Shown in pieces: positions 1 to 51,404 of a stretch of DNA of 51,404 bases. How positions within the stretch are numbered: position 1 is the first letter of the stretch; the number at the start of each line of letters is the position of its first letter. Source of the stretch: an uncultured Elioraea sp. (lineage in GTDB: Bacteria; Pseudomonadota; Alphaproteobacteria; Acetobacterales; Acetobacteraceae). The translations under genes were made by a program, and so were the position numbers. The stretch lies in assembly GCA_938010425.1 (NCBI GenBank), contig CALLUO010000048.1, forward strand, positions 1 through 51,404, read 5' to 3'. The notes under the pieces were generated by a model. That model saw nothing but the letters and a program-made list of their open reading frames with translations. It ran no database searches and was not told where the DNA came from.

Positions 1-2445
1 GATGGTTGCCACCTTCGCCTTCACCTCCTCGCGAAAGCCGGGCCAGGGGAGATCAAAACGCGGCGGATGAATCCCTTGTTCCTTCAACTGCCACCAGCGT
101 GACAGTGCCTGCACTGTGGATGGTTCTGTCAGCGCAACGACGAGGGCATCGATTGCGTGGTGGCGGAGATCGTCCCGCGTTTTTTGGGAGCTCGCGTTTT
201 CGCCGTCGAGCAGCGTGCCGAGATTCACTCCCCACGCGCGGCGAAGCAGTGCGGTGGCGCGGCTGGGCACCGGCTGCACCGCGTTCAAGCCGGCTTGGCC
301 GCCGCCGAAGAGAAGGCCGAGATAGTCACGCGCGACACGCGCCATGAATTGGCTGTCGACGAGCTGGCGGGCGCTGAACTCGTTCCCCTCGTCCGCTGGG
401 TCTTCCAACACAGGCTTCAGGCAGCGCCGCCGCTTCGCGTCCGGCCAACCGCCTTTCACCATGTCTGGCCAAAGCTTCTTGGTGAGGTGCGCCCAGCGAT
501 CATTGTCGGGCGAGAGCCATTCGTATGGCGTGCGCCGCGCTTTCTCGATGTTTTCGCGGGCGAACACAAGCACTTTGTTCGCTTGCGAATCGTCGAAGCT
601 TCGGCTGACGGGAAGGATGTGGTCGATTTGGGTGACGGAGGCGTCGAGCATGTCCGTCGCCGAAATGTGTTCGCCCGAGTAGGGCGACCGGCCGCCCTGT
701 TCGTGCCAGAGCAGCCAGCGCAGGACATTCGCTTCGCCCTCCGGTCCGTCGGCCGCTTTGCCGAGTTTGCGGATCTCTTCACGGGCTTTGTTGCGAAGCC
801 TTTCGCGCTCGGCTTGCGCCTTGTCAGCTTCTTTGCGCTGTTTTGCTCCTTCCTTCAGCCCGCGCCCGAGTTCGATGCGGATGACATCAGGCCGCCCGTA
901 AGTGCGGAGCAGCGTGTTCGCAACTTTCTGCAGTTCACCCAAGGTACGCAGGACCGTTGGATTACGAATGCCGGCAAGGAGTGCGCGCATGCGCTCACGC
1001 ACGCGCGGATCAGTGATTTTGTGCAATTCGCCGGCATTGGGGCCGGGCAGAAGGCGCAGTGGATTGAGCGGTTCGCGGCGACCGCCATATTCGCGGTCGA
1101 CGGCTTCCATGTATGTCAGGCCGGCTTCGAGGTGAGGCATGAGCCGTTCAATCGCCCTCAGGCTGTGGCGTGCGGTGCCTTCTGGCAGGGAGATTTTGGC
1201 CAGGCGTTCTGCTTCCTCAGGGTTCAAGCCCCACTCTCGCTGCGCGCGCTCGGCGAGTTTCGCGCGTTCCAAGGCGATGCCCTGCCAATCGCGGATTTCC
1301 AGGACGCTGCCTCCTTTTGTTGGGCGGTATTGGATGGCATGCCAGGCCGGGCCGATCTCGCGGCGGATGGTGTCGCGCACGTGGGTCTCAAGAGCATCCC
1401 ATGTCTGGCCGAGGGCCTCGCGCAAAGCGACTTCGGTCGCGTTGCCGCGTATCGTCTGCTTAGCCCCGCGTTCATGAGTGAAATAATCTGAGGGAGCGAG
1501 CCCCAAGGCCTTACGAAACTCTGCCCAGCTCGGCTTGGCGGTACGCTCGAGATAACTGAGCGCTTTGGCGCGTTCTTCCTGGTCAAGCGGCCTCTGGTTG
1601 CCACCCTCAAGTCTGAGAGCGTTGATCAGTTGCAGGGTTTCGAACCTCTGCACCAGCCAGTGCGCTTTCAGCGCGCGCGGTTCGCCTGGCTCGAGATTAT
1701 CCTCGCCATAGGAGGACGCGTGGAAGTACGTTGGACGTTGCGCAAAAGCAATTGTCTCGACACGAGATTTCAGTTCCGGCGTGAACAATGATGGATTGTG
1801 ACGTGCTTGCTCTGCCCAAAGCGCTTCGAACTCCTGCCGCACCATGTCGCGCGTTTGGCCCACGGCGCGGCGGCGCGCTAAGTCCCATGGCGCAAGGTTC
1901 GGACCGTTTGGTTTCAGGTGATCGTCTGACTGGAGGTAGGCGGCGAGGGGGCGACCGCCGAGCCGCGCGGCCAGCGCCTGTGCTTTTTCTTGGGCTTCCC
2001 GCTCTTCGTCGGTTTCGGCCACGTTCTGTCCAGGCGCGACCTTGCGGCTGCCCTGGAAACCGCGCCGCTTGAGCAGATGGAAGATCGCCCAGCCGGCGTC
2101 TTCGGCGCTCAGCGGACCGACGAGACCGCGAGCGCGCAATTCATATGGATCTTGCCCAGGCGGCGGTGTGGCGTCAGCGGCCGGCAGGAGGCCTGCTTGG
2201 GCCAAGACTTCACGCAGATGCACTCGCCGCCAGCGACGTCGCCGCGTTTGGCGGCGTATGAGCCTTTTGCTGCGACGTTCTGCGTTCAGCGGCTCCTTGC
2301 TCTTTTCGTCGCGCGTCTCGGTAAAGGCTCGCACCCCAAGGGCGAGGATCTTACCCGCGCCGTCCTGGGTTTGCTCATGGTTGCAGTGCAGGACAGCGAA
2401 ACCGACTGACGCTACGCCGAGATCAAAACCCCAGATTGTCCGCAC
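1..2445 (-). CDS. cas9: Compact type II-C-like CRISPR nuclease Cas9 (C-terminus beyond window)
   Basis: RNA-guided DNA endonuclease. The minus frame is open from a GTG at 2445 to base 1, giving 815 codons with no stop. The order seen is RuvC-I (FDLGVASVGFAVL, Asp8), an arginine-rich bridge helix near residues 55-78 (RRSKRLIRRQTRRRWRR), a short recognition region, RuvC-II (IRIELGRG, Glu525), HNH (QIDHILPVSRSFDDS, Asp608/His609, with Asn623 in QANKVLVF) and RuvC-III (RHHAIDALVVA, His763, Asp766). All expected catalytic residues are present. The WED/PAM-interacting part lies outside the window. An AGGGAGG ribosome site at 2451-2457 sits 5 nt before the GTG, which supports this start. RuvC-III at about residue 766 fits a protein of roughly 1050-1100 residues, typical of II-C. 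No cas gene lies upstream, so cas1, cas2 and the array would have to be beyond base 1. The II-C subtype is inferred from size and motifs. Confidence 0.95.
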   Translation of the reverse strand, partial: MRTIWGFDLGVASVGFAVLHCNHEQTQDGAGKILALGVRAFTETRDEKSKEPLNAERRSKRLIRRQTRRRRWRRVHLREVLAQAGLLPAADATPPPGQDPYELRARGLVGPLSAEDAGWAIFHLLKRRGFQGSRKVAPGQNVAETDEEREAQEKAQALAARLGGRPLAAYLQSDDHLKPNGPNLAPWDLARRRAVGQTRDMVRQEFEALWAEQARHNPSLFTPELKSRVETIAFAQRPTYFHASSYGEDNLEPGEPRALKAHWLVQRFETLQLINALRLEGGNQRPLDQEERAKALSYLERTAKPSWAEFRKALGLAPSDYFTHERGAKQTIRGNATEVALREALGQTWDALETHVRDTIRREIGPAWHAIQYRPTKGGSVLEIRDWQGIALERAKLAERAQREWGLNPEEAERLAKISLPEGTARHSLRAIERLMPHLEAGLTYMEAVDREYGGRREPLNPLRLLPGPNAGELHKITDPRVRERMRALLAGIRNPTVLRTLGELQKVANTLLRTYGRPDVIRIELGRGLKEGAKQRKEADKAQAERERLRNKAREEIRKLGKAADGPEGEANVLRWLLWHEQGGRSPYSGEHISATDMLDASVTQIDHILPVSRSFDDSQANKVLVFARENIEKARRTPYEWLSPDNDRWAHLTKKLWPDMVKGGWPDAKRRRCLKPVLEDPADEGNEFSARQLVDSQFMARVARDYLGLLFGGGQAGLNAVQPVPSRATALLRRAWGVNLGTLLDGENASSQKTRDDLRHHAIDALVVALTEPSTVQALSRWWQLKEQGIHPPRFDLPWPGFREEVKAKVATI

Positions 2446-2489
2446 CAAGGCCTCCCTTGACCGATGGCTCCAAACGCTTCAAAATCAGG

Positions 2490-2709
2490 TCTGTAGCGAT
2501 ACTCGGTGTGGCTCAAGCCCTCGCGGCAGAGCGACCCAACGCTCTACGGTTCGAGGGCTGCTTGCTGCAAGCAAAACGAAGGGTCCACACGAGGTGCGGG
2601 CTGGGCCTCCCGCGGACCATTGGCCTCACCACCCCCGCCTTGTGCGGGGGTTGTTGTGAGCGGAAAAGTATCGGTTCGCTTCGCGCTAAAACGCTACGGT
2701 CGCTACAGA
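2490..2709. ncRNA. Structured cas9-argG gap; candidate tracrRNA or cas9 leader
   Basis: The 257-nt gap between cas9 and argG has nested dyads. GTGTGG (2506-2511) pairs with CCACAC (2585-2590). Inside it CAAGCCCTCG (2514-2523) largely pairs with CGAGGGCT...CTTG (2552-2564), and AGAGCG (2528-2533) pairs with CGCTCT (2540-2545). A GC-rich hairpin CCCCCGC/GCGGGGG lies at 2632-2650. Outer inverted repeats are CTGTAGCGA (2491-2499) with TCGCTACAG (2700-2708), and CGATACT (2497-2503) with AGTATCG (2668-2674). In type II systems the gap beside cas9 often carries tracrRNA, and II-C anti-repeats often end in a GCTACA-like sequence, which occurs here on both strands. Because the dyads are symmetric, the strand cannot be told. 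Without the CRISPR repeat the anti-repeat cannot be confirmed. It could also be a 5' regulatory leader of cas9 or a remnant of a small mobile element. Confidence 0.35.
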
Positions 2710-3935
2710 GCTCCGCCGCGCCGCCCTGCCATAGCACCCAGCCTGAGCCTCAGCGCCTGGAGGCGAATGAACCCTTCCGCGTCCTTTTGGTCGTAGGCGC
2801 CAGCATCGTCCTCGAAGGTGACGTAGCGCGTAGCATAGAGGCTGTGCGGGCTCTCGCGCCCCGAAACGATCACGTTGCCCTTGTAGAGCTTCAGCCGTAC
2901 CCGCCCGGTGACGTGCTCCTGACTAGCATCGATCGCAGCCTGCAGCATGCGGCGTTCAGGCGCGAACCAAAACCCGTAGTAGACGAGTTCGGCGTAGCGG
3001 GGCATCAGGCTGTCCTTCAGGTGCGCGACTTCGCGATCAAGCGTGATGCTCTCTATCGCGCGGTGCGCCACGTGCAGAATGGTGCCGCCCGGCGTCTCGT
3101 AGACGCCGCGACTCTTCATGCCGACGAAACGGTTCTCGACCAGATCGACCCGGCCGATGCCATTCTCCTTTCCGAGCGCATTCAGGCGCGTCAGCAGAGT
3201 GGCGGGAGAAAGACGTTCGCCGTTCAAGGCCACCGCATCGCCGCGTTCAAAGTCGATTGCGATTTCGGTGACGCGATCCGGCGCGCTCATCGGCGAGACG
3301 GTGCGCTGATAGACGATCTCATCTGGCTCGACCGCCGGATCTTCGAGGATCTTTCCTTCCGAGGAGGAGTGCAGCAGGTTGGCATCCACGCTGAACGGCG
3401 CTTCGCCGCGCTTGTCCTTGCTGATAGGGATCTGGTGCTTCTCGGCGAAGTCGAGCAAGGCCGTGCGCGAGGTGAGCTCCCATTCCCGCCAGGGTGCGAT
3501 CACCGTCACATCGGGCTTAAGCGCGTAATAGGAAAGTTCGAACCGGACTTGATCGTTGCCTTTGCCGGTTGCCCCATGCGCCACTGCATCTGCACCGACC
3601 GCTTCGGCGATCTCGATCTGGCGCTTGGCAATCAGCGGCCGCGCGATCGAGGTGCCGAGGAGATAGACGCCCTCATAGAGAGCGTTGGCGCGAAACATCG
3701 GGAAGACGAAGTCGCGCACGAACTCCTCGCGCAGGTCCTCGATGAAGATGTTCTCCTCCTTGATCCCGAGTAGCCGCGCCTTGTCGCGCGCGGGGCCGAG
3801 CTCCTCGCCCTGGCCCAGGTCGGCGGTGAAGGTGACCACCTCCGCCTGGTACGTCGTTTGCAGCCACTTCAGGATGACGGAGGTATCGAGCCCGCCCGAA
3901 TAGGCGAGGACGACTTTCTTCACCGGTTTGCGCAT
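2703..3935 (-). CDS. argG: Argininosuccinate synthase
   Basis: ATP-dependent ligation of citrulline and aspartate to argininosuccinate, the penultimate step of arginine synthesis, in the cytoplasm. The 410-residue product starts [20 protein letters not shown], with the family's N-type ATP-pyrophosphatase signature AYSGGLDTS. It continues with [34 protein letters not shown] and [13 protein letters not shown], and its length is normal. The frame stays open to 4385, but the homology begins at the ATG at 3935, 37 nt from the divergent hydrolase gene. The TAG stop (2703-2705) falls inside the right arm of the inverted repeat of the cas9-argG gap. argD and argF lie about 5 kb away, so the arginine genes are near each other but not in one operon. 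Confidence 0.97.
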
Positions 3936-3972
3936 GTGTGGAATGGGGTGTGCGTTTCGAGGAGGGGGGACC

Positions 3973-5031
3973 ATGCCAGCGAGGAAAGCGTGGCACAAGG
4001 CCGGGGCGCTGTTTGGCCTGGTGGTGGCGTTCGGCACCTGGAGTGGGCAGGCAGGCGGACAGCTGCCGCCGATCGCCGACCCCGCTGGCCCGCCGGGCCT
4101 GTCGACGGAAGCGCGGGCTCTCTGGGCCCGCTTCATCACCTTCAATGTGCATCGCGCCTTCGCGGTCGGGCCAGGCGGGGCCTTCGGCGCGGCCTGGAAC
4201 CACCGCTCGCTTGAGGAGGCGAAAGAGACGGCGCTGCGGAACTGCGCGCAGCGGGCGGGGGCGGAGTGCCGCTTAATCGCGGTCGATCTCGCCATCGTCG
4301 ACCGCGCCCGGCCGTGGTCGCAGCCGCAGGAACCGCCAAGCGCCGTTGGTATTGGCGGCATCGGCTGGGAGATCGTGCCGGACAAGCGATATCTCTGGCG
4401 AGGTCCGGCGCAGGCTCGCGGCGCCCTCGTGTTCGGCCACGGCCGCAGCGCGGATGCCGACCCGCGGGGCAGTCAGCCGCAGACCTGGGTGCGCCGGTTC
4501 AATCTCGCCGGTTACGATGTGTTCCGCTTCGACCGTCATCCGAACAGCGACGAGGCGGAGCGTGCAGCAGGTTGGCTGCGCGACGGGCTCGCCCGTCTGC
4601 GCGCCCTCGGGTATCGCCACATCGTGGTGGGCGGACAGTCGCGCGGCGGTTGGAACGCGCTGCAGGTGCTGGATCAACCCGGCCTTGTCGATGTCGCGAT
4701 CGCGATCGCGCCGGCGGCGCACGGCCAGGGCGGTTCGACGAACCTGCTGGCACAGAACGATCAGCTCCGCACCATCGCCGCGCGAACGAATGCGCCCGCT
4801 GCGCGCCTCGCCTTCGTCCAGTTCACGAACGATCCGTTTATGCTCGACCCCGACGGGCGGGCGCGGATCGTGCGCGAACGCATGGCACCACGGCTCGCCG
4901 CTGTGCTTCTGATCGATCGGCCCGAGGGATTTGAAGGGCACTTCGTTGGCGGGGGCTGGCGCTTCGCCGACCGCTTCGGTGCCTGCTTGCTGGCTTTCGC
5001 CATCGAAACCGTTCCACCTGAGCGCTGCTGA
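3973..5031 (+). CDS. Exported alpha/beta-hydrolase with DUF4189-like N-terminal region
   Basis: 352-residue protein. The start at 3973 follows a strong GGAGGGGGG site at 3961-3969. Residues 1-30 look like a signal peptide, with a basic start and the hydrophobic stretch [14 protein letters not shown], so it is probably periplasmic. Residues about 50-100 ([21 protein letters not shown] and two following cysteines in a CAQRAGAEC pattern) resemble the small DUF4189 fold of exported proteins. The remaining part looks like an alpha/beta-hydrolase: [12 protein letters not shown] as oxyanion region, a [13 protein letters not shown] nucleophile elbow (GxSxGG) and a late GHF as candidate catalytic His. 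The substrate is unknown. It is divergent from argG and convergent with dnaQ (6-nt gap). The DUF4189 likeness is by eye and uncertain. Confidence 0.72.
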
Positions 5032-5037
5032 GCCCTG

Positions 5038-5754
5038 TCAGCGGCTCGCTTCCGGGCTGTAGAGCTTAGGCAGAACCCGCGCCCACAGCGCATTCGGGAT
5101 GCTTGAGATGAAGGCGCAGTGTGCAGAGAGTTCCTTCTCGCTCGGCACGATCAAGCGCGGCGTGCGGTGCTCGTTGGAGGCGGCGGGGATCGCGTGCAGG
5201 CGAAGCCGTGACGGTGAGGCAAGGCCGAGCCCGGGCTGCCGTCCGCCACGAAGTTGGAGATAGACCTCGGCCAGCAGCTGGCAATCGAGCAGCGCGTTGT
5301 GCGTGGTTCGCATCGATGTGTCGATACCGAAACGGCGGCACAAGGCGTCGAGGCTGGCTGGAAGCCCAGGAAACCGCTCGCGCGCGAGCTTCACCGTGTC
5401 GATCGCACGGGTGCTGGCGATCGGTGGCAGTTCGAGCCGAGCGAGCTCCGCGTTGAGGAAAGCGAGATCGAAGGGGGCGTTATGCGCCACGATCGGGTCG
5501 TCACCGAGAAAGGCCAGCAGCTCATCGACGATCTCGGCAAAGGCGGGTTTGCCAATTAGTGCCGCGCGAGTAAAGCCATGGATCCGTTCTGCTTCTGGAT
5601 CGATGTCGCGGCCGGGGTCGATCAGCCGATGCAGCACCCGCCCCGTTGGTACATGGTTGCGCAACTCAAGGCAGCAGATCTCGAGGATGCGGTGGCCAGC
5701 CAGGGGGTCGAGCCCGGTTGTTTCTGTATCCAGCAAAACCTCGCGCCCGCTCAT
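5038..5754 (-). CDS. dnaQ: DNA polymerase III epsilon subunit (3'-5' proofreading exonuclease)
   Basis: Proofreading subunit of the replicative polymerase. The 238-residue product begins MSGREVLLDTETTGLDPLAG, containing Exo I (DTET). Exo II is seen in AHNAPFDLAFLN and Exo III epsilon in HNALLDCQLLAEVY, so the acidic residues and the His of the DEDDh exonuclease are present. The start at 5754 shares ATGA with the coaE stop, which decides it over an in-frame ATG at 5829. The usual C-terminal region follows and the length is typical. It is the last gene of the aroE-coaE-dnaQ overlap operon, an arrangement familiar in Alphaproteobacteria. Confidence 0.95.
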   Translation of the reverse strand: MSGREVLLDTETTGLDPLAGHRILEICCLELRNHVPTGRVLHRLIDPGRDIDPEAERIHGFTRAALIGKPAFAEIVDELLAFLGDDPIVAHNAPFDLAFLNAELARLELPPIASTRAIDTVKLARERFPGLPASLDALCRRFGIDTSMRTTHNALLDCQLLAEVYLQLRGGRQPGLGLASPSRLRLHAIPAASNEHRTPRLIVPSEKELSAHCAFISSIPNALWARVLPKLYSPEASR

Positions 5755-6380
5755 CAGCGTTTGCCCCTCTGCCGCCGCACCCGGAGCATGCCGCCCGCCC
5801 TCAGCCCAGCCACCAGTCGCCGAATGCATGCCTGGGCAAAGTGGCGCGACAGCCCCGTGCGCAGAACCATGTCGGCACGCCTTTGCTTCGCCCTATCCGA
5901 CATCTGTCGGGCAAGAATGGCGCGAAACCGATCCTCCGTCATGCCACCGCGGGCGAGCACGCGTGCCCTTTGCACCGCCGGCGGGGCGGTGACAACGAGG
6001 ACGAGATCGACCCGGCGGTCAGCTCCGGTCTCGAACAGCAGCGGTATGTCAAGCACGCAAAGCGGGCGGCGCGCGCGCCGGCACGTGGCGAGGAAGCGCG
6101 CCTCCTCACGCCGCACCAAGGGGTGGATTGCCGCCTCAAGCCGACCGAGCAGGGACGGGTCGACCAAAACGCGTTCGCGCAGCACCTCCCGCGACACCGC
6201 GCCGCCCACCACCGCCTCCGGCACCAGTTGGGCAACCGCCGCCACGCCTGCCCCGCCCTTCGCATAGAGGCGATGCACAGTGGCATCAGCGTCGTGCACC
6301 GGCACGCCCAGGCGGCGGAATACTTTGGCCGCTGTCGACTTGCCCATGCCGATGCCGCCTGTGAGGCCGATGACGATCAC
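5754..6380 (-). CDS. coaE: Dephospho-CoA kinase
   Basis: Last step of coenzyme A synthesis, phosphorylating the ribose 3'-OH of dephospho-CoA. 208 residues. The P-loop GLTGGIGMGKSTAAK is at residues 5-19, followed by the family segment DADATVHRLY, HPLVRREE, DIPLLFETG near residue 115 and a LID-type region RQMSDRAKQRRAD. The start is a GTG at 6380 overlapping the aroE stop as GTGA. The stop overlaps dnaQ as ATGA. Translational coupling through all three genes is therefore likely. Length and motif order are normal. Confidence 0.95.
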   Translation of the reverse strand: MIVIGLTGGIGMGKSTAAKVFRRLGVPVHDADATVHRLYAKGGAGVAAVAQLVPEAVVGGAVSREVLRERVLVDPSLLGRLEAAIHPLVRREEARFLATCRRARRPLCVLDIPLLFETGADRRVDLVLVVTAPPAVQRARVLARGGMTEDRFRAILARQMSDRAKQRRADMVLRTGLSRHFAQACIRRLVAGLRAGGMLRVRRQRGKR

Positions 6381-7237
6381 TCGCCCTCGTCGGTCTCGGG
6401 GATGTCGGAGGAGATGAACGCTTCAAGCTCGGCATCAACCACGGGGGCGATGCCAAACCAGGCGGTGAAGCCTGGCCGGGCCTGATGAAGAAGCATACCC
6501 AGACCGCAGACCGTGCGTAGACCGCGCCGTTCCGCCGCCCGCAGAAGACCTGTTCGGCGCGGCACGTAGACGATGTCGGTAACGATCGCGCGGTCAGGCA
6601 GCCGCTCGAGAGGCAGAGCCGGAGACGGCATACCCTTCATGCCCAAGGTGGTGGCATTGATCAGCAGATCCGCGGCGGGCAGGAGGGCGTCCAGTGCCTC
6701 CCAGGCATAGGCCACAATCGCGCCTCCCAAAGCCCTGGCCAGCGCCTCGGCCCGCTCGGGCGTTCGGTTCACCAGGGCAACCTGCGCGCCCTCATCGAGC
6801 AGCGCAGCGGCGATCGCGCGCGCCGCCCCCCCCGCTCCGAGCACAACTGCCGTTTGGCCGACGAAACTGAGGTCGGGTAAGGCAGAGCGAAGCGACTCGA
6901 GGAAACCCCAACCATCGGTGTTGTCGCCTACGATTGCGCCATCGGCTTCGAAGATGAGCGTGTTGACCGCACCGGCGCGCTGGGCGCTGCGACTGACGCG
7001 ATCACAGACGGCGATAGCGGCTTCCTTGTGCGGGAGAGTGACGTTGCCGCCTCGGAAGCCGAGGTCGCGCAGGGCCCGCACGGCGTTGGCGAAGCGGTCG
7101 GGACGGATGGGCAGCGGAAGATAGGCGCCGTCGATGCCATGCCGTTCCAGCCAGAACCCGTGCAGGCGCGGGCTGCGCGAATGCGCCACCGGCCAGCCGA
7201 GCACGCCAGCCAGTTTTGCCGAACCGGAGAGAATCAT
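6377..7237 (-). CDS. aroE: Shikimate dehydrogenase
   Basis: NADPH-dependent reduction of 3-dehydroshikimate in the shikimate pathway. 286 residues from MILSGSAKLAGVLGWPVAHS. The substrate-binding part is seen in HSRSPRLHGFWL and GGNVTLPHKEAA (catalytic Lys), then AGAVNTL and GDNTDGWGF. The nucleotide-binding loop is VVLGAGGAARA with NRTPERAE. The C-terminus has CGLGMLLHQA. An ATG at 7297 is in frame, but homology begins at 7237 and the extra residues are low-complexity. First gene of the aroE-coaE-dnaQ unit. About 380 nt upstream are gene-free. Confidence 0.95.
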   Translation of the reverse strand: MILSGSAKLAGVLGWPVAHSRSPRLHGFWLERHGIDGAYLPLPIRPDRFANAVRALRDLGFRGGNVTLPHKEAAIAVCDRVSRSAQRAGAVNTLIFEADGAIVGDNTDGWGFLESLRSALPDLSFVGQTAVVLGAGGAARAIAAALLDEGAQVALVNRTPERAEALARALGGAIVAYAWEALDALLPAADLLINATTLGMKGMPSPALPLERLPDRAIVTDIVYVPRRTGLLRAAERRGLRTVCGLGMLLHQARPGFTAWFGIAPVVDAELEAFISSDIPETDEGE

Positions 7238-7620
7238 CGTCCTGTTTTTACGCGAGGAACGAGGGCTGGGCGAGGGGATGGCCCTTTCCCGCGGCATGCC
7301 ATGAGTGGTCCCGTTGGTGCTGTGCTCGGAAGGCTCCGCCCATTCCGAAGGGCGGGGCGCTCCTGCAAGCCAAATCCGCGCCTTGCGCTAAGGGCGCCCT
7401 TCTGGCCGGAAGCTGGCCTAGGGTGTCGGGCTGGAATGGGGCGGCCTGTGCGGCTGTGCAACTTAGGCGTCGTAGGTCAGCCCCCTTCACCGGCCCAGCT
7501 CGCCGCTTGTGGAGGTGGCCCCAACCCTATCGAGGCTAGCGATGCCATCCGGGGATGGGCCCGCCATCGCAACTCAAGAAGGCGTTCGCGATCCTGCCTT
7601 CGGGATTCTGCCCTTGACCG
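7238..7620. other. Gene-free gap between aroE and the chemoreceptor; one stem-loop
   Basis: 383 nt with no credible reading frame; the short open frames have no family-like sequence. It must hold the promoter for aroE-coaE-dnaQ and the 3' end of the chemoreceptor transcript, both minus-strand. A GC-rich stem-loop at 7333-7358 (GCTCCGCCC with GGGCGGGGC, one G-U pair, 8-nt loop) could terminate the chemoreceptor mRNA, but no U-run follows. I see no tRNA-like cloverleaf. Confidence 0.5.
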
Positions 7621-9033
7621 TCAGCTCGCCCCAACAAGGGCCCGGCTGCGAAGCTGCAAGCTTTCTAGCAAGCGCAGCACTTCGGCCGAGGCCGCCTCCA
7701 CTGCGGCAATCTCGGCCAAGGCTTCATCGGTGCGGCCCTCGGCGAACAACCGTGCCGCCGCCCTGCCGTGCTCGTGCACCTTGCGGTGCGGCTCCTCTAG
7801 TTCGACGAACGCCGGTTCGCAGCGGAATGCTTTCGAACCCTCACCGTAATACCATTTGCCGAGCCGGCAGGAGCGGTGGTCGGAAAGCTCGTCCGCCCGC
7901 AGTTTCATCCGCCCCGATGCCATCGCGATCAGACGCCGTTTCCACATGACGTGGTCGGCCTTGGCGAGGATGATTACCTTTTCTGGGAACTCGGCCGAGG
8001 CGGCACGCTGCAGCTGACGGCCGATCGCGGCGTCGAGGCGATCGAACGAATTCGCCATGTCCTCGACCGAGGCCGCGGTTTCGCGCGCCATCGCAGCCAC
8101 CTTGCCGATGCTTTGCGCGATCTCGTTCGTCGCCTGCGACTGCTGTGAGACGGCCACCGCGATCTCGCGAATGCTGCGCGTGGCGGAAACGATGCGCTCG
8201 CCGCCGGCCATAACCTCTTCGCCGAGCCGTTCCATCCGCGCCCGCCCCTCGCGTGCGTGTTCGTCGCAGCGGCTCATGCTCTCGACCACCGCAACGACGC
8301 GGGACAGGAGGCCATCGATTCGGCGGCGGATATCCTCAGTCGCGTGCGCTGTCTGCTGCGCCAGCGTCTTCACCTCCTTCGCCACCACCGCAAAGCCGCG
8401 CCCTGCCTCCCCAGCCCGCGCCGCCTCGATGGTCGCGTTCAGCGCCAGAAGTCTGGTCTGCGCCGCGATGCGCTCGATCGCCTCGACGATGCCGCCGATC
8501 TCCTCTGACGCTTTGCCCAGCTCGCGCACCTCGGCTGCGTTGGTCTGCACCAGGCGGGCGAGCTCTTCGATGGCCTCGATGGTCGCCCGCGTCTGGGCGA
8601 CACTCGCGCGCATGGAGGCCTCCGCCTCCTCAGCAGACTGGGCCGCCGAACGGGCCGACTGATCGATGCTGCCGACGGTTGCCACCATCTCCTGGGTGGC
8701 AGCGGCCATCGCGGCGGCGCTTTCACTGACGCCCTTCGCCGGAGCAACCAGGCGGGCGGCGACGATGCCGATCTCGTTCGCGGAGATGGCGGTTTCCACG
8801 ATTTCCGCTGCGTTCTCCGCCGCCCCCCGGGCCAGTGAGGAGGCAAGGCGTGCGCAGGCTTCCCCCTGCGGCCCAGCCGGGGCCGCGGCGCTGTACGCGC
8901 CTCGCGCCAGGGCATCGAGAAATGATGCGAGGCCGCCGTCAGATCCGCCGCCGCGGTCGGTGAGCCCGGCCATCGGCGCAGTGCTGGCCTGGCCTGAGCC
9001 GATGGCGTTGCGGAGGCGTTCGAGCGCGATCAT
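7621..9033 (-). CDS. Soluble methyl-accepting chemotaxis protein with C-terminal CZB zinc-binding domain
   Basis: 470-residue chemoreceptor that would signal through CheA/CheW. No signal peptide or membrane span is visible, so it is cytoplasmic. Residues about 90-345 are a long alanine-rich coiled coil with the signalling hairpin tip near [20 protein letters not shown] and [20 protein letters not shown]. Residues about 350-460 match a CZB (chemoreceptor zinc-binding) domain: a first His in [11 protein letters not shown], then [15 protein letters not shown] with the Cys/His pair, and a late H in [13 protein letters not shown] receptors are known to sense zinc or hypochlorous acid; the ligand here is not known. 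It is monocistronic, with no che genes nearby. Confidence 0.92.
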
Positions 9034-9201
9034 GGGCCGGTGGTACCCCTTTCTTCCCTTCGCGGTATGGAGAAGTCTCGCACCACCCCCTCAACACGAG
9101 GTAAACGACGCCCAGTTGGCAGCTGCCCCGCGCCCGCTGCGAGCCGGTTCCATCCCCCCGTCATTTGACTTCGCTCCCCTGCCGACCCACAGTCTTGGCT
9201 T

Positions 9202-9219
9202 CCCCGCGGCTTCGCGGGG
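9202..9219 (+). promoter_or_regulatory. Tetraloop hairpin in the argD 5' leader
   Basis: CCCCGCG (9202-9208) pairs exactly with CGCGGGG (9213-9219) around a GCTT loop, ending about 30 nt before the argD start. It is in the gap divergent from the chemoreceptor gene. It could stabilise the leader or take part in attenuation, but no leader peptide or competing stem was found. Confidence 0.35.
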
Positions 9220-9248
9220 CGAACCCTGAGAAGGATGGTGGACCGCCC

Positions 9249-10454
9249 GTGATCCCGCCTTTGATGCCGACCTACGCCCGCGCCGACCTCGCCTTCGAGC
9301 GGGGTGAAGGCGCGCGCCTGTGGGCGACAGACGGGCGACGCTTTCTCGACTTCAGCTCCGGCATCGCGACCAACGCGGTTGGCCACGCGCACCCGCACCT
9401 TGTGCAGGCCATCTGCGAACAGGCGGGCAGGGTGATGCACGTCTCCAACCTCTACCGCATCCCCGAGGCGGAACGGCTGGCTGCGCGGCACGTTGACGCC
9501 TCCTTCGCCGACAGCGTCTTCTTCTGTAACTCAGGGGCGGAGGCGAACGAGGGCATGGTCAAAGCGATGCGCAAGACCATGGCCGAAACCGGCCGGCCGG
9601 AACGTTGGCGGATCATCACCTTCGAGGGTGCTTTTCACGGCCGCACGCTCGCCATGCTGGCCGCCACCGGCAACCCGAAATACCTCGAGGGCTTTGGGCC
9701 GAAGGTGGATGGGTTCGACCAGGTGCCGTTCGGCAACCTGAACGCGGTGCGCGACGCTATCACGCCCGCCACCGCCGGCATCATTGTCGAACCTGTTCAG
9801 GGCGAGGGTGGCGTGCGGCCGGCCACGCTCGAGTTCCTGCGCGCTCTCCGCGCCACCTGCGACGAGTTCGGTCTTCTCCTCGGCCTCGATGAGGTGCAGA
9901 TCGGCATGGGCCGGTCTGGCAGGCTGTGGGCGCATGAATGGGCCGGCATCGAGCCCGATGTCATGTCCGCCGCTAAAGGCATCGGCGGCGGCTTTCCCCT
10001 CGGCGCCATTTTGGCCAAGGAGCACGTGGCGAAGCACCTGAAGCCGGGCAGCCACGGCACAACCTTTGGCGGCAACCCGCTGGCCTGCGCGGCGGGGAAC
10101 GCGGTGCTCGACATCATCCTCGCGCCTGGGTTTCTCCAGCGGGTCGATCGCGTCGCGCGCCACCTTTGGCGCGCCCTGGTTGCGCTCAAGGACCGCCACG
10201 CCGACCTGGTCGAAGAGGTGCGCGGTGCGGGGCTCCTGCTCGGCCTGAAGCTGCGCGAGCCCGCCACCAACACGGACTTGCAGGAGCGGGCCCTCGCCGA
10301 GGGCCTGCTGACGGTTGCCGCCGGGCAGAACGTGCTCAGGCTCGCACCGCCCCTCATTATCACCGAGGCGGAGGCCGACGAGGCGGTCGATCTTTTGGAT
10401 CGCGCGCTCGTCCGGCTGCGCGCATCGCTGCCCGAGCCTGTGGCTGCCGCATGA
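9249..10454 (+). CDS. argD: Acetylornithine aminotransferase
   Basis: PLP enzyme converting N-acetylglutamate semialdehyde to N-acetylornithine; class III aminotransferase. 401 residues from a GTG ([20 protein letters not shown]). Seen are [80 protein letters not shown] (Schiff-base Lys) and [14 protein letters not shown]. The frame opens earlier (9165), but the family start is the GTG at 9249, preceded by a GAAGGATGG stretch. An internal ATG at 9264 is the other possibility. First gene of argD-argF-hslO, all joined by short overlaps. Confidence 0.95.
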
Positions 10455-11434
10455 GGGCAATGAACCCGCGGCCCGCCCTCCGACCCCCCACGCTGCCGAC
10501 GACGGCGACAGCAACGCCGCCGCGTCACTTCCTCGACGTCTCCGCGCTTGACCGCGCCACTTTGCGTCGCATCCTCGAGCTGGGCGCAGCGTTCAAGCGC
10601 GGCGAGGGGCCAGCCGCCAGCCGCCCGCTCACCGGCCGCACCCTCGCTTTGATTTTCGAGAAGCCCTCGACACGCACACGCGTCAGCTTCGAGGTCGCCA
10701 TGCGCCGGCTCGGCGGCGACGTGGTGGTGCTGAGCGCGAAGGAGATGCAGCTCGGTCGCGGCGAGACGGTGGCTGATACCGCCCGCGTGCTCTCCCGCTA
10801 TGTGGACGCCATCATGCTGCGCACGGACAGTGCGGCAAAGCTTGCCGAACTCGCTGCTGCCGCCACCGTGCCGGTGATCAATGGTCTCACCGACCAGTCG
10901 CACCCGTGTCAGATCATGGCGGACGTGATGACCTTTGAGGAGCACAAGGGCCCGATCGCCGGCCGGGTGATCGCCTGGTGCGGGGATGGCAATAATGTGG
11001 CGCGCAGCTGGATCCATGCCGCCGCCCGCTTCGGTTTCACGCTGCGTCTGGCGACACCAGAGAGTTTGCGCCCGCCGGCTGAGCTGATCGCTTGGGCGCG
11101 CGCCGAGGGGGCGACGATCGAACTCACTGAGGATCCGGTCGCGGCGGTGCGAGGTGCGGACGCGGTGGTAACCGACGCTTGGGTCAGCATGAGTGATGCG
11201 CCTGGCACGAACCGGCACAAGCTGCTTCGTCCTTTCCAGGTGAACGAAGCGCTGATGAGCCACGCGCCCGGCGCCATCTTCCTCCATTGCTTGCCAGCGC
11301 ATCGCGGCGAGGAGGTGACTGATGGCGTGCTCGACGGAGCGCAGTCGGTCGTGCTGGATGAGGCGGAGAATCGTCTGCACGCGCAGGCCGGCGTGCTGGC
11401 GTGGTGTCTCGAACCTGGCTCGGCTCGGCGGTGA
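10451..11434 (+). CDS. argF: Ornithine carbamoyltransferase, anabolic
   Basis: Makes citrulline from ornithine and carbamoyl phosphate. 327 residues. Carbamoyl-phosphate motif [12 protein letters not shown], then MLRTDS, the [11 protein letters not shown] segment, [18 protein letters not shown] (ornithine-binding region) and [13 protein letters not shown] near the C-terminus. The ATG at 10451 overlaps the argD stop as ATGA; an ATG at 10460 is an alternative. It feeds argG (2703-3935). Length and motifs are normal. Confidence 0.96.
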
Positions 11435-12378
11435 GCGCGTTCGCCTCTTCCCCTCGTGCGCGCACGCCGCCGCCGATCCTAACCGTTCCGGCTGCGGTTC
11501 GTCCCTTCTATCTTGAAGGGGCTCCGGTGCGCGGGCAGCTCGTTCGCCTCGGCCCCCTCGCGGACGCTTTGCTCACGCGCCACGACCTCACCGAACCGGT
11601 GGCGCGACTGCTGGGTGAGGCGTTGGCGCTGACCGCTGGGCTTGCTTCGGCGCTGAAGTTCGAGGGCTCATTCTCGCTGCAGGCGCGCGGGTCAGGCCCT
11701 GTCGACATGCTGCTCGCGGACTGCACGGGCCAGGGCGCTTTGCGGGGTTACGCGCGCGCTACTCGCGCCGGTGTCGAGGCCCTCGGCCCTTTGCCGTCTG
11801 CGGCTGCATTGCTTGGCCATGGACATTTAGCCTTCACCCTCGACCAGGGACCGGGCATGGACCGCTATCAGGGCATCGTGCCGCTTGAGGGCGAGACGCT
11901 GGCTGACCTGGCGCTTACTTGGTTCTCGGTCAGCCAACAGCTGGAGGCGTCGGTGGTGCTGGCGGCGGCGCCCACCGCGGCGGGCTGGCGCGCTGCGGCG
12001 CTGCTCTGCGAACGACTGGCCTTCGCCGGCGGCGAGGGGCGTCACCGCACTTCGGAGGAGGACGACGAGGCCTGGCGTCAGGCAGCGATGTTCGCCGCGT
12101 CGGTCACGCTGGAGGAGCTTCTCGATGAAAGCCTGCCCGCCGAACGGCTGCTGTGGCGCTTGTTCCATGAGTTCGCCCCGCGTGCCCAGGCACCGAAGCC
12201 GCTTTCCTTCGGCTGCCGCTGTTCGCGCGAGCGTATCGGCCGCGTGCTGGCGGGGTTCAATGCGGCCGACCTCGACGAAATGGCTGAGGACGGCACGATC
12301 ACCGTCACCTGCGAGTTCTGCAACGTTGACTTCCGCTTCGCCCGCGACGATGTGACAGCCGTGAGCGGCTCGGCCTGA
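11431..12378 (+). CDS. hslO: Redox-regulated chaperone Hsp33
   Basis: Zinc-dependent holdase chaperone activated by oxidative unfolding, cytoplasmic. 315 residues. The N-terminal Hsp33 fold includes [26 protein letters not shown] and QYQG-like [16 protein letters not shown]. The C-terminal redox switch has both cysteine pairs, CRC in [10 protein letters not shown] and CEFC in TCEFCNVDF. The start is a GTG at 11431 overlapping the argF stop as GTGA. Linkage of hslO to argDF recurs in Alphaproteobacteria. The 3' flank runs into a tandem repeat 20 nt after the stop. Confidence 0.95.
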
Positions 12379-12398
12379 ACCGGACCAAGCACTCTGTC

Positions 12399-12494
12399 GC
12401 TGATGCCGTGCCTGCGTCGCATTGTCCTCTGCTGATGCCGTCCCCGAGTCGCATTGTCTTCCGCTGATGCCGTCCCCGCGTCGCACTGTCTTCG
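12399..12494 (+). repeat. Three tandem 32-bp units spanning the start of the lipoprotein gene
   Basis: Units lie at 12399-12430, 12431-12462 and 12463-12494. Each opens with GCTGATGCCGT and closes near TGTC(C/T)TC; units 2 and 3 differ at only a few bases. A degenerate fourth start (GCTGTCTGCGCCGTCTTG) follows at 12496 and a partial match precedes unit 1. Each unit carries an ATG, and because 32 is not a multiple of 3 the ATGs fall in different frames. The ATG of unit 3 (12467) opens the lipoprotein. There are no spacers, so it is not a CRISPR array. Confidence 0.85.
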
Positions 12495-13207
12495 CCGCTG
12501 TCTGCGCCGTCTTGGCCGGGTGTGCAGCGCCGGCAGATCCGCCGAGGCCCGTGCTGCGACCCTTTGACTATTCGCACCTTCTCCCCATTCGGCTCGATGT
12601 CGCCGAAGTCGAGATCGTCGAGGCATGGGTGCCGCCCCGCGCACCCCCGCACGTCGATCATCGCGCGCCGATCGAGCCCCGCGTCGCGGTGCGACGAATG
12701 CTCGAGGACCGTGTGCAGGCTTGGGGCCGGCAGGGCAAGGCACGCGCCGTCATCCTCGAGGCATCGCTGATCGAACAGCGCCTGCCACGCGAGGGCGGGG
12801 TTGGCGCCCTGTTCACCACGCAACAAAGTGAGCGCTACACGCTCACCCTCTCCGTCAGGCTTGAGGTAGAAGGCGCGCCTGGAGGGTCAGGTTCAGCGCA
12901 GGCGACGGTGACGCGCAGGCGCACCGTGGCGGAAGGCACCTCGCTCGCGGCGCGCGAGGCGCTTTGGCACGAGATGCTGGTCAGCGCCATGGACGACCCA
13001 CAGGGGCTGAATGTCGAGTTCGAGTTCCAGGTGCGGCGGGCGTTGCGTGCCATGCTGGCCCCGGATGGCGCGGTGCGGGCTACCGCTGTTGGCGGGGTCG
13101 AGAGGCAGCCCCTGCCGCCGCCTTCGGCGCCGCAGCCCGGCTTGCAGATGGCACCAAGCGGGCTCGCTCCGGCCTCTGGCACGCTCGGCACCCTGCCGAT
13201 GCGCTGA
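12467..13207 (+). CDS. Putative outer-membrane lipoprotein, function unknown
   Basis: 246 residues. The N-terminus MPSPRRTVFAAVCAVLAGCA has basic residues, a hydrophobic stretch and a LAGC lipobox, so lipidation at Cys19 is predicted. The body has a mixed alpha/beta look with IVEAWVPPR, RVQAWGRQGKARAVILEASL and YTLTLSVRLEVEG, recalling small proteobacterial lipoproteins with a conserved helix-strand repeat. The last 40 residues are Pro/Gly-rich and likely disordered. The frame continues upstream to 12422 through the tandem repeat, but the signal peptide fixes the start at 12467. recR follows 36 nt later, so co-transcription is possible. No function assigned. Confidence 0.75.
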   Translation: MPSPRRTVFAAVCAVLAGCAAPADPPRPVLRPFDYSHLLPIRLDVAEVEIVEAWVPPRAPPHVDHRAPIEPRVAVRRMLEDRVQAWGRQGKARAVILEASLIEQRLPREGGVGALFTTQQSERYTLTLSVRLEVEGAPGGSGSAQATVTRRRTVAEGTSLAAREALWHEMLVSAMDDPQGLNVEFEFQVRRALRAMLAPDGAVRATAVGGVERQPLPPPSAPQPGLQMAPSGLAPASGTLGTLPMR

Positions 13208-13243
13208 CCACCGGTCGTCGCTGTTGGGAGAGATCGTTGGGGC

Positions 13244-13834
13244 ATGGGCGCGGAACTGGAGCGTCTGATCGCAGCTCTGGCCCGGCTGCCTGGCTTGGGG
13301 CCCCGCAGCGCTCGGCGTGCAGCGCTGGCTCTGGTCGAGAAACGCGAAACCCTGCTTGGGCCGCTGGTGTTAGCCTTAGAGGCGGCGGCGGCCAAGATTC
13401 GCCCCTGTTCCCTCTGCGGCAATCTCGACAGTACCGATCCTTGCTCGATCTGCAGCGATCCGTCGCGTGATGGGCGGGTGATCTGCGTCGTCGAGACGGT
13501 GGGCGATCTGTGGGCGATCGAGCGTGCGCGTGCGCATCGCGGTACGTATCACGTGCTGGGTGGCACGCTTTCCGCGCTGGCTGGCCGTGGTCCGGACGAT
13601 CTCCGCATCGATCCGCTGTTGCAACGCGTGGCCTCCGGCAACGTCACCGAGGTCATCCTCGCCACTTCGGCCACGGTGGACGGCCAGGCGACAGCACACT
13701 GGGTGGCAGACCGTCTCGCCGCCTTTCCCGTCACGATCACGCGGCTGGCCTACGGTGTGCCCATCGGCGGCGAATTGGGCGCGCTCGACGATGGCACGCT
13801 CGCCGCCGCGTTGCGCGCGCGCCGTCCGGTCTGA
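13244..13834 (+). CDS. recR: Recombination protein RecR
   Basis: Loads RecA with RecO (and RecF) at gaps. 196 residues. The helix-hairpin-helix is near residues 8-30 ([17 protein letters not shown]). A zinc finger follows with CSLCGN and CSIC, then the Toprim domain with [33 protein letters not shown] and a Walker B-like [14 protein letters not shown]. Length is normal. The usual upstream partners dnaX and ybaB are absent here; the lipoprotein gene precedes it instead. Confidence 0.95.
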
Positions 13835-13841
13835 CCTCTGA

Positions 13842-15087
13842 GCCCGCTGTCAGCACATAGACCGCCGCCTGCGTCATCAGGGAGGCGATCGTTCCCGCCA
13901 CCACCGCTGGCAGGCCGAGACGCGCGATGTCGTCGCGCCAGTCGGGCACGAGCGTGATCAGCCCGCCCAGCATGATGCAGAGGCTGCCTGGGTTGGCGAC
14001 GCCACGGAGCGCATAGGCAAGGATGATCCCTCTTCATTCCGACATCGTGTCGATGACGCGCGCCAACTCGAGATAGGCAACGAACTCCTTGAGAATGTTT
14101 TGAGCCCAAACAGGCGCCCGGCTTTCGCACTCTCCGCCCACGGATACCAAGGAGCAAGGTAACTGGGCGCATGGCAACACCCGCCCAAGGCTGCAGCGTG
14201 TCGCCCGTCCACGGCACGATGGCCTGGTTGGCGAGCGCAAAGAGGGGGGATGAAGACAATCAGGGAAGGGATTACGCCGAACGTGATCGCGAGCCCCTCC
14301 GCCGTGCCGCGCGCGATCGCCTCCATCGAGGTCGCCTAACGCTGCGGTGGCGCAGCTTCGGGCCCGCGATCGACTGCAGTGTCGATTGGCAACATCAGTC
14401 GCGCCACCAGCACCGCGGCAGGCGCGCTGATCACGCTCGCGGTGAGCACGGGCCGCGCTGCATCGGGCAGGGCCTCGCGCAGGAAGACAGCGTAGATAGC
14501 GAGCGTGTTGCCGCTGTTCGTTGCCATCCCGGCCGTCATCACCACGAAGAGTTCGGCCCGCGATAGCCCGGCGAGCGAAAGACGGACGAGCAAGGGGGCC
14601 TAGACCATGCCCACGAACACGTTGGCGGCGGGGGCGAAGCCAGCCGTGGCCGAGAGCCCAAAGCGGCGGCACAGCAGGCGGGCAAGCGCGCCGACCAGGA
14701 ACGGCAGCACGCCGAGCCGGTAGAGAAGGGCCGGAAGCGCACCGACGACCAGGATCAGCGGCAGAGCTCTGAAGGCGAGGATGAAGGAGGCACCCGGCGT
14801 GGTCTCGGCAAAGGGAAGGGGGCCTTCGCCGAAATAGCCGAAGACGAAGGACATTCCCGCTTCCGTTGCACGCTGCAGGGAGTTGATGCCGCTGCCAATC
14901 TGGCCAAGCGCGGAGCCCAGCACTGGCACGCAGAGAATGAGCGCGGCAAGCCCGAATGGCAGTGCGAGACCTAAGCCGATGGCACCCCAGGGGGGACGGC
15001 CCTGCGCCGAGTGGCGACGAGCCTCCAACCCCAGGCAACGGCGACGAGAAGGAGGAGCCTGAGCCCTAAAGCGAGTTGCGCCTCGAC
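13842..15087 (-). pseudogene. Decayed NupC-type concentrative nucleoside transporter
   Basis: Reading right to left, pieces of one CNT-family permease appear in order but in changing frames: [151 protein letters not shown] and ALRGVANPGSLCIMLGG. Lesions are a frameshift in a C-run near 15000, amber stops at 14600-14602 and 14336-14338, and shifts near 14250, 14130 and 14035. A start codon also seems lost (GTC at 15087). An intact copy would be a cation-coupled nucleoside importer of the inner membrane. It follows purH on the same strand. Confidence 0.9.
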
Positions 15088-15110
15088 CTAGCCTCCAGCT
15101 GCCGCGCGTA

Positions 15111-16688
15111 TCAGTGGCGGAAGTGCCGCGTGCCGGTGAACACCATCGCTAACCCCCGCTCGTCGGCGGCAGCGATCACCTCAGCATCGCGCACGCTGCC
15201 GCCGGGCTGGATCACTGCAGTGGCTCCTGCCTCGGCGGCAGCGATAAGCCCGTCGGCGAAAGGAAAGAACGCATCTGAAGCAACGACTGACCCGCGCGCT
15301 AGGCTTTCGCTACGGCCCGCCAGCTTCGCGGCCTCAGTGCCCTTCCAGGCAGCGATGCGGGCAGCGTCGACCCGGCTCATCTGCCCAGCCCCGATGCCGA
15401 CCGTGGCGAGGTCCTTGGCGTAGACGATGGCGTTCGACTTCACGTGCTTGGCGATACGGAAGGCGAAGATCATATCGGCGCGCTCCTGCTCCGTCGGCTC
15501 ACGCCTGGTCACCACACGCAAGCTGGTGCAGTCGATGCGGGCGGCATCGCGAGTCTGAGCAAGAAAGCCGCCCGAGACGGTGCGTACCACAAGTCCCGGC
15601 GCAGCGGGATCAGGCACTCCCCCCGCAAGCAGCAGGCGTAGATTTTTCTTCGTGGCGAACACCGCCTTAGCATCCTCGGTTGCATCGGGCGCGATCACTA
15701 CCTCGGTGAATATGGACGCGATTTTCTCCGCTACAGCGCGATCAAGCGTGCGGTTGGCGGCGACGATGCCGCCGAAGGCCGAGACGGGATCGCAACGGAG
15801 TGCCTTGTCCCACGCCTCGGCGAGGGTGGGCGCGACCGCCGCCCCGCACGGATTAGCATGCTTGACGATGACGATCGCGGGGTCGTCGAACTCAGCCACG
15901 CACTCATAGGCGGCATCGGTGTCCGCGATGTTGTTGTAAGAGAGTTCCTTGCCCTGCACCTGTACGGACGTGGCCACACCGGGACGGACATCGGTGAGGT
16001 AGAAGGCGGCCTGCTGGTGCGGGTTTTCGCCATAACGGAGCCTTTGCCGGAGGGCGCCGGGGAGGATCAGACGAGGCGGGAAGAGGTCGCCCTGCTGGCT
16101 GGCGAACCAGGACGCGATGGCCGCGTCGTAGGCTGCTGTGCGGGCGAAGGCCTCCGCAGCGAGCCGCCGTCGTGTGGCCAGAGTTGTGCCGCCGTGTTGC
16201 GCAAGCTCCTGAGCGATCGATGCGTACTGCGATGGGTCGGTGGCGATCGCAACTGCGTGGTGGTTTTTCGCCGCCGCGCGGATCATTGCCGGGCCGCCAA
16301 TGTCGATCTGCTCGATGCAGTCGGCATAGGGCGCGTGAGAGCCTACAGTATCCTCGAACGGATAGAGGGTGACGGCGACGAGGTCGATCGGTGCGATGCC
16401 GTGGCGATCGAGGTCGGCCAAATGCTCAGTCCTATCGCGGCGCGCGAGAATGCCGGCATGGATCTGTGGGGCGAGGGTTTTCACCCGTCCCTCCAGAATT
16501 TCCGGCAAGCCGGTGATAGCGGAGACCTCGGTAACGGCAAGCCCAGCCTCGCGTAGGGCGCGCGCTGTGCCGCCGGTGGAGATCAGTTCGGCGCCGTGCT
16601 CTGCGAGCGCGCAGGCAAATTCGACAAGACCCGCCTTATTAGAGACGGAAAGGAGGGCACGGCGAACGGGGAAAACGACGTCGGACAT
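15111..16688 (-). CDS. purH: Bifunctional AICAR transformylase / IMP cyclohydrolase
   Basis: Last two steps of de novo IMP synthesis. 525 residues from [20 protein letters not shown]. The N-terminal cyclohydrolase (MGS-like) part has [17 protein letters not shown] and [15 protein letters not shown]. The C-terminal transformylase part has [13 protein letters not shown], the conserved [10 protein letters not shown] segment, [50 protein letters not shown] and the terminal [11 protein letters not shown]. The frame opens 4 codons earlier, but MSDV is the family start. Its promoter is probably in the 71-nt gap to fpr, unless it is read through from marR-fpr. Confidence 0.97.
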
Positions 16689-16759
16689 AGCGCGGACCAT
16701 AGCGGAACCGCGCCGCAGCTGAAGGGGCTGCCGTGCAGTATGCTGTTGCGTTGAGCGGT

Positions 16760-17569
16760 TTACTTTTCAACGAAGGCCTTTTCGATGACGTAGGTGCCCG
16801 GTCGGCCGGATGAGCCTTCGTCGAAGCCCTCGCGTTCGGCGATGGCGCGGAGTTCCGCCAGCATGTCCGGCCCGCCGCAGATCATGATGCGATCCTCCGC
16901 GGGGTCGAGTCCGCCGCGGCCCAAGTCTCGGAACAGTGTGCCATCCTCGATGAAGGTGGTGATGCGGCCTTGGCGGTAGAATGGCTCGCGCGTCACGGTT
17001 GGGTAGTAGACAAGCTTCGCCCGAACCTCCTCGCCGAGGAACTCGTGGTTCGGGAGATCCTTTGTGATCCATTCGCGGTAGGCGAGCTCGCGCTCGAAAC
17101 GGCAGGTATGGGTCAGCACCACGCGGTCGAAGCGGGCATAGGTCTCTGGGTCCTTGATGATGGACATGAACGGGGCGAGTCCTGTTCCGGTGGCGAACAG
17201 GAACAAGGTGCGCCCGGGCAGCAGATAGGAAACGACGAGGGTGCCTGTTGACTTGCGCCCGACATAGACTTGATCCCCGGGGCGGATGTGCTGCAGCCGG
17301 GAGGTGAGCGGCCCGTTTGGCACCTTGATGGAGAGGAACTCGAGCTGGTCTTCCCAGTTCGCCGACACCATGGAGTAGGCGCGCAGCAGAGGCTTGCCCT
17401 CCACCTGGATGCCGATCATGGTGAATTCGCCATTCTCAAACCGAAACGAGCGGTTGCGCGTGGCGGTGAAGGAGAACAGAGTCTCGGTCCAGTGGTGGAC
17501 GGAGGTGACCGTCTCAACGAAGAGCGCGCCCGTGGGTTGAAGGCGGGTCTGCAGGACGTCCGTGGTCAT
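16760..17569 (-). CDS. fpr: Ferredoxin/flavodoxin-NADP+ reductase
   Basis: FAD enzyme moving electrons between NADPH and ferredoxin or flavodoxin. 269 residues. The FAD-binding part has the [16 protein letters not shown] motif (RxYS) and [14 protein letters not shown]. The NADP part has [15 protein letters not shown] and [12 protein letters not shown]. It ends VIEKAFVEK, close to the subclass seen in many Proteobacteria. Its ATG overlaps the marR stop as ATGA, so the two are probably coupled and redox or drug response is a plausible context. Homology excludes the longer frame to 17875. Confidence 0.92.
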
Positions 17570-18042
17570 GCGAAGGCCATGCGAGTGAGGAGTTTCAAGA
17601 AGATCGTGCGTTCCGCTGCATCGAGCGGGGCGAGGGTTGCGTCGCTGATGGCGCGCGCGATTGGCAGCGTCGTTGCGACAAGCGCGTGGCCAGCCTGGGT
17701 GGCGGACAGTAACCGGGTTCGGCGGTCGGTCGGGTCGGCGGACTGAACAACTAGGCCGCGAGCGACAAGGCGGCGCACCACGCCCTGCGTGGTGGCTGGG
17801 TCCATCGCTGTCAGCCGCCCCAATTTGTTCTGCGTGGTCGGTCCGTGCCTGACGAGGGTGAACAGCGCTGCCCACTGCATGGGCGTCAGCGCAGCCGAGC
17901 CGATCCGCTCCTGGAACAGGGCAGCATGCCGCTGATGGGCGCGACGCAGCAGGTGTCCGACTTGCCGCTCCAGCGTATACTCATCGTGTTCGGCTGGGCG
18001 CTCTTGTCCAGGGTCAAGTGCCTTGCTGACGATGCTGCTCAC
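17566..18042 (-). CDS. MarR-family transcriptional regulator
   Basis: 158-residue winged-helix regulator. DNA-binding region: LTPMQWAALFTLVRHGPTTQNKLGR, then MDPATTQGVVRRLVARGLVV and the wing VQSADPTDRRTRLLSATQAG. The terminal helices (APLDAAERTIFLKLLTRMA) suit dimerisation. The start is taken as a GTG at 18042; the frame stays open upstream without family-like sequence. A 12-bp palindrome 22 bp upstream is a likely autoregulatory operator. It overlaps fpr, which it probably controls. The ligand is unknown, and the divergent TRAP operon could be a second target. Confidence 0.88.
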   Translation of the reverse strand: MSSIVSKALDPGQERPAEHDEYTLERQVGHLLRRAHQRHAALFQERIGSAALTPMQWAALFTLVRHGPTTQNKLGRLTAMDPATTQGVVRRLVARGLVVQSADPTDRRTRLLSATQAGHALVATTLPIARAISDATLAPLDAAERTIFLKLLTRMAFA

Positions 18043-18064
18043 GATGGAAGTGGCCTCGAGTTTA

Positions 18065-18076
18065 TTTGTACACAAA
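18065..18076. promoter_or_regulatory. Palindrome TTTGTACACAAA, candidate MarR operator
   Basis: TTTGT and ACAAA flank a central AC, a perfect dyad, 22 bp upstream of the marR GTG. It stands in an AT-rich stretch in otherwise GC-rich DNA. MarR proteins usually bind such short palindromes near their own promoters. The 242-nt gap also carries the promoter of the divergent dctP gene, so one dimer could act on both. Confidence 0.5.
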
Positions 18077-18284
18077 CAATCGCACAAGGACCCTTGGTTG
18101 TCAAAAGCCAATCTCTCGTGCATCGCCTGCGTGTAAGACGGTTTTCCGAACGGCACGGGCGCGAAGGGAGTCTTGCAGGCAACGGGGCGCTGTGGTTTGA
18201 CCCAAGTCATCCGGCTCGTCGGAGGGTGCGCAACATGGTGACATCCCCGGCCAGACCCAGGGACGACCCAGGGAGGGAGACGAA

Positions 18285-19433
18285 ATGACGCAACCCAGAA
18301 TGCCTCGTGCAAACCGACGCGGGTTTCTCAAAAGGGCAGCACTCGGTGGCGCCGTGGTGGCCGCCGGCAGTTTGGCCGCACCTCAGGTCAGTCGTGCTCA
18401 GACGGTGACGTGGCGGTTCCAGTCCACTTGGCCCTCGCGCGACATCTTCCACGAATTCGCCGCCGACTTTGTGAAACGCGTCAATGACATGGGTGGAGGT
18501 CGGCTGCGCCTCGAACTGCTTCCGGCCGGCGCTGTGGTGCCCGCCTTCCAGCTGATCGATGCGGTGCATGCCGGTACCCTCGATGGCGGACATGGCGTTT
18601 CGGCCTATTGGTTTGGGCGCAACAAGGCGTTCAGCCTGTTCGGCACTGCCCCGCCGTGGTTCCGCGATGCCAACAACTTTCTTGGTTGGTTCTACTATGG
18701 TGGCGGGCGTGAACTCTATGACGAGCTCATCCAAGACATTCTGAAGCTCAACGTGATCGGCTTTCAGTCAGGGCCGATGCCTTGCCAACCGCTCGGTTGG
18801 TTCAAGAACCCCATCGAGCGAGTCGAGCAGCTGCGCGGGCTAAAATACCGCACTGTCGGGCTCGCCACTGACCTGTTTAACGAGCTCGGCGCTGCCGTCG
18901 TTGCCCTGCCCGGCGGCGAGATCGTGCCCGCTCTTGAGCGCGGCGTAATCGACGGAGCGGAGTTCAACAACCCCTCTTCCGATCGGGCACTCGGCTTCCC
19001 CGATGTCTCCAAGGTCTACATGCTGCAGTCGTTCCATCAGCATACCGAGACCTTCGAGGTGCTGTTCAACAAAACGAAGTTTGACGCTCTGCCGGACGAG
19101 ATGAAGGCGATCATCCGTCATGCAGCGGAGGCGGCCTCGGCTGATATGTCGTGGAAGCTGCAGGATCGCTACCCGAAGGATTTGATCGCGATGACGCAGC
19201 AGCAAGGCGTCCGCGCGATCACCACACCGCGTCCGATTCTCGAAGCCCAGCTGCAGGCCTGGGACCGCGTGGTGGCGCGGCTGGAGAGCGATCAGTCCTC
19301 GCCGGCAGCGGGTCCCTTCTTCAAAAAGGTCTGCGACAGCCAGCGCGCCTGGTGCCGCACCACGGGCACCTATTTCCTGCGAAATGAGGCGCCGTCGGTG
19401 CTCGCCTTCAACCATTTCTTCGCCCGCGGCTGA
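18285..19433 (+). CDS. dctP: TRAP transporter solute-binding protein DctP
   Basis: Periplasmic receptor of a tripartite ATP-independent transporter. 382 residues. A Tat-type signal is present (RANRRGFLKRAALGG, cleavage likely after SRAQ). The mature protein has QSTWPSRDIFHEFAADF, VSAYWFGRN, LKYRTVGLATDLF with the conserved binding Arg region, LPGGEIVPALERGVIDGAEF and HQHTETFEVLFN. These resemble DctP-family proteins binding 2-oxo acids or other carboxylates (TakP-like); the true ligand is not shown. A GGGAGGGAG ribosome site precedes the ATG. A hairpin separates it from dctQ. Confidence 0.93.
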   Translation: MTQPRMPRANRRGFLKRAALGGAVVAAGSLAAPQVSRAQTVTWRFQSTWPSRDIFHEFAADFVKRVNDMGGGRLRLELLPAGAVVPAFQLIDAVHAGTLDGGHGVSAYWFGRNKAFSLFGTAPPWFRDANNFLGWFYYGGGRELYDELIQDILKLNVIGFQSGPMPCQPLGWFKNPIERVEQLRGLKYRTVGLATDLFNELGAAVVALPGGEIVPALERGVIDGAEFNNPSSDRALGFPDVSKVYMLQSFHQHTETFEVLFNKTKFDALPDEMKAIIRHAAEAASADMSWKLQDRYPKDLIAMTQQQGVRAITTPRPILEAQLQAWDRVVARLESDQSSPAAGPFFKKVCDSQRAWCRTTGTYFLRNEAPSVLAFNHFFARG

Positions 19434-19451
19434 CCGCTGCGAGCCAAAAGC

Positions 19452-19478
19452 GCCCGCTCTGGCAACACCGGGGCGGGC
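19452..19478 (+). terminator. Intercistronic stem-loop between dctP and dctQ
   Basis: GCCCGCTCTGG (19452-19462) pairs with CCGGGGCGGGC (19468-19478), 11 bp with two G-U pairs and a CAACA loop, followed by ATTTTG. It is a plausible partial terminator or 3' stabiliser, letting the binding protein be made in excess over the membrane subunits, as is common in such operons. Confidence 0.55.
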
Positions 19479-19509
19479 ATTTTGCGTGAAAAGGGGGGTT
19501 GCGCCCACT

Positions 19510-20124
19510 ATGCAGCGCGTCCTGCTCGCCATCGATCGCCTCAGCGCATTCGCCGGCAAGGTCGGCGGCTGGGCCATTGTCGCGCTGACCTTCGCCATCT
19601 GCTACGAAGTCTTCGCTCGCTACCTGTTCCGCGCTCCGACAACCTGGGCCTACGACGTCTCGTATATGCTGTACGGGGCTCTGTTTATGCTTGCTGGCGC
19701 CTACACGCTCAGCCGCAACGGACATGTGCGGGCAGACTTCCTCTACCGCAGCCTAAGCCCCCGCCGGCAGGCCATGCTCGACCTGCCGCTCTACGTCCTG
19801 TTCTTTGTCCCAGGCATGCTCGCGCTAATTTGGTTCGGCTGGGCGTTCTTCGAACTCTCCTACCTGCAGAACGAACGCTCCTCCGTCAGCCCAACCGGCC
19901 CGCTAATCTGGCCCTACAAGTTTCTGATCCCCTTCTGCGGTGCGCTGATGCTGATCCAGGGGCTGGCGGAAATGATCCGTTGCGTGATCGCGATCCGCAC
20001 CGGAGCGTGGCCGGAAAAACTTGCGGACGTGGAAGAGACCGAAACCAAGGCGCTGGCACTAGCCGAGGCCCAGCGCGCGGCAGCTGCGGCCCAGGCGAAG
20101 GGGCTCGGTGAGGCAGGGCGATGA
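19510..20124 (+). CDS. dctQ: TRAP transporter small permease DctQ
   Basis: 204-residue four-helix membrane subunit. Helices are seen at AGKVGGWAIVALTFAICYEV, SYMLYGALFMLAGAYTL, LPLYVLFFVPGMLALIW and the C-terminal FLIPFCGALMLIQGLAEM. It has the family's RYLFRAPTTWAYDVS and NGHVRADFLYRSLS segments. The alanine/glutamate-rich tail is probably cytoplasmic. The frame opens at 19384, inside dctP, but the family start is the ATG at 19510. It overlaps dctM by ATGA. Confidence 0.92.
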   Translation: MQRVLLAIDRLSAFAGKVGGWAIVALTFAICYEVFARYLFRAPTTWAYDVSYMLYGALFMLAGAYTLSRNGHVRADFLYRSLSPRRQAMLDLPLYVLFFVPGMLALIWFGWAFFELSYLQNERSSVSPTGPLIWPYKFLIPFCGALMLIQGLAEMIRCVIAIRTGAWPEKLADVEETETKALALAEAQRAAAAAQAKGLGEAGR

Positions 20125-21539
20125 GCGATCCCGTCCTCGGCATGATTATGCTGGGCAGCTTCATCCTGGTCGTGCTGTTCGGCTTCCCCGTCGCCTTCAC
20201 CCTCATGGCGATGGGCATCGGCTTCGGCTACGTCAGCCTTGGCGATCGCGTGTTCGACCTGCTCGTCCAGCGCACCTATTCGGTGATGGCGAACGACGTC
20301 CTGATCAGCGTGCCGCTCTTCATCTTCATGGGCTACATCATCGAGCGGGCAAACATTCTCGATCGCCTGTTCCACGCGCTGCAGCTCGCCTCGCGGGCTT
20401 TACCCGGGGCACTGGCCATCGCCACCCTGGTCACCTGCGCGATGTTTGCCACCGCAACCGGCATTGTCGGCGCGGTGGTGACGCTGATGGGCTTGCTTGC
20501 CTATCCCGCTATGTTACGGGCTGGATACGACACGCGGCTCGCCTCCGGCATCACCTGCGCCGGCGGCTGTCTCGGCATTCTCATTCCTCCGTCGATCATG
20601 TTTATCCTTTATGGGGCAACGGCGGGCGTCTCTATAGCGCGCCTCTATGCGGCGGCCTTCCTGCCTGGCCTGCTCTTGGCGGGCCTGTACATCCTCTACG
20701 TCCTCGGTCTTGCCGTGCTGCGCCCCTCGCTTGCGCCCCGACTGCCAGCGCACATGGCAGCAGGGTCAATGGGAGAGGTGATCGTCGCGCTGCTCACCTC
20801 GTTCGTTCCCCTCGCTGTGCTGATCGCCGCCGTGCTCGGCGCCATCCTGTTCGGGTTGGCAACGCCATCGGAGGCAGCAGCGATGGGCAGTCTTGGCTCT
20901 CTCCTGCTCGCCGCAGCATACCGGGGCTTGTCGTGGGAGAGGCTGAAGGAGAGCGTGTTCCTCACCGCCCGCACCTCCGCCATGGTGTGTTGGCTGTTTG
21001 TCGGCGCCTATGTCTTCACCAGCGTCTTCGGCTGGCTCGGCGGCCACCACGTGGTCGAGACCTTCATCGTCGACTATCTCGATTTGTCTGACGTCGGCTT
21101 CCTGATCCTGACCCAGCTCATCATCTTCCTCCTCGGCTGGCCACTTGAGTGGTCGGAAATCGTGCTGATTTTTGTGCCGATCTTCCTTCCCCTCCTCGAA
21201 ACGTTCGGCGTCGATCCGATCTTCTTCGGCGTGCTCGTCGGGCTCAACCTGCAGACCTCATTCATGACACCTCCCGTGGCGATGGCGGCCTATTACCTGA
21301 AGGGCGTCGCTCCGCCCTCTGTACGCATCGAGGAGATTTTTGCCGGTTGCATGCCTTTCGTCGCGATTGTCGTCCTCTGTATGGTGGTGATGTACCTGTT
21401 CCCCGAAGTAGCCCTGTGGTTGCCCGAGACTCTCTACGCCACGCCGCCCCTGCCCCAGGGCGAAGATCCGATGTCGATCCCGGAAGGTGGGTTCCGCGCG
21501 CTCGACGACCTCGTGCCACAACTGCCGCCGCTCGACTGA
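20121..21539 (+). CDS. dctM: TRAP transporter large permease DctM
   Basis: 472-residue transport subunit driven by a cation gradient. Many helices, with family motifs LFGFPVAFTLMAMGIGFG, VPLFIFMGYIIERANI, TAT-GIVGA (CAMFATATGIVGAVVTLMG), GGCLGILIPPSIMFILYG, FGLATPSEAAAMG and MTPPVAMAAYYLKG. The C-terminal 45 residues are Pro-rich and longer than usual. The start overlaps dctQ as ATGA. Together with dctP and dctQ the transporter is complete. Confidence 0.95.
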   Translation: MSDPVLGMIMLGSFILVVLFGFPVAFTLMAMGIGFGYVSLGDRVFDLLVQRTYSVMANDVLISVPLFIFMGYIIERANILDRLFHALQLASRALPGALAIATLVTCAMFATATGIVGAVVTLMGLLAYPAMLRAGYDTRLASGITCAGGCLGILIPPSIMFILYGATAGVSIARLYAAAFLPGLLLAGLYILYVLGLAVLRPSLAPRLPAHMAAGSMGEVIVALLTSFVPLAVLIAAVLGAILFGLATPSEAAAMGSLGSLLLAAAYRGLSWERLKESVFLTARTSAMVCWLFVGAYVFTSVFGWLGGHHVVETFIVDYLDLSDVGFLILTQLIIFLLGWPLEWSEIVLIFVPIFLPLLETFGVDPIFFGVLVGLNLQTSFMTPPVAMAAYYLKGVAPPSVRIEEIFAGCMPFVAIVVLCMVVMYLFPEVALWLPETLYATPPLPQGEDPMSIPEGGFRALDDLVPQLPPLD

Positions 21540-21548
21540 CGCGCTGCC

Positions 21549-22286
21549 GTGCCGAGACTTTCCGCCGCAGCGGTTCGCGCAGCCGCAGAGCTTGTGCTAG
21601 AAGCGGTGCAGACCGGTGGCACTTTGCCACCCTTTCCCTCTGCGTGTGCGCCGAAGACAGTCGCGCAGGGACGACGGATTGCCGCCGTCGTGATCGAGGA
21701 ACTTGGGGTTCCGATCGTCGGTTTGCGTTTTGCGCCAGTCCCGCAAGTGGGTGGACACGCCGTCGGGCCAGTGTTGGCACCGCGCCTTCTGCCAAGCCCC
21801 ATCGCGGTGCCGCTGGGAGGACGCCGCACCATCACCCTTGCTCTCGTCGCCCAGCTCGGTGGGTCGTTGCCTGCTCGCAACAAACCGTACACCCGCCGTT
21901 TCGTCCTCGGGCGCCTCGCATCTCTGCACGTGGGGCTTGATCTCGGCGACACGCGGTTCACGACAGGGCCGCCGGATCTGCCGTCGTATCTCGCCGATCT
22001 TGCCGGGCTTGGCCTGGTCGTGTTTGGCAAACCGGCGCGGGCCGGATGGGGCGAAGCGATTTCGTCACCGCTTGGTGCCATCATTCGGGGAGAAGACAGG
22101 GAGCTGTGGCGGGGCGAGATTGAGGCCGAGCCGGCGCTGCTCAAGCTTGCCGATGAGGCACGACAGGCCGGCGGCCTGCCCGCGGGCGCGGTCATGGTCA
22201 TTGCCGGACTTTCGCCGCCGCTGCCCGACGAGGCGATCGAGGCTCGGATCCGCCGCTTGGGGTCGGTGCAGCGCAACCTCGCGTGA
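21549..22286 (+). CDS. 2-keto-4-pentenoate hydratase-like (MhpD/FAH-related) protein
   Basis: 245 residues from a GTG 9 nt after dctM, so it is probably in the TRAP operon. Similarity to the MhpD group is weak but in order: a helical start LSAAAVRAAAELVLEA, APKTVAQGRRIAAVV (compare the AYxIQ region), VPIVGLRFAP in place of the usual GxKIG, LASLHVGLDLGDTRF, and a C-terminus AGAVMVIAGLSPPLP...IRRLGSVQRNLA, close to the family's end. Metal-binding acids are not obvious, so activity is doubtful. If it is an enzyme, it may act on the acid the transporter brings in. It converges with the next gene (4-nt gap). Confidence 0.5.
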   Translation: MPRLSAAAVRAAAELVLEAVQTGGTLPPFPSACAPKTVAQGRRIAAVVIEELGVPIVGLRFAPVPQVGGHAVGPVLAPRLLPSPIAVPLGGRRTITLALVAQLGGSLPARNKPYTRRFVLGRLASLHVGLDLGDTRFTTGPPDLPSYLADLAGLGLVVFGKPARAGWGEAISSPLGAIIRGEDRELWRGEIEAEPALLKLADEARQAGGLPAGAVMVIAGLSPPLPDEAIEARIRRLGSVQRNLA

Positions 22287-22290
22287 GGCC

Positions 22291-22683
22291 TCAGGCCGGA
22301 CCGGGGGCGTCGCGCAGCATCCTCGACAGCCAGAGCAGAGCGGCAACGCCCCACAACAGCAGAGCGATGCCGGCTGCGCGGTCGGCGTGCCAGAGATAGC
22401 GGTCGCGCAGCACGCCGCCCAAGAGCGCCTGGGCGCGCTCGCGCGAGAGGGGAAGGGATCGCCCAACCACCGACCAAAGTTCCGTCCGCCGCACGTCGTA
22501 GCGGGGTGCGCGGTAACCGAGATAGAGCAACACCACCAGCACAAACGTGGTCAGCACGGCGCCGACACGAAACGCAAGCACCATGTCGAAGGAAAGCGCG
22601 AGCATGGTCGTGCCAATCCCAAGCCCGGCGAAGCCGCAGGCGCGCCGGATTGTCTGGTCAGCCACCGCTCGGATGCGCTCCAT
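22291..22683 (-). CDS. Small membrane protein downstream of the symporter operon
   Basis: 130 residues. Two hydrophobic segments near residues 22-58 (TMLALSFDMVLAFRVGAVLTT, FVLVVLLYLGY) and one near residues 107-122 (AAGIALLLWGVAALLWL). Between them lies a basic stretch with RAPRYDVRRTELW and LRDRYLWHADRAA. I recognise no family. It is the last of five minus-strand genes starting at DUF4212, 35 nt after the previous one. The homologous start is ATG 22683; the frame runs further upstream only as a shadow of its neighbours. Confidence 0.7.
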   Translation of the reverse strand: MERIRAVADQTIRRACGFAGLGIGTTMLALSFDMVLAFRVGAVLTTFVLVVLLYLGYRAPRYDVRRTELWSVVGRSLPLSRERAQALLGGVLRDRYLWHADRAAGIALLLWGVAALLWLSRMLRDAPGPA

Positions 22684-22718
22684 GCTCTTTCCCACCCGGG
22701 ACGGTGCGGAGTGTGCGC

Positions 22719-23045
22719 TCAAGCGAAGCCGATCGCCAATCCCGCGACCGTGACCAGGACGGCGGAGACGAGCCAAATCGTCATCGACGCCACGGTCGTC
22801 TCGCGAGTGCCGCTCAGCCGCTCGTACAGTGCAGCCGGAACGCCAGACAGCATCAGCGTGACCGTCGCGATCACAAGTGACGAGGCGTAGATCAGAACGG
22901 ACAGATAGTAGCCAAAAATCTCCGGCCACCACAGCGGCGCTGCAGCCAACACCATGCGAAACAGCAGCGACCCTCCGATCATATGCAAGAGGGAGCCGCC
23001 GAGGCAGACACCCATGGTTAGCACAAACAGGCCCTGCGGCGTCAT
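22719..23045 (-). CDS. Small three-helix membrane protein of the symporter operon
   Basis: 108 residues. Hydrophobic segments at about 5-30 (GLFVLTMGVCLGGSLLHMIG), 40-65 (PEIFGYYLSVLIYASSLVIA) and 88-107 (MTIWLVSAVLVTVAGLAIGF). No family recognised. It starts 5 nt after the upstream gene's stop, so translational coupling is likely. It may be an accessory subunit of the transporter. Confidence 0.7.
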   Translation of the reverse strand: MTPQGLFVLTMGVCLGGSLLHMIGGSLLFRMVLAAAPLWWPEIFGYYLSVLIYASSLVIATVTLMLSGVPAALYERLSGTRETTVASMTIWLVSAVLVTVAGLAIGFA

Positions 23046-23050
23046 CGTGC

Positions 23051-23374
23051 CTAGCCCCCCTGCAGTTCGGAAAGTCGCGGAGCAAGGCCAGCGGCGAACA
23101 TCGCGGCCGCAATCACGAAACGGAGCAGGAAAGCCCACAAGGCGCCGAGAAGAGGCAGGAACACCGGTGTCACATAGGCGGGGGTGATGCCGCGCACCAG
23201 CCGGAGCCAGACGTCAGTGAGGAAGCGGAAGCCCCGCCAGATGTAGTTCGGATGGTCGGGCGGGAAAAAAGCCTGCAAGGCAAAGCGGCCCAGGCACGTC
23301 CAGGCGAGCACGGCGAAGCCGTACACTACGACCCAAAAGGGAAGGAACGACCAGATGAAGTGCGTTTGAGCCAT
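23051..23374 (-). CDS. Small membrane protein, possibly YggT-like
   Basis: 107 residues with two hydrophobic regions, SFLPFWVVVYGFAVLAWTCL and PLLGALWAFLLRFVIAAAMF. The middle part RFLTDVWLRLVRGITPAYVT resembles the loop before the second helix pair of YggT-family proteins; this is a weak, by-eye likeness. It follows the symporter after a 67-nt gap that holds a hairpin. Confidence 0.65.
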   Translation of the reverse strand: MAQTHFIWSFLPFWVVVYGFAVLAWTCLGRFALQAFFPPDHPNYIWRGFRFLTDVWLRLVRGITPAYVTPVFLPLLGALWAFLLRFVIAAAMFAAGLAPRLSELQGG

Positions 23375-23390
23375 GCCAAGAGAAAGAGAG

Positions 23391-23416
23391 GGGCGAGACG
23401 GTTGCCCGCCTCGCCC
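23391..23416 (-). terminator. Stem-loop after the symporter gene
   Basis: GGGCGAGACGG (23391-23401) pairs with CCGCCTCGCCC (23406-23416) apart from one A-C mismatch, with a TTGC loop. It lies 25 nt past the symporter stop and no U-run follows, so it is more likely an mRNA-stabilising or partial termination element within the operon than a full terminator. Confidence 0.45.
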
Positions 23417-23441
23417 TGCCCTGTGCCAGGAGCGAGCCCTC

Positions 23442-25466
23442 TCACTCGACGGCTTGTTCCTTGTCGAGCAGTTTGACGCCGCCCTTGGGAATGCGGATTG
23501 ATTCGACGAAGTCCTGCATCGCTTTCGAGGGAGCGGGCGTGATCTGGCTCACCAGGTAGGTCACAAGGAAGGCCAGGGGCACGCCGAAAATCCCGCCCGC
23601 GATGTTGTTGATGCCCCAGAGCTGCACCACCACGCGGTTGCGCAGCACAACGCTGTTGGCCCAGAAGAGGAAGCCGTGCAACGGCCCGTCGCTGATCGCT
23701 ACCGGGTTGTTGAGCAAGGCTTGGATGGGTGCTTTGACTTCGGCGGAAATGGTGGCGATGCCGACGAACTGCCGGTAGGCGGCGATGATCGCCTCCTTCG
23801 ATCCAACGAGCTCGATCAGGCTGAGCCCATAGAATTCTGACCAAATTAAGTACCCGAAGGTGACGACATACCCGACCAGCATGCCGAGGATTGCTCCGGC
23901 GTTGGTCGTGCGCTTGTACCAAACACCCATCACCAACGCAGCGAACAAACCGGCGGCGGCGATGGAGAAGGCCCAGGCGACCAGGAACAGGATGTCGGCG
24001 CCAAGGTGCCCTGCTGTGTAGGCCGCGACCACCGCCACCGAGATCAGAAGCACCCGTGCGACGATCAAGCGACGCTTGGTCGGCGCATGCCGGTCAATCA
24101 TCCGGTAGTAAATGTCGTGGCTAAGCGCATTAGCCAGAGCAAGCAGAAGCCCGTCGGCGGTGGAGAGTGCTGCGGCCAAACCGCCCGCAGCAACCAGCCC
24201 TGCGATTACATAGGGCAGGCCAGCAATCTCCGGTGTAGCGAGAACGACGACATCTGGATGAATGCGGAATTCGTTCCACTGCAGGATGCCGTCGCGATTG
24301 ACGTCGACAATGTTCACCCAGTTCACACCGTAGGGCGACATGAGCTGCCAGTTCTTCAGCCACTGCGGCAGCTGGTCGATGCGCTGGCCGATGACGTTCG
24401 AATAAATCTCGAGCTTGGCAAAGGCTGCATAAGCAGGGGCGGTGAAATACAGCAAGAAGATGAAAAACAGCGACCAGGCCACGCTCTGGCGGGCTTCACG
24501 CACGGACGGCGTGGTGAAATAGCGCATCAGGATGTGCGGCAAGGAGGCGGTTCCGACCATCAGGCAGAAGATGAGGGCGAAGAAATTGATCGCCCGGTTC
24601 AGATCGAACTGGCCCTGCAGGTTGACAAAGGGCGCGGTGTGGAAGGCGACCACACCCGGCGGCGGAACCATGCCCGCAGCCCGGAACGACGCCTCAAGCG
24701 CTTCGATCTTCTCAAGGGCCGTGCCGTACATGATCTGGGGAATGGGCACGCCGGTCACCTTTGTCGACATCAGGATGGCCGGGATCAGGTAAGCGATGAT
24801 GAGGACGATATACTGGGCCACCTGGGTCCAGGTGACCGCGCGCATGCCGCCCATCATCGAACAGACGAGGATACCGGCGAGCCCCACGAACACCGCCACC
24901 GTAAAGGAGACGTCGAGAAAGCGTTGGGTGATGATGCCCACCCCGACGATCTGCGCCACCACGTAGACGAATGAGGCTGTGATCAAGATCAGCACGCCAA
25001 TGAGGCGTGCGAAGTTGCCGCCGTAGCGCACACCGAGGAAATCGGGCACAGTGTATTGACCGAACTTGCGCAAGAACGGCGCGATCAGCACCGCGACGAG
25101 CATATAGCCGCCAGTCCAGCCGAGGATGAACGCAAGCCCGCCATAGCCGAGCGCGTAGAGGCTTCCCGCCATGCCGATGAAGGAGGCGGCCGACATCCAG
25201 TCCGACCCCGTCGCCATGCCGTTGTAAATGGCGGGCACACGCCGGCCGGCGACATAGTACTCGCTCACCTGCATCGTGCGGCTGAGAATGCCGATATAGG
25301 CGTAGACGCCGATGGTCAGGGCGACGAACAGGTAGCCGATGATGCGATCGGGCACGCCGATTTGCTCAAGGCCGGCGAGGATAAGCACGAGAACGGCGAA
25401 CCCGCCGACATAGCCGCCATAAATTTTATTCAGTTGGCGAAGGAAGGCGTCCTGCTGCCGGGCCAT
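23442..25466 (-). CDS. Sodium:solute symporter, VC_2705/acetate-permease type
   Basis: 674-residue SSSF-family permease with about 13 helices. Seen are FLRQLNKIYGGYVGGFAVLV, YVAGRRVPAIYNGMATGSDW, SAASFIGMAGSLYALGYGGL, VPDFLGVRYGG, SMMGGMRAVTWTQVAQYIVL, ASLPHILMRYFTTPSVREAR and AGLVAAGGLAAALSTADGLL. A long insert near residues 345-400 contains DVNRDGILQWNEF, which reads like an EF-hand calcium loop (D-x-N-x-D-x-x-x). Members paired with DUF4212 are thought to import small carboxylates such as acetate or lactate; the substrate is not proven here. It follows DUF4212 by 9 nt. Confidence 0.92.
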   Translation of the reverse strand: MARQQDAFLRQLNKIYGGYVGGFAVLVLILAGLEQIGVPDRIIGYLFVALTIGVYAYIGILSRTMQVSEYYVAGRRVPAIYNGMATGSDWMSAASFIGMAGSLYALGYGGLAFILGWTGGYMLVAVLIAPFLRKFGQYTVPDFLGVRYGGNFARLIGVLILITASFVYVVAQIVGVGIITQRFLDVSFTVAVFVGLAGILVCSMMGGMRAVTWTQVAQYIVLIIAYLIPAILMSTKVTGVPIPQIMYGTALEKIEALEASFRAAGMVPPPGVVAFHTAPFVNLQGQFDLNRAINFFALIFCLMVGTASLPHILMRYFTTPSVREARQSVAWSLFFIFLLYFTAPAYAAFAKLEIYSNVIGQRIDQLPQWLKNWQLMSPYGVNWVNIVDVNRDGILQWNEFRIHPDVVVLATPEIAGLPYVIAGLVAAGGLAAALSTADGLLLALANALSHDIYYRMIDRHAPTKRRLIVARVLLISVAVVAAYTAGHLGADILFLVAWAFSIAAAGLFAALVMGVWYKRTTNAGAILGMLVGYVVTFGYLIWSEFYGLSLIELVGSKEAIIAAYRQFVGIATISAEVKAPIQALLNNPVAISDGPLHGFLFWANSVVLRNRVVVQLWGINNIAGGIFGVPLAFLVTYLVSQITPAPSKAMQDFVESIRIPKGGVKLLDKEQAVE

Positions 25467-25475
25467 GGTGTTTTC

Positions 25476-25799
25476 TCACTCCTCAGCGACGTCGAACTCT
25501 TCATCGATCGCGCTCTGAGCGCGGGCGAACCAGAACAGGGCGACCACGAAGATGATCAGGCTGCCCTGGGCCGCCATGTAGAAGCCCAGCGGAAAGCCCA
25601 GGATGTGGATCGCGTTCAACGATGGTGCGAAAAAGTGAACGAGAAAGCTCGCGAAGAACCAAATGCTGAGGGTAATCCACATGAGGCGCACCGTCTTGCC
25701 CCAGTAGGCCTCCGCCTTCCGCGGCTCGATTTCCACTGGCGGTGGCGCTGTGGTGGGTGGTGCTTCATCAGGAACCAAAGCCATGCGTTTTCTCCCCAT
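25476..25799 (-). CDS. DUF4212 membrane subunit of the symporter
   Basis: 107 residues with two helices, LMWITLSIWFFASFLVHFFA and YMAAQGSLIIFVVALFWFARA, matching the DUF4212 (putative solute:sodium symporter small subunit) pattern, including KAYWxK-like AEAYWGKTVRL and the FPLGFYMAAQGS segment. The N-terminus is Pro-rich and the C-terminus acidic (DEEFDVAEE). First gene of the five-gene minus operon. The family regularly precedes VC_2705-type symporters. Confidence 0.92.
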   Translation of the reverse strand: MGRKRMALVPDEAPPTTAPPPVEIEPRKAEAYWGKTVRLMWITLSIWFFASFLVHFFAPSLNAIHILGFPLGFYMAAQGSLIIFVVALFWFARAQSAIDEEFDVAEE

Positions 25800-25835
25800 G
25801 TCGCGCGTTTCTGTGCGCGTTGCGCGACTCTGTAA

Positions 25836-25916
25836 CCTTCTCCAAACCCCGGAGCCTTCTTCAAACCCCGGCGATGGTAACCACAGACTCTCCTCACAGT
25901 GCTGTTACCACACTGT
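25836..25916. promoter_or_regulatory. Repeat-rich divergent control region of the symporter and DUF294 units
   Basis: Within the 160-nt divergent gap, a 17-bp direct repeat (CCTTCTCCAAACCCCGG at 25836-25852 and CCTTCTTCAAACCCCGG at 25855-25871, one mismatch) is spaced 19 bp start to start, about two helical turns. Next to it are TGGTAAC (25875-25881) with GTTACCA (25904-25910), and ACAGTG (25896-25901) with CACTGT (25911-25916). This density suggests binding sites for one or two dimeric regulators. Confidence 0.55.
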
Positions 25917-25959
25917 TCCATAGTATGCCAAGCCAGGCATGTCGTGTCGAAGGTGAGAC

Positions 25960-26586
25960 GTGACGTTCCTCTCGCGTTTCGGGCAGCTGATGAGGCGGAG
26001 ACGGTCGGCCTCTCCGGCCGATCTTGCCGTTTTTGTCGCGCGCTGGGGCGCCTTCGTGGCGCAGAAAACGGTGCTGGACTATTGCTCTGTAAAGCTTGGT
26101 CTGATGTGGGAGCAGGCCAGACGGGAGCCTGTCTTTGCCGCGGCCTTGCGGGAGTGTCGGTGGCGCGTCTACTTCGCAAGCCAAGGTGATGTGGCGGCTC
26201 TGATCGAGGCGCGCCTGCGCCCCCATGTCCGCGGCGCCGAAGAGCGCCTTGCGGATCGCGTGGCTGCACTGGCAGTGATGGCGCTGGCCTCGACCGACCC
26301 GCCCGACCATCTGCGCGGCGCAGGCGAAACGGCAGCGGCTGGCTATCGTCGCACGTTGGCTCGGCTGCAACTCGCGCCCGAGCACAGTGCGACAACGCTG
26401 CCTTTGCAGGCCGGCCCTGTGCTGCTGGAGACGCTGCCCATTCACCCAGAGCTGCGCCGCGGCGACTCGGTCGCCATTCTCGGGGCGTTGCGCATGCACA
26501 TCGTCTCCGCCGACCAGGAACTTGAGCGACAATTCGATCTCGCCGCGCTCGCCCTGGCCATGGTCGCAGGGGAGGGCCAAGGATGA
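25960..26586 (+). CDS. Conserved-looking hypothetical protein upstream of the DUF294 gene
   Basis: 208 residues from a GTG with GAAGGTGAG just upstream. No signal peptide or membrane span. The helical N-terminal half contains VARWGAFVAQKTVLDYCSVKLGL and REPVFAAALRECRWRVYFASQGDVAALIEARLRP. The second half has IHPELRRGDSVAILGALRMH. I do not recognise a family. It overlaps the DUF294 gene by ATGA and faces the symporter operon, so it is likely part of the same control module. Confidence 0.75.
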   Translation: MTFLSRFGQLMRRRRSASPADLAVFVARWGAFVAQKTVLDYCSVKLGLMWEQARREPVFAAALRECRWRVYFASQGDVAALIEARLRPHVRGAEERLADRVAALAVMALASTDPPDHLRGAGETAAAGYRRTLARLQLAPEHSATTLPLQAGPVLLETLPIHPELRRGDSVAILGALRMHIVSADQELERQFDLAALALAMVAGEGQG

Positions 26587-28022
26587 GCGCGACCATCCTC
26601 TTTTCCGGGCGCGTCGCCCCAGCGATGCAACCCGTGCCGCCAACCGTCGCGCTGAACACGCCGGTTGCTGAAGCCTGCCGACGGATGGCCGAGGCCAAAC
26701 AAACGAGCGTCTTGGTGGTAGACGGGGAGGGCCGTGTCGTCGGCATCGTGACCGAACAGGACGTTGTCCGGCGCATCGCCTTTCGGCTTGATCCTGCAAC
26801 GCCGGTCAGTGCGGCCATGACCTCGCCCGTGTTGCACGCAGGGCCGGAAGAGTATCTCTACCGCGCGGTTGGACTGATGCGGACACGGGGGCTTCGGCAT
26901 CTCCCTGTGCTCGATGCGGATCAACGACCGGTTGGGATGCTGCACCGCTTCGAGACCTATGCTGCCGCCTCGAGCCGTTTGCTGTCGGCGGTGGAACGAC
27001 TCGCCCAACCGGAGGACGAGCAAGGCTTCGCCGCCACCCGGGCCGCCCAGGCGGAACTCGCGCGCACCCTGCTCGATGAACGTGTGCCGGCGGCGGACGT
27101 GATCGGCGTCGTGTCCGAGATCAACATCGACCTGCATCGGCGTATTGTCGAACGCGCGCTCGCGGCACGCGGCTCGCCCCCGCCAGTCCCGTTCACAATG
27201 CTCGTTATGGGCTCAGCCGGTCGAGGCGAGTCCCTTCTTGCTCCCGACCAGGACAACGGGCTGATCCTGGACGAGTATCCGGATACTGTGCATGGCGAGA
27301 TCGACGCCTGGTTTATTCCATTTGCGGAAGATCTAAATGAGCGTTTGGCTCAGGCCGGCTTCCCGCTGTGCAAGGGCCATGTAATGGCGCGTAACCCGCT
27401 ATGGCGGAAGCGGGCTTCAGAGTGGGAGGAGCAATTCCGTCTGTGGGCTGATCGGCGCAGCCCGGTGGCGCTTCTTTTCGGCGACATCGCCTTCGATTTT
27501 CGCCCCATCTGGGGAGACACCGCACCGGCTGCCAGCTTGCGCTCTGCGCTTGCGCGCATTCTCGCCGCGCGGCCTGCTTTTCTTGCTGCTCTGGCCGGCC
27601 AGCTGTCGCAACTTTCGGTCGGCCTCTCCTTCTGGGGCGGGTTTCGCGATGACGAAGAAGGCCCAGGCACCCGGACAGACTTAAAGAAATCTGGGTTGAT
27701 GCCGCTGGTGGCTAGCGCGCGGCTGCTGGCGCTGAAACATGGCATCATCGAGACCGGCACCCGGGCGCGGCTCGAGGCGCTTGCAGACGCCGGGGCGATC
27801 TCGCGCGGAGAAGCGGACGCGCTGATCACCGCGTTCGGCGATGTCGCGGGTGCGCTTTTGCGTCAGCAGTTGGACGATGTGGCGGAGGGGCGGTCGCCTA
27901 GCACGCTCGTCGATTTGCGCCGGGCACCAAAGGCCGAACAAGCGGCGGTACGCGAGGCGTTGAAACGAACCGCCTCGTTTCAAAGGGAGGTGGTGGCGGC
28001 GTTCTCGGGAAGTTTGTGGTGA
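26583..28022 (+). CDS. CBS-domain protein with DUF294 nucleotidyltransferase (GlnD-like) domains
   Basis: 479 residues, cytoplasmic. Two CBS motifs at about residues 10-120 (SVLVVDGEGRVVGIVTEQDVV; GLRHLPVLDADQRPVGMLH) would sense adenosyl nucleotides. The DUF294 nucleotidyltransferase part near residue 210 has MGSAGRGESLLAPDQDNGLI (GS...DQD). The substrate-binding part has FRDDEEGPGTRTDLKKSGLMPLV and the ARLLALKHGI helix. Such proteins resemble the uridylyltransferase end of GlnD and are often encoded near acetate-type symporters, where they may regulate them by nucleotidylation; this is inference. The start overlaps the upstream gene as ATGA. Confidence 0.9.
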   Translation: MSATILFSGRVAPAMQPVPPTVALNTPVAEACRRMAEAKQTSVLVVDGEGRVVGIVTEQDVVRRIAFRLDPATPVSAAMTSPVLHAGPEEYLYRAVGLMRTRGLRHLPVLDADQRPVGMLHRFETYAAASSRLLSAVERLAQPEDEQGFAATRAAQAELARTLLDERVPAADVIGVVSEINIDLHRRIVERALAARGSPPPVPFTMLVMGSAGRGESLLAPDQDNGLILDEYPDTVHGEIDAWFIPFAEDLNERLAQAGFPLCKGHVMARNPLWRKRASEWEEQFRLWADRRSPVALLFGDIAFDFRPIWGDTAPAASLRSALARILAARPAFLAALAGQLSQLSVGLSFWGGFRDDEEGPGTRTDLKKSGLMPLVASARLLALKHGIIETGTRARLEALADAGAISRGEADALITAFGDVAGALLRQQLDDVAEGRSPSTLVDLRRAPKAEQAAVREALKRTASFQREVVAAFSGSLW

Positions 28023-28039
28023 GGGGGGTGCAACGTCGA

Positions 28040-29092
28040 CCTGGGCGGCGGGGAAGCGTTCCGCATGAAACACGGCGAGCAGGTCACACAAATTGGCCAC
28101 ACCGCTTGGCTTCTGCCGCACCTCGATCAAGGTTCGTCCGGCCGCTTCCTGCGCCGTGCCGGTGAGGATGACGAAGCGGCAGGATGGACAGAGCCGGTGC
28201 AGCCGCGCGATGGTTTCGATGTCATCGATGCCGGGCATGATCACGTCGACCATCACGAGGTCGGGACACGGTATGGCCGCCAGGGCACAAGCCTTGTCGC
28301 CGGTCGGCGCTGTTCGCACGCTGTGGCCAAGCAGGTGCACCACGGGTCGACGAGAATGGTGTGCAGCCGTTTCAACCCGTTCTCGAACACCACCTGATCC
28401 GCGAACCCGATCAGCGAGCGACGACATTGCGAGAGCGGATCAACGTTCACTCGTCGATGTTTCGGTCGGGAGCGCGATCGCTTGCAAGCGTCCGGTCAGA
28501 GCACGCGCGCGTTCGAACACCTACTTGATGTCGGATACCGCCGCCTGTAGCAAAGCAAGGTCGGGGCAAGTGTTCAGCCCGTGCTCGCTAAAATCGATCG
28601 CGAGCTAGACCGTGCTCAGCGTGTTGCTCAGATCATGTCCGGCAATCGCTGCAACCGAAGGCGATCAGCCCCTTCCCGTTCGCGCGCAGATCGATCGGAC
28701 TGACGCTTTTTCCGCGCGGTGACGTTTTGCACCATGATCAGCTTGAAGCGTGACCCAGAAGGCGAGACGAGACGCGCGGCATCGACCAGGACTTCACGCA
28801 TTGTCCCGTCCTTGCTCTGAAGGCGCCACTCCCACGGTGTTTTTTCCGTGCGGCCCTTGAGAAAATCGTCGTGCTGCTGTGCCGCAAGAGTGCAGTCCTC
28901 TTCGGCAAGGACAATGGTAAACTCGCGCCCAAGGAGCTCCCCCTCGCGCTCGCCAAACACGCGGCAAGGGGCTGGATCGACCAGGACGAAGCGGCGAGCG
29001 CGATCCGTGATGCAAATGCCGATCGGCGCCAGACGAAAAAGTTCCTTAAACGCCGTCTTGCTGTTGAGCAGGTCGGTCGGGAAGGTGGGCAT
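28040..29092 (-). pseudogene. Decayed PAS-histidine kinase-receiver gene
   Basis: Reading right to left. An intact-looking PAS part (28628-29092) has FKELFRLAPIGICITDRARR and a PAC-like WEWRLQSKDGTMREVLVDAA, then stops at 28628. In another frame a kinase H-box follows, AAIAGHDLSNTLSTV, then stops, LAIDFSEHGLN, LALLQAAVSDIK, a stop, and VFERARALTGRLQAIA. Further on is a receiver remnant with PDLVMVDVIMPGIDDIETI and PSCRFVILTGTAQEAAGRTL, lacking its N-terminal acidic pocket. The parts are in order but in different frames with several stops. An isolated PAS protein from 28628-29092 could still be made. It is the 3' neighbour, in convergent orientation, of the DUF294 gene. Confidence 0.85.
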
Positions 29093-29215
29093 GGCGGCGC
29101 AGGGCTCTGCCGACGTGGAGCGGCGTGCCGCTAGGCGCAGCTTTTCAGAGATATGGAAGGATCGGGAGCGTTACAACGCGTTCTTCGCCCCAGGGGAGTG
29201 GCGGTCCGAGCAACG

Positions 29216-29614
29216 TCAGTCCCGCCGCAGGGCAAAGCGGCCAGAACCGGCGAGCGCGATCACGATCAAAAGACCAGCCACCGCAAGGTTCTTCAGAGCG
29301 ATGCCGGTCTGGAGCACCTGTTCGGCAGGCGGGAAAGTCCACCATCTGTGCGCGATCCAGGTCGCCCACAGGGTGAAGATGGCGAGAGCGCCGGCGGCCC
29401 ATCGGCTCAGCACGCCAAGGACGAGAAGGGCAGGCGCGAGGAGTTCGAGCGCGACCGTGCCGGCGGCCAGCAGGGTGGGGTAGGGCAGCCCCTCGCGGTG
29501 CAGGAGCGCGATCACCTGGTCGGGCGGCCAGCCGGTGATTTTGCGCCAGCCGGCGACGAAGAACATCGGGGCCGCAGCGAGGCGGGCGATCAGCAGGCCG
29601 ACATCGAGCAGCAC
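29216..29614 (-). CDS. DoxX-family membrane protein
   Basis: 132 residues with four helices. The DoxX pattern is seen in LLIARLAAAPMFFVAGWRKI, then LLAAGTVALELLAPALLVLG, AGALAIFTLWATWIAHRWW and LKNLAVAGLLIVIALAGSGR, with the family's LKNLA segment. DoxX proteins are inner-membrane, some linked to oxidative stress; the role here is unknown. It stands 45 nt after the GST gene on the same strand, so co-transcription is likely. Confidence 0.88.
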   Translation of the reverse strand: MLLDVGLLIARLAAAPMFFVAGWRKITGWPPDQVIALLHREGLPYPTLLAAGTVALELLAPALLVLGVLSRWAAGALAIFTLWATWIAHRWWTFPPAEQVLQTGIALKNLAVAGLLIVIALAGSGRFALRRD

Positions 29615-29659
29615 GAACGACTTTCCCCAGGGAACTCCGGTTGCGGCGACCCGGCTCGT

Positions 29660-30283
29660 TCAGCTCAGGCCCACGGCAACGTGGCGCACGTAGCCCGGCC
29701 GGGCAAGCAGACGTTCATGGTACGCGGCGAGGGCGGGCAGTTCGGGGCGAGCGATGGGCATGTGCAGGTAGCGATAGACAGCGCAAGCGATGGGAATGTC
29801 GCCCAACGTGAAGCGATCTCCCGCAACGAATGGATGGCGTGCGAGATGGCTTTCCAGCACGGGGAACACCTCGGCCGCTCGCTCCACACTGCGTCTGATC
29901 ACCGCCTCATCCCGGCGTTCGGGCGGTGTGCGGAACATCTGCACGAAGGCGGGGCCCATCGCGGGCTGCGCCGTCGTCTGCTGCCAGTCCATCCACTGGT
30001 CGGCGAGTGCTCGGGCGCGCGCATCCTGAGGCCAGAGCCCCGTGTGGGTTCCGTAGGCGTAGCCGAGATAGCGAAGGATGGCATTGCTTTCCCAGAGGAC
30101 AAACCCGTCCTCCTCCAGCACCGGGATGAGCCCGTTCGGGTTCATGGCGAGGAAGTCCGGATCCTTCACCCGGCCAAAGGGCCCGCCGGCGTCGATCCGC
30201 TCATAGGCAAGAGCGAGCTCGTCGCACGCCCAGAGCACCTTCATCACATTGATCGAGTTGGTTCGTCCCCAGATCCGGCGCAT
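29660..30283 (-). CDS. Glutathione S-transferase
   Basis: 207 residues. The thioredoxin-like N-terminus (RRIWGRTNSINVMKVLWACDE) has Ser/Asn in place of a Cys pair. The glutathione-binding segment is MNPNGLIPVLEEDGFVLWESNAILRYL in structure, with NGLIPVLEED and WESNAILRYL seen. The all-helical C-terminal domain carries AGDRFTLGDIPIACAVYR, the family N-capping motif region. The substrate is unknown. Divergent from dsbB. Confidence 0.92.
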   Translation of the reverse strand: MRRIWGRTNSINVMKVLWACDELALAYERIDAGGPFGRVKDPDFLAMNPNGLIPVLEEDGFVLWESNAILRYLGYAYGTHTGLWPQDARARALADQWMDWQQTTAQPAMGPAFVQMFRTPPERRDEAVIRRSVERAAEVFPVLESHLARHPFVAGDRFTLGDIPIACAVYRYLHMPIARPELPALAAYHERLLARPGYVRHVAVGLS

Positions 30284-30369
30284 TGCTTCTCCCTCCCCGC
30301 TGTTTGGAGCATGGAAGGGCTCAGCCGGCTCGTCCAGTGTGCCCGCGGTCGTGCGAAAGGAGCTGGTCG

Positions 30370-30855
30370 ATGCGTATGAGAACGACCCTCGTGCTGGCCG
30401 GTGCCGGCGCCGCTCTCGCGCTCGCCCTGGCCTACACGGCTGAACATTTGGCTGGTCTCAGGCCCTGCCCGCTCTGTCTCCTGCAGCGCTGGCCCTATTG
30501 GCTGGTGTTAGGGGTCGCTTTGGTTGGTCTGATCGCACCGGCGCGCGTCGGCGGCATCGCGCTCGTGGTCGCGACGGCGCTCTTTTTCAGCAACGCCGGC
30601 CTGGCCGCCTTTCACGCCGGGGTCGAGTGGCGGCTTTGGCCGTCTCCCTTCGCCGCTTGCGCGGCTGAGGGAATCGGCACGGCACGGACGGTGGAGGATC
30701 TCCTACGCACCCTTCCCCCCGTTGCTGCCGTGCCGTGCGACGAGCCGGCTTTGCGCGTGCTGGGCCTGTCGATGGCTGGCTGGAACGCGCTTTATGCGCT
30801 GGCGGTCGCGGCAACCCTTACCATCTCGCTGTGGCGAAACAGGAGAGAGGCATGA
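30370..30855 (+). CDS. dsbB: Disulfide bond formation protein DsbB
   Basis: Inner-membrane quinone reductase that reoxidises DsbA. 161 residues with four helices. The first periplasmic pair is CPLC in LRPCPLCLLQRWPYW. The second loop has a cysteine in FAACAAEGIG and another in AAVPCDEPALR, as expected. An AAAGGAG site lies at 30356-30362, supporting ATG 30370; ATG 30376 is an alternative. The stop overlaps coq7 as ATGA, so quinone synthesis and a quinone-using enzyme are coupled. No dsbA is in view. Confidence 0.9.
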   Translation: MRMRTTLVLAGAGAALALALAYTAEHLAGLRPCPLCLLQRWPYWLVLGVALVGLIAPARVGGIALVVATALFFSNAGLAAFHAGVEWRLWPSPFAACAAEGIGTARTVEDLLRTLPPVAAVPCDEPALRVLGLSMAGWNALYALAVAATLTISLWRNRREA

Positions 30856-31430
30856 ACGACGCGAGCTTCCTTGGCACCGACGAAGCGCGCCCGACCGGGC
30901 GGTTGCCTGGAGACCCGACAGCGGAGGAGCTGGTGCATCGCATCATCCGGGTCGATCACGCCGGCGAATATGGGGCGGTGCGGATCTACGCCGGCCAGCT
31001 CGCCGTGCTCGGGCACACCGACAAAGCGGCTCTGCTTGAGCACATGGCGGAGCAGGAGAAACGCCATTTTGAAACCTTCTCGCGCCTCGTCGTCGAGCGC
31101 GGTGTGCGCCCGACCGCGATGCTGCCGCTCTGGCATGTCGCCGGCTACGTGCTCGGCGCGACCACGGCGTTGCTCGGACCTCGCGCCGCCATGGCGTGCA
31201 CGGTGGCGGTGGAAGAGGCGATCGACGAGCATTACCGAGACCAAGCAGAGGCGCTCGGCGAGGATGAGCGCGAGTTGCGCGAGACCATCGAACGGTTTCG
31301 CGCCGAGGAACTTGAGCATCGCGACATTGGGCTCGCGCACGAGGCGGAACTCGCCCCGGCCTATCGCCTTCTCTCTGCCATCATCAAGGCCGGCTGCCGG
31401 CTTGCGATCCGCATCAGCGAACGGGTCTAA
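30852..31430 (+). CDS. coq7: Ubiquinone biosynthesis demethoxyubiquinone hydroxylase Coq7
   Basis: Di-iron hydroxylase of late ubiquinone synthesis. 192 residues. Carboxylate/histidine ligands are visible in RVDHAGEYGAVRIY, EHMAEQEKRHFETF, VAVEEAIDEHY and RAEELEHRDIGLAHEAE (ExxH motifs). The short single-domain form is that of Alphaproteobacteria. ATG 30852 overlaps dsbB. A stem-loop follows the stop. Confidence 0.95.
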   Translation: MNDASFLGTDEARPTGRLPGDPTAEELVHRIIRVDHAGEYGAVRIYAGQLAVLGHTDKAALLEHMAEQEKRHFETFSRLVVERGVRPTAMLPLWHVAGYVLGATTALLGPRAAMACTVAVEEAIDEHYRDQAEALGEDERELRETIERFRAEELEHRDIGLAHEAELAPAYRLLSAIIKAGCRLAIRISERV

Positions 31431-31438
31431 CGCCTCGC

Positions 31439-31459
31439 CCCACTCACCTTAGGGGTGGG
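31439..31459. terminator. Stem-loop between convergent coq7 and VOC genes
   Basis: CCCACTC (31439-31445) pairs with GGGTGGG (31453-31459) with one G-T pair and a 7-nt loop that contains the VOC gene's stop. It may terminate coq7 transcription. The lack of a U-run keeps confidence low. Confidence 0.4.
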
Positions 31460-31847
31460 GCCAGTCGGCGCGTTCGAAGCGCTGCACCTCAAGCAGGTAT
31501 CCTGCCGGGTCGCGGAAGAAGAAGTGATAGACGCGGTAGGTCTCCGAGAGCGATGGCGGCTCCGCGATCGCCACCCCGCGCGCACGAAGCCTTGTGTACC
31601 ACTCATCGACGTCGTCGGTCACGAAGGTGAACACCACCCCGCCGACGGCGCGTGGGTTGTCGGTGGCGCGCGGGGCGCGTGCGCGGCAGATGCCAAGGAA
31701 GGCGCGCGCCCCGGCTGCGGCCTCGTAAATGCGGCACGTGCCCTGATCCTGCACCAGCGGCAGGCCAAGCACCTCTTCATAAAAGCGCCAACTCTCTTCA
31801 GCCGGATCGGCGTAGAGGAATGTGACAGCCTGAGAAAATTGCACCAT
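31449..31847 (-). CDS. VOC-family (glyoxalase/bleomycin-resistance fold) protein
   Basis: 132 residues from MVQFSQAVTFLYADPAEESW. Paired beta-alpha-beta modules: WRFYEEVLGLPLVQDQGTCR and GGVVFTFVTDDVDEWYTRLR, ending YHFFFRDPAGYLLEVQRF, the typical VOC terminal strand with its metal-ligand Glu. The substrate cannot be told. The frame reaches 31931, but the fold begins at 31847. It converges with coq7. Confidence 0.85.
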   Translation of the reverse strand: MVQFSQAVTFLYADPAEESWRFYEEVLGLPLVQDQGTCRIYEAAAGARAFLGICRARAPRATDNPRAVGGVVFTFVTDDVDEWYTRLRARGVAIAEPPSLSETYRVYHFFFRDPAGYLLEVQRFERADWPHP

Positions 31848-31987
31848 GGGAGGTTCCGGTTCGGCGAGTTGGCGACGGCTCTCAAGAGAGCGATGACGCG
31901 GAAAGTTCGTCAAACATTCATGCGTATGCAAGGCGTGGGATGTATTTTCCGCACCTGATCCGTTCCGACAATTTCAGGGGAGCGATC

Positions 31988-33307
31988 ATGCGCGCACTGC
32001 TGTTCGCCACCGCGTGTGTTGCCTCACTGGAGGCCGCTTCCGCCGCCACTCTGGTCGGTTACGCCGTGTTGCCGGCTGACACGTTCTCGCCAGGCCCGAC
32101 CTCAGGCCAATTTATTGGCCGTGCCAACGGACGGACGCCGCCCTTCCTCGATCGCCAGCCTGTGCAGGGCGTGTCGGCAATCGACCGCGGTCCTGTACCC
32201 GGCAGCTGGATCGTGATGCCGGACAACGGCTTCGGCGCTCAGGACAACTCCGCTGACGTCGTTTTGAGACTGTACGGTGTGAAGCCTGACTGGAGCAGCG
32301 GGCACGTGTATCCAGTCGACATTCGCACGGGGGACGTGTTGCCAGACTTCGGGCCGCGCAGCTTCATCGACCTATCCGACCCGAACCGGCTGCTGCGCAG
32401 CCCGCTGCAGGCGGACCTCGACCGCTATTATGGGCGCCCCGATGCACCTTTGGTCGATTCTACAATTAAAGCGCAGCGTCTGCTGACCGGGGCGGATTTT
32501 GATATCGAATCGTTTCGCGTTGATCATATGGGCCGCTTCTGGTTCTCCGACGAGTTTGGCCCTTTTCTTTTTAAGACCGACGCGAACGGCGTCGTGCTCG
32601 GCCCGGAGATCGGCATTCCCGGCGTGTTCGCGCCGCAAAACCCGTTCCGCGGCGACACGCCGGCCAACCTGCGCAGTACGGGTGGGCTAGAGGGCCTCGC
32701 GATCAGCCCCGATGGCAAGACGCTTTATCCGCTGCTTGAGGGCGTGGTCGCCGGCGACCCAGCGAACACGCTTCGCCTTTACGCCTTCGATGTCGACAGC
32801 GAAACCTTCGCGCCGGGATATTGGCTCTACCCGTTGACCGGCGGGGTGGCGATTGGCGACCTGACGGCAATCGACGACAACCGTTTTCTGGTGATCGAGC
32901 GCGACAACCGCCAAGGACCTGCTGCACAGGTCAAGCAAATCTTTTCCATCGATCGACGGGAGTTTGACGAGGTCGACGGTCAGCGGATCCTGCGCAAGTC
33001 GCTCCTCATCGACCTGCTCGACATCCGTGACCCTCTCGATCTCGACGGCGATGGCTCGACCGCGTTCCGTTTCCCCTTCGTCACGATCGAGGCCGTCGCC
33101 ATTGTTGACCCTTTCCACCTCGTGGTAGTGAACGATAATAATTATCCGTTCAATGCCACACGCCGCGCCGGCGTGCCGGACAACACGGAGTTCATCCTGC
33201 TCCGTCTCGATCGGCCTCTGGTCGACGTGCCTGAGCCGGCGATGGGGCTTGCGCTTCTCGGTCTTGGCGCACTTGGCCTCAGCTTCGGCCTGCGGCGCCG
33301 GGTGTGA
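31988..33307 (+). CDS. Exported phytase-like esterase with PEP-CTERM sorting signal
   Basis: 439 residues. Signal peptide MRALLFATACVASLEAASAA. The body fits the esterase-like activity of phytase family (PF13449 type): MPDNGFGAQDNSADVVLRLY, DHMGRFWFSDEFGPFLF, STGGLEGLAISPDGKTLYPL, RFLVIERDNRQG, and VNDNNYPFNA near the end. The last residues, VPEPAMGLALLGLGALGLSF followed by GLRRR, are a PEP-CTERM signal for exosortase-dependent cell-surface sorting. A GGGAG site lies 9 nt before ATG 31988. The substrate is unknown, and no exosortase gene is in the window. Confidence 0.9.
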   Translation: MRALLFATACVASLEAASAATLVGYAVLPADTFSPGPTSGQFIGRANGRTPPFLDRQPVQGVSAIDRGPVPGSWIVMPDNGFGAQDNSADVVLRLYGVKPDWSSGHVYPVDIRTGDVLPDFGPRSFIDLSDPNRLLRSPLQADLDRYYGRPDAPLVDSTIKAQRLLTGADFDIESFRVDHMGRFWFSDEFGPFLFKTDANGVVLGPEIGIPGVFAPQNPFRGDTPANLRSTGGLEGLAISPDGKTLYPLLEGVVAGDPANTLRLYAFDVDSETFAPGYWLYPLTGGVAIGDLTAIDDNRFLVIERDNRQGPAAQVKQIFSIDRREFDEVDGQRILRKSLLIDLLDIRDPLDLDGDGSTAFRFPFVTIEAVAIVDPFHLVVVNDNNYPFNATRRAGVPDNTEFILLRLDRPLVDVPEPAMGLALLGLGALGLSFGLRRRV

Positions 33308-33316
33308 TGTCGGGGC

Positions 33317-33343
33317 GGGTGGCGAGCGGCTCGCTCGCCACCC
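33317..33343. terminator. Strong bidirectional stem-loop between the PEP-CTERM gene and cynS
   Basis: GGGTGGCGAGC (33317-33327) pairs perfectly with GCTCGCCACCC (33333-33343) around GGCTC. It sits in the 56-nt gap between convergent genes and could end both transcripts; a short T-rich tract follows only some way downstream on the plus strand. Confidence 0.65.
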
Positions 33344-33363
33344 CTCAACCGTGATTTCGTCTC

Positions 33364-33846
33364 TCACTCCTCCTTGTAACCATACGTCGGCAAGCCCTGC
33401 TCTGCCCCGTAGTACTTGTAGGGGAGGAACTTGCCGGACATGGTGATCTTGACGCGATCGCCCTTCTCGTGCGGCAGGCGTTCGATCTCCATGTCGAAGT
33501 CGATCGCGCTCATGATGCCGTCGCCAAACTCCTCCTCGATCAGCGCCTTCCACGCCGGCCCGTTCACCATGACGAGCTCGTAGAAGCGGTAGATCAGCGG
33601 GTCGGTCGGAGGCATCAGGGTGCCGCGCATCGGCACCTCGTTTAGCATCCTCTCCTCGATCTCGGAGAGACCGAACAGCACCGCCGCCTTCTTCGCCAGG
33701 GGCTTGACGAGCTTCATCTGGCCCAGGAGCGCGCCGACGATCAGCACCGGCGAAACCCCGCCGATCTGCTCGCAGATGTATTTCCAACTCCAGCCTTTCT
33801 CGCGCTTTATGTCGAGAATCTTCTCGGTCAGTTGCGCGCGCGTCAT
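33364..33846 (-). CDS. cynS: Cyanate hydratase (cyanase)
   Basis: Decomposes cyanate with bicarbonate to ammonia and CO2. 160 residues; a decameric family. The N-terminal helical domain MTRAQLTEKILDIKREKGWS is followed by the catalytic domain: YRFYELVMVNGPAWKALIEEE carries the Arg and Glu of the active site and GDGIMSAIDFDMEIER the Ser. It ends KFLPYKYYGAEQG. Last gene of the operon, 44 nt after the ATPase. Cyanate is thus both imported and degraded by one unit. Confidence 0.97.
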   Translation of the reverse strand: MTRAQLTEKILDIKREKGWSWKYICEQIGGVSPVLIVGALLGQMKLVKPLAKKAAVLFGLSEIEERMLNEVPMRGTLMPPTDPLIYRFYELVMVNGPAWKALIEEEFGDGIMSAIDFDMEIERLPHEKGDRVKITMSGKFLPYKYYGAEQGLPTYGYKEE

Positions 33847-33890
33847 GGCTTTTGGTCTCCTCTGGCTCGTTGTGTTGCGGGGGTGAAGGC

Positions 33891-34760
33891 TCAGGCGGGA
33901 ACGGCCGGCCGGACCTCGGGTATGCGTCGCGGGTCCCAGCCGGAAGGCATGGTCTCAGCGAGCCGCTGTGAACGGTCGACCAGGAAGTCGAGGATGTGAT
34001 TGCGAAGTTCCGCGTAGCCCGGAAGGTGGTGCACGTCATGGCGGGTGCGCGGGCGCGGCAGGGTATTCACTACGACTTCGGCGATCTTGGCGTTCGGCCC
34101 GTTCGTCATTAACAGGATGCGGTCGGCGAGCAGGATCGCCTCATCGACGTCGTGGGTGATCATGAACGCCGTTAGCTTCGTCTCGGCGACGATCCGGTTC
34201 ACCTCATCCTGCAGCATGCCACGCGTGAGGGCATCGAGGGCGGAGAAGGGCTCATCCATCAGCAGGATCTTTGGCCGTACGGAGAGCGCACGCGCGATGC
34301 CTACGCGCTGCTTCATACCGCCGGAGAGCTGGGCGGGTTTCTTTCCGGCTGCGGCCGAAAGGCCGACGAGGTCAATCCAGCGCCGACACTCCTCCGCCAC
34401 CTGAGCCCGCGCCCAGCCAGGATGCCGGCTGCGCACAGCGAAGGCGATATTCTCCTCAGCCGTCAGCCAGGGCAGGAGCGCGTGGCTTTGGAAGATCACA
34501 GCACGGTCGAGCGATGGCCCGTCGATTTCCCGCCCCGCCACCACCACCGCACCTTCGGAGGCCCGATCAAGCCCGGCGAGGATGTTCAGGATCGTCGTCT
34601 TGCCGCAGCCGGAATGGCCAATCAGGCAGACGAACTCCCCTTCCTCAATGCCGAACCATACGTTCTCGAAGACGGTCTGCGGCGGGCCTCCGTGCGTGCT
34701 TGGAAAACGCCGCGCGATCCCCTCGACGCTGACAAATGCGCGCCCCATCCTCCGCCTCAT
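33891..34760 (-). CDS. cynD: Cyanate/nitrate-type ABC transporter ATPase
   Basis: 289 residues, cytoplasmic. Walker [15 protein letters not shown]-loop [17 protein letters not shown], signature [15 protein letters not shown], Walker [16 protein letters not shown] and the switch His in [10 protein letters not shown]. The C-terminal extension fits NrtD/CmpD-type ATPases. The symbol rests on linkage to cyanase. The ATG shares ATGA with the permease stop. Confidence 0.9.
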
Positions 34761-35602
34761 TCCTGATAGGATACCGCGCGCGTCGCCATCGCCAGCAGCT
34801 GGTCAAGCACCATACCGACAATGCCGATGACAAGGATCGCGGTAAGGATGTCGGCGAGCGAGAGATTGTTCCACTGGTTCCACACGAAGTAGCCAATCCC
34901 CGTGCCGCCGACGAGCATCTCGGCGGCGACGATGACAAGCCAAGCGATGCCGATGGAAATGCGCAGGCCGGTCATGATGGTCGGTGCTGCGGCGGGCAGG
35001 ATGACGCGGAAGGCGGTGCGCCACGTCGAGCACTCGAGCGTGCGCGCGACGTTCAGCCACTCGCGCCGCACCGAGGCCACGCCAAAGGCCGTGTTGATCA
35101 GCATCGGCCAGATCGAGCAGATGAAGATGACGAAGATCGAACTCACCGCGCTGTCCTTGATGGTGTAGAGCGCGAGCGGCATCCAGGCGAGAGGGCTGAT
35201 CGGGCGCAGCACTTGGATGAACGGATTGAGCGCGCCGTAGAGCAGCGGGCTCATGCCGATGACGAAACCGAGCGGAATCGCAACGAGCGCGGCGATCCCG
35301 TACCCGGTGAGCACGCGCCCGAGCGAGTAGGCGAGCTGCACGCCGATGCCCTGGTCGTTGGTGCCGCGCACATAGAAGGGATCGGTGAGGTGCTCGAGAA
35401 TACGCGCCCCTACCTGCAGCGGAGAAGGGAAGGGGGTCTGCCCTCCGCTCGCCGCCGCGGCACCGACGAGAGCGGCGTATTCCGGATCGACGACCGCGTC
35501 GCCAGCCCCCGAGGTGAGCGAGGACAACTGCCAGATGCCGATGAAGAGCGCCAGCAGCAGCGCGGAGAGGGTGAGCGAGGCGAGGGGGCGTGCGGCGCGC
35601 AT
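34757..35602 (-). CDS. cynB: Cyanate/nitrate-type ABC transporter permease
   Basis: 281 residues, six or so helices. The N-terminal helix is [20 protein letters not shown]. The permease core has [40 protein letters not shown] and [20 protein letters not shown], and the EAA loop lies near [23 protein letters not shown]. It matches NrtB-family permeases. It starts 7 nt after the binding-protein stop. Confidence 0.9.
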
Positions 35603-35609
35603 CGCGGTG

Positions 35610-37007
35610 TCAGGTTCGTCTGATCGCGAAGGACGCGAGGTAGCCCTCGGGATCGGCCGGGTCGAAGGTTCTGCCCATGATCACGTGCGTTCGGGTCGTC
35701 TGTTCGGGCGGTCTGAGGCCAAGCTCGCGCATCGCCTTCGCCGTATCGGTGGCGAGAAAAACCTGTTCCGCGATCTGGGCGTAGTTGACGTCGCCGCGGA
35801 TCTGGCCCCAACGCTTCATCTGAGTCAGGATCCAGATCGCCATGGAGTGCCAGGGGAAGGGATCGAAATCGATCCGGTTCGGCACGCGCTGCACCCGCCC
35901 CAGCCCATCCGCGAATGTGCCCGTCAGCACCTGCTCCACCACCGTCACCGGCTGGTTCAGGTAGTTCTGGGCCGAAATGGCGGCCGCCACCTCGCGCCGG
36001 TTGGCGGGGTTCGAGGCATAGGCCGTCGCTTCGATGATGGCACGCAACAACGCATGATAGGTGTTCGGGGTATCGTTGATGAAGGCGCGGCTCACCGCGA
36101 AGGCGCAGCACGGGTGCCCATCCCACAGCTCCCGCGTGAGCAGGTGGATGAAGCCGACACCGTCGAACACCGCACGCTGGTTAAAGGGGTCGGGGCCGAG
36201 GAAGCCGTCGATGTTGTCGGCCCGGAGATTGGCGACCATTTCCGGCGGCGGAACGGCGCGGATCTGAATGTCGCGATCGGGATCGAGCCCGGCTTCAGCG
36301 ACGTAATAGCGCAGAAGGTAGTTGTGGATCGAGAAGTCGAATGGCACGGCGAAGCGGAAGCCGCGCCAGCCCTTCGGGTCGCGCCGGTCGCGATGCTTGT
36401 TGGCGAGCGTGATCGCCTGGCCGTTGATGTTCTCCACGGCCGGCATCGTCCACGGAATCGGGTTCGAACCCGCGCCGAGGGTGATGGCGAGCGGCATCGG
36501 CGAGAGCATGTGCGCGGCGTCATATTCGCGATTGATCGCGCGGTCGCGGATCACTGCCCACCCGGCGGTGCGGATCACCTCCACGTTCAGCCCGTGCTTG
36601 GCGTAGAACCCCATCGGGTGCGCCATGATGATGGGGGTGGCGCAGGTGATCGGGATGAAGCCGATCTTGAGGTTGCGCTTCTCGACCGCGCGCGGTGCCT
36701 GCGCAAAGGCCTCCTTCGCGGCGTCGAGCGGGAAGACGGTGGCGAGCGCCGACGCGGCCGTCGCCTTGCCAACAAGGCTCAGGAACGCGCGCCGCCGTGC
36801 CTCGGTGCCGAACACCGCTTTGGTGACCGCGGTCTCGACGATGCGGGCGGAGAGGGCCTCCACGTCGGTCGCGTTGGGCTCCGGTGCGGCCGCGACAGGC
36901 TCGCAGGCCAAGGCGCGGTCGTGCTCGGCCTGGGAGGCGTGCCGGCCGCAGCTGCAGCCCCAGAGCGCCGTCTTCGGGTCGAAAGGATCGGCGAAAGGTC
37001 CCGCCAT
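35610..37007 (-). CDS. cynA: Cyanate/nitrate-type ABC transporter substrate-binding protein
   Basis: 465 residues from MAGPFADPFDPKTALWGCSC; a GGAGAG site lies 6 nt before ATG 37007. The N-terminus has a cysteine-containing CSCGRHASQAEHD segment, followed by a Tat-like signal (EARRRAFLSLVGKATAASAL). The mature part matches NrtA/CmpA-type proteins: LKIGFIPITCATPIIMAHPM, GFYAKHGLNVEV, the INREYDAAHMLSPMPLAITL region and FNQRAVFDGVGFIHLLTREL. A cyanate ligand is inferred from the cynS linkage; nitrate or nitrite are alternatives. Confidence 0.88.
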   Translation of the reverse strand: MAGPFADPFDPKTALWGCSCGRHASQAEHDRALACEPVAAAPEPNATDVEALSARIVETAVTKAVFGTEARRRAFLSLVGKATAASALATVFPLDAAKEAFAQAPRAVEKRNLKIGFIPITCATPIIMAHPMGFYAKHGLNVEVIRTAGWAVIRDRAINREYDAAHMLSPMPLAITLGAGSNPIPWTMPAVENINGQAITLANKHRDRRDPKGWRGFRFAVPFDFSIHNYLLRYYVAEAGLDPDRDIQIRAVPPPEMVANLRADNIDGFLGPDPFNQRAVFDGVGFIHLLTRELWDGHPCCAFAVSRAFINDTPNTYHALLRAIIEATAYASNPANRREVAAAISAQNYLNQPVTVVEQVLTGTFADGLGRVQRVPNRIDFDPFPWHSMAIWILTQMKRWGQIRGDVNYAQIAEQVFLATDTAKAMRELGLRPPEQTTRTHVIMGRTFDPADPEGYLASFAIRRT

Positions 37008-37383
37008 GAGGTCTCTCCTCTCCGCTGCGTTGCGCGCGGCGCCCGCGCCAAGCCGTCCTGGCTCATGCGTCCTGCGCCCCACGTTCCGCCTATGCGGCTG
37101 ACCTCAGTACGTGCGAAGGGCATGCCAGACGAGGCATGTGCAAGATCTTCCCAGGGTCTTATCCGCAGGCGCGCATCGGGGTGCGCCCGTTTTTTGGGCA
37201 CTCTGACGCCCCAGCAGGCGAGGGAACGGCGCTTTCCCACGGACGCGGCACAGGGTTCGGACGAGTCCCGTTTTTCCTTGCCCTGACGCGCGCGCTCTCG
37301 CTCCACGGTCACGCCCCGCGTCCGTCCCGTTTCGCCCTCGTGGTGGACAGCCGGCTTGCTGCTCTGCCAACCTCCCCGAGGCA
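37008..37383. promoter_or_regulatory. Divergent gap upstream of cynA with an inverted repeat
   Basis: 376 nt with no credible gene. It should hold the cyn promoter (minus) and that of the decayed macroglobulin gene (plus). CATGCC (37121-37126) and GGCATG (37133-37138) form a 6-bp dyad with a 6-bp spacer, about 115 bp upstream of cynA, a possible regulator site. A T6 run stands in CGCCCGTTTTTTGGGC (37186-37201), which can fold weakly. No cynR-like gene is in the window. Confidence 0.4.
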
Positions 37384-40300
37384 ATGTCTGTTCGCAGCAC
37401 TCTGATGCGCGCTCTGTCAGCCCTGATTGTTGCTCTGGTTGTCTGGTTGCTTCCACCAGCGGCATCGGCGTTCGAAATTCCCGGCCTGGCCGCCGACTCC
37501 TCAGCCTACGCCCGCACCCTGACGCCGCGTGCTCCAGCCACCGCCGAGGCGCGCGCCGCCGCTGACCGCCGCATCGACGCCGCCATCGCGCGGAACGACT
37601 GGGCGGAGGCCGTACGTGCTCGTGAGGCCCGCATCGCGCTCGGCGAGGTGACCGATCGTCACTGGCTCCGGCTTGCGGAAGCCTAGACCCGGCGCACCCC
37701 GCCTGATGCGAATCGCGCCCTGCAGGCCGCCTGGCAGGCGTTCATGATGGTGCCGGCGGGGGTGCCGGAAATCCCCTCCCTTCTGCGCCTTGCCGACATC
37801 CTCGCCGGCCTGGCCGCGCGCCCCGAGCTCGCCATCGAGGCGATGGCCGCGGTCATCGAACGCGATCCGGCGAATGCCGCGCACCGCCAGCGTCTCGCCG
37901 AACTCAGGCGCGCGGTTGGCATCATGGTGCGCGGAGTCACGGCGGAGGCGGAGACCGACCCCCCGCGGGCGTGCATCGCCTTCTCCGACGCGCTGTCGCC
38001 GCGCCGCGACATCGCTTGGGCTGATTGGGTGAGGGTCGAACCGGCCGCCTCTGTTGCCGTTGTGGGGGAAGACAATCGCCTGTGCATTGTTGGTCTCGTC
38101 CATGGCCGCACCTGGCGGCTGAGCCTGCGCGAGGGGCTGCTCGGGGCGGATGGGGCGAGCCTGCGCCGCCCCGCCACCCTCGAGGTGACAATCCCGGACC
38201 GGCCGCCGCGCGTCGTGCTGCAGTCGGGGGACTTTATCCTGCCGCGCGGCGAGGCCCCGCGTCTCACCATCGGCACCGTCAATCTCTCCGCTGTCGCCAT
38301 TCGCTTGTACCGCGTGCCGGAGCGCGGGATCACGGGCCAGCTCGGCGAGGACGGTCCGGCCTTTCGCCCCCTATCCTCCTGGGTGGCCCGCAAACTGGCG
38401 ACCGCGCGCGCTTGGTGTCGGAGGGCACCTCGGCGATCCCGTCGTGGCGGCGCAACGAACTGGCCCGCACGGTGCTCGACCTCTCGACCATGCTCTCCGG
38501 CGTTGGACCGGGACTGTTCGCCCTCACGGCCGCTCCCGGCGATGGAACGCCGTGGCCGGACTGGAGCGACCTCGCCACGCACTGGTTCCTTGTGACCGAC
38601 ATCGGCCTTGCGGTTCTTCGGGGCGGCCGGGCTCAAGGTCGCCTTGATCGCGCGCAACATTGAGGAGCTGTCCGTCGTCGAAACCGATGCGGAGGGGGTA
38701 GCGCGCTTTGCCGCCCCGTTGCTACGTGGCCGGGGCGGGGCGGCGCCGCCGCTGGTTTCGGCGCGGGCGGCTGAGGGCGACTTCGCCGTGCTCGACCACG
38801 ATCGCGCCGCCTTCAACCTTTCCGACCGCGGGGTGGAGGGAAGGGCACACCCGGGCCCGCTCGATGCGTGGTTGTGGACCGAGCGCGGCATCTATCGGCC
38901 GGGCGAGACGGTCCACGTGCTCGCCCTCCTGCGCGATGCCGCCGGAGATGCGGCCGATGTTCCGCTGACGCTTCGCCTGCGTCGCCAGAACGGGACTGTC
39001 GCTGCCGAGGCCGTGCCGCGGCCAGACCCGGCGGGGAGGCGACTCTGGTCGGTTCCGCTCTCCCCAGGCGCAGCCCAGGGAGCCTGGACCATCGAGGCCT
39101 TCGCCGGCCCTACCACAGCGCCGATCGCCCGCGCCATCCTCACCGTCGCCGATTTCGTGCCCGAACGCTTGGCTGTGGACATCGGCTCTGCCCCGGGCCC
39201 CCTTGTGCCCGGCACCCCGCTCTCCCTGCCGGTCACCGCCCGCCTCCTCTACGGCCCGTCGGCAGCCGGCCTGCCGGCGCGCGGCGAACTCGTCATCACC
39301 CCCAACCCCGAGCCTTTCCCGCAACTCGCCGAGTGGCGCTTCGGCCTGGTCGAGGACACTCCAGACACGATCCGCGAGGAGCTCGCTCTCACGGAAACCG
39401 ACGCGCAGGGCCAAACGACGGCCACCCTCTTTCTTCTACGCGCGCCTGACACCACGCGTCCTCTGCGTGCGACGGTTTCGGTGGTGGAGGTGAGCGAGCC
39501 GGGCAGGCGGCCCTCGCGCGCCCGGATCAGCCTTCCCGTGCGCAGCCAGCCGACCCTGATCGGGCTCCGTCCCCGATTGGCTGCGGGGGCGGTTGCTGAA
39601 GGAGAAGAGGCGGCGTTCGACATCGCCGCGTTCGACGCTGAAGGCCGGCCGATCGCGCGGCAGGGGCTGAGCTTGCGCTTGGTGCGCGAACGGCCCGACT
39701 GGAGGGTTGGTGATCCGCGACCGCCTTGCGCGCTACGAGACGGTGGGGCGTGATGAGCCCCGGGAGGCGACCTTGCTTGCCGTCGCCCCTGCTCAGCCGG
39801 TGCGGTTCGCCCGCCGGCTGGAGTGGGGACGCTACCGGCTCGGGGTTGCTGACCCAGCCTCGCTTGCTGCCACCTCGGTGCGCTTCCGCGTCGGCTTCGT
39901 CAGCGTCGCCGGATGGGGGGGAGACGCCCGACCTGCTCGACCTCGCCGCAGACTGTGCATCCTCCAGCCCCGGCGAAGCGGGCGCGGGTGAGAATCGAGG
40001 CGCCCTTCTCAGGCACCGCCACCGTACAGGTGCTGACCGATCGCGTGCATACCGTGTGCACGCTTGCGGTGCCGCGGGGCGCGACCATCGTAGATATCAA
40101 GTCGATCGCGCCTGGGGTCCTGGCGCTTATGCTGCGGTTATGCTGGTGCGCGGCCGCAACGAGGACGCCTCCGGCCTTGTGCGGGCGCTGGGCCTTGCCT
40201 GGCTTGGCATCAACCAGACCCGCGCACCCTGCCGGTCGCGATCGAAGCGCCACCCCTTCTCCGCCCCCCGCAGCACGGTCGAGGTCACGGTGTGCACGGC

Positions 40301-42196
40301 ACCCGGCGCCCAGGTCGCGCTGGCCGCGGTCGATGAGGGTATTCTTCGCCTCACTGGCCATGCGGCGCCCGACCCGGCGAGGTGGTTCACCGCCAAACGC
40401 CGCCTCGGCCTCGACAGTCGAGACGATTACGGGCGCCTGATCCTGCCTGCTGAAGGCGAAGCGGGGATACTCCGCCAGGGGGGAGACGAGGACGAGGCCG
40501 GCGCGGGCCTGCCCGCTTTGCCCTTCGTCATCGCAAGCCTCTTCGAATCGCCCCGGGCGGCGGACGCGGACGGCGTCGCGCGGTTCCGCTTCGAGGTGCC
40601 GGACGTGAACACAGCACTCCGGCTCTCTGCCGTCGCTTGGGAGCCGGCGCGCACCGGTGCGGCCGCGTTGTCCGTTCCGGTGCGCGATCGTCTTGTTGCC
40701 GAACCGGCCTTGCCACGCTTCCTTGCCCCGGGTGACAAGGCGCGCATTTGGATCTTCCTGCACAATGTCGAGCTGCTGGCGGGTTACCGTGCGCGTCTCT
40801 CTCGCCGCTGATGGGCCGCTTGCCATCGATGGCGCCACACAGGCGGTCGAGCTCGCTTAGGACGTACCCGCACGCGCCCTGTTTGGTTTTCGCAGCACAG
40901 GTGTGGGGGTGGGCACACTTCGGCTGATGGCGGAGGGGCCTGACGGGTTTTCCGCCAGCCGCGTCTTCTTGCTCGCGGTGCGGCCCGCTCGCCCCGCCGA
41001 GACCACGCTCAGCCGGCGCGAACTCGCTCTTGGGGCAAGCCTTGAGCTTGGGGCGGACTCGCACGCCCGTTTCCTCCCAGGTTTCGAGGGCGCCTTCGGC
41101 CTGTGCAGTGCTGGCGACCCGGCCGAGCCATGGCTGACCGCTTACGCGGTTGAGTTCCTCGTCCGCGCCCGTGCTGCCGGTGTGTCTGTGCCCGAGGCCG
41201 CGTTTGGCTCTACTGCTCGCTGGCTGGCCGAGTTCCCAGACGAGCCAGCGAATGAGCTATGGCCGCGGGCGGCACAGGCTTACGCGCTCTACAGCCTCGC
41301 GCTTGCCGGTCGGCCGAGGCCCGGGGCGGCGCGCGTTCTGGCCGACCAGGGCGCAGGGCGCCTGCCGACGCTTTTGGCACGCGGTCTGCTCGGCGCTGCT
41401 TTGCTGCGCATGGGCGACGCCAAGCGCGGCGAGGCGCAATTGCGCGAGGCGGTCGCCGACCCGAGACGCGAGCCTTTCGCGCAGGACTACGGCTCGACGG
41501 TGCGCGATGCTGCGATGCTGATCGTGCGCGCGCGCAAAAGGGGGGAGCAGCCGATCGCATGACTCGGCTGATCGACCTCTTGCCCGCCGATGCCGTAAAC
41601 CCTGCCCGCACCAGCACCCAGGAGCAGGCCTGGCTGATCGCGGCAGCGGCCGTGCTCGGGCGCGACGGCGTGCCCGTCCCTTTCGCCGTCGACGGGCAGG
41701 AGCGTGCACCCGCCGCGTTGACGACCGTGCTGCGCGCACCAAAGGGCCGTCCGCTCAGTTTGCGTAATCTCGGCCAGCGTCCGATCTTCGCCTCGGTGTC
41801 CCTCAGTGGCGTTCCCGTGCAGGCACCGGGTGCGGCGCGCGAGGGGCTGGTGGTGCGGCGGAACTTCCTCAACCGCAATGGCACCCCGGTGAACCTGGAT
41901 GCGCTGAGGCGGAACGACGTGTTCTCTCTGGTCATTGAAGGCCGAGCGGAAACCCGCCTTGCCCACCAGGCTTTGCTCGTACACGGGCTTCCGGCAGGCT
42001 GGGAGGCAGAGCCCGCTCGCCTTGGCCCGGGCGAGGTGCCAGCCTTCCCCTTCCTCAGCGAACTCACGCGCGCCCGCTCTGTCGCGCTGCGCGCTGACCG
42101 CTTGGTGGCGCGGATCGACCTCACACGCGAGGAGCCGTCTTTCAAGCTTGCCTTCCTCGTCCGCGCGGTTACGCCCGGCCGGTTTGAACTTCCAGG
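37384..42196 (+). pseudogene. Decayed bacterial alpha-2-macroglobulin gene
   Basis: A signal peptide (RALSALIVALVVWLLPPAAS) and then pieces of one COG2373-type alpha-2-macroglobulin in order across shifting frames: DAWLWTERGIYRPGETVHVL, FVPERLAVDIGSAPGPLVPG, LARYETVGRDEPREATLLAV, AAVDEGILRLTGHAAPDPAR, RDDYGRLILPAEGEAGILRQ, PALPRFLAPGDKARIWIF, FGLCSAGDPAEPWLTAYAVE and TSTQEQAWLIAAAAVLGRDG. Lesions: amber stop at 37684-37686; frameshifts near 38400, 38620, 39700, 39915 and 40790; stop at 40858-40860; a shift in a G-run near 41540. The thioester region expected between HARFLPG and FEGAFGLC (about 41070-41095) is missing. The intact protein would trap proteases in the periplasm. Confidence 0.9.
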
Positions 42197-43904
42197 CGCA
42201 TGGCCCTGGCGCGCGCTGCGCTGCAGGCAGTCCGCCACGGCCGCATTGTCTCGGGTGGCAGCACGCTCACCATGCAGGTGGCCCGACTGCTCGAGCCCCG
42301 GCCGCGCACTTTCCGCGCGAAGGCGATCGAAATCCTCCGCGCCCTGCAGCTCGAGGCGCACTTTAGCAAGGACGAGATCCTCGGCCTCTGGCTCACCCTC
42401 GCGCCCTATGGCGGCAATCTCGAAGGGATTCGCGCAGCCTATTGCGCGTTCTTCGGCCGCCCGCCGAGCGCCCTCCATGCGGGCGAACTCGCCCTGCTTG
42501 TGGCCCTGCCGCAACGGCCGAGCGCCCTTCGCCCAGATCGCCACCCCGAGCGCGCTGCGAGGGCGCAGGCGCGGGTACTCGCCCTTGCTCGGGAGGCCGG
42601 TTTGCTCAGCGAGGCCGAAGCAACAGGAGTCGGTCCCCTGCCAAAGATTCGCCTCGCCATGCCAGGCCGTGCGCGGCACCTGGTCGCTCGTGGGGCTGAT
42701 GGAACCGTTCCGCGCCTCGCCACCACCTTCGAAGCCCCGCTACAGGCGGCGCTCGAACGCCTCGCTGAGGAGGAGTCGATGGGGTTCGACCCGCGCGCCA
42801 ACCTCGCCGTCCTGGTCGTGCGCAACGCTGACCGCAGCGTGGCCGCCGCGCTCTGCGGTCTACCAGGGGAGGCCCGGGCCGGCGCTCTCGATCTCTGCCG
42901 CGCCGTGCGCTCGCCAGGGTTGGCGCTGAAACCTATTTTTGTTTGGTGTCGCCATCGATGCAGGCTTGCTTCGCCCGGAAACGCGCATCTCAGACCTGCC
43001 GCAACGCTTCGGGGCTTATGCGCCAGAGAACTTCGCGCGCGGTTTCGCGGGCGACCTCACCGCCCGTGATGCGCTTCGCCTCTCCCTCAACGTGCCGGCG
43101 GTGGCGGTGGCAGATGCGTTCGGTCCATGGGCCTTCCTCGCCGCTTTGAAAACCGCCGGCATCGAGACGCGGCGTCCGGCGGGCGGCGCGCCCGGCCTGC
43201 CCGTGGCCTTGGGAGGCTTCGGCATCACACTTGAAAACATAGTGGCGCTGACCACTGTCCTGGCCGACGACGGCCGGGCCGGGAAGGTGGTCTGGCGCGC
43301 CGACGAACGGGCCACGCTCCGCGCTTTGGTCTCGCCCGCGGCAGCTGGGGCGGTGCGCGCCATTCTCGCTGAGAGCCCCGTTCCGCCTGGGTTTCCGCCG
43401 CAGGCAAACCAACCGCGCTATGTTTGGAAAACTGGCACCTCCTGGGGCCACCGTGACGCCTGGGCGGTGGGCATGTCTGCCACCCATACGATCGGCCTCT
43501 GGGTGGGCGGACCAGACGGCACGCCACTGCCTGGCGAGACGGGGCGCCGGCATGCCTTGCCGCTGTTGCTGCGGGCCTTCGCCCTGCTGCCAGACCCGGG
43601 CCCTTTGCCGCTGGCGCAGCTCCTGCCGCCTGCTCCTGCCTTGGTGAGGCTCGGGGCGAGAGAGGCAGATCGGCTGCATCTGGTCTTTCCTCCGCCCGGG
43701 GCGCAGCTGGCGTTGGGCAGGGCCATCACTCTGCGCGCCGCTGGCGGGCAAAAGCCGCTCAGCTTCTTCATTGACGGCGCGCCAATCGCAAGCGAAAGGC
43801 ATCGCTGCGATGCGCTCTGGCTTCCCGCCTCGCCGGGCGCCTATCGTGTGATGGTGATCGACTCAACGGGGGTGGCCGCCTCGGCCGACATTCGGGTTCG
43901 CTGA
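42197..43904 (+). pseudogene. pbpC: Decayed penicillin-binding protein 1C gene
   Basis: The glycosyltransferase domain begins abruptly at ALARAALQAVRHGRIVSGGS (normally preceded by about 100 or more residues with the membrane anchor and catalytic Glu motif), then STLTMQVARLLEPRPRTFRA and KDEILGLWLTLAPYGGNLEG. The transpeptidase part follows: LCRAVRSPGLALKP (the SxxK-type motif region), then a one-base shift in a T-rich stretch near 42945, then FGVAIDAGLLRPETRISDLP, LRLSLNVPAVAVADAFG, VWKTGTSWGHRDAWAVG (KTGTS) and a C-terminal Ig-like PBP1C tail to 43904. It is fused by deletion to the macroglobulin gene and is followed 3 nt later by trkH. Confidence 0.9.
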
Positions 43905-43907
43905 AGG

Positions 43908-45362
43908 GTGGCTAACACCGCATCCTTGGCTTTTGCGGTTCGTCCGCGCGTGCTTGGTCGGCTGATCGGCCGTGCGTCTCTATTGCTGACCGGCATCAAC
44001 GCTCCGCTTGTGCTGATCTCGGCGATCGATGGCGAATGGATCGGCGCGGCGGCGCACGCCGCAGTGGTCGCTGTCTTGCTTGGCCTGTGGATCGGGCTGT
44101 CGCGCGGCCAGCCTGCCCCCGTGCCGCAAACGAACGAGGCGATGGCGCTTTCCGTCTGCGCTTTCCTGCTCGCTTCGCTTGCGCTCGCCCTGCCGTGGTG
44201 GGCAGAGGGCGTGCCGTTGATCGATGCCGTGTTTGAGGGCGTCTCGGCGGTGACCACCACCGGCCTCTCAACTCTCGACTCGGTCGAGAACAAGCCGTGG
44301 TCCTTTCTGTTCGCCCGTGCCTGGGGGCAGTGGTCGGGGGGGCTGATGATTGTGCTGCTCGCCCTGTTCCTCACGCTTGAGCGCGGCGCAGTGGCTGGGC
44401 GCTGGCTCTCTTACCAGCTCACGCCAGAAGAGGTCATGCTGGGCGCGCGTGCCTGGATGCGCACCATGGCGATCGTCTACGCGGGGCTAACCGTACTCGC
44501 GATTTTCGCCCTGTTCGCCGCAGGACTCGGTGCCAGGGATGCTCTGCTGCACGGGCTGACGGCGGTTTGCGGCGGCGGTTTCGCAGCCGATGATTCCTCG
44601 ATCGGCGGTGTTGGCGGGCGCGCGGTACAGACGGTCGCCATGGTCGCGGGCATGCTCGGTGCAGTCTCGTTCCTGATTTGGCCGCAACTGCGCCGCGGCA
44701 AATGGCGTGCCGTGATCGGCGCGCCGGAGCTGCGCGCCTTTGTCGTCTTTTGTGTCCTGGGGTTCCTGCTGCTCTTTTCCACTATGACGCGGCTTTCCGG
44801 GCTGCCGCCGCGCGAGGCGGTATGGGATGCGTTTCTGATGTCGCTGTCCTGTCAGGCGACCACGGGCTTTTCGACGCTCGACCTCGGATCACTGGATTCG
44901 GTGTCGAAACTGATCATGATCATGCAAATGATCTTCGGCGGCGACACAGCCTCCACCGCGGGCGGCATCAAAATGTTCCGCGTGCTCGGCATGGGCAGAT
45001 TGGTGCGCGATGCGATCTCCCGCACCGCGCTTTCCCCGCACGCTGTGATCACGACCCGTTCCGGTGAGGCTGATGCGATCCGTGGCACCGCCACCGTCGT
45101 CACTCTGTTCACGCTGATGCTGATCATCCTGTGGGCGATCCTGCTCGCTGGCCATCATGCTCCGGTTGATGCCTTGTTCGACTGTGCCTCGGCGCTGTCC
45201 ACCTGCGGTGCCTCCGTCGGGGTCGCCTCGCACGGCCTGGGAGCGCCGTTCAAAGCGGCGCTGATCCTTGGCATGCTCATGGGGCGCCTCGAAATCGTTG
45301 CCGTGCTCGTGCTTCTCTATCCGCGAACTTGGATTGGCCGGCGGCAAGGAGCGGGAGTGTGA
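43908..45362 (+). CDS. trkH: Trk/Ktr potassium uptake channel subunit TrkH
   Basis: 484 residues, inner membrane. Four pore-loop repeats: GVSAVTTTGLSTLD, GLTAVCGGGFAADD, LMSLSCQATTGFSTLD and CASALSTCGASVGV, each with the selectivity-filter Gly. GGDTASTAGGIKMFR is the family's intramembrane-loop segment. The start is a GTG at 43908, only 3 nt past the pbpC pseudogene. trkA follows directly. Confidence 0.93.
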   Translation: MANTASLAFAVRPRVLGRLIGRASLLLTGINAPLVLISAIDGEWIGAAAHAAVVAVLLGLWIGLSRGQPAPVPQTNEAMALSVCAFLLASLALALPWWAEGVPLIDAVFEGVSAVTTTGLSTLDSVENKPWSFLFARAWGQWSGGLMIVLLALFLTLERGAVAGRWLSYQLTPEEVMLGARAWMRTMAIVYAGLTVLAIFALFAAGLGARDALLHGLTAVCGGGFAADDSSIGGVGGRAVQTVAMVAGMLGAVSFLIWPQLRRGKWRAVIGAPELRAFVVFCVLGFLLLFSTMTRLSGLPPREAVWDAFLMSLSCQATTGFSTLDLGSLDSVSKLIMIMQMIFGGDTASTAGGIKMFRVLGMGRLVRDAISRTALSPHAVITTRSGEADAIRGTATVVTLFTLMLIILWAILLAGHHAPVDALFDCASALSTCGASVGVASHGLGAPFKAALILGMLMGRLEIVAVLVLLYPRTWIGRRQGAGV

Positions 45363-45364
45363 AG

Positions 45365-46024
45365 ATGCGGGTGGTGATCGTCGGTGCCTCCAACCTTGCG
45401 GTTGCGACTGCACAGGCGCTGATCAGGCGCGGGCATGAGGTGGTGATTGTCGAGCGCAACCGGGCACGCATCGAGGAGTTGGGAGAACGGCTCGATGTCG
45501 CCTTTGTCGCCGGAGACGGCAACCGCCCCTCTATCCTACGCGAGACAGCCCCCGAGGAATGCGAGGCGTTGATCGCGCTCACGAGCGGCGATCAGGACAA
45601 TATCCTCGCTGCCCTGGTTGGACGTTCCGTCGGCTTCGCGCGCGTGTTGCCCAAGGTTTCGGATCCCGAACTCGAGAATGTCGCCCTCGAGGTCGGCCTC
45701 TCTGAACTTCTCGTTCCCGATCGCACCATGGCGCAGGCGATCGTCGACCGCCTGGAGGGAGGGGCAGGGGCGGGGGCGGAGCAGATGATTCCAGCCGGGT
45801 TCCGCCTCTTCACCTTCGTCGCTACCCAGGAGGACGCTGATGGTAATTGTCTGAAGGATTTGCCAAGGGGCGTGAAGCCGCTCGCCATTTTCCGGGGCGA
45901 AAGCTGCGTTCTTCCGTCTGAGACGGATGCTGTGCATCCGGGCGATCGCATCCTTCTCCTTCTTCCTGCGGAACGTTATGATGACATTCTGGCCAAGCGC
46001 GCAAAACGCAAGGCCAAGCTCTGA
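45365..46024 (+). CDS. trkA: Potassium uptake regulatory subunit TrkA
   Basis: 219 residues, cytoplasmic RCK protein gating TrkH. The Rossmann start VVIVGASNLAVATAQALIRR is followed by VVIVERNRARIEEL and GDGNRPSILRETAPEECEAL, with LTSGDQDNILAAL. The C-terminal TrkA_C half holds LFTFVATQEDADGNCLKDL and VHPGDRILLLLPAERYDD. An in-frame GTG at 45359 with an AAGGAG site 7 nt upstream is an equally possible start and would overlap the trkH stop. This is a single-RCK form, half the length of E. coli TrkA. Confidence 0.92.
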   Translation: MRVVIVGASNLAVATAQALIRRGHEVVIVERNRARIEELGERLDVAFVAGDGNRPSILRETAPEECEALIALTSGDQDNILAALVGRSVGFARVLPKVSDPELENVALEVGLSELLVPDRTMAQAIVDRLEGGAGAGAEQMIPAGFRLFTFVATQEDADGNCLKDLPRGVKPLAIFRGESCVLPSETDAVHPGDRILLLLPAERYDDILAKRAKRKAKL

Positions 46025-46039
46025 TGCCAGCGGACCGGA

Positions 46040-49000
46040 TCAGCCTGGCACGGGGTTGGCGGCGAATACCATTCCGCTGCGTACCACAATCCGCCCCTCG
46101 GCTGCCAGACGGGCGCGTTGGGCGGAGACAGCAGCGCGTGCATCCTCGCCAACGCCGAGCAGCCTCAGCGCTGCCGTGTCCAGGGCTTCGGGTGTGACAC
46201 CGCCCTCCGCCAATTCCAGCGCAGCGCATAAGGCGGCCCGGATCTCCTCAGGCGGAAGCCAGGCTGGCTGCCGCCATCGCGGAGGCAAGGCGCTGCGATT
46301 TCGCACCACCACGGGGCTGCCTATGGCTCGCCAGAACGGGGGTTCCGCAATAAGCCCTTCCAGTTCGGCGCCGAGGCGCAAGGCCTGCTCAAGTGCCGCC
46401 CGCGTTGTCGCGCTTGCTCCTGCTAAGCCCCAAAGTTCGAGCGCGCGTGCGATAACGGCCTCGGTGTGGATCGGCCCTTCAGCGCGCACGATGTCGGCGA
46501 TAATGCGCGTAAGCCGCGCGAAGCCCAGCGCCTCAGGCGGCGTTTCCCTCGGCACCGCGATCGCCGCGGGCTCGTAGCTGCGCGAGACTGATGTGACCAG
46601 GGGAAATTTGCCAGCCGAAGCAGCGGGCGCGCTTTCGCTCATGTCAATCCCAGCGAGGGAGGCAAGACGCTGTGCCTCCACCTCGGGCCGCACGAGCCAA
46701 TCCGCCGCCCAGGAACGAGCAAGCTGCCAGCCCATCATGCCGAGTGCTGCCTCCTGCAGCCGGTCGCGATCGCGCGCCGACCGGGCAGAGGCGTAGAACT
46801 CGCCATCTGTCAGGATACCGAGACTATACCCTTCGCCGGAACGATCGCGTACAGCAACGTCGATGAACAGGCCGGCAAGCCCCACCCGGCGTTCGACTTC
46901 GAGCCCCAACTTGGCAAGCGCGGTGGCGATCGCGTCCGACAGAGCGTTGTCCTGGTCCTCGCGCTGTGCGGCCGCTGGCTGCATGGTACCGCCCGCGGCA
47001 AAGGCAAGGAACTCCTTCAGCACCGCTACCCCGCGCGCGGAGGAACGCGAGAGGTCGATGTCGTCCGCGGAAAGGCCAGAGAACACCACGCAGCGTTTCT
47101 TCGCTCGCGTAATCAGCACGTTGAGGCGGCGTTCACCCCCTTCCAAGGCAAGCGGGCCGAAGCGCATCGCCACCTTACCATCTGGTCCGCGCGCGTAGCC
47201 GACAGAGATGAACATCACGTCGCGCTCGTCGCCTTGCACGTTCTCCAGGTTCTTGACAAAGAACGGCTCGTGCGGATGGGAGGAGAAGAAAGCCTCCGCT
47301 TCGGGGCTTTGGCGTCGCAGCGCGTCGAGCGCGTCGAGGATCGCATCCCGCTGGCGCACGCTGAAGGCGGCGACACCGAGCGTCTCTTGCGGCCGTTCGC
47401 GTGCATGCGCCAGCACCGCCTCCGCCACCGCGCGAGCCTCGATCGCGTTCGTTCCGGACCCGCCGCTGTCGAAGGTGCCCTCCACCCGTACAAGCGACAG
47501 CCCAAGATCTCCGGAACGCGGCTTCGGCGAGGGGATGACGAGCAGCCGGTTCTCGTAGAACGCGCGATTGGACACCGCGATCAGGCTCTCGTGGCGGCTG
47601 CGGTAATGCCAACGCAGCATCTGGCTGGGGAAGCCGCGCGCGGCGCAGAGCGAGAGGATGCTCTCGACATCGCGAGTGGCGACCATATCGTCCTCGGCCG
47701 GTATGCGCTCTTCCTCGTCTGAGGTCATGCGGGCGAAAAAGCGCGTAGGCGGCAGTTGGCGATCGTCGCCGACAACCACAATCTGGCGCGCGCGTGCGAT
47801 CGCGCCGATCGCGTCCACCGGTTCGATCTGGCTCGCCTCGTCGATCACCAGGAGGTCAAACGCGATCGCCGCCGGGTCAAGCAAAGCCGCGACCGAGAGC
47901 GGGCTCATCATGAACACGGGCTTGATCTGCTGCACGAGCCGTCCCGCGCGGGAGAGCAGGGTGCGCACCGGCAAATGTCCGCGCTTCTTCGCGATTTCCC
48001 CGCGTAGCACCGTCATTTCGCGGATGAAGTCGGGCCCTTCGGCGATGCGCAGTCGCGCGGCGTGGGCGGCGGCGGCCTCGGCACGAGCAAGGCCGATGCG
48101 CGCGATGTCCGCCGCGCGGAACTCCTCGATCAGGCGAGTGAACGCGGGCCCATCGAAAGCAGCAAGGGCTGGGTTGGCGCGCATCGCCGCGGCAAGTAGC
48201 GACTCGGCAATAGCGTAACGAACGGCGACGGGAGCCTCGTCTGGTTGGAGCGATCCGTCGGCGAGACGATCCGCCACCGCAGTGAGCCCGGCGTCGCGCG
48301 CCTCGCTGGCGAGGCGCGCCCAGGTGAGCCACTCCGGCAGGGTGGCGACAGACCCTGCCCAAAGTGCCAGTCTTTCCAGAACCCTGCTGAGTGGCGGGTC
48401 GTCCCCTCCGAAGGCCGCGCGGGGGTCGACCGCGAGATCGACGAGGAGGGGATCGAGCGTGGCCCGCACGCCATCCAAGGCGGTGGCGAGAGCGCTTTCC
48501 CGCGTGGGATCGGGCGTTGTCGTCGCTGCCGCCGGATTGTTGGCGAGCAGTGCTTGGCCTTCAAGGATCGCATCAAGAATGGGCAGCGGGTCGGCGGGCG
48601 GAGAGCCGGTGAAGCACGCCGCCACCGTTGCGCGAGCAGACCGATAGGACGGGGCGAGGGAACGCAAAAGCCCCGTACCTTTCGCCAGTTCCGCCCGAGC
48701 TTCGGCGAGGCCAGGCATCGTCCAGGCGGTCTCGCGCACGGCCGGAGCGCGTGCCTTAAGAGCGGCGAAGCGTGCCGCGGCGCGAAGGTCGGCCAGGATG
48801 GCTTCCGCCCCGCGTCGTGTTGCCTCTGGTCCGACAAGGCCGCCGAGCGCGCCGATGGCCTCGATCGCAGCAACGATCCGCCCCGCCAGTCGGTCGAGCT
48901 CCGTCGGCGGCAGGGCGGACGCACACACGCCGCGCCAAACGCTGGTGGCAGGTGTCGCTAAGCGCGCGGCTTCGGCCAACTCGCCCGTCAGACGCATCAC

Positions 49001-50419
49001 GTCGCGTAGGCGCTCCGCCGTATAGCCCGCAACCTCGAGTTTGAAGGAGGGCGGGGCAACACCGGCCTGCTTCAGCCGTGCCACCTCGCCGATCGCACGA
49101 AACGCTGTCCAGCCCGTCTCTCCGATTGGCGCGTGCATGGCGGCAGCATGGCGATTGAGCCGGCCGCGCAGCGCGCCGAGCTCGCGGACGACCGCGGCTC
49201 GATCGGGCGGCTTCGCCCGCGGAGCCTTCAGGGTTGCGTCGAGTTCCGCCACCAGCGCGCGACGGCCCATACCCTCGCTATGCAGGGCGAGACAGGCCGC
49301 ACCAAGCCCGACAGAGGCAAGCCGCCGCTGCACCACCTCGAGGGCGGCGAGCTTCTCGGCAACGAACAGCACAGTTTTTCCATCGAGCACGGCTTGCGCG
49401 ATCACGTTCGTGATCACCTGGCTTTTCCCCGTTCCTGGCGGGCCCTGGATGACCAGCGAGCTGCCACGACGCACCGCTTCTGCTGCAAGCGTCTGGCTGC
49501 CATCCGAATCGAGCACGAAATCAAGCCGCTCGACGGGGATCAGCGCGTCGATGTCCGCATCGTCCGGAAAGGTTTCGCTTGGTGGCGGCGGGTCAGCGCC
49601 GAGAAGGGCGCGCACGAGCGGGTGGCGCGCGATTTCCTCCCGCTCAAGATCCTTGAACATCAGGAATTTGGCAAAGGAAAAGAGGCCCAAGGCGATCGCG
49701 TCGCGCGCGACGGTGAAGCCGCGCTGCGCCACCACATCCGCAACCTGGTCAAACCAGCCCGCGATGGCGCTCCAGCCCTCGGCCCCGAAATCGGGCGCCT
49801 CCGGCAGGGTCAGCTTGAACTGAGCGGCGAGAAAGGCAGCCAGTGTGAGGTTGGCGGCGATTTCGCCGCCATCCCAGCTGAGATGGAAGGCATCGCGCGC
49901 CGTCCGTCGCGAGAGCCGGCACGGCACAAGCACGAGGGGCGCATATCGGACCTTCGCGCCGTTGCCGTCATCCCGCCACCCGAGCTGGCCCAAGCCGAGG
50001 AAGAGGATGTTGATCCCCTGTTCGTCGATAAAGCTCCTCGAGTCGCGCTCAAGCCGCGTCAGTGTGCGAGCGAGCACGGCGGGGGAGAGGCCAGCGGAGA
50101 GGATCTGGTCCTCGGGGTCGGGGACGCTCGGGGCACCTGGGGCGGCGATGGCACGGCGACGGCCGCCGGCAGAGGTTGGTTTCGCCTCGCGCTTGCGAGC
50201 AGTTGCTTGCTCTTCGCCGTCGTTCTCGGCCGCCGCCAGTCCCATGGGCTTGCCCTCGCCGACAAGGCGAGCGAACACGGTTTCCGCACGCTCGCCAACG
50301 ATCGGCACCACGCCTGCGCTGCGACCGGGCTCCGGCAGCGACAGCAGGCGATTGCGCAGGGAGAAGTCGAGAAGGTCGCGCTGCGCGCGCTGCAAAGCAG
50401 CCAAAACCGGATCGTTCAT
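46040..50419 (-). CDS. DUF4011 / superfamily-1 helicase / nuclease-like / DUF3320 protein
   Basis: 1459 residues. N-terminal DUF4011 (RAQRDLLDFSLRNRLLSL; LFLGLGQLGWRDD). Helicase core: Walker A GPPGTGKSQVITN (Lys332), LFVAEKLAALEVVQRRL, Walker B LLVIDEASQIEPVDA (Asp860-Glu861), GDDRQLPPTRFF (motif III), LRWHYRSRHESLIA (motif IV region), VQGDERDVMFISVGYA (motif V) and RRLNVLITRAKKRCVVF (motif VI). A PD-(D/E)XK-like region near residues 1165-1250 has LFIDVAVRD (Asp1187) but GILTDGEFYASARSARDRDR where I recall GIExDGxxYHSA. DUF3320 ends the protein (FARLTRIIADIVRAEGPIHT). Related proteins occur in phage-defence loci (Hhe-like architecture) and as single genes. It is monocistronic here, and its role in this genome is not established. 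Confidence 0.88.
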   Translation of the reverse strand: MNDPVLAALQRAQRDLLDFSLRNRLLSLPEPGRSAGVVPIVGERAETVFARLVGEGKPMGLAAAENDGEEQATARKREAKPTSAGGRRRAIAAPGAPSVPDPEDQILSAGLSPAVLARTLTRLERDSRSFIDEQGINILFLGLGQLGWRDDGNGAKVRYAPLVLVPCRLSRRTARDAFHLSWDGGEIAANLTLAAFLAAQFKLTLPEAPDFGAEGWSAIAGWFDQVADVVAQRGFTVARDAIALGLFSFAKFLMFKDLEREEIARHPLVRALLGADPPPPSETFPDDADIDALIPVERLDFVLDSDGSQTLAAEAVRRGSSLVIQGPPGTGKSQVITNVIAQAVLDGKTVLFVAEKLAALEVVQRRLASVGLGAACLALHSEGMGRRALVAELDATLKAPRAKPPDRAAVVRELGALRGRLNRHAAAMHAPIGETGWTAFRAIGEVARLKQAGVAPPSFKLEVAGYTAERLRDVMRLTGELAEAARLATPATSVWRGVCASALPPTELDRLAGRIVAAIEAIGALGGLVGPEATRRGAEAILADLRAAARFAALKARAPAVRETAWTMPGLAEARAELAKGTGLLRSLAPSYRSARATVAACFTGSPPADPLPILDAILEGQALLANNPAAATTTPDPTRESALATALDGVRATLDPLLVDLAVDPRAAFGGDDPPLSRVLERLALWAGSVATLPEWLTWARLASEARDAGLTAVADRLADGSLQPDEAPVAVRYAIAESLLAAAMRANPALAAFDGPAFTRLIEEFRAADIARIGLARAEAAAAHAARLRIAEGPDFIREMTVLRGEIAKKRGHLPVRTLLSRAGRLVQQIKPVFMMSPLSVAALLDPAAIAFDLLVIDEASQIEPVDAIGAIARARQIVVVGDDRQLPPTRFFARMTSDEEERIPAEDDMVATRDVESILSLCAARGFPSQMLRWHYRSRHESLIAVSNRAFYENRLLVIPSPKPRSGDLGLSLVRVEGTFDSGGSGTNAIEARAVAEAVLAHARERPQETLGVAAFSVRQRDAILDALDALRRQSPEAEAFFSSHPHEPFFVKNLENVQGDERDVMFISVGYARGPDGKVAMRFGPLALEGGERRLNVLITRAKKRCVVFSGLSADDIDLSRSSARGVAVLKEFLAFAAGGTMQPAAAQREDQDNALSDAIATALAKLGLEVERRVGLAGLFIDVAVRDRSGEGYSLGILTDGEFYASARSARDRDRLQEAALGMMGWQLARSWAADWLVRPEVEAQRLASLAGIDMSESAPAASAGKFPLVTSVSRSYEPAAIAVPRETPPEALGFARLTRIIADIVRAEGPIHTEAVIARALELWGLAGASATTRAALEQALRLGAELEGLIAEPPFWRAIGSPVVVRNRSALPPRWRQPAWLPPEEIRAALCAALELAEGGVTPEALDTAALRLLGVGEDARAAVSAQRARLAAEGRIVVRSGMVFAANPVPG

Positions 50420-50550
50420 GCTGGGTTCCTGCAGTTCACCAGCGCAAGATTAGCCGTTTCGCGGCTCGGGCGCTTGACGGTGCCGCGACGAGGGGCGTTG
50501 ACTTTCGGGTACGACGCTGCAGGCGTCGAACGATCAGGGAGACGTCCGCC

Positions 50551-51404
50551 ATGCTCACACGCCGCTCGCTCGGTCGCGCTGCCGTCTTTGGAGGCGCTGC
50601 CGCCCTCGCTCGCCCAGCCCTCGCTCAGGCCTATCCTGTGCGGCCGGTGCAGTTTATCGTGCCGTGGGGTGCTGGTGGCGGCACCGATTACCACGCGCGC
50701 ACCATTGCCGCCTTGATGGAGCGCGAGCTTGGTCAGCCTGTGAACGTGGTCAACCGCACGGGCGGCTCCGGCGTGGTCGGGCACAGCGCAATCGCCGAGG
50801 CAGCGCCAGACGGCTATACAATCGGCGCTGTCACGGTTGAGATCGGCATGATGCACTGGCAGGGGCTCACCCGCCTCACCTGGCGCGACTACACGCCGAT
50901 CGCCATGATGAACCTGGTGCCGGCCGGCGTTCAGGTCGCGGCCGACAGCCCGTGGCGGACGCTGAAGGACATGATCGACGCCATCCGCGCCAACCCAGGC
51001 CGCTACAAGTCCTCGGGCACCGGGCAAGGCGGCATCTGGCATCTCGCGATCGCGGGGCTGTTGCAGTCGGTCGGGCTGCCGCCCAATGCCGCGCCCTGGG
51101 TTCCCTCAGACGGTGCCGCTTCTGGCCTGCGCGAGTTGGTGGCCGGCGGCGTGCACATCGTGCCTTGCGGCATTGCCGAAGCGGCCCCTCTGATGCGCGC
51201 AGGCCGTGTGCGTTCCCTCGCGGTCATGGCGCCGCAGCGTCTGCCCGCTTTCCCCGACGTTCCGACAGTGAAGGAGGCGATCGGCTCTGATTGGACTCTC
51301 GCCTCCTACCTGTCGATCATGGGGCCGAAGGGCTTGCCCTCGCTGATTGCGCGACGCTTGGAGGAGGCCGCCCTGAAAGCGATGGCGACCGAACAGTGGA
51401 AGGC
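50551..51404 (+). CDS. Bug-type tripartite tricarboxylate transporter binding protein (cut by window end)
   Basis: The first 284 codons of an exported receptor of the TctC/Bug family. Signal MLTRRSLGRAAVFGGAAALA with a twin-Arg, cleavage near ALAQA. The mature part has YPVRPVQFIVPWGAGGGTDY, VVNRTGGSGVVGHSAIAEAA, PDGYTIGAVTVEIG, PGRYKSSGTGQGGIWHLA and MAPQRLPAFPDVPTVKEAIG, all in family order. Only the last few dozen residues are outside the window. Ligands in this family are small carboxylates and aromatics; none can be assigned. Partner tctA/tctB genes are not seen and may lie beyond the edge. Divergent from the helicase across a 131-nt gap. Confidence 0.92.
   Translation, partial: MLTRRSLGRAAVFGGAAALARPALAQAYPVRPVQFIVPWGAGGGTDYHARTIAALMERELGQPVNVVNRTGGSGVVGHSAIAEAAPDGYTIGAVTVEIGMMHWQGLTRLTWRDYTPIAMMNLVPAGVQVAADSPWRTLKDMIDAIRANPGRYKSSGTGQGGIWHLAIAGLLQSVGLPPNAAPWVPSDGAASGLRELVAGGVHIVPCGIAEAAPLMRAGRVRSLAVMAPQRLPAFPDVPTVKEAIGSDWTLASYLSIMGPKGLPSLIARRLEEAALKAMATEQWK

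What the first reader, a model, noticed from the sequence alone, without database searches (positions are those of the whole stretch)
46040..50419. Giant single-gene helicase with an apparently inactivated nuclease-like domain
DUF4011, helicase, nuclease-like and DUF3320 parts resemble proteins known from defence islands. Helicase motifs are intact. In the nuclease-like part Asp1187 is kept, but the positions I expect as Glu and His read Leu (GIL) and Ala (YASA). The protein may work as a helicase alone, or use a partner nuclease.
Basis: partly seen in the sequence, partly recalled or inferred. Interest (0 to 1): 0.55.

Follow-up and report, generated by a model that had tools for sequence, protein, structure and literature searches.

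The report
Giant helicase with disarmed nuclease domain
A very large bacterial helicase of a candidate virus-defence family has kept its motor but lost the cutting residues of its attached nuclease domain, and the blunted domain is still preserved by selection, which suggests it now grips DNA or RNA rather than cutting it.

Summary
Observation confirmed. The 1459-aa ORF (46040-50419, minus) is DUF4011, Upf1-like helicase, MTES_1575 (Vsr-fold) domain and DUF3320; its best PADLOC match is candidate PDC-S37, not Hhe. Asp1187 is kept, but the family's Glu and His read Leu1203 and Ala1210; a third conserved Glu reads Ser1161, and the window's domain has no histidine. This is not standard: 50 of 59 domains read from giant helicases of a phylum sample keep D-E-D-H. 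It is no sequencing error: all 8 Elioraea/sister-genus rows changed both positions, all 24 rows of their Acetobacteraceae clade lack the His, and the intact/lost state changes at least 7 times on the tree, while helicase motifs stay intact. The dead Elioraea domain is under purifying selection (dN/dS 0.09-0.24) and evolves, relative to the helicase, about like intact nucleases. The gene is in 7 of 7 genus genomes searched; no defence gene or partner nuclease was recognised beside the window copy. Best reading: an ATP-driven helicase whose Vsr-fold domain became a non-cutting nucleic-acid grip or scaffold, as in FASTKD4 and RecC. Catalytic death, the grip role and any anti-phage function are inferred, not measured. 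New variant of a known kind.

The parts
46040..50419 (-). Giant ORF, 1459 aa, PDC-S37-type DUF4011 / SF1 helicase / Vsr-fold (MTES_1575) / DUF3320 protein
49829..50374 (-). DUF4011 domain, residues 16-197
   Evidence: Pfam PF13195, 110.7 bits
49421..49444 (-). Walker A GPPGTGKS, residues 326-333
   Evidence: K332 in 93 of 96 rows with a letter there; the other 3 (L061, L083, L143) show unrelated letters, being frames cut off upstream
47831..47842 (-). DEAS motif (Walker B), residues 860-863
   Evidence: D860 and E861 in 98 of 98 rows with a letter
47747..47770 (-). GDDRQLPP motif, residues 884-891
47597..47611 (-). WHYRS motif, residues 937-941
47225..47239 (-). VQGDE motif, residues 1061-1065
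47099..47110 (-). TRAK motif, residues 1104-1107
   Evidence: R1105 in 97 of 97 rows with a letter
46652..46972 (-). Inactivated Vsr-fold (MTES_1575) domain, residues 1150-1256
   Evidence: Pfam PF18741; AlphaFold2 model and fold search
46937..46939 (-). Ser1161 in place of the conserved Glu of the first helix (FE -> LS)
46859..46861 (-). Asp1187, conserved strand-2 Asp, kept
46811..46813 (-). Leu1203 in place of conserved Glu (IECDG -> ILTDG)
46805..46807 (-). Asp1205, invariant in the 79 rows of alignment A1, changed copies included
46790..46792 (-). Ala1210 in place of conserved His (YHS -> YAS)
46424..46519 (-). DUF3320, residues 1301-1332; PMC3710099 describes a winged helix-turn-helix overlapping DUF3320 in the MTES_1575 protein

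Best explanation
The protein is a PDC-S37-type giant helicase with a (predicted) working Upf1-like SF1 motor and a catalytically dead Vsr-fold domain. Most likely it loads on DNA or RNA, helped by its N-terminal DUF4011 region and C-terminal winged helix, and moves or unwinds by ATP hydrolysis. The former nuclease domain now grips the nucleic acid or serves as a scaffold; it does not cut. The biological outcome would be removal of invading replication intermediates, R-loops or bound proteins, or genome maintenance. Shown by computation: domain order, motor motifs, loss of three conserved active-site-region residues, Vsr-like fold, purifying selection on the changed domain, presence throughout the genus. 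Inferred: loss of cutting, the grip/scaffold role, ATPase activity, loading, substrate, and any anti-phage role.
For: Motor: helicase motifs intact; nearest sequence relatives in the PDB are SMUBP-2 and Sen1; the model of residues 260-1459 (pLDDT 85.9, pTM 0.68) matches Ighmbp2 (Z 19.2), UPF1 (18.8, 18.6) and the nuclease-helicase Dna2 (16.8). Dead site: Ser1161, Leu1203, Ala1210 replace a Glu kept in 98% of the intact rows and the Glu and His of D-E-D-H; no histidine in the window's domain. Fold kept: alpha-beta-beta-beta-alpha-beta model, pLDDT 77, matching I-Bth0305I (Z 10.4), 3hrl (10.1), Vsr 1cw0 (9.0) and FASTKD4 9gek (8.3). G1180, D1187, D1205, A1215, R1216, R1218, G1230, W1231, W1237, W1241 are kept in 24 of 24 clade rows, H1210 in 0, E1161 in 1, C1204 in 1. 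Retained: dN/dS 0.09-0.24 in 8 of 8 pairs; nuclease:helicase tree-length ratio in Elioraea plus sister genus 1.14 (column bootstrap 5-95%: 0.81-1.61), intact groups 0.86-1.56 (6 of 6), other loss clades 1.83-2.81 (3 of 3). Present in 7 of 7 genus genomes, the window's included. Precedents: FASTKD4 has the Vsr Asp but Asn for His69, and mutating that Asp had no effect (PMC11879112, passages); RecC has a dead nuclease-like domain that forms a hoop for single-stranded DNA (PMC1185551, abstract).
Against: No biochemistry or structure of any PDC-S37 member was found in the library held. D1187 and D1205 persist and could still hold a metal ion. In 5 of 8 pairs the dN/dS of this domain is two to three times that of the second helicase half, so its constraint is real but not maximal. 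The rate test rests on 8 related sequences, a 107-residue domain and 60 bootstraps; its interval overlaps the lower ends of two of the three loss clades (1.10-2.80 and 1.53-2.49), and some intact groups reach 2.0-2.2. The domain's fold matches (Z 8-10) stand only somewhat above the 7-8 that the tool reports as typical for models without a clear match, and Foldseek alone gives nothing at E 0.001 or better. For the motor, UvrD (SF1A) scores Z 16.9, so fold alone does not settle SF1A or SF1B. In the FASTKD4 paper an earlier D531A result by others pointed to a needed residue. Nothing here measures nucleic-acid binding.
Confidence: 0.62

Rival explanations
1. The domain still cuts with a reduced active site: Asp1187 and Asp1205 bind one metal ion, and water or a residue elsewhere replaces the histidine.
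For: D1187 and D1205 are kept in 24 of 24 clade rows, D1205 in all 79 rows of A1; the domain is under purifying selection.
Against: Three conserved polar positions are changed together and the window's domain has no His. D1205 is kept in 21 of 21 other changed rows too, so it may be structural. FASTKD4 keeps the Vsr Asp, yet mutating it had no effect.
Confidence: 0.13
2. The helicase recruits a separate nuclease in trans, as HamB works with HamA in Hachiman.
For: Such split systems exist (PMC12278908: start of the abstract in a search listing; the one passage I read, concerns another matter). Two of seven genus genomes (G004, G005) carry a second giant helicase with an intact MTES_1575 domain.
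Against: No second MTES_1575 domain in the window genome or in G001, G002, G003; G006 showed none at all, its copy of the gene being cut off before the domain. No nuclease among the window neighbours scanned. The gene stands alone between a convergent and a divergent neighbour. Other nuclease families were not sought genome-wide, and flanks of the other loci were not scanned for nucleases.
Confidence: 0.14
3. The domain is decaying: nuclease activity became useless, and only the rest of the protein matters.
For: In three other loss clades the domain has 1.8-2.8 times the tree length of the helicase half, as expected under relaxed constraint; the state changes at least 7 times on the tree; in 5 of 8 Elioraea-side pairs dN/dS of the domain exceeds that of the helicase half.
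Against: In Elioraea and its sister genus the ratio is 1.14 and dN/dS is 0.09-0.24, far below 1. The genus copies show no internal stop; 4 of 7 are complete and 3 are cut by contig ends.
Confidence: 0.1
4. Sequencing or assembly error in the window.
For: The neighbouring A2M and pbpC genes of the window carry many single-base indels, and the gene itself is a mosaic relative to L021.
Against: The same positions are changed in 7 other assemblies of Elioraea and its sister genus (L021-L025, L125, L126), and the ORF is open throughout.
Confidence: 0.01

Closest known systems
PDC-S37 (PADLOC candidate single-gene defence protein, PDLC05009)
   Same: 1402-bit match, best of 11 PADLOC families
   Different: This lineage lacks conserved nuclease residues; located outside any recognised defence island; no paper naming PDC-S37 in the library
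Hhe (PADLOC PDLC02194)
   Same: Shares the helicase and Vsr-fold core (606 bits, best stretch 680-1246)
   Different: Hhe profile has 1911 positions and its best stretch starts at 1203; this protein has 1459 aa and scores more than twice as high with PDC-S37. The second giant helicase of G004/G005, with an intact site, is probably closer to Hhe (inferred from length and low identity; not scanned)
MTES_1575 Vsr-type REase (PF18741; described in PMC3710099, passages)
   Same: Over the Pfam cut-off, Vsr-like fold, followed by DUF3320
   Different: Conserved Glu, Glu and His changed; the paper's 'active' label for the MTES_1575 protein belongs to its HEPN table and does not show nuclease activity of this domain
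RAP domain / FASTKD4 (9gek, 9g6k, 9i05)
   Same: Same Vsr-like fold; His changed while the strand Asp is kept; RNA binding without cleavage proposed (PMC11879112, passages)
   Different: Organelle proteins of eukaryotes, no helicase; a fold likeness, no kinship claimed
RecC dead nuclease-like domain (PMC1185551, abstract)
   Same: Nuclease fold without catalysis in a helicase machine, re-used to handle DNA
   Different: Related to the RecB nuclease domain, in a multi-subunit complex
P. aeruginosa core DUF4011 gene flanking cDHS1 (PMC10250203, passages)
   Same: A large DUF4011 gene found in every isolate examined there, i.e. core rather than mobile
   Different: Its sequence and nuclease state were not examined here

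Membership tests
PDC-S37 | Whole-protein match to the PADLOC model, better than to other models | tested here: met
   1402.1 bits, best of 11 families; 2 stretches, best 641-1450 against profile 725-1543 of 1550
PDC-S37 | Anti-phage activity of a member | not testable with these tools
   needs phage assays; no paper naming PDC-S37 in the library
Hhe | Better match to Hhe than to other giant helicases, with the longer N-terminal part | tested here: not met
   605.8 bits against 1402.1 for PDC-S37; best stretch begins at profile position 1203 of 1911
SF1 Upf1-like helicase | Walker A, DEAS, Gln of motif III and the later motifs | tested here: met
   AAA_11/AAA_12; SMUBP-2 and Sen1 by sequence; fold Z 19.2 to Ighmbp2, 18.6-18.8 to UPF1, but also 16.9 to UvrD
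SF1 Upf1-like helicase | 5'-3' ATP-dependent unwinding (SF1B) | not testable with these tools
   needs biochemistry
Vsr-fold / MTES_1575 domain (fold) | Profile match and alpha-beta-beta-beta-alpha-beta fold | tested here: met
   PF18741 71.3 bits, cut-off 38.2; model against Vsr Z 9.0 and 8.1, I-Bth0305I 10.4
Active MTES_1575 / Vsr-type nuclease | Conserved His (Vsr His69) | tested here: not met
   Ala1210; 0 of 24 clade rows have His; equivalence to His69 is by sequence order and fold, not by superposition of residues
Active MTES_1575 / Vsr-type nuclease | Conserved strand Asp (Vsr Asp51) | tested here: met
   Asp1187, 24 of 24 clade rows
Active MTES_1575 / Vsr-type nuclease | Family-conserved Glu of IECDG and Glu of the first helix | tested here: not met
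   Leu1203 and Ser1161; equivalence of the helix Glu to Vsr Glu25 is recalled, from no call
Active MTES_1575 / Vsr-type nuclease | Metal-dependent cleavage | not testable with these tools
   needs biochemistry
Defence-island gene | Neighbouring defence or mobile genes | tested here: not met
   Of 9 window neighbours scanned on the 3' side, 8 gave no PADLOC match; the ninth, an ABC transporter ATPase (PF00005), gave ATPase matches such as mad3 at 102 bits. On the 5' side TctC, then the contig ends. Flanks of the other loci were not scanned

The most novel reading that the evidence does not exclude
In Elioraea and its sister genus a defence-type giant helicase has been domesticated: it is vertically inherited at a mostly stable chromosomal place, its Vsr-fold domain has become a non-cutting nucleic-acid clamp under renewed constraint, and it serves genome or transcript maintenance (for example removal of R-loops or stalled complexes) instead of, or besides, phage defence. 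Similar disarming has happened several times in the family, so nuclease activity is dispensable for a core function of these helicases.
Probability: 0.3. Interest if true: 0.68.

Novelty: new variant of a known kind. Interest (0 to 1): 0.5.

Why it matters
Giant DUF4011 helicases occur in many bacterial phyla and, as I understand the field, are taken to act through their nuclease. Natural variants that keep the motor and lose the cutter, in several lineages, separate the two activities and give a ready-made test of which part does the work. Elioraea adds a case where the changed domain is held about as tightly as intact ones, which points to a second, non-catalytic job for a Vsr fold in bacteria; the examples I know of (RAP proteins) are eukaryotic.

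Tried and rejected
Assembly error: rejected, relatives share the changes. Shifted catalytic His: rejected, the window's domain has none. Compensation by Glu/Asp1207: rejected, the sister genus has Ala there (L125, L126). Partner nuclease: sought by PF18741 in 7 genus genomes and by a scan of window neighbours; none found for the window genome. Phage-borne origin: one viral-contig scan with this single protein found no relative, weak evidence. Shared-neighbour clustering mixed true genes with shadow frames in this GC-rich DNA and was used only for orientation. Three L023 references (one, two) gave no Pfam match; I judge them shadow frames. The column printed for the helix Glu (1162) was off by one; searches use 1161.

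Limits of counts. The 80 genome-contig loci are the best 80 of 171, ranked by likeness to the query, and favour window-like proteins; frequencies come. Those read 60 loci, the strongest matches, out of 112 genomes with a match (some genomes twice, and many of the rest weak helicase-only matches; the same search rings in 8 of 14 control genomes). The domain was found in 59 of 60 (not in L204). Many of the 59 are longer Hhe-type proteins, so 50 of 59 describes giant helicases that match the PDC-S37 model, not PDC-S37 alone. In the family sample, 44 of 150 genomes matched; the domain was read from 27 of them besides the window: 14 intact, 13 changed (one of the 13, G164, is a distant protein with Arg for His). 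Rows left out of the tree: L028 and L042 (same genomes as L135 and L131), L142 and L130 (no nuclease part); the short loci L001-L020 and L101-L124 were superseded by longer ones before the alignment. L126 was used as a stop-to-stop frame, longer than the gene. The 1200-residue model used 48 of the 77 rows available; the domain model used all 79.

Papers seen: PMC3710099, PMC10250203, PMC11879112 and PMC12278908 by passages; PMC1185551 by abstract and section list; all others by search listing only. That inactive members are not described in print rests on searches of one open-licence library; others returned nothing.

Full report
Observation. The window holds one uninterrupted ORF of 1459 codons at 46040-50419 on the minus strand. 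Pfam recognises DUF4011, AAA_11/AAA_12 helicase parts, MTES_1575 and DUF3320. PADLOC places it first in the candidate family PDC-S37 (1402 bits), with Hhe second (606 bits). The helicase motifs are present. Asp1187 is correctly numbered; the two missing residues are Leu1203 and Ala1210.

Origin. The nearest named loci are Elioraea; their contigs have the same lengths as those of the unnamed genus genomes. The gene is found in 7 of 7 genus genomes searched, the window's included, the other six at 68-94% identity over the part present; the copies of G002, G005 and G006 are cut by contig ends.

Are Leu and Ala unusual? In an alignment of 99 rows, 97 of which hold the domain, the typical sequence is D..IECDGAxYHSARSARDRDRLR. 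51 of 97 rows have the full D-E-D-H set, one of them an Hhe-like outgroup row. That sample favours window-like proteins. In a sample drawn evenly from the phylum (397 genomes, 112 with a match) I read the domain in 59 of 60 loci fetched, the strongest matches, Hhe-type proteins included; 50 of 59 have D-E-D-H. So the window's state is a minority state. The Phe-Glu of the first helix, each 98% in the 50 intact rows, reads Leu-Ser here. The window's domain contains no histidine.

History. A tree of 97 rows, built without the nuclease columns, puts the window in a 24-row Acetobacteraceae clade (SH-aLRT 100), all lacking the His. Its first branch, L132, changed the His but kept both Glu; the other 23 also lost the helix Glu; the 8 rows of Elioraea and its sister genus also lost the Glu at 1203, as did L135. 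This order is read from the tips and was not reconstructed formally. On the whole tree the intact/lost state changes at least 7 times, counting L140 and not L048, whose column is a gap; parsimony cannot tell loss from gain. Other changed rows are in Bacteroidota (His to Ala, Ser or Ile, in some with the Glu changed too; in a Chitinophaga group Glu to Met or Thr with His kept), Hymenobacter gummosus (both), a Pirellulaceae and a Verrucomicrobiota record. The tree is a quick LG+G4 tree with several long branches, so the number is approximate.

Selection. Across 8 pairs within Elioraea and its sister genus the changed domain has dN/dS 0.09-0.24 (Nei-Gojobori); dS is above 1 in two of the pairs. 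In 5 of 8 pairs this is two to three times the value of the second helicase half, in 3 of 8 it is lower. Relative to that half, tree length of the domain is 1.14 in this clade (column bootstrap 0.81-1.61), 0.86-1.56 in 6 intact groups, and 1.92, 2.81 and 1.83 in three loss clades. A pairwise measure agrees: 1.05 here, 0.96 for all intact rows, 1.69, 1.97 and 1.66 for the loss clades. So loss tends to be followed by faster evolution, and Elioraea looks like an exception, as if a new constraint had set in. Sequences are few and related, and the intervals overlap at the edges.

What stays and what goes. In the 24-row clade G1180, D1187, D1205, A1215, R1216, R1218, G1230, W1231, W1237 and W1241 are kept in all rows; H1210 in none, E1161 and C1204 in one each. 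By contrast helicase residues D860, E861, Q888 and R940 are kept in 98 of 98 rows with a letter and R1105 in 97 of 97; K332 in 93 of 96, the other three (L061, L083, L143) being frames cut off upstream.

Fold. AlphaFold2 gives the domain an alpha-beta-beta-beta-alpha-beta fold (pLDDT 77, pTM 0.71). Ser1161 falls in the first main helix, Asp1187 in the second strand, Leu1203 in the third and Ala1210 in the short helix after it. The best matches are I-Bth0305I, 3hrl, RAP domains of the Toxoplasma mitoribosome, Vsr and FASTKD4 (Z 8.1-10.4). That is only somewhat above the usual best Z of 7-8 for models without a clear match, and Foldseek's best E-value is 0.0015; but the top seven rows are all of the Vsr/DUF559/RAP kind, and a profile of the domain finds RAP proteins by sequence at E 0.001. 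FASTKD4 keeps the Asp of the Vsr pair but has Asn for His69, and its authors conclude that it binds without cutting (PMC11879112, passages). The larger model (residues 260-1459, pLDDT 85.9, pTM 0.68) resembles Ighmbp2, UPF1, Aquarius, Senataxin and Dna2, and also UvrD.

Setting. Downstream on the opposite strand lie trkA, trkH, pbpC and a bacterial alpha-2-macroglobulin gene; upstream and divergent lies a TctC receptor gene. TctC is the neighbour in all 6 genus loci whose contig reaches that far (window, L022, L023, L024, L025, L142). The pbpC/macroglobulin pair follows in the window, L021, L022 (in pieces), L023 and, without trk, in L126 of the sister genus; it was not seen in the flanks of L024 (same genus) or L125 (sister genus). 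On balance this points to vertical inheritance, with some rearrangement. Outside these two genera the gene is patchy: 44 of 150 family genomes have any relative, Hhe-type and weak matches included. Of 9 window neighbours scanned, 8 gave no PADLOC match and one, an ABC transporter ATPase, gave generic ATPase matches. The window genome shows no other MTES_1575 domain.

Interpretation. The simplest account is a helicase whose nuclease domain was disarmed in steps and kept as a nucleic-acid-handling part; FASTKD4 and RecC are precedents for such re-use. Whether it defends against phage is unknown: the PADLOC family is, as its PDC code says (recalled), a candidate, and a DUF4011 gene is also core in P. 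aeruginosa (PMC10250203, passages).

Verdict. Observation confirmed and extended; inactivation very likely; helicase-only function likely; partner nuclease unsupported. New variant of a known kind, interest 0.5.

Noticed in passing
window 38600-43900: The alpha-2-macroglobulin and pbpC genes of the window carry at least eight single-base indels and lack about 210 and 350 bases relative to L021, most of this also relative to L023; they look pseudogenised or mis-assembled. L022 is fragmented here too.
   Followed up: partly
window 46000-50374 against L021: Identity to L021 is 96-99% at 47.6-50.4 kb but 80-94% at 46.1-47.6 kb (dS 0.01-0.17 against 0.28-0.54): a recombination break or a chimaeric contig inside the gene. 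Both versions have the changed nuclease site.
   Followed up: partly
L014/L144 (G004) and L015 (G005): Two of seven genus genomes carry a second giant DUF4011-type helicase with an intact D-E-D-H site; the G005 copy is in pieces on short contigs.
   Followed up: partly
L057: A record titled Bacillus subtilis SK7B5 carries a copy that groups tightly with Stenotrophomonas (L030); probably contamination of that assembly.
   Followed up: no
L187, L189, L191, L197: Other giant helicases of the phylum sample have further changes at the same positions (D-I-D-E twice, D-L-D-A, D-L-D-D).
   Followed up: no
L029, L034, L044, L045, L051, L067, L127, L128, L129, L131, L133, L134, L136: These Roseomonas-type copies keep Glu1203 and share an Asp-Trp just before the lost His position (L135 has it without the Glu), a possible rebuilt surface.
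   Followed up: no
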